A stretch of DNA of 31,328 nt from a virus, in IMG/VR virus record IMGVR_UViG_3300031999_000135, positions 1 through 31,328 of that record. The stretch is one strand, 5' to 3'. The notes beneath the pieces are model-generated. The model saw only the letters and a program-made list of their open reading frames with translations. It searched no databases and had not been told where the DNA came from. Shown here piece by piece: positions 1-31,328 of this stretch. How positions within the stretch are numbered: the first letter of the stretch is position 1; each line of letters starts with the position of its first letter. The position numbers and the translations under genes are program-made.

Positions 1-32
1 CGTGTACACCATCCTAATTCATAAGTTATTAT

Positions 33-45
33 TTATGAATATATT
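33..45 (+). promoter_or_regulatory. Possible late-type promoter motif
   Basis: TTTATGAATATAT resembles the motif seen exactly upstream of the genes at 27740 and 29029 (TTCTTTTTTTAT, a purine, then TGAATATAT). A TATATATAAATATT run follows at about 70-85, reminiscent of T4 late promoters (TATAAATA). It lies about 65 bases before the first gene. Weak on its own; supported by the recurrence. Confidence 0.3.
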
Positions 46-108
46 ATAAATTTGGCACACTATTTTACTATATATAAATATTATTAACAACTAAAAATTA
101 TTTATATT

Positions 109-459
109 ATGAAAACAACAAAATTATTATTTACGATCGTATTATTTGGACTAATTAGTTTTTCAAATTTTGCACAAACAGATGACGAACCAAAAGCAAT
201 GTTTGCAAATTATGAATCTCATAGAAATTCTGAATTTCGTTTAGATGGTAAATCAACTGAATCAGAAGAAATGGTATATATGAGAAATCTTTACGAAATA
301 AAAATGACAGAACTTAATCTTGAAAGATTAGCTTATAGAACTGAAAAAGAACTTAAGTATGAAGCTCCTTCAGTAGAATTAATAGAAGCTATAGAAAATT
401 TAGATTCTTTAATGATTAAAACATTAAAAGAAATTAAATATGTTGCACCGGAAAATTAA
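109..459 (+). CDS. Small secreted protein with signal peptide
   Basis: A 116-residue protein with a clear N-terminal signal peptide: two lysines, then a hydrophobic stretch (LLFTIVLFGLISF) and a likely signal peptidase I site after FAQ around residue 22, a cleavage context typical of Bacteroidota exports. The mature part is charged, rich in Glu and Lys and probably alpha-helical. It contains no cysteine pair, lipobox or catalytic motif I recognise. The next gene begins 6 bases after the stop, so the two are probably co-transcribed. Export by the host Sec system is inferred; a role at the host envelope is plausible but unproven. Confidence 0.7.
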   Translation: MKTTKLLFTIVLFGLISFSNFAQTDDEPKAMFANYESHRNSEFRLDGKSTESEEMVYMRNLYEIKMTELNLERLAYRTEKELKYEAPSVELIEAIENLDSLMIKTLKEIKYVAPEN

Positions 460-465
460 GATAAA

Positions 466-774
466 ATGAAACTAATTCTTAAACCAAACGAATTAATCTT
501 AAGAGCTGGAAACGCTAAGCTTTATCAAAATAATGTACGAATAAAGGGAAAATTAATCATAGCGACTGAAACTATTTATTTTAGAACATTAACAGAAGAA
601 CTTCAAAAGTATAATATAGATTTAATTTATTCCAATATAAACGAAATAGAGTTTTTTAACACAATGTGGTTAATTCCAAATGGTTTAATTATTAGAACAA
701 AAGATCAAAAGAATATTAGTTTTTTAATTAATAATCGAAACAAATCGTCTAATTTAATAACAAAAATGATTTAA
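466..774 (+). CDS. Hypothetical protein, possible PH/GRAM-like fold
   Basis: A 102-residue protein without a signal peptide. The segment GKLIIATETIYFRT near residues 28-41, followed by alternating hydrophobic strands and IIRTKDQKNISFLI near 73-86, resembles the strand pattern of bacterial PH/GRAM-like domains, in which an N-terminal strand G.L.iT..r..F is followed by I..i. This is a pattern-level resemblance only. It sits between the secreted protein and the PspC gene in a same-strand run that ends at a hairpin terminator. Confidence 0.55.
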   Translation: MKLILKPNELILRAGNAKLYQNNVRIKGKLIIATETIYFRTLTEELQKYNIDLIYSNINEIEFFNTMWLIPNGLIIRTKDQKNISFLINNRNKSSNLITKMI

Positions 775-795
775 AATTAACGGGAGGAAATTAAA

Positions 796-1020
796 ATGTA
801 TAGACTTAGAAGAGTAACTGGAAAAGAAAGAAGATTTCTTGGAGTATGTGGTGGAATATCAAAGTATATGGATCCTGAAATGGACCCCGCAATTGTAAGA
901 GTATTATGGACAATACTTACTATTTTTTCTCCACCCCCAATGATTTTGTTATACTTCATCTTAGGCTTTGTTCTTAAGAAAGAAGATGAAGTAAAAGAAA
1001 AAGTAAATAAAAACAATTAA
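796..1020 (+). CDS. PspC-domain membrane protein
   Basis: A 74-residue protein that matches the PspC (phage shock protein C) domain along its length: an N-terminal basic RRVTGKERRFLGVCGGIS segment (residues 5-22, with the characteristic GVCGGI turn), a D..IVR.LW segment (about 31-37), then one hydrophobic membrane helix (about 38-58) and a charged tail. PspC proteins sense or respond to inner membrane stress in bacteria. The start is decided by an unusually strong purine-rich ribosome site, GGGAGG, 9 bases upstream of the ATG, unlike its neighbours. In a phage it might buffer envelope stress during infection; that is inference. The family call is good. Confidence 0.85.
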   Translation: MYRLRRVTGKERRFLGVCGGISKYMDPEMDPAIVRVLWTILTIFSPPPMILLYFILGFVLKKEDEVKEKVNKNN

Positions 1021-1028
1021 AGTTTTAT

Positions 1029-1060
1029 AATGGTTAGATTTTTCTAACCATTGTTATTTT
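1029..1060 (+). terminator. Rho-independent-like terminator after PspC gene
   Basis: Inverted repeat AATGGTTAG / CTAACCATT, 9 base pairs around a 6-base loop, followed by a T-rich stretch (GTTATTTTAG). Located 8 bases after the stop of the PspC gene. Confidence 0.65.
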
Positions 1061-1062
1061 AG

Positions 1063-1084
1063 TTATTTTAGATATATAAAACAA
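1063..1084 (+). promoter_or_regulatory. Candidate promoter, GATATATAAAA motif
   Basis: TTTTAGATATATAAAACAAA lies 11 bases upstream of the M23 peptidase start and right after a terminator. The same element recurs before the genes at 6754, 8885 and, on the minus strand, 8721. Confidence 0.45.
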
Positions 1085-1094
1085 ATATTATGGA

Positions 1095-1793
1095 ATGAAT
1101 ATTTATATATATGACAAGAAAAAATTACTTTATAAAAATTTTAAATTCTGGAGGTCTAAATATATTTTTTTACTATTATTTATAATTGCTATTTCTGCAT
1201 TAATTTCTATTTCAATATTTTATACTTATTTTGAAACAAATAGAGAAATAACTCTTAAAGAAAATTTAAGAGTTTTGTCTAATGATTATTATGATATTAA
1301 TAAACGTATTATAAAAGCTGAAATATTACTTTATAAAGTACAATTAAATGATACAATTATTCCTAATATAGACGAAATATTCTCATGTATCCCGGCAATC
1401 ACACCCATAAAGAAAATTTATATAAAGAAAACTAAACCTTGGGGTTTTCGTATTCATCCTATTTCTAAAACTAAAGAATTTCATACTGGTATAGATTTTT
1501 CTGCTAAAGAAGGAATATTTGTTACTGCTACTGGAAATGGTTATATAGAATTTTTAAAAAATGATACAGGAGGGTATGGAAATGTAATAACAATCAATCA
1601 TGGATATGGTTATAAAACTTTATATGCGCATTTAGCTACTTTTAAAGTTAAAATTGGTCAAGAAATTAAAAAAGGAGATACTATTGCTACTGTAGGCAAT
1701 TCAGGAAATTCAACGGGTTATCATTTACATTATGAAGTTATAAAAAATAGAATAAAAGTTAATCCAGCTTATTATATTTTTGAAAATAATTAA
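1095..1793 (+). CDS. Membrane-anchored M23 family peptidase
   Basis: A 232-residue LytM/M23 (LAS superfamily) zinc endopeptidase. A basic N-terminus is followed by one membrane helix (residues about 24-46), a linker of about 65 residues that is probably coiled, and the peptidase domain from about residue 115. Catalytic features are visible: GFRIHP (117-122), H130-TGI-D134 as the first two zinc ligands, H179, and H210-L-H212 as the last ligand motif. M23 enzymes cut cross-bridges or stem peptides of peptidoglycan. The topology (N-terminal anchor, domain outside) suggests a cell-wall hydrolase acting in the periplasm, perhaps in lysis or in superinfection control. It is a single transcription unit flanked by a terminator upstream. 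Confidence 0.9.
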   Translation: MNIYIYDKKKLLYKNFKFWRSKYIFLLLFIIAISALISISIFYTYFETNREITLKENLRVLSNDYYDINKRIIKAEILLYKVQLNDTIIPNIDEIFSCIPAITPIKKIYIKKTKPWGFRIHPISKTKEFHTGIDFSAKEGIFVTATGNGYIEFLKNDTGGYGNVITINHGYGYKTLYAHLATFKVKIGQEIKKGDTIATVGNSGNSTGYHLHYEVIKNRIKVNPAYYIFENN

Positions 1794-1796
1794 TAC

Positions 1797-1826
1797 CGAT
1801 GTAGGTAGATTGGCTACATTCGGGTT
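1797..1826 (+). other. Imperfect stem-loop downstream of peptidase gene
   Basis: CCGATGTAG and CTACATTCGG can pair with one bulged base around a 9-base loop. There is no T-tract, so it is not a classical terminator; mRNA 3'-end protection is possible. GGGTTCACTGATTC follows, slightly like a tRNA T-arm, but no acceptor stem can be formed. Confidence 0.35.
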
Positions 1827-1916
1827 CACTGATTCAAATTTAGTCGATAGTATAAAATTTTATTATTAATACAAAATAAAAAAGTTTTTGGGTAAAGAAT
1901 TATTTTAATAAAAAGT

Positions 1917-1947
1917 TTTTTTATGTCAAATATTATTGTTATATTAG
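1917..1947 (+). promoter_or_regulatory. Promoter motif 1 (TGTCAAA-N9-TATATTAG)
   Basis: T-run followed by TGTCAAA (1924-1930), nine bases, then TATATTAG (1940-1947), 15 bases before the ATG of the next gene. One of eight well-matched copies in this window; the downstream box resembles the Bacteroidota -7 element TAnnTTTG. Confidence 0.65.
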
Positions 1948-1962
1948 ATTAAATAAATAAAG

Positions 1963-2175
1963 ATGGAATTAAAATTATCAGATAAAATTATTGCTGCTGT
2001 CGAAGTTAATGGTGAATTAATTGTAAATTTTGAAAATAGTGCAGTGTATGAGAATATAGGAAAAGAAGAAGCATTTCTTTACATTAAATCTACAGTTGAA
2101 GGTGGTAAAGAAATAAAAATTAGATTTCTTAAAAAACCCGAACCTGAACCTGAAATTATAATTGAAAAAGTATAA
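1963..2175 (+). CDS. Hypothetical small protein
   Basis: A 70-residue acidic protein. The first 55 residues alternate hydrophobic and charged positions, as in a small beta-rich domain (IIAAVEVNGELIVNFENS), and the C-terminus ends in a Pro-Glu run (KKPEPEPEIIIEKV) likely to be extended. It has no recognised motif. It is preceded by a good copy of promoter motif 1 and followed 25 bases later by tRNA-Arg, so the tRNA may be read from the same transcript. Confidence 0.6.
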   Translation: MELKLSDKIIAAVEVNGELIVNFENSAVYENIGKEEAFLYIKSTVEGGKEIKIRFLKKPEPEPEIIIEKV

Positions 2176-2200
2176 ATGGGAGTACTAATTGTCCCTAACT

Positions 2201-2272
2201 GCTTCTATGGTGTAATGGATAGCATCTAAAAATACGAATTTTAGAGTACGGGTTCGACTCCTGTTAGAAGTA
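2201..2272 (+). tRNA. tRNA-Arg (anticodon ACG)
   Basis: 72 bases. Acceptor GCTTCTA/TAGAAGT, D-arm with TAATGG loop, anticodon loop ATACGAA (anticodon ACG), T-arm ACGGG-TTCGACT-CCTGT, discriminator A. Decodes CGN arginine codons if A34 is converted to inosine by the host enzyme. Only C74 of CCA is encoded. GTCCCT (2191-2196) and AGGGAC (2293-2298) flank the tRNA and could pair to close the precursor. Confidence 0.93.
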
Positions 2273-2285
2273 CAAATTGTAACTA

Positions 2286-2408
2286 GTGTACGAGGGACTC
2301 TTAGATGAAGAAATAATAAAGGATATAATATCCAATATCTATGGATTAAAAGAAGGTCTCGTGTTAAAGGATGTAATCGAGAATAAGGTTTTTATGGTTA
2401 ATGGTTAA
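2286..2408 (+). CDS. Possible 40-residue ORF, GTG start
   Basis: An open frame from GTG at 2286 to TAA at 2406 directly after tRNA-Arg encodes an amphipathic acidic peptide (containing DEEIIKDIISNIYGLKEG). No ATG is available in this frame and no ribosome site is seen. The composition looks protein-like, so this may be a small gene or the remnant of a larger one. Low confidence. Confidence 0.25.
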   Translation: MYEGLLDEEIIKDIISNIYGLKEGLVLKDVIENKVFMVNG

Positions 2409-2498
2409 AATTAAAATACAAGAATGTTTGAATAAAGTGAGATAATTATATGGAATAAATAATAATATAGAATAAAAACAAAAATAACCATATACATT

Positions 2499-2672
2499 AT
2501 GACTAATTTAACAAAAGCAATTTTCTATCTTCAATTAGAAATAAAAAGAAGTAATACAGATAAAAGATTAATCGAAGCACTAAATGCAATGATTGATGTA
2601 GAATTAAGTAAAAGAGATGAAACAGAAGAATTACAAATAGAAACGGCAGGAGTTAAAACAAGAAAAGCGTGA
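2499..2672 (+). CDS. Small hypothetical protein (57 aa)
   Basis: An ATG-initiated frame of 57 codons ending in TGA. The product is helical and charged, with regularly spaced hydrophobics (AIFYLQLEIKRS, LIEALNAMIDVEL), suggesting a short helical hairpin or coiled coil. It has no recognised family. It lies between the two isolated tRNAs and before a frame-disrupted small gene. An ACC-rich AT leader without a Shine-Dalgarno site precedes it, as for most genes here. Confidence 0.5.
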   Translation: MTNLTKAIFYLQLEIKRSNTDKRLIEALNAMIDVELSKRDETEELQIETAGVKTRKA

Positions 2673-2742
2673 AGTTCTAAAAGGCGAGTTTGAGAATAAA
2701 AGAATTATAATAATGAAAAAAGAAAACTTAATATTTGACGGT

Positions 2743-2766
2743 TTTTAGGTTTATATAAACCTAAAA
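2743..2766. repeat. Perfect 24-base inverted repeat
   Basis: TTTTAGGTTTA / TAAACCTAAAA is perfectly palindromic about 2754-2755, and an outer pair ACGGTTT / AAACCGT extends the stem. It lies just before the start codon at 2777. No T-tract follows, so it could be an operator or an mRNA hairpin controlling the next gene rather than a terminator. Confidence 0.55.
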
Positions 2767-2776
2767 TTAAACCGTT

Positions 2777-2996
2777 ATGAAAAAAAAGAAGTATTAGATT
2801 AAAATGGACTATAAATCGTAGAGAATTCCATGTCTTAAGATTAAAAGAAGAATATTCTCCTTATTGGGATGAAGGGATAAATTGGTATCCAGAGTGGAGA
2901 AGAGGACGAAAAAATCCCCACAAACAAATCATGAGTTACCAACGTAGAATGTATAAAACTTGGAAACATAATAGAAAAACTAAATGGAAAGAATAA
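2777..2996 (+). pseudogene. Small basic Trp/Arg-rich protein, frame broken at an A8 run
   Basis: The frame ending at TAA 2994-2996 is open back to 2781 and encodes a coherent basic protein of about 70 residues rich in Trp, Tyr and Arg (REFHVLRLKEEYSPYWDEG, YPEWRRGRKNPHKQIMSY). No start codon lies in that frame; the only ATG (2777) is one frame away, separated by a run of eight A at 2780-2787. With seven A the ATG would read straight into the protein. This is either a homopolymer sequencing error, slippage at the A-run (transcriptional or ribosomal), or a recent frameshift. Function unknown; the composition suggests nucleic-acid binding. Confidence 0.55.
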
Positions 2997-3011
2997 ATAT
3001 AAAATATATTA

Positions 3012-3083
3012 GCGATGTTAGTATAATGGTTATTATAGTGGGTTGCCAATCCATTGGTGGGAGTTCGATTCTCCTGCGTCGCA
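3012..3083 (+). tRNA. tRNA-Gly (anticodon GCC)
   Basis: 72 bases. Acceptor GCGATGT/GCGTCGC, D-loop with AATGGTTA, anticodon loop TTGCCAA, T-arm GGGAG-TTCGATT-CTCCT, discriminator A followed by C only. A canonical class I fold. Confidence 0.95.
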
Positions 3084-3101
3084 CAAAAATAATTTATTAA
3101 T

Positions 3102-3449
3102 ATGAAATTAACTATAATGGGTTCTTTTTTATCAACTATAACTCCAAACAATATCATAGCTATTACTTTAGCACCATTTGGAATTTATTTTAGATCAGAA
3201 TGGTATTTAAATAATCAATTGATAAAAACCCACGAAAAAATACACTGGAAACAACAAATAGAAATGTTAATACTACCATTTTATTTATGGTATGGAATAG
3301 AATGGTTTATTAGATTCCTTATACAAAAAAAACAAGCATATAATAATATTTCATTTGAACGTGAAGCTCATATGTTTTCTCATAATATAGAATATCTTAA
3401 TACAAGAAAATTTTATGCTTGGATAAAATGTTTAAGAAAAAAGGATTGA
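3102..3449 (+). CDS. Putative membrane-associated HExxH metallopeptidase-like protein
   Basis: A 115-residue protein with the sequence THEKIHWKQQIEML (residues about 43-56), which contains HExxH, a zinc-binding signature of gluzincin-type metallopeptidases. A hydrophobic segment (ILPFYLWYGIEWFIRFLI, about 56-73) follows, and then a conserved-looking FEREAH (about 85-90) that could give the third ligand. Small proteins with this order (HExxHW, membrane segment, FEREA) occur widely in Bacteroidota, but I know of no characterised member. The gene begins 18 bases after tRNA-Gly and overlaps the next gene by 22 bases. Confidence 0.65.
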   Translation: MKLTIMGSFLSTITPNNIIAITLAPFGIYFRSEWYLNNQLIKTHEKIHWKQQIEMLILPFYLWYGIEWFIRFLIQKKQAYNNISFEREAHMFSHNIEYLNTRKFYAWIKCLRKKD

Positions 3450-3697
3450 ATAATAATATATTAGTATTTGAATTGGATTCTGAATTACGTTCTGAATTGA
3501 GTTCTGAATTGTGGTCTGAATTGGATTCTGAATTAAGTTCTGAATTAGATTCTGAATTAGATTCTGAATTGTATTCTGAATTGGATTCTGAATTAAGTTC
3601 TGAATTAGATTCTGAATTAGATTCTGAATTGTATTCTGAACTGTATTCTGAATTGTGGTTTGAATTAGAATCTGAATTAGATTCTGAACTATTCTAA
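3428..3697 (+). CDS. xSEL tetrapeptide-repeat protein
   Basis: About 89 residues from the ATG at 3428 (chosen over the upstream TTG at 3419). After a short basic N-terminus (MFKKKGLNNN) the protein is almost entirely an x-S-E-L repeat, about 18 units, where x is Asp, Ser, Tyr, Trp, Arg or Glu. A four-residue repeat with Leu every fourth position would place the leucines on a slowly drifting helical stripe, so an acidic extended or helical rod is likely. At DNA level it is a 12-base tandem repeat. Repeat-like DNA continues, degenerate, past the stop to about 3733, so unit number has probably varied. Function unknown. Confidence 0.6.
   Translation: MFKKKGLNNNILVFELDSELRSELSSELWSELDSELSSELDSELDSELYSELDSELSSELDSELDSELYSELYSELWFELESELDSELF
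3521..3640 (+). repeat. Two perfect 60-base higher-order repeats within the xSEL array
   Basis: Bases 3521-3580 and 3581-3640 are identical, each made of five 12-base units. The array as a whole runs from about 3475 to 3697. This points to recent duplication by slippage or recombination. Confidence 0.9.
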
Positions 3698-3767
3698 ATT
3701 GAGTTCTGAATTGTCTTAAGTGAGTTCTAAATTATATAATGGTAAGTAAGATGAATAAATAAAACAA

Positions 3768-4178
3768 ATGAAATATACAAACTACTTAATTAATGGCGAT
3801 GCATTTAATATTGATAAAGTTATTCCTGAAAATAAAACGTTAAAGGCTATATCAACAATTTATTTAATTCCTGTTGCTGGTGCTGGTTTAGTTTTTTGTG
3901 TAGGAATGCTTCCTATTATGTTATCAATTGATGGTGGAAGATATACAAAAGCTAATTATATTTTTTATACAAGAAAATTTCGTAAATTTAAATATTATAA
4001 GCTTATTAATAATATTGTAGATATAATTAATCCGAAACCTAAAATTGAATTGGCTTTTAAAAGTGCATATAATTTTGAAATAATTTCCGTTAATAACTAT
4101 CACATATCTCCAAAATATCTTTTAATTAATTTAGGAAAAGCTTTTGAATTTGAAGATATGAGAAATAAATTATCATAA
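3768..4178 (+). CDS. Hypothetical membrane protein
   Basis: A 136-residue protein. One or two membrane segments are visible at residues about 28-55 (ISTIYLIPVAGAGLVFCVGM, then LPIMLSI). The rest is basic and aromatic (YTRKFRKFKYYKL) and probably cytoplasmic. I do not recognise the family. The stop is separated by one base from the next start (4180), so the two are almost certainly co-translated. Confidence 0.6.
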   Translation: MKYTNYLINGDAFNIDKVIPENKTLKAISTIYLIPVAGAGLVFCVGMLPIMLSIDGGRYTKANYIFYTRKFRKFKYYKLINNIVDIINPKPKIELAFKSAYNFEIISVNNYHISPKYLLINLGKAFEFEDMRNKLS

Positions 4179-4179
4179 A

Positions 4180-4455
4180 ATGGCAAAACTAACTGATGAA
4201 CAATACAAAAACTTAAAAGACCTTGTATATAATTTCAAAACTAAGAATAAAGAAGGTTTTATTGATGCTGAACAACGCGAGCTTTTGAATAGATTTCCGG
4301 GTATAAATGAAAAAAAATATAATGAAGCGATAGGTGTTGTAACATGTGAAATGGATTTAGAACTTAAGCAATTTATTATATATCATGATGATATTTTCAC
4401 TGCATTACTTTGTGTTTTAGAAGATAGAGAAATTTCTCGATTTGAATGGGATTAA
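4180..4455 (+). CDS. Hypothetical protein
   Basis: A 91-residue acidic protein, mostly helical by composition, with no signal peptide or membrane segment. It starts one base after the preceding membrane protein gene. A conserved-looking central part (RFPGINEKKYNEAIGVV, about 38-54) and an acidic C-terminus are seen. No family recognised. Confidence 0.6.
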   Translation: MAKLTDEQYKNLKDLVYNFKTKNKEGFIDAEQRELLNRFPGINEKKYNEAIGVVTCEMDLELKQFIIYHDDIFTALLCVLEDREISRFEWD

Positions 4456-4474
4456 CATAATAAAATAAGATAAA

Positions 4475-4649
4475 ATGAATAAAAATATAATGAAAATGGC
4501 TGGTTTTGAAAAAGAACTTAAAGATGTTGAAAATGGCACATGCCCGATCTATTAAACTTAAAAAAGAAGATTTTAAAGACTCTTTATCTTGGAAGGAATT
4601 TCAGATATCTTCTCTTTGTCAAAAATGTCAAGATAAAATATTTGGATAA
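4475..4649 (+). pseudogene. Small zinc-ribbon-like protein, frameshifted
   Basis: Two frames carry the two halves of one small protein. The first (ATG 4475, stop 4553-4555) encodes AGFEKELKDVENGTCP; the second (readable from 4533 to TAA 4647-4649) encodes KKEDFKDSLSWKEFQISSLC followed by QKCQDKIFG. Together they resemble a common phage zinc-ribbon family with an N-terminal CPxC and a C-terminal CQKCQ pair. Here the first knuckle is lost: TGCCCG is followed by a frame change and a stop. So the gene looks inactivated by a small deletion, or needs frameshifting. The second frame also has its own ATG (4533) and overlaps the next start at 4649, so the C-terminal half may still be translated. Confidence 0.55.
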
Positions 4650-5233
4650 TGAATCCTTTTAAACAATTTGAAAACGTATTAAAAATCTATATTAAGGAAA
4701 AATCAATCTCTAATCTTCCTCGTAGGTGGGCTGAGCCCACACGTTTTTATCATAATACAACACATCTTATTCAAATATTGAAAGACATTGAATCAAATAT
4801 TGCGTTTAGTGAACTTAATGTATATGAAAAACATGCACTTTTATTAACAGCATTTTTTCATGATATTATTTGTGATCCAAAGAAAAATGATAATGAAGAC
4901 AAATCAATAAAACTTTTTATTTCATCTTTTAAAAGTGATGATACTAAAATGTTGAATACTGTTTGTGATTTAATCGAAACCACAAAATATCGTAAAAGAC
5001 CAACTAATAAATTAGAAAAAATATTTTGGGATTCTGATAACGCAGAATTTAAAAAAGGTTATAATCATATGTTAAAAAACGAAAAATTAATTCAAAAAGA
5101 ATATTCTTTTATGCCTAAAAAAACATTTGTTCAAGCAAAAATAAAATTCCTTGAATCAAATTTTGGTTTATTCGGTGCTTCTGTTGATAAAAATCTTAAA
5201 AAACTTATTAATTATTATGAAAAAAAGTATTAA
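4649..5233 (+). CDS. HD-domain phosphohydrolase
   Basis: A 194-residue HD-superfamily protein of the predicted metal-dependent hydrolase type: RFYHNTTHL (32-40) gives the first histidines, FFHDIICDP (69-77) is the HD doublet, NEDKS (82-86) follows, and WDSDNAEF (about 127-134) supplies the distal Asp. These match the ligand order of the family that has the core Y-H-N...H, HD, E, D. Substrate unknown; relatives are thought to act on nucleotides. The start overlaps the stop of the frameshifted gene before it (TAATG). A promoter motif 1 copy follows the gene. Confidence 0.8.
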   Translation: MNPFKQFENVLKIYIKEKSISNLPRRWAEPTRFYHNTTHLIQILKDIESNIAFSELNVYEKHALLLTAFFHDIICDPKKNDNEDKSIKLFISSFKSDDTKMLNTVCDLIETTKYRKRPTNKLEKIFWDSDNAEFKKGYNHMLKNEKLIQKEYSFMPKKTFVQAKIKFLESNFGLFGASVDKNLKKLINYYEKKY

Positions 5234-5238
5234 AATAT

Positions 5239-5269
5239 TTTTTTATATCAAAAATTATTATTATATTAA
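5239..5269 (+). promoter_or_regulatory. Promoter motif 1 (TATCAAA-N9-TATATTAA)
   Basis: TATCAAA at 5246-5252 and TATATTAA at 5262-5269 with a nine-base spacer, preceded by a T-run; 18 bases before the ATG at 5288. Confidence 0.6.
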
Positions 5270-5287
5270 CAACTAAAATAATATTAA

Positions 5288-5986
5288 ATGAAACCATTTC
5301 TTGAAAAAAATTCAAACGACATGGCGACTGAAGTTGAAACCTATCTCGTTGAAGAAACTGTAGATTTAATCTACGACAATGAAAAACTTACAAGGTGGAA
5401 TGATCTTGTAGCAGAACTTGGATTGACTGGGCAAAACACAATCAGAAAAACTGATAAAAGTCCTATTCCCTTTTTATCGATGAATGATGTAATCAAGGCG
5501 ACATTCGAAACATTGTGTCCTAGTAAGGTAGAGATTACTGAATACAGCGCCACATCTATTCCATTAGAGATATTGGATTTGGTAAAATTATCCAATAATG
5601 AAGAATATTTTGGAGGTATAGAAATTTGGTATGACGAAAAACAAAAAGACCCTTTATGTGTAGGATATTCTGCTTCTTGGCTTGTCGATAATAAAGATGG
5701 GAATAAAATAGAGTCTTATGGTACTTTTAAAACGAAGAAATTATGTGAGGAATTTATATCTGCCAATAATCTGACAGATTGTAATCCATATAATTATAGC
5801 TATCAAAAAAAATATTGGCTTATTGGAAGATGGTCTGATATGAAACAAACCCTTTCTGAATTAAAAGCAAAGGCGAAAGAACGTTTTGTTTTTGAACACA
5901 AAAATTCTTTATTGAAAGAAATTAAAGATAAACAAAAGGAAATGGATGATTTAGAATTAACGGCGAATACAACATTTGGTATATAA
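5288..5986 (+). CDS. Hypothetical protein
   Basis: A 232-residue soluble protein I do not recognise. The N-terminal part (1-95) looks like a structural or adaptor domain; the middle (105-175) is aromatic and acidic (YFGGIEIWYDEKQKDPLCVG, YWLIGRWSDM), suggesting a beta-rich domain with an exposed aromatic surface; the C-terminus (178-225) is a long charged helix (LSELKAKAKERFVFEHK). It has its own copy of promoter motif 1 and leads a run of four genes ending with infA, so it is likely expressed with the translation factor. Codon use is slightly less AT-rich at the 5' end. Confidence 0.65.
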   Translation: MKPFLEKNSNDMATEVETYLVEETVDLIYDNEKLTRWNDLVAELGLTGQNTIRKTDKSPIPFLSMNDVIKATFETLCPSKVEITEYSATSIPLEILDLVKLSNNEEYFGGIEIWYDEKQKDPLCVGYSASWLVDNKDGNKIESYGTFKTKKLCEEFISANNLTDCNPYNYSYQKKYWLIGRWSDMKQTLSELKAKAKERFVFEHKNSLLKEIKDKQKEMDDLELTANTTFGI

Positions 5987-6002
5987 ATTTAACTAAATAA
6001 TT

Positions 6003-6236
6003 ATGAAAATTAAGGATAAGATTATACTAGTTCTCGGTGTAGCAGTTTTTATAGCTTTTATCGCACTTGTAGGTGGAACTATTCTTTATTGGATTTGGCC
6101 CATTGCTATTCCTGCTACATTTCCTGGTGCTGTTGCTTCGGGCATTATAGCTGGAAAGTTAAGTTGGTGGTGTAGTGTAACATTAGTATGGATTTTTAGT
6201 ATTTTAATTAAAATGCTGCACTACAGATATCGGTAA
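6003..6236 (+). CDS. Small two-helix membrane protein
   Basis: A 77-residue protein with two clear membrane helices (residues about 7-31 and 49-70) joined by a short Gly/Ala-rich loop (FPGAVASGIIAGKLSWW), and basic residues at both ends. No catalytic motif. It is 16 bases after the previous stop and 9 before a second small membrane protein, which suggests they work together. Unknown family. Confidence 0.6.
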   Translation: MKIKDKIILVLGVAVFIAFIALVGGTILYWIWPIAIPATFPGAVASGIIAGKLSWWCSVTLVWIFSILIKMLHYRYR

Positions 6237-6245
6237 AAAAGAATT

Positions 6246-6449
6246 ATGAAAATAAGATTTTCTATTTTGCTATTTCTGTTTTTGTTATTTTTAATACTAA
6301 AACTTAGTAACATTATTACATGGTCTTGGCAGTGGGTATTGATTCCTGTTTGGGGGCCAATTGCTTTAATCATTTTTATTGCAATATGTGTTGCAGCATT
6401 AGCATCTAAATATCATTATAATCAAAGAGTAAATTTAAAGAAAAAATAA
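6246..6449 (+). CDS. Small two-helix membrane protein (paralogue of the 8545-8721 gene)
   Basis: A 67-residue protein with two membrane helices separated by a short Trp-rich turn (TWSWQWVLIPVWGP, about 23-36), ending in a basic tail. The turn matches the minus-strand gene at 8545-8721 (NWPWLWVTAPIWGG), so the phage carries at least two members of this family. Its stop is one base before the infA start. Function unknown. Confidence 0.6.
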   Translation: MKIRFSILLFLFLLFLILKLSNIITWSWQWVLIPVWGPIALIIFIAICVAALASKYHYNQRVNLKKK

Positions 6450-6450
6450 C

Positions 6451-6693
6451 ATGTCAAAACAACAACCTATTATTGTAACCGGTGTAATTACTGAAGCTCT
6501 TGGAAATTCGATTTTTCGAGCTAAACTCGATAGCGGTCACATAGTAACAGCTCATTTATCTGGAAAGATTCGGTTAAATTCGATCCAGATTTTGCCATCT
6601 GATGCTGTTCTTATTGAGATGTCACCATATGATTTAACTCGCGGAAGAATTACAAAAAGATTTAATAAAAATCAGATTAAAAAAGAAGAATAA
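6451..6693 (+). CDS. infA: Translation initiation factor IF-1
   Basis: An 80-residue S1/OB-fold protein that aligns with bacterial IF-1 from end to end: GVITEALGNSIFRAKLDSG (11-29), HIVTAHLSGKIRLNSIQILP (30-49), and the hallmark D..LIEMSPYDLTRGRITKRF (about 51-70). Bacterial IF-1 is about 72 residues; the extra eight are a Lys-rich C-terminal tail (NKNQIKKEE). IF-1 binds the 30S A-site and helps start-codon selection. The strong conservation suggests a working factor, not a relic. It is the last long gene of the 5288-6693 run and lies upstream of the rnpB/tRNA island, so the phage appears to carry factors for several steps of translation. Confidence 0.92.
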   Translation: MSKQQPIIVTGVITEALGNSIFRAKLDSGHIVTAHLSGKIRLNSIQILPSDAVLIEMSPYDLTRGRITKRFNKNQIKKEE

Positions 6694-6717
6694 TTTTTAT
6701 CTATAAAAACTTTTTAT

Positions 6718-6740
6718 TAATTTTGATATATAAAATAAAA
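6718..6740 (+). promoter_or_regulatory. Candidate promoter, GATATATAAAATAAA motif
   Basis: TTTTGATATATAAAATAAAA lies 14 bases upstream of the 36-residue Lys-rich gene at 6754; same element as at 1063, 8860 and minus 8724-8750. Confidence 0.45.
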
Positions 6741-6753
6741 ATAATTAAAAACC

Positions 6754-6864
6754 ATGGCAAAAGCAAAAAAAGGAAAAGTAAAGAGTAATCCTAACAAAAA
6801 AAACAAAGGAGGCAGTAATCAACCTAAAGATAATCAAAAGAAACAAGCAGAAAAGAAAAAATAA
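6754..6864 (+). CDS. Very basic Lys-rich small protein (36 aa)
   Basis: An ATG frame of 36 codons in which about 40 percent of the residues are Lys (MAKAKKGKVKSNPNKKNKGG and a similar C-terminal half). It has no hydrophobic core, so it is likely disordered and nucleic-acid or ribosome binding. It sits just after infA and has its own candidate promoter. Comparable extreme Lys-rich peptides occur as ribosomal protein tails and DNA-condensing proteins; which, if either, applies is unknown. Confidence 0.55.
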   Translation: MAKAKKGKVKSNPNKKNKGGSNQPKDNQKKQAEKKK

Positions 6865-6865
6865 T

Positions 6866-6928
6866 ATGAACACAAATTTAAGCATATCAACATCCTTAAT
6901 AAATAGTACATCAACTGTTCCGAAATAA
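6866..6928 (+). CDS. Possible 20-residue peptide
   Basis: ATG one base after the stop of the Lys-rich gene opens a 20-codon frame rich in Ser, Thr and Asn, followed at 22 bases by a strong terminator. The tight spacing is the only support. Confidence 0.2.
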   Translation: MNTNLSISTSLINSTSTVPK

Positions 6929-6950
6929 GTATGCTCTCGTAATATGATGC

Positions 6951-6979
6951 AAAGAGAGCCCAACAGCTCTCTTTTTTTT
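6951..6979 (+). terminator. Rho-independent terminator
   Basis: AAAGAGAGC / GCTCTCTTT, nine base pairs around a short loop, followed directly by eight T. It closes the transcript that includes infA or the Lys-rich gene. Confidence 0.9.
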
Positions 6980-7007
6980 AGTTCTTTGAAAAATTTGTTT
7001 AAAAATA

Positions 7008-7039
7008 TTTTTTTATGTCAATTATTTTTATTATATTAG
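7008..7039 (+). promoter_or_regulatory. Promoter motif 1 (TGTCAAT-N9-TATATTAG) for the gene and RNA island
   Basis: TGTCAAT at 7016-7022 and TATATTAG at 7032-7039, nine-base spacer, after a terminator. It probably drives 7063-7335 and, by read-through, rnpB and the tRNA cluster, because no terminator is seen between them. Confidence 0.65.
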
Positions 7040-7062
7040 TACTATAATAAAAAATAACTATA

Positions 7063-7335
7063 ATGAAAATAGGAATTTATTACTTTAAGACTGCAAAGTC
7101 AATCCGCAATTCAATTACAAGTAAACTTATTTCTATTTCAAAAGATGGAGTTATATCTGATGAACACGAAAAAAGATTAGTAATGAGGTTATTGCAGATT
7201 TATAGCTGTAGATTTTGTGGACTTTGTTTTTATCGAGAAGAACATATATTTAAAAATGAAAGTGATGAAATTTTAAAAGGTTTAAGGTTCAGTGTCGATA
7301 GAAAAAAAAACATTACTAGATTTATCAATCAATGA
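7063..7335 (+). CDS. Hypothetical Cys-containing protein
   Basis: A 90-residue basic protein. A cluster C-x3-C-x2-C (YSCRFCGLCFYREEH, about 47-61) with a nearby His could bind a metal, but the ligand spacing does not match a family I know. The rest is amphipathic. It starts 24 bases after a promoter motif 1 box and ends 30 bases before the rnpB P1 helix, so it is probably the leader gene of the RNA island transcript. Confidence 0.55.
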   Translation: MKIGIYYFKTAKSIRNSITSKLISISKDGVISDEHEKRLVMRLLQIYSCRFCGLCFYREEHIFKNESDEILKGLRFSVDRKKNITRFINQ

Positions 7336-7365
7336 AGGGTGTCTTGCAGTTTTATTAAAAGAAAG

Positions 7366-7586
7366 TTAATAATATTAATAAAGAGAATTCGTCGCACTAA
7401 GCAGTAATGCAAGTGAGAAACATCCGAACATCACAGCTTAAAACAGGAGATGAAAATCGTTATAACTGTTGAGGATGCAACCCGAAAGAGCTTAGACGGT
7501 GAGCTGGTCTATAATAGCAAGGTTGGGGCCATTAGACAAATGACGAAATAAAGCAGAATTTGGTGTAAGCTCATATTAATATTAAT
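7366..7586 (+). ncRNA. rnpB: Miniature RNase P RNA
   Basis: The catalytic RNA that removes tRNA 5' leaders. I infer it from the layout of paired elements and conserved regions. P1: 7370-7380 with 7574-7584 (11 bp) plus GAG/CTC. P2: TTCGTC (7388-7393) with GACGAA (7542-7547). P3: CACT/AGTG capped by GCA-GTAA-TGC. P4: ACA then CCGAA (7420-7428) with TTTGGTGT (7559-7566), all pairs formed and U7423 bulged exactly as the universal bulged U of P4. CR-V reads AGACAAATG (7534-7542; E. coli AGAUGAAUG), then GCAGAA (E. coli ACAGAA). GAAAGAGC (7484-7491) and GCAAGG (7517-7522) match further conserved blocks. At about 220 bases it is far shorter than the usual 350-400; P15-P18 seem absent and the specificity domain reduced. 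The 3' end abuts a tRNA at 7590. Confidence 0.85.
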
Positions 7587-7589
7587 TTT

Positions 7590-7704
7590 GCGTCTATAGT
7601 TTAAGGAAGGAAAAGAAATTGGTACCATTTCTCGCAAGAAAATCCTTTTTAGAACGCCATTTCTAGTAAAGATGGAAGTCTTGGTTCAAATCCTGGGAGA
7701 CGCT
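7590..7704 (+). tRNA. tRNA-Thr (anticodon AGT) with a 43-base D-loop insertion
   Basis: Acceptor GCGTCT/AGACGC, D-stem GTTT (7599-7602)/GAAC (7652-7655), anticodon stem CCATTT/AGATGG with loop CTAGTAA (anticodon 7665-7667), T-loop TTCAAAT, discriminator T then C. Between the GG of the D-loop (7605-7606) and its TA (7650-7651) lies an insertion that folds by itself: AAGGA/TCCTT and AGAAAT/ATTTCT. Without it the tRNA has the usual length. The T-stem has one T-T mismatch. The A34 of a Thr tRNA is rare in bacteria. It may be a functional tRNA with an extended D-arm, an RNA with an intron-like insert, or a decayed gene. Confidence 0.65.
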
Positions 7705-7873
7705 CACTTACTGGCACAGCGCTCAATTAGTATATGAATTCCTTTAGTGGAATTTTTGGAAAGACTAACGTACGATAAATCTTTCTGGGTGTAATTGAAA
7801 GGTATAAAGTCATGACTTACCTATTATAAACACAACCTTAATCACACAGGTTTTTCAACATATACTTTTTAAT
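7705..7873 (+). other. Unassigned structured spacer in the tRNA cluster
   Basis: 169 bases with several inverted repeats: TCAATTA/TAATTGA, GAATTCC/GGAATTT, GAAAGA/TCTTTC, the palindrome AAGTCATGACTT inside AGGTA/TACCT, and AACCT/AGGTT followed by five T (about 7842-7865). No T-arm consensus, so no tRNA can be closed. A 13-codon frame starts at 7733. CTGGGTGTAATTG here recurs as CTGGGTGTAATCG in the 8038-8120 spacer. It may be a further divergent RNA or the ruins of one. Confidence 0.4.
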
Positions 7874-7947
7874 GCCTCTATCGTATAGTTGGTTTATTAC
7901 GCTAGATTTGTACTCTTGAAAGTGGGGTTCGATTCCTCATAGAGGCT
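7874..7947 (+). tRNA. tRNA-Thr (anticodon TGT)
   Basis: 74 bases. Acceptor GCCTCTA/TAGAGGC perfect, D-stem GTA/TAC, anticodon loop TTTGTAC (anticodon TGT), T-arm TGGGG-TTCGATT-CCTCA, discriminator T, C74 only. The anticodon stem has one mismatch. Confidence 0.92.
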
Positions 7948-7955
7948 CTTTTATT

Positions 7956-8037
7956 GGAAGATAGCATGCAAGGTGCATAACAGGACTTGAAATCCTGGCC
8001 AACCTTCGGGTTGAGGTTTCGATTACTTTATCTTCCG
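7956..8037 (+). tRNA. tRNA-Ser (anticodon TGA)
   Basis: 82 bases, class II. Acceptor GGAAGAT/ATCTTCC, anticodon stem CAGGA/TCCTG with loop CTTGAAA, long variable arm CAACC-TTCG-GGTTG, T-loop TTCGATT, discriminator G as usual for serine. The D-arm is compact and lacks a standard loop. Confidence 0.92.
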
Positions 8038-8120
8038 CACTGGGTGTAATCGTGGGGCAAACCATGTCTTCAGGTAATACTAGTTCTGATGAAGCATTTG
8101 ATGCTGATGCAGCCCAGTTT
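8038..8120 (+). other. Structured, coding-like spacer between two tRNA-Ser genes
   Basis: CTGGG (8040-8044) can pair with CCCAG near its 3' end, and GCAT-TTG-ATGC forms a hairpin inside. The segment is less AT-rich than its surroundings. A frame from ATG 8064 to TAA 8141 encodes a 25-residue acidic peptide (MSSGNTSSDEAFDADAAQFG at its N-terminus) and runs into the next tRNA. Whether it is an RNA, a peptide or debris is undecided. Confidence 0.35.
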
Positions 8121-8205
8121 GGAGGATTGACTGAGTGGTAAAGTATTAGTCTCGAAAACTAAAGTCATCGTTAAAGGTGCGTGGGTTCAATTCCTATATC
8201 CTCCG
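8121..8205 (+). tRNA. tRNA-Ser (anticodon CGA)
   Basis: 85 bases, class II. Acceptor GGAGGAT/ATCCTCC, D-stem ACT/AGT with GAGTGGTAA loop, anticodon stem TTAGT/ACTAA with loop CTCGAAA, extended variable arm, T-loop TTCAATT, discriminator G. Confidence 0.92.
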
Positions 8206-8210
8206 CTTTT

Positions 8211-8232
8211 TGGAAGATGGCCAGGACTGTAA
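8211..8232 (+). other. tRNA-Ser 5'-half-like fragment
   Basis: GGAAGATGGCCAGGACT at about 8212-8228 resembles the start of tRNA-Ser(TGA) (GGAAGATAG...CAGGACT) with most of the D-arm missing, directly before tRNA-Ser(GCT). It looks like a leftover of tandem duplication. Confidence 0.35.
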
Positions 8233-8318
8233 GGAAAGTAAAATAGTTAGGACACTATCCTCGTCTGCTAAGCGAAGGGGGCAGTAAAACGTCTGAGTTT
8301 CGAGTACTCTGCTTTCCG
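8233..8318 (+). tRNA. tRNA-Ser (anticodon GCT)
   Basis: 86 bases, class II. Acceptor GGAAAGT/GCTTTCC, D-stem ATAGT/ACTAT, anticodon loop CTGCTAA, extended variable arm, T-loop TTCGAGT, discriminator G. Reads AGY codons. Confidence 0.9.
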
Positions 8319-8321
8319 CAA

Positions 8322-8338
8322 ACTTTCTTATTAGAAAG
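8322..8338 (+). other. Hairpin between tRNA genes
   Basis: CTTTCT-TATT-AGAAAG, six base pairs with a four-base loop, between tRNA-Ser(GCT) and tRNA-Thr(CGT). Possibly a processing signal. Confidence 0.4.
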
Positions 8339-8343
8339 AGAAT

Positions 8344-8417
8344 TGCCTTTATAATATAAATGGCTATTATACATAATTCGTAATTATGATATTAGGATTC
8401 GATTTCCTATAAAGGCT
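8344..8417 (+). tRNA. tRNA-Thr (anticodon CGT)
   Basis: 74 bases. Acceptor GCCTTTA/TAAAGGC, anticodon stem CATAA/TTATG with loop TTCGTAA, T-arm TAGGA-TTCGATT-TCCTA perfect, discriminator T then C. Acceptor and D-arm resemble tRNA-Thr(TGT), so the two are probably duplicates with a changed anticodon arm. Confidence 0.93.
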
Positions 8418-8440
8418 CAAATTAAAATAAAAATAACAAA

Positions 8441-8548
8441 ATGAAAACTATTAAAACAATTAGTGTAATTAATGAATTTTATGATTTTCTAATTTTCTTT
8501 TTATTACCAATGTGTGTATTCCCTATTTTAAATATATTATTATCTTAA
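8441..8548 (+). CDS. Small membrane peptide (35 aa)
   Basis: An ATG frame of 35 codons with a single hydrophobic segment (FYDFLIFFLLPMCVFPILNI, about 13-32), so a one-pass membrane peptide is likely. It starts 23 bases after tRNA-Thr(CGT). Its stop codon overlaps the stop codon of the convergent minus-strand gene 8545-8721. No family known. Confidence 0.45.
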   Translation: MKTIKTISVINEFYDFLIFFLLPMCVFPILNILLS

Positions 8549-8721
8549 AATTTCTTTTTTGAAATTTTTAAACATACAAATAATAGTATACCGCCCCAAA
8601 TAGGAGCTGTTACCCACAACCAAGGCCAATTGATTATATAAAGTAATTTAAGAACAAAGAGAGTAATTACTATAAAAAACCATGAAAAAAACCAGATGTT
8701 TGATAAAGTTGATTCAGTCAT
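8545..8721 (-). CDS. Small two-helix membrane protein (paralogue of 6246-6449)
   Basis: A 58-residue minus-strand frame from ATG at 8721. Two hydrophobic segments surround a Trp-rich turn NWPWLWVTAPIWGG that matches the turn TWSWQWVLIPVWGP of the plus-strand gene at 6246, so the two are paralogues. The C-terminus is basic (KISKKKF). It is the only minus-strand gene in the first 21 kb and has its own candidate promoter upstream at 8724-8750. It overlaps the 3' end of the convergent 35-residue frame by four bases. Confidence 0.65.
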   Translation of the reverse strand: MTESTLSNIWFFSWFFIVITLFVLKLLYIINWPWLWVTAPIWGGILLFVCLKISKKKF

Positions 8722-8723
8722 AT

Positions 8724-8750
8724 ATATTTTATTTATATATTTCTAAAATT
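8724..8750 (-). promoter_or_regulatory. Candidate promoter, ATATATAAATAAA motif (minus strand)
   Basis: On the minus strand TTTTAGAAATATATAAATAAAA ends just before the ATG at 8721. It is the same element as at 1063, 6718 and 8860, here reading in the other direction, which supports a true promoter. Confidence 0.45.
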
Positions 8751-8773
8751 AATTCAGAATAATAAGAAAATAA

Positions 8774-8858
8774 GGAGAGTAATGCGACTAGGATGTTGTC
8801 ATCGTCTGGAAAGCGAATGGATCTAAGTAAGATTGAGTTTCGAGTACTCTACTCTCCG
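8774..8858 (+). tRNA. tRNA-Ser (anticodon GGA)
   Basis: 85 bases, class II. Acceptor GGAGAGT/ACTCTCC, D-stem GCGAC/GTTGT, anticodon loop CTGGAAA, extended variable arm with ATCT/AGAT, T-loop TTCGAGT shared with tRNA-Ser(GCT), discriminator G then C. With the UGA, CGA and GCU genes it completes a full serine set. Confidence 0.9.
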
Positions 8859-8859
8859 C

Positions 8860-8881
8860 TTTAGGAATATATAAAATAAAC
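8860..8881 (+). promoter_or_regulatory. Candidate promoter, AATATATAAAATAAA motif
   Basis: TTTAGGAATATATAAAATAA immediately follows tRNA-Ser(GGA) and precedes the ATG at 8885 by only a few bases. Its position right at the gene start would give a very short leader. Confidence 0.4.
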
Positions 8882-8884
8882 ACT

Positions 8885-9280
8885 ATGAAACTAGATTCAA
8901 TTTTTCCAAACTCCAACACTAAAATTTCAAAAGAAATTTTTTTAAAAGTTTATAATAGCCATCCTGCTAATAAATGGACTAAATTTATATTTCGTTATTT
9001 TTCAAAAGAAACTAAACAAGAAAATCGTTGGTTAAGCAAACTTGTTACAATAATTCTTTTAAGTCTTTTTATCTTAGGTTTTATTAGTACAATATTACAC
9101 TTTAATAATATTTTTATGGGTATTGTAACTATTTTATTTACATTAATTTTATTATTTGTTACAGTTTCAATGTTTATCGCAGCAATGATAAATAATGTAA
9201 GAATAAAAAAGATTCGAAAAGAATTAAAATTATCTATAAAAGAATATAACTATTATGCATCAATGTACTTATCAAAATAA
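8885..9280 (+). CDS. Two-helix membrane protein
   Basis: A 131-residue protein: a basic soluble N-terminus (1-52), two long membrane helices (about 55-74 and 78-104) and a basic amphipathic C-terminus (IKKIRKELKLSIKEYN). The topology resembles a hairpin with both ends in the cytoplasm. No known family and no catalytic motif. It follows the last tRNA of the island and is itself followed by an intergenic stretch with a promoter motif 1 copy. Confidence 0.6.
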   Translation: MKLDSIFPNSNTKISKEIFLKVYNSHPANKWTKFIFRYFSKETKQENRWLSKLVTIILLSLFILGFISTILHFNNIFMGIVTILFTLILLFVTVSMFIAAMINNVRIKKIRKELKLSIKEYNYYASMYLSK

Positions 9281-9352
9281 TATGCCCAAAGTTGATTAGG
9301 TAAAATTAAATTTACAATTTAAAACTTTAATAAAACTTTAACAATATTTTCT

Positions 9353-9381
9353 CACATATATCAAATATTTTATTATATTTG
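9353..9381 (+). promoter_or_regulatory. Promoter motif 1 (TATCAAA-N8-TATATTTG)
   Basis: TATCAAA at 9359-9365 and TATATTTG at 9374-9381. The second box is a perfect Bacteroidota -7 element (TAnnTTTG). It drives 9406-9909 and, probably, the lone CRISPR-like repeat beyond. Confidence 0.65.
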
Positions 9382-9405
9382 TATCAATATTTAAAAATTA
9401 TAATT

Positions 9406-9606
9406 ATGACATCAGAAAAAGTACTTAGTCCAATTAGAGATGACAAAATGAACTCACATCTTAATGAAAGTGAAGTATGGAAAAATGCCTATCATCCTGA
9501 AGAAGTAACGGATGAAATTCGTGCTAAATATCCTTATTGGTTTAGATACACAATTAAATTCAATAACACCATTCCAGTTCAATGCACAAAATTCGAAACA
9601 CTATAA
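9406..9606 (+). CDS. Hypothetical protein
   Basis: 66 residues from the ATG at 9406. A TTG 27 bases earlier would extend the frame, but it lies inside the promoter -7 box, so the ATG is preferred. The protein is acidic with several Trp and Tyr (SEVWKNAYHPEEV, KYPYWFRYTIKFN) and may form a small mixed domain. It starts 25 bases after the promoter box and the next frame begins 7 bases after its stop. Not recognised. Confidence 0.6.
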   Translation: MTSEKVLSPIRDDKMNSHLNESEVWKNAYHPEEVTDEIRAKYPYWFRYTIKFNNTIPVQCTKFETL

Positions 9607-9612
9607 AAGCTT

Positions 9613-9909
9613 ATGTTTAATAAGGATAATAAAATGAAAGGCTGTGTTATTTTTAAAGAAGAAAATGGTTTTCCCAAAGATATAATTATTGAAACTACAG
9701 AATATGAAGATTTTGAGTCAGAATTCAAAGGATATAAATCATTTTTTAAAGATAAAAATGGAAAACTAATAGCAGAATTTTGTCACAATGATTTAAGAGC
9801 AAGAATTCATTGGGTAAATGGTTATTTTACAGGATTAAGAGAACTTATGCCAAATTATGTGCCCAAAGTAGCTCCTCTTATGGAAGCAATATTAAAAGCA
9901 AAAAAATAA
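9613..9909 (+). CDS. Hypothetical protein
   Basis: A 98-residue protein; a second ATG at 9634 (MKGCVIFKEENGFP) is also a reasonable start. The beta-alternating pattern (GCVIFKEENGFP, KLIAEFCHNDLRARIHW) followed by a C-terminal helix suggests a small alpha-beta fold. No family recognised. It ends 11 bases before the lone CRISPR-like repeat, so repeat and gene share a transcript. It could be checked as a protein partner or anti-CRISPR neighbour. Confidence 0.55.
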   Translation: MFNKDNKMKGCVIFKEENGFPKDIIIETTEYEDFESEFKGYKSFFKDKNGKLIAEFCHNDLRARIHWVNGYFTGLRELMPNYVPKVAPLMEAILKAKK

Positions 9910-9920
9910 TCAATTTTATT

Positions 9921-9949
9921 ATCGCGCCCCGGGGCGCGTGGATTGAAAC
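9921..9949 (+). CRISPR. Solitary type I-C-like CRISPR repeat (candidate RNA anti-CRISPR)
   Basis: 29 bases: TCGCGCCCC, then GGGGCGCG, then TGGATTGAAAC. The usual type I-C repeat (32 bases) has the same TCGCGCCCC, a short loop, GGGCGCG and the same 11-base 3' part that becomes the crRNA 5' handle. Here the loop is reduced, so CGCGCCCCGGGGCGCG is a perfect 16-base palindrome. It is the most GC-rich stretch in a very AT-rich neighbourhood, lies between two genes, and no second repeat or spacer array follows. Solitary phage repeats act as RNA anti-CRISPRs (Racr) by sequestering Cas proteins; that function is inferred here. Confidence 0.8.
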
Positions 9950-9982
9950 GGTAAATAATTACTAAATTTAAAAATTAAAATT

Positions 9983-10252
9983 ATGTCAAAGATTAAGAAA
10001 CCGTCAGAATTATGTCTCGGAAAAGCTGCACAGGCTTGGTGTACTGAAAAAACAAGTAGTAAGGTAATGGATGAAGATTTGGCTTATGCCTTTGCTGAAA
10101 TACTTGATGAAATTTGGGGAAAACCTTGGCTTGGAAATGCCACAACAGCAGAAATGCTTGATGAACTTGATGCAAGAAATATTAATGCAAAGAAACATAC
10201 AGTGAAACTAAGAAAGGTCATGGATTTGGAATACAAAACTGTCAATTCATAA
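9983..10252 (+). CDS. Hypothetical protein downstream of the CRISPR-like repeat
   Basis: An 89-residue soluble protein with a Trp- and Ala-rich helical first part (LCLGKAAQAWCTEKTS, AYAFAEILDEIWGKPWLGN, about 10-50) and a second helical half (TTAEMLDELDARNINAKKHT). Small phage proteins with this look, ending in a basic tail, are common but uncharacterised. It begins 33 bases after the repeat, so a Racr-Aca-like unit is possible, although no helix-turn-helix is evident. Codon use is a little less AT-rich than its neighbours. Confidence 0.6.
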   Translation: MSKIKKPSELCLGKAAQAWCTEKTSSKVMDEDLAYAFAEILDEIWGKPWLGNATTAEMLDELDARNINAKKHTVKLRKVMDLEYKTVNS

Positions 10253-10265
10253 ACTCGGTAACCTA

Positions 10266-10787
10266 ATGGCAGCGCACAAAAAAATAATCTTAGTTGGTCC
10301 AGCCGGCGCAGGAAAAGATTTCATCAAAAGTAAATTTCGTGAAAAAGGTTTTATTTGTGATGTGTCATACACAACACGTAAACCTAGAGAAGGAGAAAAA
10401 TACGGAGAAGATTATAACTTTATAAGTCGATCAGAATTTACATTGCGAATATCTCAGGGGGCTTTTTATGAACACATTAAGCATGGAGAGTATTTTTACG
10501 GTACTGGATTATATGAATGGAATAATTCAGATGTGTTTATTATGGAAACGGATGGGATTGCTCATATTAAAGCAGAAGATCGCCCCAATTGTTTAGTTAT
10601 TTTTATTAATACTCCTTTAGAAATTAGAAGAAAACGATTAGAAGAACGTGGATGGAATGAAATAAAAATCATGAACAGAATAAATATTGATCAACAAAAA
10701 TTCAATGTAATTGCCTTTATGGATTTTGATTTTCAAATAAGTAGTGTTTCTTATTCTCAAGGTTTACCTAATTTTAATAAAATGTAA
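10266..10787 (+). CDS. Guanylate-kinase-like nucleotide kinase
   Basis: A 173-residue P-loop protein. Walker A is GPAGAGKD (11-18), and the region YTTRKPREGEKYGEDYNF (about 35-52) matches the guanylate kinase GMP-binding stretch (YTTR.PR.GE..G.DY.F). EHIKHGEYFYGTG (about 69-81) resembles the following conserved part. It is shorter than typical bacterial Gmk (about 205 residues) and divergent towards the C-terminus. Guanylate kinase makes GDP from GMP, supplying phage DNA and RNA synthesis. A different nucleoside monophosphate specificity is possible. A tRNA-like RNA begins 8 bases after the stop. Confidence 0.8.
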   Translation: MAAHKKIILVGPAGAGKDFIKSKFREKGFICDVSYTTRKPREGEKYGEDYNFISRSEFTLRISQGAFYEHIKHGEYFYGTGLYEWNNSDVFIMETDGIAHIKAEDRPNCLVIFINTPLEIRRKRLEERGWNEIKIMNRINIDQQKFNVIAFMDFDFQISSVSYSQGLPNFNKM

Positions 10788-10794
10788 AATAGAT

Positions 10795-10870
10795 GCGCCT
10801 GTATCATGCCTCGCTTCGAACGAGGAGAAATGTAATTGGATTCATGAGGGTTCGAATCCCTTTAGGCGTA
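10795..10870 (+). tRNA. tRNA-Arg-like RNA (anticodon TCG) with D-arm and anticodon arm in reversed order
   Basis: 76 bases. Acceptor GCGCCTG/TAGGCGT and T-arm GAGGG-TTCGAAT-CCCTT are standard, discriminator A then C. The anticodon-type hairpin CCTCG-CTTCGAA-CGAGG follows only 7 bases after the acceptor. The D-arm-like hairpin ATG-TAATTGG-ATTCAT comes afterwards, before the T-arm. The total length is normal. Either the arms are truly permuted, or the RNA is D-armless with a 20-base variable arm. The CTTCGAA loop has U33 and a purine at 37. Confidence 0.6.
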
Positions 10871-10917
10871 CTAAATATTTGGGTTAGAATCCTGATATCT
10901 TCATATGATAATAATTT

Positions 10918-11001
10918 ATGGTAACATCTGTATATACAACTATTCCTTCTTCAATGCGCAATAAGCCTTTGCATGTTTATAGTTCGACTATTGATGCATG
11001 A
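10918..11001 (+). CDS. Small peptide coupled to the next gene (27 aa)
   Basis: An ATG frame of 27 codons whose TGA overlaps the next start (ATGA at 10998), a hallmark of translational coupling. The product is Ser/Thr-rich and not hydrophobic. It lies after the tRNA-Arg-like RNA. A short T-arm-like string (TTGGGTTAGAATCC at about 10878-10892) just upstream may be a tRNA remnant. Confidence 0.4.
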   Translation: MVTSVYTTIPSSMRNKPLHVYSSTIDA

Positions 11002-11240
11002 GTATAACACCTATTGATTACTATGAGACTACTACTCAAACATATTCAGGAAACGCTTACTTCGGAACTTACTCTGCTGAAGAAATTAAGAAAAGTGTCA
11101 AGAAAGCTATTAAAAAAATGATGGATACAATGTCTAAGGATGGTTGGATAGAACATGCAGATTATTATTTTGAACCTAAATTAACACCCATACATCTTCG
11201 AGGAGTTCGTCTCGATGGAAGGGGTTGGGGAAATCTTTAA
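10998..11240 (+). CDS. Hypothetical protein
   Basis: An 80-residue protein. A Tyr/Thr-rich N-terminus (DYYETTTQTYSGNAYFGTYS) precedes a basic helix (EEIKKSVKKAIKKMMDTMSK, about 28-47), and the C-terminus (HLRGVRLDGRGWGNL) is Gly/Arg-rich. The helix repeats Lys pairs on one face. Family unknown. It is coupled by a four-base overlap to the preceding small peptide and followed by promoter motif 1 for the paralogue cluster. Confidence 0.55.
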   Translation: MSITPIDYYETTTQTYSGNAYFGTYSAEEIKKSVKKAIKKMMDTMSKDGWIEHADYYFEPKLTPIHLRGVRLDGRGWGNL

Positions 11241-11260
11241 CAAACATTTAATCCATTAAA

Positions 11261-11292
11261 TTTTTTATTGTCAATAAAATTGTTTAATTTAT
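11261..11292 (+). promoter_or_regulatory. Promoter motif 1 (TGTCAAT-N9-TAATTTAT)
   Basis: A run of six T, TGTCAAT at 11269-11275, nine bases, then TAATTTAT at 11285-11292, 13 bases before the first HSxxDxITNSST paralogue. The second box deviates from consensus. Confidence 0.5.
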
Positions 11293-11305
11293 TAAAAATT
11301 TATAT

Positions 11306-11857
11306 ATGAAAAATTTATTTATCATTAATCTACATTCAATTGTGGATATTATCACAAATAGTTCAAGTGAACTATTTATTTGTGATACAAATAAATCAAA
11401 AGAAGTTATTGAAGAATATCTTCGTGAAATGATTAAATTCAATAATTTAGAAAATAAGTATCAAACAACTTATGAAGCTGCATTTGGAGATATTATAGTT
11501 GTGGATGAATCCAATATAAATGAAATTATTGATAATTATATCATTGGTTGGCGTTTTCATTCATATAAATGGCATGGTATTGACCCTACACCAGATTTAT
11601 ATAAACTTCATTCAGAACATGCTCCATATAAATATCCTTATGATCAAAATAGGGAATATAACGAAGCAATTCGTGATGACATCAGGAAAAAAGAAGAAAA
11701 AACAAAAGCTGAGTGGTTAGCCAAAAATGGAGAAAAAGTAAAAGAACAACTTATGGGAAATATTTTGATTTTTAGTCAGGATGATAATTCAATTCCTTTT
11801 GAATTGTTTGAAATTATAGAAAGTAGATTAAATGCTGAAAGAATTCATTTAGGATAA
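11306..11857 (+). CDS. HSxxDxITNSST-signature protein, paralogue 1
   Basis: A 183-residue member of a four-gene family in this window. Its N-terminus carries the family signature LHSIVDIITNSSSELF (residues 10-25). The rest is acidic and aromatic (FHSYKWHGIDPTPDLYKLH, about 92-110; a charged helix of about 130-152) and does not resemble the other members, so conservation is confined to the N-terminus. The signature starts with a beta-like stretch and a polar NSS turn. It may be a targeting tag, a protease site or a shared interaction module. It is the longest and first of the cluster, behind promoter motif 1. Confidence 0.65.
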   Translation: MKNLFIINLHSIVDIITNSSSELFICDTNKSKEVIEEYLREMIKFNNLENKYQTTYEAAFGDIIVVDESNINEIIDNYIIGWRFHSYKWHGIDPTPDLYKLHSEHAPYKYPYDQNREYNEAIRDDIRKKEEKTKAEWLAKNGEKVKEQLMGNILIFSQDDNSIPFELFEIIESRLNAERIHLG

Positions 11858-11881
11858 TTAAAAACAATAAAAACAAATACT

Positions 11882-12355
11882 ATGAAAAAACAAACAATTG
11901 AAGAAGTTAAACAAATTCTAAACAAAATTCCAAAAAAATGTGTAAAAAGTATAGAAATTATTCCTGAAAAATATGATAGTGAATGTATAACTACTAATAT
12001 TTTTGGAAAATCTATTGTACGCTAGTGGAATGGTGAATGGATTTCTAGGAGTAATCCAGAAGACTATAAAAATATATTAGAAAATGATTGTAATGAGTTT
12101 TGGTGCTTGGGGCGTTACCATTATTTAATAGAAAATAAAAGATTTAAGCAGTTATCATATGTTTTAATAAAATTACATAAATTAGAAAATCTTGATATAA
12201 AAAAATCTGTTGAAAACACTTTAGATATTATAGTGTGGAATGAAGAGGGAGATTGTTTAAATATATTTAAAGAATTAAAAGATTTTATCTTAAGTGAAAG
12301 ACCAATAGGATATTCTGAAAAATATTTTAATTTTGAATTACAAAATAGTTTATAA
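11882..12355 (+). pseudogene. Hypothetical protein interrupted by an in-frame amber codon
   Basis: The frame from ATG 11882 reads 47 codons to TAG at 12023-12025 and then stays open for another 110 codons to TAA at 12355. Both halves look coding (CVKSIEIIPEKYDSEC before; WNGEWISRSNPEDYKNILEN directly after). A TTG at 12107 could start a shorter protein, but the region between would be wasted. A TGG or TAT to TAG change explains it, or amber readthrough. Nearly all genes here stop with TAA, so amber is a rare stop. The gene lies between paralogues 1 and 2 but lacks the family signature. Confidence 0.5.
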
Positions 12356-12370
12356 ATAAAAATAAATAAT

Positions 12371-12835
12371 ATGATTAAAATTAAATTACACTCGATTACG
12401 GATTTGATTACAAATTCCTCAACCGTTATATTCACTTATAGCGGAGGAACTATTAAGCCATTAAAGGCTATGATAGATGAAATTGCAAAAGTTTTAGGAT
12501 CATCTAAAACATGTGATGAAATGTTTGATGCTATCATTCTTTGTGATGATGCAGATACATATTCAAAATGGATGGGCGAAAGAAGAGAAGATGGGGAAGA
12601 ATACCCCGACGGTGTTGATGAAAATACCGATATTGAAGCTCTTTGGAATGATGTTCGTATTGGAAAGGTTGCTAAACCTAAATGGTTTGAAGAAGTTGAA
12701 AATTCTGAAGATTATAATGGTTATAATCCAAGTACTTATTTATACTTGATTGTTAAAAGTACAGAGTATATTGAAATGGGAGAACTTATTAAAGGCTTTT
12801 TATATAGTATAGACAATGAAGCAACTGAAGGTTAA
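12371..12835 (+). CDS. HSxxDxITNSST-signature protein, paralogue 2
   Basis: A 154-residue paralogue with the signature LHSITDLITNSSTVIF at residues 5-20, immediately after the start, without a leader. The remainder is acidic with Trp and Tyr (CDDADTYSKWMGERREDG, about 56-73; NSEDYNGYNPSTYLYLIV, about 114-131) and ends with EMGELIKGFLYSIDNE, a C-terminal pattern shared with paralogue 3 (KLAELFKKFLYSGEYFE). Its 3' end overlaps the start of paralogue 3 by 20 bases, so they are co-translated. Function unknown. Confidence 0.65.
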   Translation: MIKIKLHSITDLITNSSTVIFTYSGGTIKPLKAMIDEIAKVLGSSKTCDEMFDAIILCDDADTYSKWMGERREDGEEYPDGVDENTDIEALWNDVRIGKVAKPKWFEEVENSEDYNGYNPSTYLYLIVKSTEYIEMGELIKGFLYSIDNEATEG

Positions 12836-13265
12836 AATTCCGTTACACTCTTTGATTGATTTGATTACAAATTCATCAACTGAGATTTTCGTACATAGTG
12901 AAAATTCATTAAAAGTGTGTAAAGAATTAGTTAATGAATTTTTGCAACTTACCGGAAGTGTAAATACCTTAACCTGTGATGATATATTTGATTTGTCACT
13001 TGAGTATACTCCATATATAGTGGATAATTATAAAGCTTTTATTAAATATGATTTTGAAGATAATCTAAGTGAATTTGACGAACGATGTAAAGAATTGGAT
13101 GATTTTATAAACAATAAATTACAAGTTGAACCAGGTTGGATTGATATGTATGATCTTGAAACTAAATTAGTTATTAAAGCTAAAAATCCTTCTTATAAAA
13201 AGCTTGCTGAATTGTTTAAAAAGTTTTTATATTCTGGAGAGTATTTTGAACATTCAAATGCATAA
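12816..13265 (+). CDS. HSxxDxITNSST-signature protein, paralogue 3
   Basis: A 149-residue paralogue. Signature PLHSLIDLITNSSTEIFV at residues 9-26; the central part is acidic (DDIFDLSLEYTPYIVDNYKA), and the C-terminus KLAELFKKFLYSGEYFE matches paralogue 2. So paralogues 2 and 3 share both ends, with divergent centres. It overlaps paralogue 2 by 20 bases and is 11 bases before paralogue 4. The proteins are soluble, with no membrane segment or signal peptide. Confidence 0.65.
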   Translation: MKQLKVKIPLHSLIDLITNSSTEIFVHSENSLKVCKELVNEFLQLTGSVNTLTCDDIFDLSLEYTPYIVDNYKAFIKYDFEDNLSEFDERCKELDDFINNKLQVEPGWIDMYDLETKLVIKAKNPSYKKLAELFKKFLYSGEYFEHSNA

Positions 13266-13276
13266 AAAATGAATAA

Positions 13277-13615
13277 ATGAAAACAAAATTATGTACGATT
13301 AAAGTTCACAGTATTGTAGACTTAATTACAAATAGTTCTACTGAGTTATTCTGTGTTATAAAAGCAGATTCTTTAAAAGCTGTAGAAAAAGTTATTAAAG
13401 AAATTCTGGATGAATGTGGTTGTGTAATACTTAGTAATCGCTCTGATGATGGTTTAACAGTTGAGCAACGTACAAACTGGAATAATGTAACCCAGCATGA
13501 GGATATAATTAAAGGAGAATTTGCTATTTACTATGAACAGCATGCGCCCCCTTGTAAATTAGTTTTAAGAAAACTTAAAGAAGTTTTCGAAATAACTGAA
13601 GAAGGAGATATTTAA
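13277..13615 (+). CDS. HSxxDxITNSST-signature protein, paralogue 4
   Basis: The shortest paralogue (112 residues). Signature VHSIVDLITNSSTELFCV at residues 10-27; a helical central region (LKAVEKVIKEILDECGC, about 33-49) and a C-terminal strand-helix (CKLVLRKLKEVFEITEEGD). It closes the cluster and is followed 20 bases later by a strong terminator, so genes 11306-13615 form one operon. Confidence 0.65.
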   Translation: MKTKLCTIKVHSIVDLITNSSTELFCVIKADSLKAVEKVIKEILDECGCVILSNRSDDGLTVEQRTNWNNVTQHEDIIKGEFAIYYEQHAPPCKLVLRKLKEVFEITEEGDI

Positions 13616-13634
13616 TTTATTTTGTAAAATAAGT

Positions 13635-13665
13635 AACCTGAAATTTTTTAATTTCAGGTTTTTTT
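13635..13665 (+). terminator. Rho-independent terminator
   Basis: AACCTGAAATT/AATTTCAGGTT, 11 base pairs with a four-T loop, followed by a run of seven T. It ends the paralogue operon. TTATATTAGC follows directly, so a promoter for the next gene may overlap the T-tract. Confidence 0.92.
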
Positions 13666-13693
13666 GTTATATTAGCAATATAAATAAACATAT

Positions 13694-14413
13694 ATGATTT
13701 ACACTTGTGATAATCAGCGACATTTAGTTTGCTACCCTTATTCTATTAAGAATTTACATGAGATGGCCAACAAATTCTATATTAAAAGATGTTGGTTTCA
13801 TAAAGATCATTATGATATACCTATTTATAAAATTATTGAAATTTCAGAAAAATGTTTTATTGTATCATCTAAAGATATTGTTAAAATTATTAAAAAAGAA
13901 AAAGAATTTACATTACTTGAAAAAGCTGAAGCATATGCCATAACTTCTCATGGAATAATAAATCATTTTTATGATGATAAACCTTATAGATATCACTTAC
14001 AAAAGACTGTAGATATTGCTATGAAATTTATTCATCTTATTCCAGAATTTGAAAGAGATAATGTTATAGGGGGTTGTTGGAATCATGATAATATTGAAGA
14101 CACAAGACAAAATTGGAATAATATTAAAAATTTTCTTAATGAAAAAATAGCTAATTATTCTTTTTTCTTAGCAAATAACAGAGGAAAAGATAGATATGAA
14201 AGAGCTAACGAGAATTATTACATATGTATTAAAAATTATGAATATGCTTTATTTATAAAACTTTGTGATAGAATTGCAAATGTAATATATTCAAAAAATT
14301 TAGGTTCATCTATGTTTAAAAAATATAAAAATGATGAAGATTTTTATGAAAATCTTTATGATGGTAGATACATAGAAATGTGGAATAATTTAACAAAGTT
14401 ATTACAGGAATAA
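13694..14413 (+). CDS. SpoT/MESH1-like HD hydrolase
   Basis: A 239-residue protein whose C-terminal part is an HD domain of the RelA/SpoT hydrolase (MESH1) type: YRYHLQKTVDIA with H101, the doublet in CWNHDNIEDT (128-137; SpoT-type HDxxEDT), and IKLCDRIANV (188-197) with the distal Asp. No synthetase domain is seen. SpoT-type HD domains hydrolyse (p)ppGpp, and MESH1 can also act on NADPH. A phage hydrolase could lower the host alarmone; that is inferred from the fold. Residues 1-70 form an extra N-terminal domain with Cys and His, of unknown role. It stands alone between a terminator and a motif 1 promoter. Confidence 0.75.
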   Translation: MIYTCDNQRHLVCYPYSIKNLHEMANKFYIKRCWFHKDHYDIPIYKIIEISEKCFIVSSKDIVKIIKKEKEFTLLEKAEAYAITSHGIINHFYDDKPYRYHLQKTVDIAMKFIHLIPEFERDNVIGGCWNHDNIEDTRQNWNNIKNFLNEKIANYSFFLANNRGKDRYERANENYYICIKNYEYALFIKLCDRIANVIYSKNLGSSMFKKYKNDEDFYENLYDGRYIEMWNNLTKLLQE

Positions 14414-14437
14414 TTTTTTAAAAATTTGTTAAAGAAT

Positions 14438-14470
14438 ATTTTTTATTGTCAGAAATTATTATTATATTTA
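14438..14470 (+). promoter_or_regulatory. Promoter motif 1 (TGTCAGA-N9-TATATTTA)
   Basis: TGTCAGA at 14447-14453 and TATATTTA at 14463-14470. The ATG of the next gene lies only four bases later, so its mRNA would be leaderless or nearly so. This also rules out the upstream TTG at 14426 as start. Confidence 0.6.
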
Positions 14471-14473
14471 ACT

Positions 14474-14755
14474 ATGAAAGCAACACATATTAGCTCAACA
14501 AACAAGAAATGCTGTTTTATTTCTTTATCATTCATGATAACTTCTGATGATATTGAAAGAATAATATGGGAATTACAGACATTAGATGAAAAAATTACAA
14601 AAATATCAATTGAAAAACGAATTAAAAAATTCTTATATGATCAAGGAAATAACTACCCCGAATTAAATAATCCTTTAATGGATTATATAGGAATACCGGA
14701 GAAAGAATATGAAATTAGATCAATTGCAATGAAATTTTATCCTAATTTTTATTAG
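14474..14755 (+). CDS. Hypothetical protein
   Basis: 93 residues from the ATG at 14474, placed directly behind the promoter -7 box. The sequence has an N-terminal beta-like part (HISSTNKKCCFISLSFMI) and a helical Lys/Glu-rich part (WELQTLDEKITKISIEKRIKKF, about 35-56). It ends with TAG, the rarely used stop here; readthrough would add ten residues to a TAA at about 14790. No family recognised. Confidence 0.55.
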   Translation: MKATHISSTNKKCCFISLSFMITSDDIERIIWELQTLDEKITKISIEKRIKKFLYDQGNNYPELNNPLMDYIGIPEKEYEIRSIAMKFYPNFY

Positions 14756-14774
14756 TATAAAAAGATACTTTCTA

Positions 14775-14978
14775 ATGAAAAAAAATAAAGAAATAATTCA
14801 AATTAATCCTGATGAATATCCTCCAAAGTATATTGGCACAAAAGTAAACGGAGAAATTAAGATGGTTTATCGAATAAATGAAGAAAATCCTGAAATGGGA
14901 TTAGTTTTTTGTCGAATTAATCAAAAAGAAGTTGGATATTGTTGGGAACATTTTGGGTTAATACAAAAAAATAAATAA
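14775..14978 (+). CDS. Hypothetical small protein
   Basis: A 67-residue soluble protein, beta-rich by pattern (PPKYIGTKVNGEIKMVYRIN, MGLVFCRINQKEVGYCWEHFG), suggesting a small barrel or ribbon. Two Cys are present but without a metal-site pattern. It is one base before the next start, so co-translated with it. Not recognised. Confidence 0.55.
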   Translation: MKKNKEIIQINPDEYPPKYIGTKVNGEIKMVYRINEENPEMGLVFCRINQKEVGYCWEHFGLIQKNK

Positions 14979-14979
14979 A

Positions 14980-15297
14980 ATGAGTACATCTGCAAATGTA
15001 ATTGAATATACGATTTATAAGAGTGAAAAGTCTGTAGGCCGATTTAGAAAAAATGTTTTATGTAGTTATCCCGACTACGCTGAATTACTTAAGTATCAAC
15101 CTTTAGATGAACATTCAATTTTAGCATGGGGATATGATGAAGATGAAGAAGAATGGGAAGGCGAAATACAAAACTTAGAAACATATCTTAAAAGTATTTA
15201 TGGAAATAAATGGATTAATTATTATTTTAATGGTGTAAAAACTGTAGAAGAAATTCTTCAAGAACTTGAAAATTTACCACACAAAAAGAAAAGTTAA
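14980..15297 (+). CDS. Hypothetical acidic protein
   Basis: A 105-residue acidic protein. The central segment WGYDEDEEEWEGEIQNLETY (about 47-66) is highly acidic, followed by a basic C-terminus (PHKKKS). It is the gene directly before the radical SAM N-terminal half, three bases apart. It might be a partner of that enzyme; nothing in the sequence proves it. Confidence 0.55.
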   Translation: MSTSANVIEYTIYKSEKSVGRFRKNVLCSYPDYAELLKYQPLDEHSILAWGYDEDEEEWEGEIQNLETYLKSIYGNKWINYYFNGVKTVEEILQELENLPHKKKS

Positions 15298-15300
15298 ATT

Positions 15301-15750
15301 ATGCTTAAAACTAGAGTTTTTCCGGAACATAATTATAAAGGTCTCTATCTTAATGGTAGGACACTTCGTCTTGCTCTTGATCCCAATAAACCTATTACTG
15401 AACTTTCATATCCTGAATTTTTTGATGTGAAAGTAACATCTCAGTGTAAAGGCAATTGTCCGTACTGCTTTACCGAAAATACAGCAATAAATACTGAAAA
15501 TAAGAAAGAATTAATAAAAAATATTAAAGTAAATGATAAAATTATTACATTTAATGAAAAAATAAATAAAAATGAAGTTAATTCGGTTTCACAAGTATAT
15601 AAGAGAAAATATTCTGGTGATATTATAGAAATTATATTGGAAAATAATGATATTATTGAAATTACTCCTAATCATGAAGTATATGTTAAAAATAAAGGAT
15701 ATATAAGAGCTGATGAATTATCAGAAAGTGATGAATTATTAGAAATTTAA
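15301..15750 (+). CDS. Radical SAM enzyme N-terminal part fused to N-intein
   Basis: 149 residues. Residues 1-55 are the start of a radical SAM enzyme ending in SQCKGNCPY, which holds the first two cysteines of CX3CX2C. Residue 56 (Cys, codon 15466-15468) begins an intein: CFTENTAINTENKKE is block A, and ITPNHEVYVKNKGYIRADEL (about 120-139) is block B with the TxxH motif. The frame then stops at 15748. The third cluster cysteine comes from the other gene (C+1 at 16006-16008). So the product is a precursor needing protein trans-splicing (or frameshifting) to make CKGNCPY-C. See 15901-16716. Confidence 0.88.
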   Translation: MLKTRVFPEHNYKGLYLNGRTLRLALDPNKPITELSYPEFFDVKVTSQCKGNCPYCFTENTAINTENKKELIKNIKVNDKIITFNEKINKNEVNSVSQVYKRKYSGDIIEIILENNDIIEITPNHEVYVKNKGYIRADELSESDELLEI

Positions 15751-15904
15751 TAACATTAAACAATTAGAATATGGTTCTGATTTATTTTATATAATAAGAG
15801 ATGAAATAATTGAATATCATTTAAACAATGACATAGGCATTGTGGTATGTATTAAACATCATGATATAATTGATAAATTTTATCATAAACCAAATAATTT
15901 ATGA
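15743..15904 (+). other. Open frame between the two intein halves, without its own start
   Basis: In the +1 frame relative to the N-intein, codons 15743-15901 are open and encode about 53 residues (starting KFNNIKQLEYGSDLFYIIRD), with TGA overlapping the ATG of the C-intein. There is no ATG or GTG start, and a TAG precedes it. It looks like the middle linker of an originally continuous intein, now flanked by two single-base frame changes. It may be a non-translated relic or be reached by frameshifting at 15745-15750. Confidence 0.5.
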
Positions 15905-16716
15905 AAATAAAAAAAATTACAAGAAAGCAATATAATGGTTATGTATACAACATTGGAGTAGAAAATATACATAATTATTATGCAAATGGTATATTAGTAC
16001 ATAATTGTTATCAAGATAGTTTGATGTACATAGATCATATGCCTATTTTGGATAAATTTAAACAATATTTTGGAATATTATCAGAAAATCAAAAACCTTT
16101 TCAAATTGCATTTGGGGGCGGAGAACCTACATCTCATCCTGAATTTCTTACATTAATAAAGACATGTTATGAAATGGGTATTACCCCCAATTATACTACA
16201 AACGGAATGTGGACAAATAGTTCAGTTAGTATTCAACAAGAACTTTTAGAATATACTCAGAAATATTGTGGAGGTGTTGCAGTGTCGACACATCCTCATC
16301 TTAAAAAATATTGGAAGAAAGCTATTGATTTATATCTTGATAAAAATATATTTACAAATCTTCATGTTATCATTTCAGATAAAAAATCTATAGATGATTT
16401 TATGAAAATTTACAAAAAATATCATGAAAAAGTTAAGTATTTTGTACTTCTTCCGTTATCAAGTCAGGGGCGGTGCAAAGAAGCGATTATTCATTGGGAT
16501 TATGTGGTTAAAACACTTCCACAAAATTGTGAGGACATAGCGTTCGGCGCTAATTTTTACCCTTATCTTTGTCAAACACCTGGAAGATTTCCAGTATCAC
16601 TCTATGAACCAGAACTTATGAGCAAATATTTATCATTAGAAGATATGAAAATATATCCATCAAGTTTCAGTAATAAGGCTATTGAATTAAATGGAATTAA
16701 TTGGATAATAAAATGA
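15901..16716 (+). CDS. C-intein fused to radical SAM enzyme C-terminal part
   Basis: 271 residues. Residues 1-35 form a C-intein with blocks F and G: VYNIGVENIHNYYANG (15-30) then ILVHN, the terminal His-Asn, followed by Cys36 (+1). The length and start match known naturally split C-inteins (about 35-37 residues, starting MxKI). Residue 36 on is the rest of the radical SAM domain: CYQDS completes CX3CX2C, then IAFGGGEPTSHPEF is the GGxEP SAM-binding motif and NYTTNGMW follows. The C-terminal region has more Cys (YLCQTPGRF) that may bind another cluster. The substrate is unknown. It overlaps the next gene by four bases (ATGA). Confidence 0.88.
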   Translation: MKIKKITRKQYNGYVYNIGVENIHNYYANGILVHNCYQDSLMYIDHMPILDKFKQYFGILSENQKPFQIAFGGGEPTSHPEFLTLIKTCYEMGITPNYTTNGMWTNSSVSIQQELLEYTQKYCGGVAVSTHPHLKKYWKKAIDLYLDKNIFTNLHVIISDKKSIDDFMKIYKKYHEKVKYFVLLPLSSQGRCKEAIIHWDYVVKTLPQNCEDIAFGANFYPYLCQTPGRFPVSLYEPELMSKYLSLEDMKIYPSSFSNKAIELNGINWIIK

Positions 16717-17267
16717 GACGATTTGCAGAAACATTGTATAAAGGGAAATCATATGAACAAATTATTCCAGTGAAAGGTTTAGTTCTTGTTCATCTTTTCA
16801 ACCAAACCTGGAGAATAGGTGGTGCAAAATGGGTTGATAACGCTGGTAAAAAAGAACTTCATTCTATAATTTATTCTCCGAAAGATAAAGAGTATCATGT
16901 TTGGGGAGTGGATGTAGAATATTTTTATGGCCCAGGTTGGCAAATTGGTAGCAATCCTGACCCTGCAAAAGTAAAGATTTACATCCTTACTTCTATTCTT
17001 GATGATAGAGAAAATTGGAGTTTTGATATGAATATAAAACCAGAAGGAAATAAAGTAAAAGTTATTTTCGAGAATGGAAAAATTGCTTGGATTGATTTTA
17101 AGGGAGATTGGAAAAATTGGGAATATTATTTTGAAAATGTAAAAAATAAAATTCCTTGTGGATTAAATCCAAAATGGCATCCCAGTGATTGGAGAACAAA
17201 AGACGAACCCCAATTTTTATGGAAAGAATCTATAATAAAACGTCGAATTATTGCGTGGAGAATTTAA
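16713..17267 (+). CDS. Hypothetical protein coupled to the radical SAM gene
   Basis: 184 residues from the ATG at 16713, which overlaps the TGA of the radical SAM gene (ATGA), so translation is coupled. The protein is Trp-rich (LFNQTWRIGGAKWVDNAG, FKGDWKNWEYYFENVKN) with a beta-sandwich-like alternation. No family recognised. The tight coupling makes it the best candidate for a partner or substrate of the radical SAM enzyme. Confidence 0.6.
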   Translation: MRRFAETLYKGKSYEQIIPVKGLVLVHLFNQTWRIGGAKWVDNAGKKELHSIIYSPKDKEYHVWGVDVEYFYGPGWQIGSNPDPAKVKIYILTSILDDRENWSFDMNIKPEGNKVKVIFENGKIAWIDFKGDWKNWEYYFENVKNKIPCGLNPKWHPSDWRTKDEPQFLWKESIIKRRIIAWRI

Positions 17268-17278
17268 ATAAATAAACT

Positions 17279-17554
17279 ATGAAAAAATTTAAATTATTTT
17301 GTATCAAATTTGCTCTTTTTGTTTATACGAATTATATCACAGAAGATAGGAATTATATAAATAAAGTTGGAAAAATTATTATCTATCCTCTTTGGTTTAT
17401 TCGTTCATGTTTTGTTTGGTTAATTTGCCCAATATTCTTACCAGAATATTTGTTTAAACAATCAAAGATTTATAAACAGATCCAAAAAATTCAGAAATCT
17501 CCTGAATATCAAGCTCAAATGATGAAATCTATAAACTTTTTAAAATTTAATTAA
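17279..17554 (+). CDS. Hypothetical membrane-associated protein
   Basis: A 91-residue basic protein with two hydrophobic segments (FKLFCIKFALFVYTNYI, about 4-20, and WFIRSCFVWLICPIFLPEYL, about 38-57) and a Lys-rich helical C-terminus. It is likely inner-membrane associated. 11 bases after the preceding gene, same operon. Not recognised. Confidence 0.55.
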   Translation: MKKFKLFCIKFALFVYTNYITEDRNYINKVGKIIIYPLWFIRSCFVWLICPIFLPEYLFKQSKIYKQIQKIQKSPEYQAQMMKSINFLKFN

Positions 17555-17555
17555 T

Positions 17556-17678
17556 ATGAAAAATTATCATCTTCATGTAGTAGATTGTGGATCTTTTATA
17601 CTTCTTACAGATTATTTTACTACTGATAATGGAAGTTTTTATTTTTATAAGAGTGCTGGAACTAAATTATATTTTTAA
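17556..17678 (+). CDS. Small hypothetical protein (40 aa)
   Basis: An ATG frame of 40 codons starting one base after the previous stop. Aromatic and polar (MKNYHLHVVDCGSFILLTDY at its N-terminus, FYFYKSAGTKLYF at its end), possibly a beta-hairpin. The tight spacing supports it as real. Confidence 0.45.
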   Translation: MKNYHLHVVDCGSFILLTDYFTTDNGSFYFYKSAGTKLYF

Positions 17679-17790
17679 TTTCAAGCAAAAATGAGCTAAA
17701 TTTCTGTGAAGAAAATAGTATTTCAATTTAATGACTATGTTTCAATTTCAAATGGATAAATACAGAGTTCCTGAATATAAATAAAAAATT

Positions 17791-17946
17791 ATGCAGAAAA
17801 TTATTGTTTGTAATAATTCACAAGAGGTATCAAATCTTAGTACAATGTTAGAAACTGGAGAATGGAAAGTTGTTGAAGCTTTTTCAAGAGGTTTAGATAT
17901 GATTTTTATTTTAGAAAAAGTAGATGAATTTCTAGAGTTTAATTGA
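17791..17946 (+). CDS. Small hypothetical protein (51 aa)
   Basis: An ATG frame of 51 codons encoding an alpha-beta small protein (MQKIIVCNNSQEVSNLSTML, GEWKVVEAFSRGLDMIFILE, then an acidic tail). The pattern strand-helix-strand-helix suggests a compact domain. The opposite strand is also open but lacks a coherent pattern. The segment 17679-17790 before it holds only a 17-codon frame and no other signal. Confidence 0.5.
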   Translation: MQKIIVCNNSQEVSNLSTMLETGEWKVVEAFSRGLDMIFILEKVDEFLEFN

Positions 17947-17990
17947 AAGCTGCAACTGACCACCAAGTAACTTGCCCTTATTTAAATGAC

Positions 17991-18263
17991 ATGAATACAC
18001 TTGAATTTAATTATTTGTTTTCTTTTCATAAACTAAAAATTCTTAAAAAAGAATTTATAAAACTTGAAAAAGAATATTTAGATAACCAAACATCACTTTC
18101 AATTTTCATAGATTCTTTTGATTATTCTGATATTACGGAAGGGTTATATCAAGAAAAAATTATAAAATTAAATATTTTAAGTTCAAAAGTTCAACATATA
18201 AATAATAAACTTGTTGAAATTGTTTCACTTATTAAAATTATAAAGTGTGAATTGTATAATTAA
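17991..18263 (+). CDS. Coiled-coil-like hypothetical protein
   Basis: 90 residues from the ATG at 17991 (a TTG at 17943 would extend it but overlaps the preceding gene). Heptad-like hydrophobics run through most of the protein (FHKLKILKKEFIKLEKEY and IIKLNILSSKVQHINNKLVE), predicting two helices that pair as an antiparallel hairpin. It ends seven bases before the sugar transferase start. Function unknown. Confidence 0.55.
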   Translation: MNTLEFNYLFSFHKLKILKKEFIKLEKEYLDNQTSLSIFIDSFDYSDITEGLYQEKIIKLNILSSKVQHINNKLVEIVSLIKIIKCELYN

Positions 18264-18270
18264 TTTAATA

Positions 18271-19416
18271 ATGAAAAGTAAAAAAGAAAAATTAGATACA
18301 TCATTTATAACAAGAATAGGTGTTAGAAGTATTGGAGAAATGAAGATAACATCATCAATTAAATTAAAAAATCCAAAATTAAATTTTATTCAATATCTTA
18401 TTCATTTATATAAAACTAAGTCTAGAAAGATAAAGAAAATTATATTAATTGTTGATGAAGCAAACATTGATATAATATATAAAATTAATAAGAATATTGA
18501 CTTGGGTTATCAAATTAATTATATTCTTACAGATTCTGAAAATATTAGAAAAAAATATTGGACATATTCACGAATATACCCATTTAACATCAATATTGGT
18601 TCAATTCTTAAATATGATATTATAGATGAAATTGTTTGTTGCTTAACAGATTTATCTGATAATTATTTAATAAAATTGGCGCGTGCGAGTAAACAATATG
18701 GAATATCTTTACTTTTAATATCTTTAAATGACAATAAACCTCCTTTGGGTGCATATATGCAAACAACTATTGCAAATAAAAATTTTAATATAGTAGATTA
18801 TACGCCAATTAATAATTTTACTTATACAATTAAAAAAATGTGGGACATTATTTTTACTATTATATTTTTAATATCATTTTCTTGGTTATTTATAATAATT
18901 GCTATTTTAATTAAATCTACTTCAGCGGGTCCTGTATTTTTTAAACAACTTCGCGTTGGACAACGTGGAAGAAAATTCTGGATTTATAAATTTAGAACTA
19001 TGAAATTTAATGCAGATGATGAAAAAGAATCTCTTAAATATCTTAGTGAAAGTAGTGGTCCCACGTTTAAAATTACTAATGATCCTCGAATAACTAAAAT
19101 TGGAAAATGGTTACGTAAAACTAATTTAGATGAAATCCCCCAATTAATAAATATTTTAATAGGTGATATGGCTTTAATAGGACCGCGGCCAATGCTCCCA
19201 AATGAAGTTAACGAACAAGAAAATTGGCAATTAAAACGTTTAAGTGTTAAACCCGGAATAACGGGTCCATGGCAAATTCAATCAAATAAAAATAATATTC
19301 CATTTGAACAGTGGATGAAATATGATAAAAATTATATTGAAAATTGGTCAATTGAAAAAGACATAGAACTATTTTTTAGAACAATATGGATAATGTTTAA
19401 ATTAACAGGAAAATGA
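18271..19416 (+). CDS. Undecaprenyl-phosphate sugar-1-phosphate transferase (WbaP/WcaJ-type)
   Basis: 381 residues from the ATG at 18271. The C-terminal domain (about 195-381) is the polyprenyl-phosphate phosphoglycosyltransferase: MWDIIFTIIF membrane entry, GPVFFKQLRVGQRGRKFWIY, KFRTM, a DDE triad region, LRKTNLDEIPQLINILIGDM, LIGPRP, and KPGITGPWQI. The N-terminal half has an NDP-sugar-binding-like alpha-beta region but lacks the usual four N-terminal helices. Such enzymes transfer a sugar-phosphate to undecaprenyl phosphate, the first step of O-antigen, capsule or exopolysaccharide synthesis at the inner membrane. Finding it in a phage suggests remodelling of the host surface or an acquired gene. 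Confidence 0.9.
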   Translation: MKSKKEKLDTSFITRIGVRSIGEMKITSSIKLKNPKLNFIQYLIHLYKTKSRKIKKIILIVDEANIDIIYKINKNIDLGYQINYILTDSENIRKKYWTYSRIYPFNINIGSILKYDIIDEIVCCLTDLSDNYLIKLARASKQYGISLLLISLNDNKPPLGAYMQTTIANKNFNIVDYTPINNFTYTIKKMWDIIFTIIFLISFSWLFIIIAILIKSTSAGPVFFKQLRVGQRGRKFWIYKFRTMKFNADDEKESLKYLSESSGPTFKITNDPRITKIGKWLRKTNLDEIPQLINILIGDMALIGPRPMLPNEVNEQENWQLKRLSVKPGITGPWQIQSNKNNIPFEQWMKYDKNYIENWSIEKDIELFFRTIWIMFKLTGK

Positions 19417-19437
19417 AATCATTTAAAACTTAAAATT

Positions 19438-19605
19438 ATGGCACAAATTATTGGATTAATTATTGCAGCTATTGTTGCTTATTTTGTTGGACAGGATGCT
19501 GAAAAAAGAGGTATGAATGCATTAGGTTGGGGAATAGGAGTATTCTTACTTATGATAGTATTTTTACCTTTATATTTTATTTTAAGAAAACCTAAATTAA
19601 AATAA
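19438..19605 (+). CDS. Small two-helix membrane protein (55 aa)
   Basis: An ATG frame of 55 codons with two hydrophobic helices (MAQIIGLIIAAIVAYFVGQD; GWGIGVFLLMIVFLPLYFIL) separated by a polar DAEKRGMNA loop and a basic C-terminal RKPKLK. Typical of small phage or Bacteroidota membrane peptides; no known family. It starts 22 bases after the sugar transferase stop. Confidence 0.55.
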   Translation: MAQIIGLIIAAIVAYFVGQDAEKRGMNALGWGIGVFLLMIVFLPLYFILRKPKLK

Positions 19606-19612
19606 TGATGTG

Positions 19613-19687
19613 AAAAGAGCATTGTGCTATTAACTATAAAATAATTGTCAAATATTTTTATTTGTCAAATTTTTTTATTATATTTAA
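19613..19687 (+). repeat. Intergenic promoter repeat, copy 1
   Basis: About 75 bases nearly identical to 20792-20875: AAAAGAGCATTGTGCTATTA, then two TGTCAAA elements 17 bases apart (19646-19652, 19663-19669), then TATATTTA (19679-19686). Copy 2 has eight extra bases (CTCTTTAG-like, making ACTCTTTAGAGT). Confidence 0.9.
19644..19686 (+). promoter_or_regulatory. Promoter motif 1 with doubled upstream element
   Basis: TGTCAAA (19663-19669), nine bases, TATATTTA (19679-19686), with a second TGTCAAA at 19646-19652. It serves the gene at 19715. The doubled element may bind two regulator molecules. Confidence 0.65.
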
Positions 19688-19714
19688 TTATTATTTATTT
19701 AAAATTTAATAACT

Positions 19715-20038
19715 ATGGAAAAGATGTTATTTTATCACGGAGAAACTACGGATAATGTCAGGTTTACTATTGCAGGGCATTTTGAAGAAGATGAGATTAT
19801 TTTAGGTTTAGCTTTATGCAGTAAAAATGATCAATTTTGTAAAAAATTAGGAAGAATTAAAGCTGCTGGAAGATCATATTCAAAAAGAGGAAGATCGGGA
19901 ATGTCTACAATAAATTTATATAAAGATACTATGCCTGAAAATTATTGGGTGGGAAAAGAAACTAGAATCTTTAGAGATGCAGTATCAAATTTCGAAAATA
20001 TGAAATCTTTAGAACTTAAACAAGAATTTAATTTTTAA
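19715..20038 (+). CDS. Hypothetical protein
   Basis: A 107-residue basic protein. The first part is beta-rich (MLFYHGETTDNVRFTIAGHF, about 4-23); a basic loop (AGRSYSKRGRSGMST, about 51-65) suggests nucleic-acid contact; the C-terminus is helical. Not recognised. It lies directly behind promoter repeat copy 1 and nine bases ahead of the phosphatase gene, so both are likely one operon. Confidence 0.6.
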   Translation: MEKMLFYHGETTDNVRFTIAGHFEEDEIILGLALCSKNDQFCKKLGRIKAAGRSYSKRGRSGMSTINLYKDTMPENYWVGKETRIFRDAVSNFENMKSLELKQEFNF

Positions 20039-20047
20039 TTAAAAATT

Positions 20048-20791
20048 ATGGCCAGAATTCTTGTAATTCCAGATGTTCACGGAAAAGATAATTGGAAAGA
20101 TTCTGTTAATTTAGCACTTAAAGAAAATGATACTCATATTATATTTTTAGGAGATTATGTTGATCATTTTACTATTGATAGTTATCATATTCTTAAAAAT
20201 TTAAAAAATATCATCAATTTTAAAAAATTATATCCCACACGAATTACTCTTTTGATCGGAAATCACGATTATGCATATGTTTTTGGCAAAATAGCTACAA
20301 GCGGTTTTAATTATATGATGTGGGTTGATTATCGTCAATTAATTAATGATAATTGGAATTTGTTTAATATGGCATGGGGTTTTCAAGGAAAAGACAAATA
20401 TACGTTACTTACACATGCTGGATTAACTAACACATTTTATGAAGAAATTGTAAACGAGATAAATGATCCCGAAACAGTTATGCATAATATTCTTGTTTTG
20501 AAAGCAGATAAACTTTGGAAAGATCTTCCTTTACACGAATTACTCAATTACTTTGCTGATCAAGTAAGTTTAATGTGGCATATTGGATTACGTAGAAGGG
20601 GAACATCATTAAGTGGAAGTATATTATGGGCTGATAAATATGAATTATTAATTGATCGATTTAAAGGCATTAATCAAATTGTTGGGCATACTCCGGGTAA
20701 TTGTATCGAAGAAAAAGTTATCGATGATGATAGAATTATTTTTACAGACGTATATAGTTGTTTAATGCCCTTTATTATAGATTTGGTATAA
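20048..20791 (+). CDS. Calcineurin-like metallophosphatase
   Basis: A 247-residue metallophosphoesterase with all the core motifs in order: PDVHG (8-12), GDYVDH (35-40), GNHDY (71-75), a THAGLT stretch (about 123-128) and GHTPG (about 220-224). This order matches Ser/Thr-protein-phosphatase-like (PPP) enzymes such as phage lambda PP. The metal ligands are present, so the enzyme is probably active, using Mn or similar, on phosphoproteins or nucleotides. It follows the hypothetical 19715 gene and is followed at once by promoter repeat copy 2. Confidence 0.88.
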   Translation: MARILVIPDVHGKDNWKDSVNLALKENDTHIIFLGDYVDHFTIDSYHILKNLKNIINFKKLYPTRITLLIGNHDYAYVFGKIATSGFNYMMWVDYRQLINDNWNLFNMAWGFQGKDKYTLLTHAGLTNTFYEEIVNEINDPETVMHNILVLKADKLWKDLPLHELLNYFADQVSLMWHIGLRRRGTSLSGSILWADKYELLIDRFKGINQIVGHTPGNCIEEKVIDDDRIIFTDVYSCLMPFIIDLV

Positions 20792-20875
20792 AAAAGAGCA
20801 TTGTGCTATTAACTCTTTAGAGTATAAAATAATTGTCAAATATTTTTATTTGTCAAATTTTTTTATTATATTTAA
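20792..20875 (+). repeat. Intergenic promoter repeat, copy 2
   Basis: Near-identical to 19613-19687, with TGTCAAA at 20834-20840 and 20851-20857 and TATATTTA at 20867-20874 (promoter motif 1). The extra palindrome ACTCTTTAGAGT is unique to this copy. It drives the 57-residue gene at 20908. Confidence 0.9.
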
Positions 20876-20907
20876 CTATACAAATATAACTTTATAAACA
20901 TAAAAAC

Positions 20908-21081
20908 ATGAAACATAAAATTAAATTTGTCAAGGGTACTACTGTCATATTTGTAGGAAAGTTATATAAAATAGAATCTTATAAATTATCTGGGCTTACG
21001 GGTATAGAATACAATCTTGAGTCTATGCTACCCGATAAAAAAGGATTTTTTGAAAGATGTTATAACATATGGCACGGATAG
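20908..21081 (+). CDS. Small basic hypothetical protein (57 aa)
   Basis: An ATG frame of 57 codons ending with TAG. Beta-like N-terminus (KIKFVKGTTVIFVGKLYKIE), then a polar part and an aromatic end (FFERCYNIWHG). It may be an SH3-like small domain. TAG is uncommon as a stop in this window; readthrough would add about 14 residues. Supported by promoter repeat copy 2 just upstream. Confidence 0.55.
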   Translation: MKHKIKFVKGTTVIFVGKLYKIESYKLSGLTGIEYNLESMLPDKKGFFERCYNIWHG

Positions 21082-21135
21082 TTTAAGATAAAGTTAAATC
21101 GAAGCAGAAAAGAAAACAATAAATAATTTTTAGCG

Positions 21136-21627
21136 ATGGGAAAAAGACTTGAAATATTAAAAAAATCATTGGAGAAAAAAGAAAAAACATTCTCTGATAA
21201 ATTGCAAAATCATTTTGACACCGTAAAGCAAGCCAACGGGCAACCGCTCAATGATAAGCGAAACGGACAAGCAACTTTAAATAAATGGGAACGGCAAAAT
21301 TCAGCACTTAGAAACTTACAAACAGGTATCGAGAAAAGCAAGGAGGCAATAGAACGAGAAGAATTTAAAGTTGGCGAATGTGAAGCGGTAAAAAGCGGGT
21401 TACCTACCGAATTATTAACCCTGCTTAATAATGGTAAAATTACCCAATGGAGAAAGTTCCCTAACCGCTTTTTTGTTGTAGGTGTTGAGCGGGCAAGATT
21501 GGTTTGGGATGAAGAAAAAAAGATTGTAATACACCAATACGTTTCTGAAATACCAAAAGGAGTTGGTCAGTTTGAAATTTTCAGAGATGTTTTTAATCAC
21601 TTGAATAATACCGTTAACAAAAAATGA
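21136..21627 (+). CDS. Bacteroidota mobile-element-type hypothetical protein
   Basis: A 163-residue protein with a long charged N-terminal helix (LEILKKSLEKKEKTFSDKLQ, about 5-24; NKWERQNSALRNLQTGIEKS, about 49-68) and a compact C-terminal part (WRKFPNRFFVVGVERARLVW). The DNA is clearly less AT-rich than its neighbours. Proteins that look like this (DTVKQANGQPLNDKRNGQ is the recognisable stretch) occur in Bacteroidota genomes and mobile elements; function unknown to me. The gene is flanked by AAGTTAAATCG direct repeats (21091, 21663), so it may have been inserted as a cassette. Confidence 0.6.
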   Translation: MGKRLEILKKSLEKKEKTFSDKLQNHFDTVKQANGQPLNDKRNGQATLNKWERQNSALRNLQTGIEKSKEAIEREEFKVGECEAVKSGLPTELLTLLNNGKITQWRKFPNRFFVVGVERARLVWDEEKKIVIHQYVSEIPKGVGQFEIFRDVFNHLNNTVNKK

Positions 21628-21815
21628 GCGCAGGCAAAAATTATTTATTGTTTTCTAACGAAAAGTTAAATCGGAGAACGGATGTAGTGCTTGCGTATAA
21701 CGAATGTATATACGTAATTATTTTGTTAATATTATTTGATTATATCATATTTAACGCTATTTTTAATAACCAAAATATAACATTTAATAAATTAATGAGA
21801 AATTATTTTAACTAA
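21624..21815 (+). CDS. Doubtful hydrophobic ORF
   Basis: 63 codons starting with ATGA overlap to the preceding gene. The first third is basic and polar; the rest is AT-driven Ile/Asn/Phe (ILLILFDYIIFNAIFNN), which can arise by composition alone. The right-hand direct repeat AAGTTAAATCG falls inside. It could be noncoding debris from the cassette boundary. Confidence 0.3.
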   Translation: MSAGKNYLLFSNEKLNRRTDVVLAYNECIYVIILLILFDYIIFNAIFNNQNITFNKLMRNYFN

Positions 21816-21864
21816 CCCGTCTATTTACCCCTAGGAAAAAGCTTAATATGAAAATTGACAATAA

Positions 21865-21893
21865 AAAGGGACACTTAGAGGTCCCTTTGTTGT
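21865..21893. terminator. Hairpin terminator between convergent genes
   Basis: AAAGGGAC/GTCCCTTT, eight base pairs with an eight-base loop, T-rich on the plus side and A-rich before the stem, so it may work in both directions between the plus cassette and the minus genes. Confidence 0.7.
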
Positions 21894-21911
21894 GTGTAAT
21901 AGTATCATATA

Positions 21912-22346
21912 TCATATTACTCTAAATGTCTTAGATTCATTAATAGGCCAAAAGTATTTACCTTCATTAAATCCTTCATCAATGGATGTAAACTTTTGAA
22001 GATAAAAATCCTTATCTTTTTCTATTAATCGAGCTCTCATAGCTCTATGAAAATAGACATCACCCACCCACCAAGGGTTTTCATAATAACTTGGAAGTTC
22101 ATACTTCACCATTGTGTTTTTATATCCTCTTTTTATCCATTCATCAATACAGCAATTACAATAGTATTTAAGTGAATCTGTGTAGCCAATCCACATTTTT
22201 AATGCTGGATGGTTTGCCCAGCGTGAGGGCTTTCCTTCTAAAATGTTGATGATTTGAAAACACTCTAAACGCTGTTTTCCTAATCTCTTATAATCTAACG
22301 ATTGCATACTCCTAATATAATTAGGATAGGGCAAAAATGTCATCAT
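21912..22346 (-). CDS. Pyrimidine-dimer DNA glycosylase-like protein (MSMEG_6728 type)
   Basis: A 144-residue protein. The N-terminus MMTFLPYPNYIRSMQSLDYK, then RLGKQRLECFQI, is the hallmark of the MSMEG_6728/pyrimidine-dimer glycosylase-like family, with LD.KRLGKQR.E conserved; WANHPALKMW follows. Family members are annotated as possible endonuclease V-type repair enzymes. The catalytic N-terminal Thr of T4 DenV is not obviously present after the Met, so activity is uncertain. Minus strand, two bases after the stop of the homing endonuclease gene (transcribed 23034 to 21912). Confidence 0.7.
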   Translation of the reverse strand: MMTFLPYPNYIRSMQSLDYKRLGKQRLECFQIINILEGKPSRWANHPALKMWIGYTDSLKYYCNCCIDEWIKRGYKNTMVKYELPSYYENPWWVGDVYFHRAMRARLIEKDKDFYLQKFTSIDEGFNEGKYFWPINESKTFRVI

Positions 22347-22347
22347 T

Positions 22348-23034
22348 TTAGTTATGTATTTGTATATGATTATTAAGTTCTTCTTTAGAGAAATATTTGT
22401 TGCAAATAGGACAACGTTTTTTTCCTTTTATTTTTAATCTTATTTTTTCTTTATGTTCTTCAGATTTGGGCTTATTTTTATGTAATATTGATAATTTATC
22501 TCTATGCTCTTGTGAAAATGGTTTTTCTTTTTTAACTCCTTTATGAGATATTTTATTTTTAGTTTCAGGATCTTTTAAAGCCTCATGCATGGAAATTTTT
22601 ATAGAGTTTTTATGATCTTCTGATAAATGACGCCCGGATAAAGAATTAATTAATTTTTTGTTGCCTTTCATTACGTCTGACATGTGATTCCTATAAGATT
22701 CTTTTCCTATGTATGAATAATCTTTATTTGCTAATATTTCTTCTCTTCGTGGGTTATACGTTAAAGTGTCTCCTCCTTCTCCGCCCCATGTTATATTATA
22801 CCCACCCTTTGACACATGAGATTCTAGTGTTTTAATCCAAAATATTTCTTTTTCATTTAATTCATTAAGATTATCGGTAGTATCAATAATTTCTTTAATA
22901 AAATTTTCTTTTCCATATTTTTTAATAGCAGCTTTAATTAAATAGCCAGATCCTAAATATTCGCCATTGTTGTATTTAGATTTTCCTACATATATCCTTT
23001 TATTTAAAATATTAATAGTTTTATAGATAATCAT
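22348..23034 (-). CDS. GIY-YIG homing endonuclease with NUMOD3 repeats and C2H2 finger
   Basis: A 228-residue free-standing homing endonuclease. The N-terminal GIY-YIG domain has the KTINILNKRIYVGKS form of the motif (residues about 5-19), with Y-G-x-E-N-F (about 40-45) and Glu-rich helix; the middle has several NUMOD3-type DNA-binding motifs (SGRHLSEDHKNSI, FSQEHRDKLSI, KSEEHKEKI); the C-terminus is a C2H2-like finger (CPICNKYFSKEELNNHIQIH). The short form KTINI of the catalytic motif is common in phage proteins. Such enzymes cut DNA and drive their own spread, here between repair and capsid genes. It stands behind a 320-base intergenic gap. Confidence 0.88.
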   Translation of the reverse strand: MIIYKTINILNKRIYVGKSKYNNGEYLGSGYLIKAAIKKYGKENFIKEIIDTTDNLNELNEKEIFWIKTLESHVSKGGYNITWGGEGGDTLTYNPRREEILANKDYSYIGKESYRNHMSDVMKGNKKLINSLSGRHLSEDHKNSIKISMHEALKDPETKNKISHKGVKKEKPFSQEHRDKLSILHKNKPKSEEHKEKIRLKIKGKKRCPICNKYFSKEELNNHIQIHN

Positions 23035-23353
23035 AGTATTTTATTATATTTATCTACTCGTTGTCCAAAATGTGTACTTGGTAAAAAAGTTTGCATAATT
23101 TAATTATTATATGCATAATATAACAAAAAGATTCATAAAATGAACATTTTTAACGACATTTAACACTTTTTTAACATCATAGTATGTTTGTATATATTAT
23201 CTATTAAACAAGTCTTTATTGGTATCTTTTACAAACATATTGTTATAGTGTTGTTAAATATTTTAAATACATTTACTATATATTTTAACATTTTATAAAG
23301 ATTATATATAGAATATAGTGAAAATTATGTAAATAAAAAACAATGTCTAAATT
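23035..23353. promoter_or_regulatory. 319-base divergent intergenic region
   Basis: Extremely AT-rich, no ORF or RNA structure seen. It must carry the minus-strand promoter for the homing endonuclease and the plus-strand promoter for the capsid operon. TATGTTTG at 23183-23190 fits a Bacteroidota -7 box; the runs ACTATATATTTTAACA (about 23275) and TATATATAGAATATAG (about 23303) are late-promoter-like. No clear motif 1 copy. Confidence 0.4.
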
Positions 23354-25756
23354 ATGGTAAATAAAAATTTATTAATCTTAGAACGTTCTTCTCAAAATTT
23401 ACAAAAAATAACAAGAGATGGGAAGACAATGCTCGAAGGAGTTTTTGCGGAATTTGGAGTCGAAAATCGTAATGGAAGAATATATGAAGAGAAGGAATAT
23501 CTACCTCACTTGGAGTATTTAAAGAAAGACATTCAAAACAACAATCTTCTTGGTGAACTTGATCATCCTGAAAGATTCGAAGTTGCATTAGGTAATGTTT
23601 CTCACAGAGTTTCTGAGTTATGGTACGACCAGGCAAAACGTCAAGTTTTAGGTCGTATTGAGATTTTAGATGGTACTCCAAAGGGTCAAATTGCTAAAAC
23701 ATTATTGGAAGCAGGTGTTCCGCTTTCAATTTCTTCAAGAGCTGCTGGTACAGTTAATGAAGACAAAACTGTTGCAATTCAACAGATTTATACCTATGAC
23801 TTAGTTGCTAAACCTGGTTTCGAATCAGCACAATTACACTCAGTTAATGAAAATGCAAATCCAAGACAAACTGAATTAAATTTATTAATTCAACAACTTA
23901 ATGAATCTTCTACTTCACGTAAAGAACATAGTCTCAATTCAAAATTTGGTATTATTAATGAAAACCTTTCTATTATCGATATGACAGATAAATTTCCTCA
24001 ACTTGAAATTAGAAAAGAAGCTCAAAAACTGGAAACAATTAAAATCAAAAATAATAAAAATAATCAAATGGCAGAAACAAACCCAGAAGTTATTAATGAA
24101 GAAGCTATCCAAAAATGGACACTTTTTTATAATAAAGAACTTAGCGCCATAAATGAAAAATTAGATGCAATTAAGAATGGTAGTGATACTACAAATTTAG
24201 GTGTAATTAAACAGTATATTGAAAAAATACGTAAGATTCAAGAAGATTCACTTAATTGGCAATCTGAAATCGCTAAGGCAGTTAATGAAGTTGCTACTTA
24301 TGCCGACACATTGGCAGACAAAAGTAACAAACATTACAAACTAACTAAAAAGATTGTAGAAACAGTTGACCATAATGCTAAAACACTTAATGCAACACAA
24401 GATTGGACAACTAAAGTAGCAAAAGTTACAAATGCAATCGGAGAAACAGTAGATCATAATGCAGAAATGCTTAATGGTGTTAACGAATGGACAGCCCAAA
24501 TTGCTAAGGGTGTCAACAAATTAAATGAATGGGGTGGTGAAAAAGCAAAAGCTATTAATGATATGCACGACTGGGTTGGCACTCAGGCTAAAACTATTAA
24601 TGGCATGCATGAATGGACCTCATCAATCGCAAAAAATCTTAATCATTCAGTTAATTGGACTGAAGACATGTTTGGTAGAGCAATTTCCAAAGAAGATGCA
24701 ATGAAACTTATGGAATATGTTGAAGTAGTTGCCGAATCCAAACGAAATCCAGAACTAAAACTTAAAATAGACGAAATGCTCAAAACACATTCAATCACAG
24801 CAAAGCCTCTCAACGAAGCACAACTTAAAGGTATTATGGTTATTGATACTGTAGGTAAAGTAGGAAACTACAAAACTCAGGATCTTAGTTCCAAAAATAC
24901 TGGAGTTGAATTTGATGAAAAAACCAAAACAATTATTTCAAAATTAAGAAATATTAGACTTAGTAAAGAAAAAATGCCTGTAGGTGATGATAAATTACAA
25001 ATGCCAGGCGATGTAAAACCCGAAAAAGTTGGTGATGATGGTTGCTGTAATGATCCCAAAGACCTTAAAACTGGTCTTAAACTAACAAAAGTTCTTAATG
25101 TAAGTAAAGAAGATGGCCCAACGGGTCCAGTCTCAAAACATGTAAATGATCAAAATCTTAAACTTGATGTTAAACCGGAAGGTAAACTCAAGGAAAATTT
25201 GAATAAAACTTTAGAGCTTAAGGCTCGTAGATTCAATCTTGATGAAAAACTTACTAAAATCATTGATACACTTGATAAAGAAAAAAGTGTTGACGAAGGA
25301 GTTAAATCAAGTTTTCCATTCACACAACTTTTAAGTGAAGGTGATAGAAAAAGATTCGCAGGCTTAGATGCAACCGATAAACAAAAAGTCGCTTCAGAAA
25401 TTCAAAAAGTTCCAACAACTGATTCTAAAGTAATCGTTAAATTATGGGAAAACGCTTTAACATCCAATGTAGTTGATCAACCTCTTTGGATGACATTAGC
25501 TCCTAAAGTTTACAAAGATGCTTATGATAAATCATCAGAAGCTATTAAAGAAAATATCAATGCGAAAGCAGAATTCTTTAATTTATCAACACAATATCAA
25601 ATTGACAATTTCTGGGAAACACATAGTGGTGTTATTTCAAGACCAACATTTACACTAAATGAGTCTATTACTGCTATAAGTCCAGAAGAAACAGAACAAA
25701 AAGTTGATACATTCGTTGCAGGAATAGGTGAACAAATGAAAAAATGGATATACTAA
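23354..25756 (+). CDS. Prohead protease (gp21-like) fused to scaffold protein
   Basis: An 800-residue fusion. Residues about 25-175 are a T4 gp21-type prohead serine protease: EFGVENRNGRIYE, LLGELDHPERFE (His71), and PLSISSRAAGTV (Ser127/128 as nucleophile). The remainder is scaffold-like: long helical, Lys/Glu-rich, with imperfect repeats carrying EWTxxIAK and VDHNA (about 325-445). A Met at 24068 (MAETNPEVINEEAIQKW) has an AT-rich leader and could start a separate scaffold product, as T4 makes gp21 and gp22 separately. Likely self-cleavage sites of the T4 type LxE occur (PLNEAQ). The C-terminus ends before the capsid gene. It acts in the prohead. Confidence 0.85.
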   Translation: MVNKNLLILERSSQNLQKITRDGKTMLEGVFAEFGVENRNGRIYEEKEYLPHLEYLKKDIQNNNLLGELDHPERFEVALGNVSHRVSELWYDQAKRQVLGRIEILDGTPKGQIAKTLLEAGVPLSISSRAAGTVNEDKTVAIQQIYTYDLVAKPGFESAQLHSVNENANPRQTELNLLIQQLNESSTSRKEHSLNSKFGIINENLSIIDMTDKFPQLEIRKEAQKLETIKIKNNKNNQMAETNPEVINEEAIQKWTLFYNKELSAINEKLDAIKNGSDTTNLGVIKQYIEKIRKIQEDSLNWQSEIAKAVNEVATYADTLADKSNKHYKLTKKIVETVDHNAKTLNATQDWTTKVAKVTNAIGETVDHNAEMLNGVNEWTAQIAKGVNKLNEWGGEKAKAINDMHDWVGTQAKTINGMHEWTSSIAKNLNHSVNWTEDMFGRAISKEDAMKLMEYVEVVAESKRNPELKLKIDEMLKTHSITAKPLNEAQLKGIMVIDTVGKVGNYKTQDLSSKNTGVEFDEKTKTIISKLRNIRLSKEKMPVGDDKLQMPGDVKPEKVGDDGCCNDPKDLKTGLKLTKVLNVSKEDGPTGPVSKHVNDQNLKLDVKPEGKLKENLNKTLELKARRFNLDEKLTKIIDTLDKEKSVDEGVKSSFPFTQLLSEGDRKRFAGLDATDKQKVASEIQKVPTTDSKVIVKLWENALTSNVVDQPLWMTLAPKVYKDAYDKSSEAIKENINAKAEFFNLSTQYQIDNFWETHSGVISRPTFTLNESITAISPEETEQKVDTFVAGIGEQMKKWIY

Positions 25757-25829
25757 ACTAATGCAATAAGTATTAAAAATTAAAGTTTTGTTAAAAATAA
25801 ATAAAACAAAAATAAAATAAACTAAATAA

Positions 25830-27602
25830 ATGAAACAATTAAACGAACAACAAATCGTGCAAAAATGGTCTCCAATGATAGAGTCGGTTACAGGTCTTAA
25901 AGACAAAAATAGACTTTCATGGATTTCTAAATATGCACACTTTCATGCATTGAATGAAGCTGCAATGGGCGGTGTTAACCAACCTTATGCTACTCTTTAC
26001 AATGTTCCAGGCGTTGGTAGTGTAGTTCCTGCTACTTTAGCAGCTACAACTGGTGCTCAACAAACTAGCTTAACAGCAAGAGGTTCTGGCGACAAATGGC
26101 CCGCACTTCTTCCTATGGCTCTTCAGGTAGCTGCAAGAACAATCGGTTTCGACCTTGTTAATGTAGTTCCTATGCCAGGTCCAACAGGAGTTATTTCCTA
26201 TTTGGATTATGTATACGCAGGTGGTAAACAACCTTATGGTGCACAACCAGCAAGAAGTATTGCTACTGCTAATCCAGCAACTGTTGCTGGTACAGCTGCT
26301 TATGCACTTAATGAAGCTCCTTTGGCATTCAAAGTTCAATTTGTTACAACTGACGCATCAGTAGTAGCCCTTAAAGCTGCTTTAGTTGCAGGTGGTAAGG
26401 GTACACCAATATTTTTTGATGCTGCTGATACTTCAACTGGAACAACAACTTTAAATGCTAAGTATATTGGTCTTTCAAGAATTGATGGTTTTCCAATGTT
26501 TAAAACAGGAACATTTAAAGGTACTAATGCTAATTTAGCAAGTATTTTTGATGGTTCAAACTTTGCTATGGCTGGTGGTGTAGGTACTGTTATGGCTACA
26601 TATCCTTCACTTATTTCTACACTAGAAGATCAAGTTCAAGGTTTCACAGGCGCAGGTCAAACTGATAATGATAGTTGGGAAGGCACATTTGTAGCCGGAA
26701 CTTCACTTTATGAACCTATGGAACGTGGAGTTGGTGAAATGGAATATCCAAGAGCTCTTGGCTTACAGGTATTCACAAAATTCATCGCAGTTGGAACTTA
26801 TCAAGTTTCCGTTTCTGTAACTCAAGAACAAATTCAAGATCTTAATAAACAATGGGGTATTGATGTTATCGCTATGGTTGAAAACGCTGGTATCAACGAA
26901 ATCAGTCAAAGTATTAACAAACACATCCTTTCAAGATTATTCGGTCTTGGTTGGTTAAATCACCTTAATGCTTATACAGTTGAAGGTATCAACCTTAACA
27001 TGAACTGTACTTCTACTGGTGCTCTTACTTCAACATCTTATGCTTATCCTGCAGATGGTGCAGTTGCAACAGACACTATGAGCATTCCAGGTTTTGTTAC
27101 CTATGCATCCGTAGTTGGAGCAACTTTCGAAAACCAAGATACTCTTATCAAGAGAATCATGGCTAACATCCTTGCAGCTGGTAATGTTGTTATGCAACGT
27201 GGTCGTAGAGGTCCTGCAAACTTTATCGTTACAAACCTTAAACTTGCAACAGCTCTTCAAAGCAATGCTCAATACTCATTCTCACCTATCACTAATACAT
27301 TTACTCAGTCAAACGGTTCGTTGTATCCTCTTGGAACAATAGCTGGTATGACTCTTTATGTAGATCCTAATATGATCTATTCTGACACTAGAGTACTTGT
27401 TGGACGTAAAGGTGCAGCAGATGAACCAGGTGTGGTATTCGCTCCTTATCTTATGGCTGAAAGTGTTAAGCTTATCACTGAAGGTACAGGTGCTCCAAAG
27501 GTTATCATCAAATCAAGATATGCTCTTGTAGATGCAGGTTTCCATCCAGAAACTCAGTACATAACTTTATTCTTCCACACTAACAGTGGTGCTATTATCT
27601 AA
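25830..27602 (+). CDS. Major capsid protein (T4 gp23-like)
   Basis: A 590-residue T4-type major head protein. The N-terminal 43 residues are a charged helical propeptide (QQIVQKWSPMIESVTGLKD) ending in LNE before Ala44, fitting the T4 protease rule (L/I)xE. The core has WPALLPMALQVAARTIGFDL, VVPMPGPTGVISYLDYVYAG and, near the C-terminus, VDAGFHPETQYITLFF, all gp23-like. It is longer than T4 gp23 (521). HK97-fold. It ends 18 bases before a strong terminator. Its codon use is less AT-rich (more third-position C/G) than the accessory genes, as expected for highly expressed protein. Confidence 0.93.
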   Translation: MKQLNEQQIVQKWSPMIESVTGLKDKNRLSWISKYAHFHALNEAAMGGVNQPYATLYNVPGVGSVVPATLAATTGAQQTSLTARGSGDKWPALLPMALQVAARTIGFDLVNVVPMPGPTGVISYLDYVYAGGKQPYGAQPARSIATANPATVAGTAAYALNEAPLAFKVQFVTTDASVVALKAALVAGGKGTPIFFDAADTSTGTTTLNAKYIGLSRIDGFPMFKTGTFKGTNANLASIFDGSNFAMAGGVGTVMATYPSLISTLEDQVQGFTGAGQTDNDSWEGTFVAGTSLYEPMERGVGEMEYPRALGLQVFTKFIAVGTYQVSVSVTQEQIQDLNKQWGIDVIAMVENAGINEISQSINKHILSRLFGLGWLNHLNAYTVEGINLNMNCTSTGALTSTSYAYPADGAVATDTMSIPGFVTYASVVGATFENQDTLIKRIMANILAAGNVVMQRGRRGPANFIVTNLKLATALQSNAQYSFSPITNTFTQSNGSLYPLGTIAGMTLYVDPNMIYSDTRVLVGRKGAADEPGVVFAPYLMAESVKLITEGTGAPKVIIKSRYALVDAGFHPETQYITLFFHTNSGAII

Positions 27603-27620
27603 AAATTAGATTTAACTAAT

Positions 27621-27652
27621 AAAAAAAGAGAGACATATGTCTCTCTTTTTTT
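27621..27652 (+). terminator. Rho-independent terminator after the capsid gene
   Basis: AAAAAGAGAGACAT/ATGTCTCTCTTTTT, a perfect 28-base inverted repeat followed by T. One of the strongest hairpins in the window. Confidence 0.93.
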
Positions 27653-27712
27653 ATGTTTAAATTTAAAACTTAAAGTGATAATATTATATAATATAAAACA
27701 TTATAAAAAGAG

Positions 27713-27734
27713 TTCTTTTTTTATATGAATATAT
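27713..27734 (+). promoter_or_regulatory. Late-type promoter motif (copy A)
   Basis: 22 bases: TTCTTTTTTTAT, A, TGAATATAT. It differs in one base from copy B at 28976-28997. It lies only five bases before the start of the next gene and just after a terminator. Presumed late promoter. Confidence 0.6.
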
Positions 27735-27739
27735 GAAAA

Positions 27740-28945
27740 ATGAAAATTGAAAAATGTCCAATTTCTAATAGCACTGAATCTGTAGAATATTTAAATTTAG
27801 GGAATATTCCATTGGTAAATAACTTATGCGAAACAAGAGAAGAATCTCTTTTTTCTCAAAAATTCCCATTAGCTATTCAATTTTTTCCTAAAAGTTCACT
27901 TACATGTCTTACTGAAATTGTTAACAAAGATAATTTATTTCTTAATTATCTTTACAGATCAGGAGTAAATAAGCCATATCTTGATCATTGCGAAAAAATG
28001 TATGAATATTTGTCTAGATATATTGATTTTAAAACTGGAGATCTTGTCGTAGATATTGGAGGTAATGATGGTGCATTACTTTCTATTTTTAAAAAAGAAA
28101 ATCAATCACTTCATTATATTAACATTGATTGTGCAAAAACTTTTATTGAAGATAATAAAAAACTGGGTATTGAATACATTAATGAATATTTTGATAATAA
28201 AACACAGTTTCTATATAAAGCTAAATTAATAATTTCTACTAATGTATTTCAACATAATGAAGAAATTCGTTCATTTGTTAAAGGAATACAAAGAAATCTT
28301 TCAGTAGAAGGAATTTGGTGTTTAGAATTTCCTTATATTCTAACAACTTTAGCTAATGATAATTACGATCAAGTTTATCATGAGCATGTTTATTACTATT
28401 GCTTGCGAAATATTTTAGATCTTTTAGATCAAGAAGGTTTAAAAGTTATAAATGTTTCTTATCATGATATGCATGCAGGAACATTAAGAGTTTTAAGTGC
28501 TAAAAAATCTTCACAAAAACAACCAGATAGCACAATTGAATCTTTTTTAAACTTAGAGAAAACTTTAACTACAGAATATTGTATAAAATGGGGAAAGCGT
28601 ACTCATGAAAAGATTCAAATATTTAAAGATTTTTTAACTAATTTTCTTTCTAAAGGATATACTGTTGCATGTTTTGGAGCAGCTGCAAAAGGATGTGTAT
28701 TTTTAAATACATGTGGGGTTGATTATACAATGATAAAATTCATTATTGATGATACTCCGTTTAAACAAGGTAAATATGTTCCAGGCACAGGAATTCAAGT
28801 AGTAAGTAGAGAAGTATTAAAAGATAATAAGATAGATTATATTTTAATTTTAGCACATAATTTTAGAGATTATATTATCAAATCTTTAGAAGGAGAATAT
28901 AGCGGTAAATTTATAGTAATGTTTCCTAATATAAAAATAATTTAA
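27740..28945 (+). CDS. NDP-sugar C-methyltransferase-like protein
   Basis: A 401-residue SAM-dependent methyltransferase with the three-domain layout of sugar C-methyltransferases (TylC3/NovU type). N-terminal putative zinc domain (CPISNSTESVEYLNLGNIPL); central Rossmann methyltransferase with motif I VVDIGGNDGALLSIF (about 98-112); YDQVYHEHVYYYCLRN (about 210-225), the family's His-Glu-His signature; C-terminal domain with a nucleotide-like VACFGAAAKGC (about 311-321). The usual role is methylation of an NDP-hexose. Zinc ligands beyond the first Cys are incomplete, so this part may be degenerate. It is driven by a late-type motif, suggesting sugar decoration of the virion. Confidence 0.82.
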   Translation: MKIEKCPISNSTESVEYLNLGNIPLVNNLCETREESLFSQKFPLAIQFFPKSSLTCLTEIVNKDNLFLNYLYRSGVNKPYLDHCEKMYEYLSRYIDFKTGDLVVDIGGNDGALLSIFKKENQSLHYINIDCAKTFIEDNKKLGIEYINEYFDNKTQFLYKAKLIISTNVFQHNEEIRSFVKGIQRNLSVEGIWCLEFPYILTTLANDNYDQVYHEHVYYYCLRNILDLLDQEGLKVINVSYHDMHAGTLRVLSAKKSSQKQPDSTIESFLNLEKTLTTEYCIKWGKRTHEKIQIFKDFLTNFLSKGYTVACFGAAAKGCVFLNTCGVDYTMIKFIIDDTPFKQGKYVPGTGIQVVSREVLKDNKIDYILILAHNFRDYIIKSLEGEYSGKFIVMFPNIKII

Positions 28946-28975
28946 TGTAATTTAAAATATAGATAGTTCATTTCT

Positions 28976-28997
28976 TTCTTTTTTTATGTGAATATAT
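28976..28997 (+). promoter_or_regulatory. Late-type promoter motif (copy B)
   Basis: TTCTTTTTTTAT, G, TGAATATAT, a 22-base motif with one difference from copy A. It lies 32 bases upstream of the next gene. Confidence 0.6.
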
Positions 28998-29028
28998 ACA
29001 ATAAAAAAATATAAAATAATATAATAAA

Positions 29029-29691
29029 ATGGATATTCAAAAAACAAATACTGAATTAACATCAGATGTAAGTATTGTAAATAATAGAATAGATGGTCTT
29101 ATGACTGGTGATGTTACAATAAGTATAGCTTATATGGATGGATCTATGGCAGCTATAGTAAATGTGATAAATGCTTCAACCAATACAGCCTTTAGCACAA
29201 GAGATGCATCATTAGTAAAATTAATAAATAAAGATACTTCAATTTGGGTTAAATTTGGAAGTGTTGATACATCACTATTAAATCTTGGTTATGGAGATGT
29301 TTCTACTTGGGTTAAATTTGGAAGTGTTGATACTTCATTATTAAATCTTGGATACAAGGATGTTTCTACTTGGGTTAAATTTGGAAGTGTTGATACATCA
29401 CTATTAAATCTTGGTTATGGAGATGTTTCTACTTGGGTTAAATTTGGAAGTGTTGATACATCACTATTGAATTTAGGAAATAAAGATGCTTCAATATATA
29501 CTTATGCAAATGTAATGAATGCTTCAGTTGGAGCAGTTGCAAGACTTAAAACTATAGGATCATATCTAGCTGGTTTAAAGAATGCTAGTTATGGTAATGG
29601 TTATATGTTTCAACAAGATTCTTCACTTTATATAAACTGGGGAGCAAATCAATGGATATCTATAGCATGTATATCAACCAATTTTGGATAA
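29029..29691 (+). CDS. Repeat-containing virion-type protein
   Basis: A 220-residue protein, Asp/Ser/Thr/Asn-rich and low in Lys, as in phage tail fibres or adhesins. Four tandem 21-residue repeats (residues about 73-156; WVKFGSVDTSLLNLG then YGDVST or a variant) make up the middle. Shorter DASL/DTSI motifs before them extend the pattern, so a trimeric beta or coiled fibre is plausible. The C-terminal part (GSYLAGLKNASYGNGYMFQQ then DSSLYINWGANQWISI) looks like a globular tip. No known family. It is preceded by a late-type motif and followed by a terminator. Confidence 0.65.
   Translation: MDIQKTNTELTSDVSIVNNRIDGLMTGDVTISIAYMDGSMAAIVNVINASTNTAFSTRDASLVKLINKDTSIWVKFGSVDTSLLNLGYGDVSTWVKFGSVDTSLLNLGYKDVSTWVKFGSVDTSLLNLGYGDVSTWVKFGSVDTSLLNLGNKDASIYTYANVMNASVGAVARLKTIGSYLAGLKNASYGNGYMFQQDSSLYINWGANQWISIACISTNFG
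29245..29496 (+). repeat. Four tandem 63-base repeats
   Basis: Units at 29245-29307, 29308-29370, 29371-29433 and 29434-29496, each 21 codons. The first three are almost identical at DNA level, the last diverges at its end. Prone to length change. Confidence 0.92.
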
Positions 29692-29695
29692 AATT

Positions 29696-29723
29696 AAAAG
29701 AGGAACTTAAGTTCCTCTTTTTT
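29696..29723. terminator. Bidirectional terminator between convergent genes
   Basis: AAAAGAGGAACTT/AAGTTCCTCTTTT, a perfect inverted repeat with T on one side and A on the other. It lies between the plus fibre gene and the minus FkbM gene. Confidence 0.92.
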
Positions 29724-29726
29724 ATT

Positions 29727-30386
29727 CTATTTTTTTAATTTAACAAATACATCATCTGCTTCTAATTTTCCAATTAATCGATAGCCTTTTGAGGTTATAA
29801 ATGCTGTTTGAATAGGATCATTAAAATTATTTTCAATAGTTATGATTTTTATGTTAAATTTATCAAAATCAATACTTTTTACAATAGCAAATTCATTTCC
29901 TTCAGTATCTATACTTAAATAGTCTATATCGAATATATTATTTTTTTCTAATACCTCATTTAATACTACACAAGGAATTTCCGTTTCAACTATTTTACCT
30001 CCTAATGTTTTAACTTCACGTTCTATTCTTTCTCTGTGACGTGGGTCATGATATTCAGTTATTCCGCTTAACATATTTGATGGACCATCTACAAAAGTAA
30101 ATTTAAACGAAGATTCTTTTTCAGCAACGCCTGCATTTATTTTTATACAGTTTCTAGTTTTATCAAGTTTTGTAAATATAGAAGGAATTGGTTCAAAACA
30201 TATTCCAGTCCACCCCAATTCTTTCTCGAGATAATAAGTGTTAGACAAAGAAATTCCATCATTAGCACCAATATCTATAAATACTCCATTGCGTTTATTA
30301 TTAAAATACGATAGTACAAAAGCATCCTGACCACTTTGACTATATTTCTTATTCATTATATATAACGTATACATTAAATTATCCAT
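29727..30386 (-). CDS. FkbM-family methyltransferase
   Basis: A 219-residue SAM-dependent methyltransferase of the FkbM (Methyltransf_21) family: YSQSGQDAFVLSYF, then GVFIDIGANDGISLSNTYYL (SAM motif I), WTGICFEPIPSIF (motif II, FEP), and YLSIDTEGNEFAIV (the DTEG-E signature). Possible starts are the Met at 30386 or the one ten codons later (MNKKYSQSG). FkbM enzymes O-methylate sugars, among others. It begins four bases after the glycosyltransferase stop in a minus-strand run. Likely works with that enzyme on a glycan. Confidence 0.88.
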   Translation of the reverse strand: MDNLMYTLYIMNKKYSQSGQDAFVLSYFNNKRNGVFIDIGANDGISLSNTYYLEKELGWTGICFEPIPSIFTKLDKTRNCIKINAGVAEKESSFKFTFVDGPSNMLSGITEYHDPRHRERIEREVKTLGGKIVETEIPCVVLNEVLEKNNIFDIDYLSIDTEGNEFAIVKSIDFDKFNIKIITIENNFNDPIQTAFITSKGYRLIGKLEADDVFVKLKK

Positions 30387-30390
30387 GATT

Positions 30391-31128
30391 CTATTTTATT
30401 TGTCCTCTATGATGATTAAATAATTGATTATATGGTGAATTAGTGAAAAGATTTTTTTCTTCATCTCCCCACTGAGTTGGATCTCTATAAAGTTCCAAGT
30501 TATTTTTTAGACTTAAAAGTGATAATACTGATTGATCATGACGATGTTCTTTAAATCCAGAAAGATTTAGTTGTCCCATCATATTAGGATCATCGGTAAC
30601 TATTCTCGGGTCTCTTAAGTATCTTAGATATTTTTTCAAATACTCTATATTTTCATCTGTTTTCTTCCAAAGTGAAACTGCTCCATTTGTTAAAATACCA
30701 TCCCAATATTTTTTTTCATCACATTCAGTTAAAATAAAACAGTCTCTTTTTGTCCACATTCTATTTATATGCGGGCCCGGTACTTTAAATAACATCTTGC
30801 CACCATTAGGGTTATCGAGAGTGATTTCAAATAATGGGTTAAGGTTACCTATTACTTCTAAACCTGCGTCACTGTACATCACTATATCACCATATTCTAA
30901 TTCACCTAAAGTTTCTAAAATGATATAAGGTTTCCAAATCCAATAACCAGCGCCTCGAGGTTGACTAAGAATGTATTGATTCTTTTTCCAAAATTCAGTT
31001 AACTTAATGTTATCTTGAGTATACCCTATAAATTCATCTACTTTACCTACATCAAGAGTAGTTTGAGCCAATAGTTTTAAGCTTGGATAATATCTCTCGT
31101 TTGCAAATGATATGTGTATCCTTTTCAT
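30391..31128 (-). CDS. Putative glycosyltransferase
   Basis: A 245-residue protein that resembles short capsular/surface glycosyltransferases of GT-A type: GAGYWIWKPYIILETLG (about 59-75), IVMYSDAGLEV (about 82-92; the D-x-G acidic donor-binding site), NGGKMLFKVPG, and TNGAVSLWKKTDENIEY. The WKPY..YSDAG order is common in such enzymes encoded near capsule clusters and in phages. Donor and acceptor are unknown. It overlaps the preceding minus gene by four bases (ATGA) and is followed by the FkbM methyltransferase. Confidence 0.7.
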   Translation of the reverse strand: MKRIHISFANERYYPSLKLLAQTTLDVGKVDEFIGYTQDNIKLTEFWKKNQYILSQPRGAGYWIWKPYIILETLGELEYGDIVMYSDAGLEVIGNLNPLFEITLDNPNGGKMLFKVPGPHINRMWTKRDCFILTECDEKKYWDGILTNGAVSLWKKTDENIEYLKKYLRYLRDPRIVTDDPNMMGQLNLSGFKEHRHDQSVLSLLSLKNNLELYRDPTQWGDEEKNLFTNSPYNQLFNHHRGQIK

Positions 31129-31328
31129 ATAATTAATCTTTCTTCATTATGTTTATTATCATGTAATAACAAATCTGTATATCTTTTTTTTATAATCTCT
31201 TTATTTTTAGCTCCACATGTTTCAAGCCATTCATATTTATCATGGTTATTTTCAGTATAAACTTCTTGACGTGAGCCGCCCCATTCTTCTTTTGAATACC
31301 ATTTTATCCAAAACAATCCACTTACCCA
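31125..31328 (-). CDS. Partial protein, C-terminal end of a gene running out of the window
   Basis: The frame is open to the right-hand window edge with no ATG inside; the visible part is about 67 residues, including FWIKWYSKEEWGGSRQEVY and a basic C-terminus (KHNEERLII). The start lies beyond 31328 (a TTG at 31316 is a poor candidate). Its TGA overlaps the start of the glycosyltransferase, so it is part of the same operon. Not recognised; the Trp/Tyr-rich part fits a sugar-binding or glycosyltransferase end. Confidence 0.55.
   Translation of the reverse strand, partial: WVSGLFWIKWYSKEEWGGSRQEVYTENNHDKYEWLETCGAKNKEIIKKRYTDLLLHDNKHNEERLII

Follow-up and report, generated by a model that had tools for sequence, protein, structure and literature searches.

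A miniature RNase P RNA of phages, usually encoded in tRNA arrays

The locus and the anatomy of its RNA

RNase P RNA is an ancient ribozyme that trims tRNA precursors, and one of the few ribozymes that are nearly universal. The window analysed here, which is the whole 31,328-base viral record IMGVR_UViG_3300031999_000135, carries a gene for a miniature form of this RNA upstream of a group of tRNA genes. Further along the same strand lie the genes for a prohead protease and a T4-type major head protein, which identify the contig as that of a tailed phage. The features of the window are as follows.

7368..7586, plus strand: miniature RNase P RNA gene, P1 to P1', about 215-219 nt, with ends inferred from P1
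7370..7385, plus strand: P1 5' strand, UAAUAUUAAUA..GAG; 7370-7380 pair with 7574-7584 (11 bp) and 7383-7385 with 7570-7572 (GAG/CUC)
7388..7392, plus strand: P2 5' strand UUCGU; five pairs with 7543-7547, forming a pseudoknot with P4
7395..7415, plus strand: P3 hairpin, CAC/GUG and GCA/UGC; 7395-7397 pair with 7413-7415
7415-7426, plus strand: CR-I, GAGAAACATCCG
7420-7428, plus strand: P4 5' strand ACA-(U7423)-CCGAA, with U7423 bulged; pairs with 7559-7566
7429..7432, plus strand: P5 5' strand CAUC; four pairs with 7474-7477
7434..7440, plus strand: 5' strand of the P6 pseudoknot, CAGCUUA; partner UGAGCUG at 7500-7506
7442..7470, plus strand: P7 hairpin, AACAG/CUGUU, loop GGAGA..UCGUU..AC; remnant in place of the specificity domain, with P8-P14 absent
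7477..7480, plus strand: GCAA of J5/15, on the active-site side; GCAA in 85 of 86 family members
7481-7483/7525-7527, plus strand: P15, CCC/GGG; covaries
7490-7492/7516-7518, plus strand: P16; covaries
7494-7497/7507-7510, plus strand: P17; covaries
7521-7523, plus strand: L15 GGU; invariant in the 35-row alignment and present in 86 of 86 members
7534-7542, plus strand: CR-V, AGACAAATG
7543-7547, plus strand: P2 3' strand
7553-7558, plus strand: CR-IV, GCAGAA
7559..7566, plus strand: P4 3' strand, UUUGGUGU
7590..7706, plus strand: tRNA-like gene with a long insert, GCGUCUA..GGUUCAAAUCC..AGACGC, found by direct reading (no ARAGORN call); starts about 5 nt past P1, at the position of the downstream tRNA of other members
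7874..8418, plus strand: tRNA island Thr(TGT), Ser(TGA), Ser(CGA), Thr(CGT), called by ARAGORN and Rfam
23354..27602, plus strand: prohead protease (phrog_207, E 2.1e-38) and T4-type major head protein (phrog_138, E 1.3e-30)

Read against E. coli M1 RNA, the block GCAA[CCC]GAAA...AAGGUU[GGG]GCC comprises J5/15, P15 and L15. Its GCAA is the counterpart of the E. coli G246-A249 region, including A248 and A249, and its GGU corresponds to GGU 292-294 of M1 RNA; in known RNase P RNAs the L15 GGU pairs with the 3' CCA of the tRNA. The P16/P17 stem lies inside this block, and the loop of the stem pairs with the stretch 3' of P5 to form P6.

The original prediction had proposed that a phage-encoded miniature RNase P RNA heads a tRNA island at this locus, and the elements on which it relied (P1, P2, P3, P4 with the bulged U at 7423, CR-I, CR-V and GCAGAA) were all found at the positions given for them. 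Its statement that P15-P18 are missing holds for P18 only, as P15, P16 and P17 are present together with the P6 pseudoknot, and its view that much of the specificity domain is gone proved correct, the domain being almost wholly absent. In place of P8-P12 and CR-II/CR-III there is just P7 with its short conserved loop, and the alignment of one relative (L106) to RF00010 matched the C-domain end to end while leaving the S-domain nearly empty. P18 is absent from the window and from most relatives, with insertions at its position in L002, L131, L133 and phage DLP6. Longer inserts at the P7/S-domain position occur in a few relatives (L102, L124, L127, L128, L130, L131 and L132). In L127, L128 and L130 the P7 loop is longer by about 60-80 nt, lying between its GGAG and UCG, and this stretch may be what is left of the specificity domain or may have replaced it.

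Rfam release 15 returned no RNase P match for the window at gathering score or at E<=10, and single-sequence folding of the window did no better than shuffles (z -0.65). The case for the window RNA thus rests on its homologues.

Other coding features were observed elsewhere in the window. A radical-SAM-like protein (15301-15750 and 15901-16716) appears to contain a natural split intein: an N-intein closes the first ORF, and the second, after a gap of about 150 nt, opens with a short C-intein (MKIKKITRKQYNGYVYNIGVENIHNYYANGILVHN, then CYQ). The ORF at 3419-3697 consists almost purely of SELxSEL repeats, and four consecutive small ORFs at 11306-13615, each with an LHSI/LxDLITNSST(E)-like motif at its N-terminus, form a tandem paralogous family.

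Covariation and homology across a viral family

Relatives were gathered by blastn of the phage collection and by IMG/VR pattern scans on CR-I, CR-V, CR-IV and P15, with a covariance-model check, yielding a family of 86 members with 78 distinct cores that fall into about 76 clusters below roughly 93% similarity. Core motifs are retained in 79-86 of the 86 members, and AGANNAAUG, from the segment that holds CR-V, the P2 3' strand and CR-IV (7534..7558 in the window), occurs in all 86. A covariance model (R2), trained on 34 relatives with the window left out, matched the window at 7412-7570 with 136.1 bits (E 2.6e-27). Other loci outside the training set scored 87.9 bits (the cultured phage DLP6), 114.7 bits (LR756511) and 107.9 bits (a contig from a metagenome-assembled genome, MAG), and the top non-member score in the R2 search was 19 bits, among decoy loci that included chance matches of a first loose pattern. 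The matches of that loose pattern were mostly chance, the best reaching 19 bits, and were rejected. A blastn match in a Clostridioides phage (L003) covered the P1 region only, gave no covariance-model match and was set aside as a non-member.

For the covariation count, 35 members were aligned with plain MAFFT, and P2, P4, P5, P6, P7, P15, P16 and P17 were scored, including the P2/P4 and P6 pseudoknots. Paired cells amounted to 90.0%, versus 62.9% when shuffled, a figure that leans towards the structure, which had itself been read off the window and this alignment. Changes on both sides of a pair are free of that lean; they were seen in 34 of 39 pairs and in 374 cells, versus 112 in shuffles. 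The covariation score was 0.701, compared to 0.198 for shuffled alignments and 0.09-0.15 when the partner was slid by 1-3 columns, and these far lower controls argue against an alignment artefact.

The signal extends over individual helices. In P4, 98.6% of cells are paired over eight pairs, six of which change on both sides, and the window version (ACA-U-CCGAA/UUUGGUGU) is one among many compensated versions; the compensatory change first proposed from the window alone is confirmed across 35 homologues. P2, which interleaves with P4, shows both-side changes in 5/5 pairs with 88% of cells paired, and the P2/P4 pseudoknot topology is thereby supported. P5 forms all four pairs in every one of the 35 sequences, using several pair types; P6 shows both-side changes in 6/7 pairs and is complete at 7 bp in the window and many other members; and P7 is 93.7% paired with both-side changes in four pairs, the GGAG and AC of its loop being nearly invariant. 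P1 is variable in sequence and present in most members (median 9 bp), with a helix score, over 68 members, of 20.7 within loci versus 12.9 +/- 2.6 between loci. Nearly all members have a short P3 hairpin ending at CR-I (for example CUC-UACG-GAG, CAC-UACG-GUG or CUG-GAAA-CAG).

Homology to bacterial RNase P RNA was found in both directions. Rfam class A or archaeal RNase P models matched 8 of the 11 member loci tested, with E values from 1.5e-14 to 3e-4 and all below gathering score. RF00010 matched L106 (E 1.5e-14), L036 (E 2.7e-12) and the DLP6 RNA (E 2.1e-14), and the archaeal RF00373 matched the RNA of phage LR756502 (L001; E 2.9e-6). The best member reached 56 bits, short of the RF00010 gathering score of 100 bits, and the family has been overlooked so far because its Rfam scores are always below gathering. 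Conversely, a viral-only model found the class A rnpB genes of two Bacteroidota genomes (E 2.7e-10 and 5.9e-11; Rfam scores 222 and 216 bits), aligning in register at CR-I, GCAA, GGGU, CR-V and CR-IV/P4; these weak matches are the cells' own rnpB and were rejected as family members. No competing Rfam family was found, and the reading of the window RNA as another RNA family was likewise rejected. Lack of both a significant covariance score and compensation among homologues, or clear membership of another family, had been named in advance as grounds for abandoning the prediction, and neither was encountered.

Its covariation, its homology to class A rnpB in both directions and its genomic context mark the window RNA as a genuine, phage-encoded RNase P RNA, and on the same comparative evidence it is a natural, bacterial-type, catalytic-domain-only form of about 215 nt. 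Its membership of the RNase P RNA clan (CL00002) is well supported; class A is defined by an S-domain and a gathering score, and the phage RNAs fall outside that definition. They share with class A RNA (RF00010) P1-P7, P15-P17, the P2/P4 topology, the P6 pseudoknot, CR-I, CR-IV, CR-V, the J5/15 GCAA and the L15 GGU, and the whole core can be aligned in both directions. In contrast to class A RNAs, which are 340-420 nt long (PMC4919922), the phage RNA measures about 215 nt, lacks P8-P14 and P18, has a short hairpin as P3 and a P4 whose sequence drifts with compensation, and is viral and located in tRNA arrays.

Other reduced forms of RNase P RNA offer further parallels. As described in PMC4919922, which cites Lai et al. 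2010, the minimal archaeal RNase P RNA of Pyrobaculum is a natural form consisting of the catalytic domain alone and in this respect resembles the phage RNA; going by that description, it is archaeal and works with archaeal proteins, whereas the phage RNAs still possess the bacterial P15-17/P6 region and GGU, and two of the genomes encode a bacterial-type RnpA. Isolated C-domains of the E. coli or Pyrococcus (P. furiosus) RNA are catalytic though less efficient, with P18 dispensable; in engineered C-domains efficiency falls by about 500-fold or more, and they still cleave model substrates without the S-domain (PMC5839562). The phage RNA has the same helix set as these constructs and retains the P15-17/P6 region that they need (PMC5839562), but unlike laboratory constructs it is natural and conserved and possesses a conserved P7 loop of its own. 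Like the phage RNAs, the RNase P RNAs of CPR bacteria score below standard Rfam thresholds and miss helices (P12, P13, P14, P18 and sometimes P15; PMC8172020). They are cellular, however, with different losses and with the UGG/GGU element often lost (PMC8172020), whereas the phage RNA always keeps GGU.

Distribution, tRNA neighbourhood and RnpA

The original prediction regarded the RNA as very unusual and knew of no characterised relative; it is no singleton and belongs to a family that is widespread among viruses and includes one cultured phage. Blastn matches include the huge curated phages LR756502 (642 kb) and LR756501/LR756503 (735 kb). The RNA is also carried by the 595-kb LR756511, the 634-kb LR745206 and the 484-kb LR756508, the latter two being additional to the 86 members, and member contigs of 405-527 kb were found as well. 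The cultured Stenotrophomonas phage vB_SmaS-DLP_6 (KU682439.2; DLP6) carries the RNA at about 105,774-106,014, unannotated and within a 30-tRNA region, and the DLP6 paper (PMC5349666) makes no mention of RNase P. Exactly one copy is present in each of 28 whole records (28/28), of which 18 also carry a gp23-type capsid gene.

The family is not universal in large or tRNA-rich phages, as R2 found no member in T4, phage G, XacN1, Atu_ph07, SCTP-2, S-CRM01 or the 636-kb LR756504. A pattern based on the tail end of the RNA matched 24 IMG/VR contigs, all of them members (24/24), whereas in 257 Gb of GTDB bacterial and archaeal genomes it gave 13 matches with one member, on a 13-kb Bacteroidetes MAG contig. 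The gene content of this contig makes it probable that a fragment of a phage was binned with the MAG, and a model scan of 296 Bacteroidota genomes gave no strong score besides it. Matches of the tail-end pattern in Neomarinimicrobiota and other cellular genomes were dismissed as chance or coding sequence.

ARAGORN called tRNAs in the fetched stretches of 69 of 85 loci; in the other 16 it called none, many stretches being short. The nearest tRNA shares the strand of the RNA in 69/69 loci and lies within 100 nt in 39, and this close, same-strand arrangement suggests co-transcription with the RNA. Many downstream tRNAs start 10-20 nt past the modelled core, leaving room for the P1 3' strand. Further long-insert tRNA-like genes that ARAGORN did not call were observed in the window at 8211-8320 and 8776-8860 (two Ser-like), and these genes suggest that the window phage has unusual tRNAs. 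An Rfam tRNA match of 34.8 bits at 10795-10870, also without an ARAGORN call, combines a reduced D-arm with a long variable region. As a separate observation, a permuted tmRNA gene (RF04321, 136.8 bits) lies in DLP6 at L198:2024-2245, corresponding to about 102,838-103,059 of KU682439.2, and is missing from its feature table; tmRNAs were seen at member loci L135, L136, L157, L158, L166 and L179, and a permuted one at L137.

Two of the huge phages, which rank among the largest known, also encode RnpA, the protein subunit. The LR756502 protein matches PF00825 (53 bits) and NCBIfam TIGR00188 (52.5 bits, cut-off 38.35) and carries the RNR signature KKFKRAVDRNRVKRLMRES, and the LR745206 protein is 51% identical to it, so that both RNase P subunits are present in LR756502 and in LR745206. 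A ClpP-like protease gene was noted near rnpA in LR745206.1 (about 72.6-76.8 kb; L215 176-916 and 1465-1812). RnpA was found in 1 of 28 records of the first member set and in 0 of 48 further records, many of which, like that of the window, are fragments, and no close relatives of the phage RnpA were found in IMG/VR. Given this rarity, host RnpA would be needed in most cases.

Proposed function and significance

We consider it very likely, from sequence comparison, that the locus encodes a catalytic-domain RNase P RNA that processes the 5' ends of phage pre-tRNAs with RnpA supplied by the host and rarely by the phage. The RNA would probably be transcribed together with the phage tRNAs and would bind host RnpA, with phage-encoded RnpA at hand in two huge phages. 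The pre-tRNA would be held through its CCA end, by the L15 GGU, and through the acceptor/leader region, and the P4 metal site would cut off the 5' leader. Where the RNA abuts the next tRNA, a cut at the tRNA 5' end may also free the 3' end of the ribozyme. Because the specificity domain is lost, only weak dependence on the tRNA elbow is expected, which may suit atypical phage tRNAs; the odd tRNAs of the window, with their long inserts and the D-arm-poor example at 10795-10870, fit such relaxed dependence without proving it.

A different substrate range was also weighed, in which pre-tRNA would not be the main target and the RNA, as an MRP-like relative, would act on precursors of tmRNA, on host RNAs or on polycistronic transcripts of the phage. 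RNase P does have non-tRNA substrates, such as pre-tmRNA (PMC4919922), and several members lie near tmRNA genes, but no other linkage observed comes close to that with tRNAs, and the loop that binds CCA is retained, making this reading improbable, and it is in any case compatible with pre-tRNA cleavage and not exclusive of it. We regard as slightly less probable still that the RNA is an RNase P-derived decoy or inhibitor, which would sequester host RnpA or pre-tRNAs and lower host RNase P activity with no cleavage of its own. Such a role could be imagined for an RNA without a specificity domain in phages that mostly lack RnpA; the active-site side would then be superfluous, yet hardly any member lacks P4 with its bulged U, GCAA, CR-IV/CR-V or the GGU that binds CCA, the RNA lies inside phage arrays whose tRNAs need processing, and two phages bring their own RnpA. 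That the short core and sub-gathering Rfam scores point to an rnpB captured and decayed into a pseudogene, or to bacterial sequence contaminating viral collections, is hardly credible, since compensatory change throughout excludes drift, the tail-end pattern identifies members in 24/24 IMG/VR matches versus 1/13 in 257 Gb of cellular genomes, and the family includes curated huge phages and a cultured phage, with gp23 in 18/28 records.

Pre-tRNA processing remains the preferred reading. We also hold a broader one to be quite likely, namely that phages evolved their own RNase P, a single-domain, bacterial-type ribozyme transcribed within the tRNA array that it would serve, acting with host RnpA in most phages and with phage RnpA, as a full viral holoenzyme, in at least two phages of 630-640 kb.

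Among the open-access papers that could be searched, none was found to describe an RNase P RNA from a phage, and the term RNase P is absent from the huge-phage paper and from two jumbo-phage reviews. A scan of two megaphages with all of Rfam gave only tRNAs and a tmRNA (PMC8172020), an outcome that fits the sub-threshold scores of the RNase P models. The covariance model would let annotators find a family that standard Rfam thresholds miss.

The accretion model of RNase P proposes an ancestor made of the catalytic domain only (PMC12974513); the phage RNA resembles such an ancestor, but presumably through reduction. With a natural bacterial-type C-domain lacking an S-domain, the need for the S-domain and the way in which RnpA copes with its loss become directly testable, and because DLP6 is a cultured phage, genetics and biochemistry are feasible now. 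The wide distribution of viral RNase P RNA suggests that phages bring a core piece of the cellular tRNA-making machinery with them and have even the earliest step of tRNA maturation under their own control.

Follow-up and report, generated by a model that had tools for sequence, protein, structure and literature searches.

Does a lone 29-base sequence between two genes of a virus genome, built like a type I-C CRISPR repeat that has lost its loop, give rise to an RNA that interferes with the CRISPR system of the host? The sequence lies in a 31,328-base virus fragment (the whole of which is called the window here) that encodes a T4-type prohead protease and a gp23-like capsid protein. A first-pass annotation had proposed it as a candidate RNA anti-CRISPR; the observation itself is confirmed by the present analysis, and its interpretation is partly supported.

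The repeat-like site and its setting

Positions 9921–9949 read ATCGCGCCCCGGGGCGCGTGGATTGAAAC, which divides into ATCGCGCCCC, GGGGCGCG and TGGATTGAAAC; the site thus combines a perfect GC palindrome of 16 bases (9923–9938) with an 11-base handle directly after it (9939–9949). Sequence and coordinates are exactly as first described, with both type I-C arms and the handle matched, no loop between the arms and no array. The AT-rich intergenic setting also stands: the repeat is placed 11 bases past the ORF98 stop codon (9909) and 33 bases ahead of the ORF89 ATG (9983), and these 11 + 33 flanking bases have a GC content of 9%. The features of the region are the following:

9336–9384, plus strand: promoter-like block TTTAACAATAT...TTATATTTG.AT, common to the relative L337
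9406–9606, plus strand: gene X, read from the ATG at 9406 in preference to the TTG (9379) given in the ORF list; syntenic in relatives L334, L337 and L339
9613–9909, plus strand: ORF98, the upstream neighbour, with a homolog in L337 (tblastn 37%, E 5.5e-9)
9921–9949, plus strand: solitary type I-C-like repeat (arms 9923–9930 and 9931–9938, handle TGGATTGAAAC at 9939–9949)
9950–9982, plus strand: 33-base AT-rich leader between the handle and the ORF89 start, a candidate pseudo-guide
9983–10252, plus strand: ORF89 (89 aa), candidate co-inserted partner, no family and no relative found
10266–10787, plus strand: guanylate kinase gene, the downstream neighbour, present in many relatives

No second or partial repeat was found within about 100 bp of the site, which is therefore solitary as well as intergenic, and it lacks the minimum that defines a CRISPR mini-array, at least a pair of repeats separated by a spacer. 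The identical 27-mer occurs nowhere else in IMG/VR, and no DNA relatives of positions 9201–11200 were found among phages.

Could the site be some other GC palindrome (an operator, a terminator or an assembly artefact) that stands in front of TGGATTGAAAC by accident? Its palindrome per se is unremarkable, because other loop-less perfect palindromes, 24–30 bases long, are abundant in the window. By itself the handle carries little weight as well, since it has four matches at ≤1 mismatch in the window (the exact one at the site and three far-off ones with one mismatch) against a shuffle mean of 1.22. What is remarkable is the GC content and the attached handle: base composition predicts, on both strands, 0.024 occurrences of the handle, 5e-9 of one arm plus handle and 5e-16 of the 27-mer, and the 16 bases of the repeat form the longest G/C run in the window (the runner-up has 10) and exceed any in the 465 kb of relatives' DNA examined (maximum 11). 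Of the perfect 16-base GC palindrome to which the first-pass annotation drew attention, then, the unmatched GC run keeps its weight and the palindromic form does not. In addition, no T-run follows the palindrome and handle, and Rfam recognizes only tRNAs in the window; we regard an accidental resemblance as scarcely credible. Two of the other palindromes, of 30 and 26 bases (27622–27651 and 29696–29721), have A-run/T-run ends and are probably bidirectional terminators. One of the Rfam tRNA matches (10795–10870, 34.8 bits) lies directly downstream of the guanylate kinase gene and was not called by ARAGORN, which places four clustered tRNA genes (Thr, Ser, Ser, Thr) at 7874–8418 and further ones at 2201 (Arg) and 3012 (Gly).

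In the absence of a loop, the predicted fold of the repeat RNA has 6 bp in its stem and CCGG as the tetraloop (−11.0 kcal/mol), whereas two Bacteroidales array repeats form 7-bp stems of −14.0 kcal/mol, 1 bp longer and 3 kcal/mol stronger. The stability of the wider 85-nt region is nothing unusual compared with shuffled sequences (z −0.52).

The carrier phage and an apparent inserted cassette

Among named phages the capsid protein is nearest to that of the Prevotella Lak phages (47%), and as contigs of 405 and 323 kb are found among its IMG/VR relatives at 66–87% capsid identity, the fragment is probably part of a huge-phage genome. CRISPR arrays are described in some huge phages, in certain cases with repeats that resemble those of their hosts (PMC7162821, available text).

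We searched 43 relatives, chosen from 80 of the 145 found and including some short fragments, and none of the 43 carries the repeat. A search of the same records with GCGTGGATTGAAAC gave 13 matches in 12 of the 43, all of them two mismatches away, where the reversed control gave 9, and conservation of the repeat among relatives was therefore rejected. The earlier argument that preservation of handle and stem speaks for selection fails on the same counts: with no relative carrying the repeat, selection is not demonstrable from preservation. Judged by this distribution the repeat is probably a recent accessory element; its sequence gives the impression of a new, undamaged acquisition and not of an old one kept by conservation.

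The gene order of one relative gives a possible account of how it arrived, which the first-pass annotation had missed. In L337, gene X (63% identical), the ORF98 homolog and the guanylate kinase gene are contiguous and the latter two nearly overlap; in the window, the repeat and ORF89 sit between ORF98 and the kinase gene. The simplest reading is that repeat and ORF89 came in as one small inserted cassette of about 350–430 bases, whose edges are approximate because the C-terminal ~20 residues of ORF98 are also without counterpart in L337. The polarity of this change is read from that one relative, and the cassette may instead have been lost from the L337 lineage. Two further relatives (L334:12055–14586 and L339:11409–13937) encode a secreted-looking protein of 842–843 aa with a signal-like start between gene X and the kinase gene; since they hold another gene after X, the slot between gene X and the kinase gene appears from these gene orders to be variable in these phages.

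ORF89 has the second highest GC content (0.359) among the 47 ORFs, and its single-sequence structure prediction is helical and of low confidence (mean pLDDT 50.9). No relatives of it were found in IMG/VR (close scan), phage records, plasmids or the 43 related phages; among the loci collected in this study the sole hit was to L176 (E 0.30 over 36 aa), which we judge to be chance. Nor did it match Pfam, PHROGs, PDB sequences or the known Acr families, and NCBIfam gave only a far match below the cutoff.

Type I-C arrays and other solitary repeats

Species genomes (84,980 in the collection) were scanned for the identical 8-base arms separated by a loop of 0–8 bases and followed by the handle. The same arms and handle occur in 119 genome stretches, many of them arrays, which bears out the type I-C identity that had been assigned to the site. 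Loop lengths by locus are 2 (1 locus), 3 (9), 4 (108) and 5 bases (2), some loci having more than one length, and none of the 119 combines this stem with a loop of 0. The array of the rumen Bacteroidales genome RUG12632 (L024, G044) has the repeat GTCGCGCCCCACGTGGGCGCGTGGATTGAAAC plus copies with shorter loops, and one Cas5d gene (TIGR01876, E 1.1e-67) is found in this genome on contig C3, where repeat copies lie too. Its arms (CGCGCCC/GGGCGCG) and handle are the same as those of the phage repeat; it differs from the solitary, loop-less phage repeat by its loop, its many copies in a long array and the Cas5d gene that accompanies it in the genome. In a Spirochaetes array (L033:1191–1219) the third-last copy has a shortened loop, so compact repeats can arise within arrays; the notion that a missing loop is special in itself was weakened by this copy and by the abundance of palindromes in the window.

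The comparison with type I-C repeats of Bacteroidota hosts that the first-pass annotation had called for, made here with Bacteroidales, came out in favour of a match: exact 7-base arms plus handle are present in 2 of 393 Bacteroidales genomes, a set that includes G044, itself picked for its repeat. Both are Cas5d-positive, as are 15 of the 393 overall, so host systems that could, by their gene content, read such a repeat exist among Bacteroidales, the order sampled here. When 1,957 type I-C spacers taken from the loci collected in this study were compared with the window and its relatives, the matches listed were only 15–17-base exact or 19–20-base near ones, and a spacer link to the phage was dropped.

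Other viruses also carry such elements. A degenerate scan of IMG/VR gave at least 120 stretches with at least 244 matches, at least 101 of which are solitary (duplicates included). Among the matches listed, once duplicates, sites <200 nt from a locus end and those accompanied by another handle ≤160 nt away had been dropped or set apart, there are 79 distinct solitary sites, and 19 of these 79 have a same-strand Shine–Dalgarno plus ATG start ≤45 nt downstream; the corresponding controls, also among the matches listed, are 2/79 in antisense, 1/109 for array-like copies and, for random positions, 2.0 on average (maximum 6). With intergenic sites defined more strictly, the values among these matches are 5/20 against 55/956 (5.8%) of random intergenic-like positions, and when only co-directional gaps among them are considered, 15 of 31 sites lie ≤45 nt from a start, where sites spread uniformly over such gaps would be expected to give 28%. 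The enrichment in leaders is thus strong relative to random positions and modest relative to co-directional gaps, and the leader position of the phage repeat is common for elements of this kind.

Such a position could mean that the repeat is a Cas-responsive leader, in which Cas5d binding or cutting switches the translation or stability of the ORF89–kinase mRNA. The level of ORF89, possibly an anti-CRISPR, would then depend on whether a type I-C system is there, and any decoy effect would be secondary. The repeat does lie within a 5' leader, 33 nt ahead of a start codon, and the 15 of 31 viral sites in co-directional gaps fit this as well. However, the start enrichment is modest, the gene calls are crude, direct evidence is absent and the genes downstream of the 19 leader cases are diverse: six have matches among functionally named PHROGs (tail assembly chaperone, transglycosylase, holin, SbcC-like, head decoration and tail protein), two match families of unknown function and 11 have no match. 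We consider sensing as the main role improbable.

When the IMG/VR scan was restricted to loops of ≤2 bases, seven stretches were found. Two of them, L219 and L345, like the phage repeat, are solitary and have a 16-base perfect palindrome followed by the same handle; they differ in having other stems and belonging to other phages, and no ORF89 homolog was found in L219 by a search that covered L345 too. L137 has a 15-base palindrome and L238 a 14-base one beside a second repeat, L134 and L346 are the same site, and L226 is an array. In L238 (5050–5300) the two repeats form a mini-array with differing stems, and a third, solitary repeat follows about 1 kb on, at 6178. A 50-kb viral contig (IMGVR_UViG_3300031673_000079; L129 and L133) carries one I-C-like repeat at three scattered places, solitary at each, with some 600 bases between two of the copies. 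In eight loci (L121, L129, L133, L148, L149, L151, L153 and L227) AAAC or AAACAAAC comes after the handle, which looks as though its end were present twice.

These observations bear on whether the phage repeat is a functionless relic, a degenerate unit of the distal part of an array in a host that recombined into the phage together with ORF89 and has no role. The loop-shortened, non-consensus copy near the end of the L033 array, the shortened loops in the Bacteroidales array L024 and the absence of the repeat from all 43 relatives searched speak for such an origin. A decayed array remnant, however, might have kept a spacer or a second decayed repeat, and none remains; its handle and both arms are without mismatch despite the 9% GC flanks, and it occupies a leader position, as do about a quarter of the other viral type I-C solitary repeats. 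We think a functionless relic unlikely, if still worth serious consideration.

A possible decoy for type I-C Cas proteins

Solitary repeats active against CRISPR systems have been described in the available text of PMC10651486, which includes a type I-C case, so the annotation was right that active elements of this kind are known. The I-F element described there, a solitary repeat, captures Cas6f together with Cas7f and so blocks Cascade formation; the binding work in that text concerns this I-F case, and the annotation's statement that Cas5d and Cas7 are bound is not supported by it for type I-C. RacrIC1, from a Bifidobacterium pseudocatenulatum prophage, is co-transcribed with an acrIC5 homolog and restores phage infection under I-C targeting; crRNA processing in type I-C is by Cas5 (PMC10651486, Extended Data Fig. 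9 legend). RacrIC1 and the phage repeat are both solitary I-C repeats in phages and both are co-transcribed with a small gene (as reported for RacrIC1 and presumed for the phage repeat); RacrIC1 lies 11 nt downstream of the acrIC5 homolog and has demonstrated activity, whereas the phage repeat lies upstream of ORF89, is loop-less and has putative activity. The same text describes SRUFinder, which collected solitary repeat units from IMG/VR3, GTDB prophages and PLSDB (2,103 of them viral) using 17,823 repeats and requiring ≥90% identity and coverage and a bit score ≥41.1. Like those units, the phage repeat is intergenic and solitary and matches a CRISPR repeat; it is a repeat of known subtype in a mobile element (a virus record), and by analogy it fits the solitary-repeat class and may be called Racr-like. 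Compared with the 146 repeats collected here (where SRUFinder uses 17,823), it has, against the best of them, 100% identity, 44.1 bits and an ungapped coverage of 22/33. Because the loop deletion leaves these 22 of 33 bases ungapped, under the 90% coverage rule as described there, SRUFinder would probably count it as a partial match only, and finders that demand such coverage may under-count loop-less repeats. Titles and abstracts listed by searches of open-access literature held nothing on loop-less solitary repeats or on their placement in phage mRNA leaders, a scope that does not prove such work absent.

The repeat is co-directional with its neighbours, and the promoter-like block at 9336–9384 lies about 550 bases upstream, in agreement with the co-transcription that the first-pass annotation had assumed. 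Since this block stands ahead of gene X and is common to L337, it likely starts a polycistronic X–ORF98–repeat–ORF89–kinase transcript that would be the source of the repeat RNA. RacrIF1, by contrast, is described with a strong promoter directly upstream (PMC10651486); by eye, we noticed no promoter-like sequence between ORF98 and the phage repeat.

We favour, with some reserve, the reading that a phage with a T4-like capsid acquired the repeat together with ORF89 and that the repeat RNA serves, in the manner of a Racr, as a decoy for type I-C systems. Transcribed within the X–ORF98–ORF89–kinase mRNA, its stem and handle would be recognized by host Cas5d, which would have to accept a loop-less hairpin. 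Cas5d cleaves at the foot of the stem on its 3' side, and the 11-base handle stays on the downstream RNA. After such a cut Cas5d would remain on the handle, now the 5' end of the ORF89 message, and Cas7 subunits could line the 33-base leader to give a Cascade subcomplex with a useless guide, so that Cas5d and Cas7 would be withdrawn from real crRNAs; ORF89 might itself have an anti-CRISPR role. The length of the leader is close to that of real guides (34 is the most common length among the 1,957 I-C spacers, followed by 35 and 33). As the type I-C PAM is TTC and the handle terminates in AAC, the locus itself should be safe from targeting by the leader.

For the decoy we count the exact I-C arms and handle (chance expectation 5e-9), the existence of I-C systems in Bacteroidales, a capsid nearest to that of the Prevotella Lak phages, the insertion-like arrangement relative to L337, the activity reported for RacrIC1, the frequency of solitary I-C-like repeats in viral contigs and their placement ahead of starts, and the AAC end of the handle. 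Against it we count the absence from all 43 relatives, a stem shorter and weaker than those of array repeats, the 85-nt z value of −0.52, the lack of a promoter directly upstream, the lack of an Acr match for ORF89, the polarity of the insertion taken from a single relative, and spacer matches to the phage and its relatives that, among those listed, are short only.

A handle followed by a spacer-length stretch could also be a CreA-like guide, in which handle and 33-nt leader make up a crRNA-like RNA that sends Cascade to a partly complementary promoter. The 31-kb window, however, contains only three sites with a TTC PAM and 6/7 seed matches, these match at 11–14 of 34 positions overall, none is near the locus, and there is no second repeat-like element. 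With no convincing PAM-flanked seed match in the window we rejected such a regulatory guide, which we hold to be very improbable.

The decoy reading differs from the I-F precedent at one point. The RacrIF1 product is described as being without a 5' handle (PMC10651486), and the Cas5d product proposed here would keep it, so the leader position predicts, unlike the I-F mechanism, an intact 5' handle left by Cas5d on the phage mRNA. Cas5d, unlike Cas6f, keeps the handle on the downstream RNA, and because of this one may speculate, as a long shot, that type I-C solitary repeats in phage mRNA leaders cause a whole but blind Cascade to assemble at the start of the message, over the handle and a leader of spacer length that runs up to the start codon. 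The complex would thereby be sequestered, and the phage could at the same time detect the CRISPR system of its host and adjust the downstream gene, possibly an anti-CRISPR, to it; the loss of the loop would be an adaptation to this use. If the repeat is active, the range of RNA anti-CRISPRs would come to include a relative of the Lak-like huge phages, a loop-less repeat would suffice for activity, and ORF89 would be a candidate anti-CRISPR gene.
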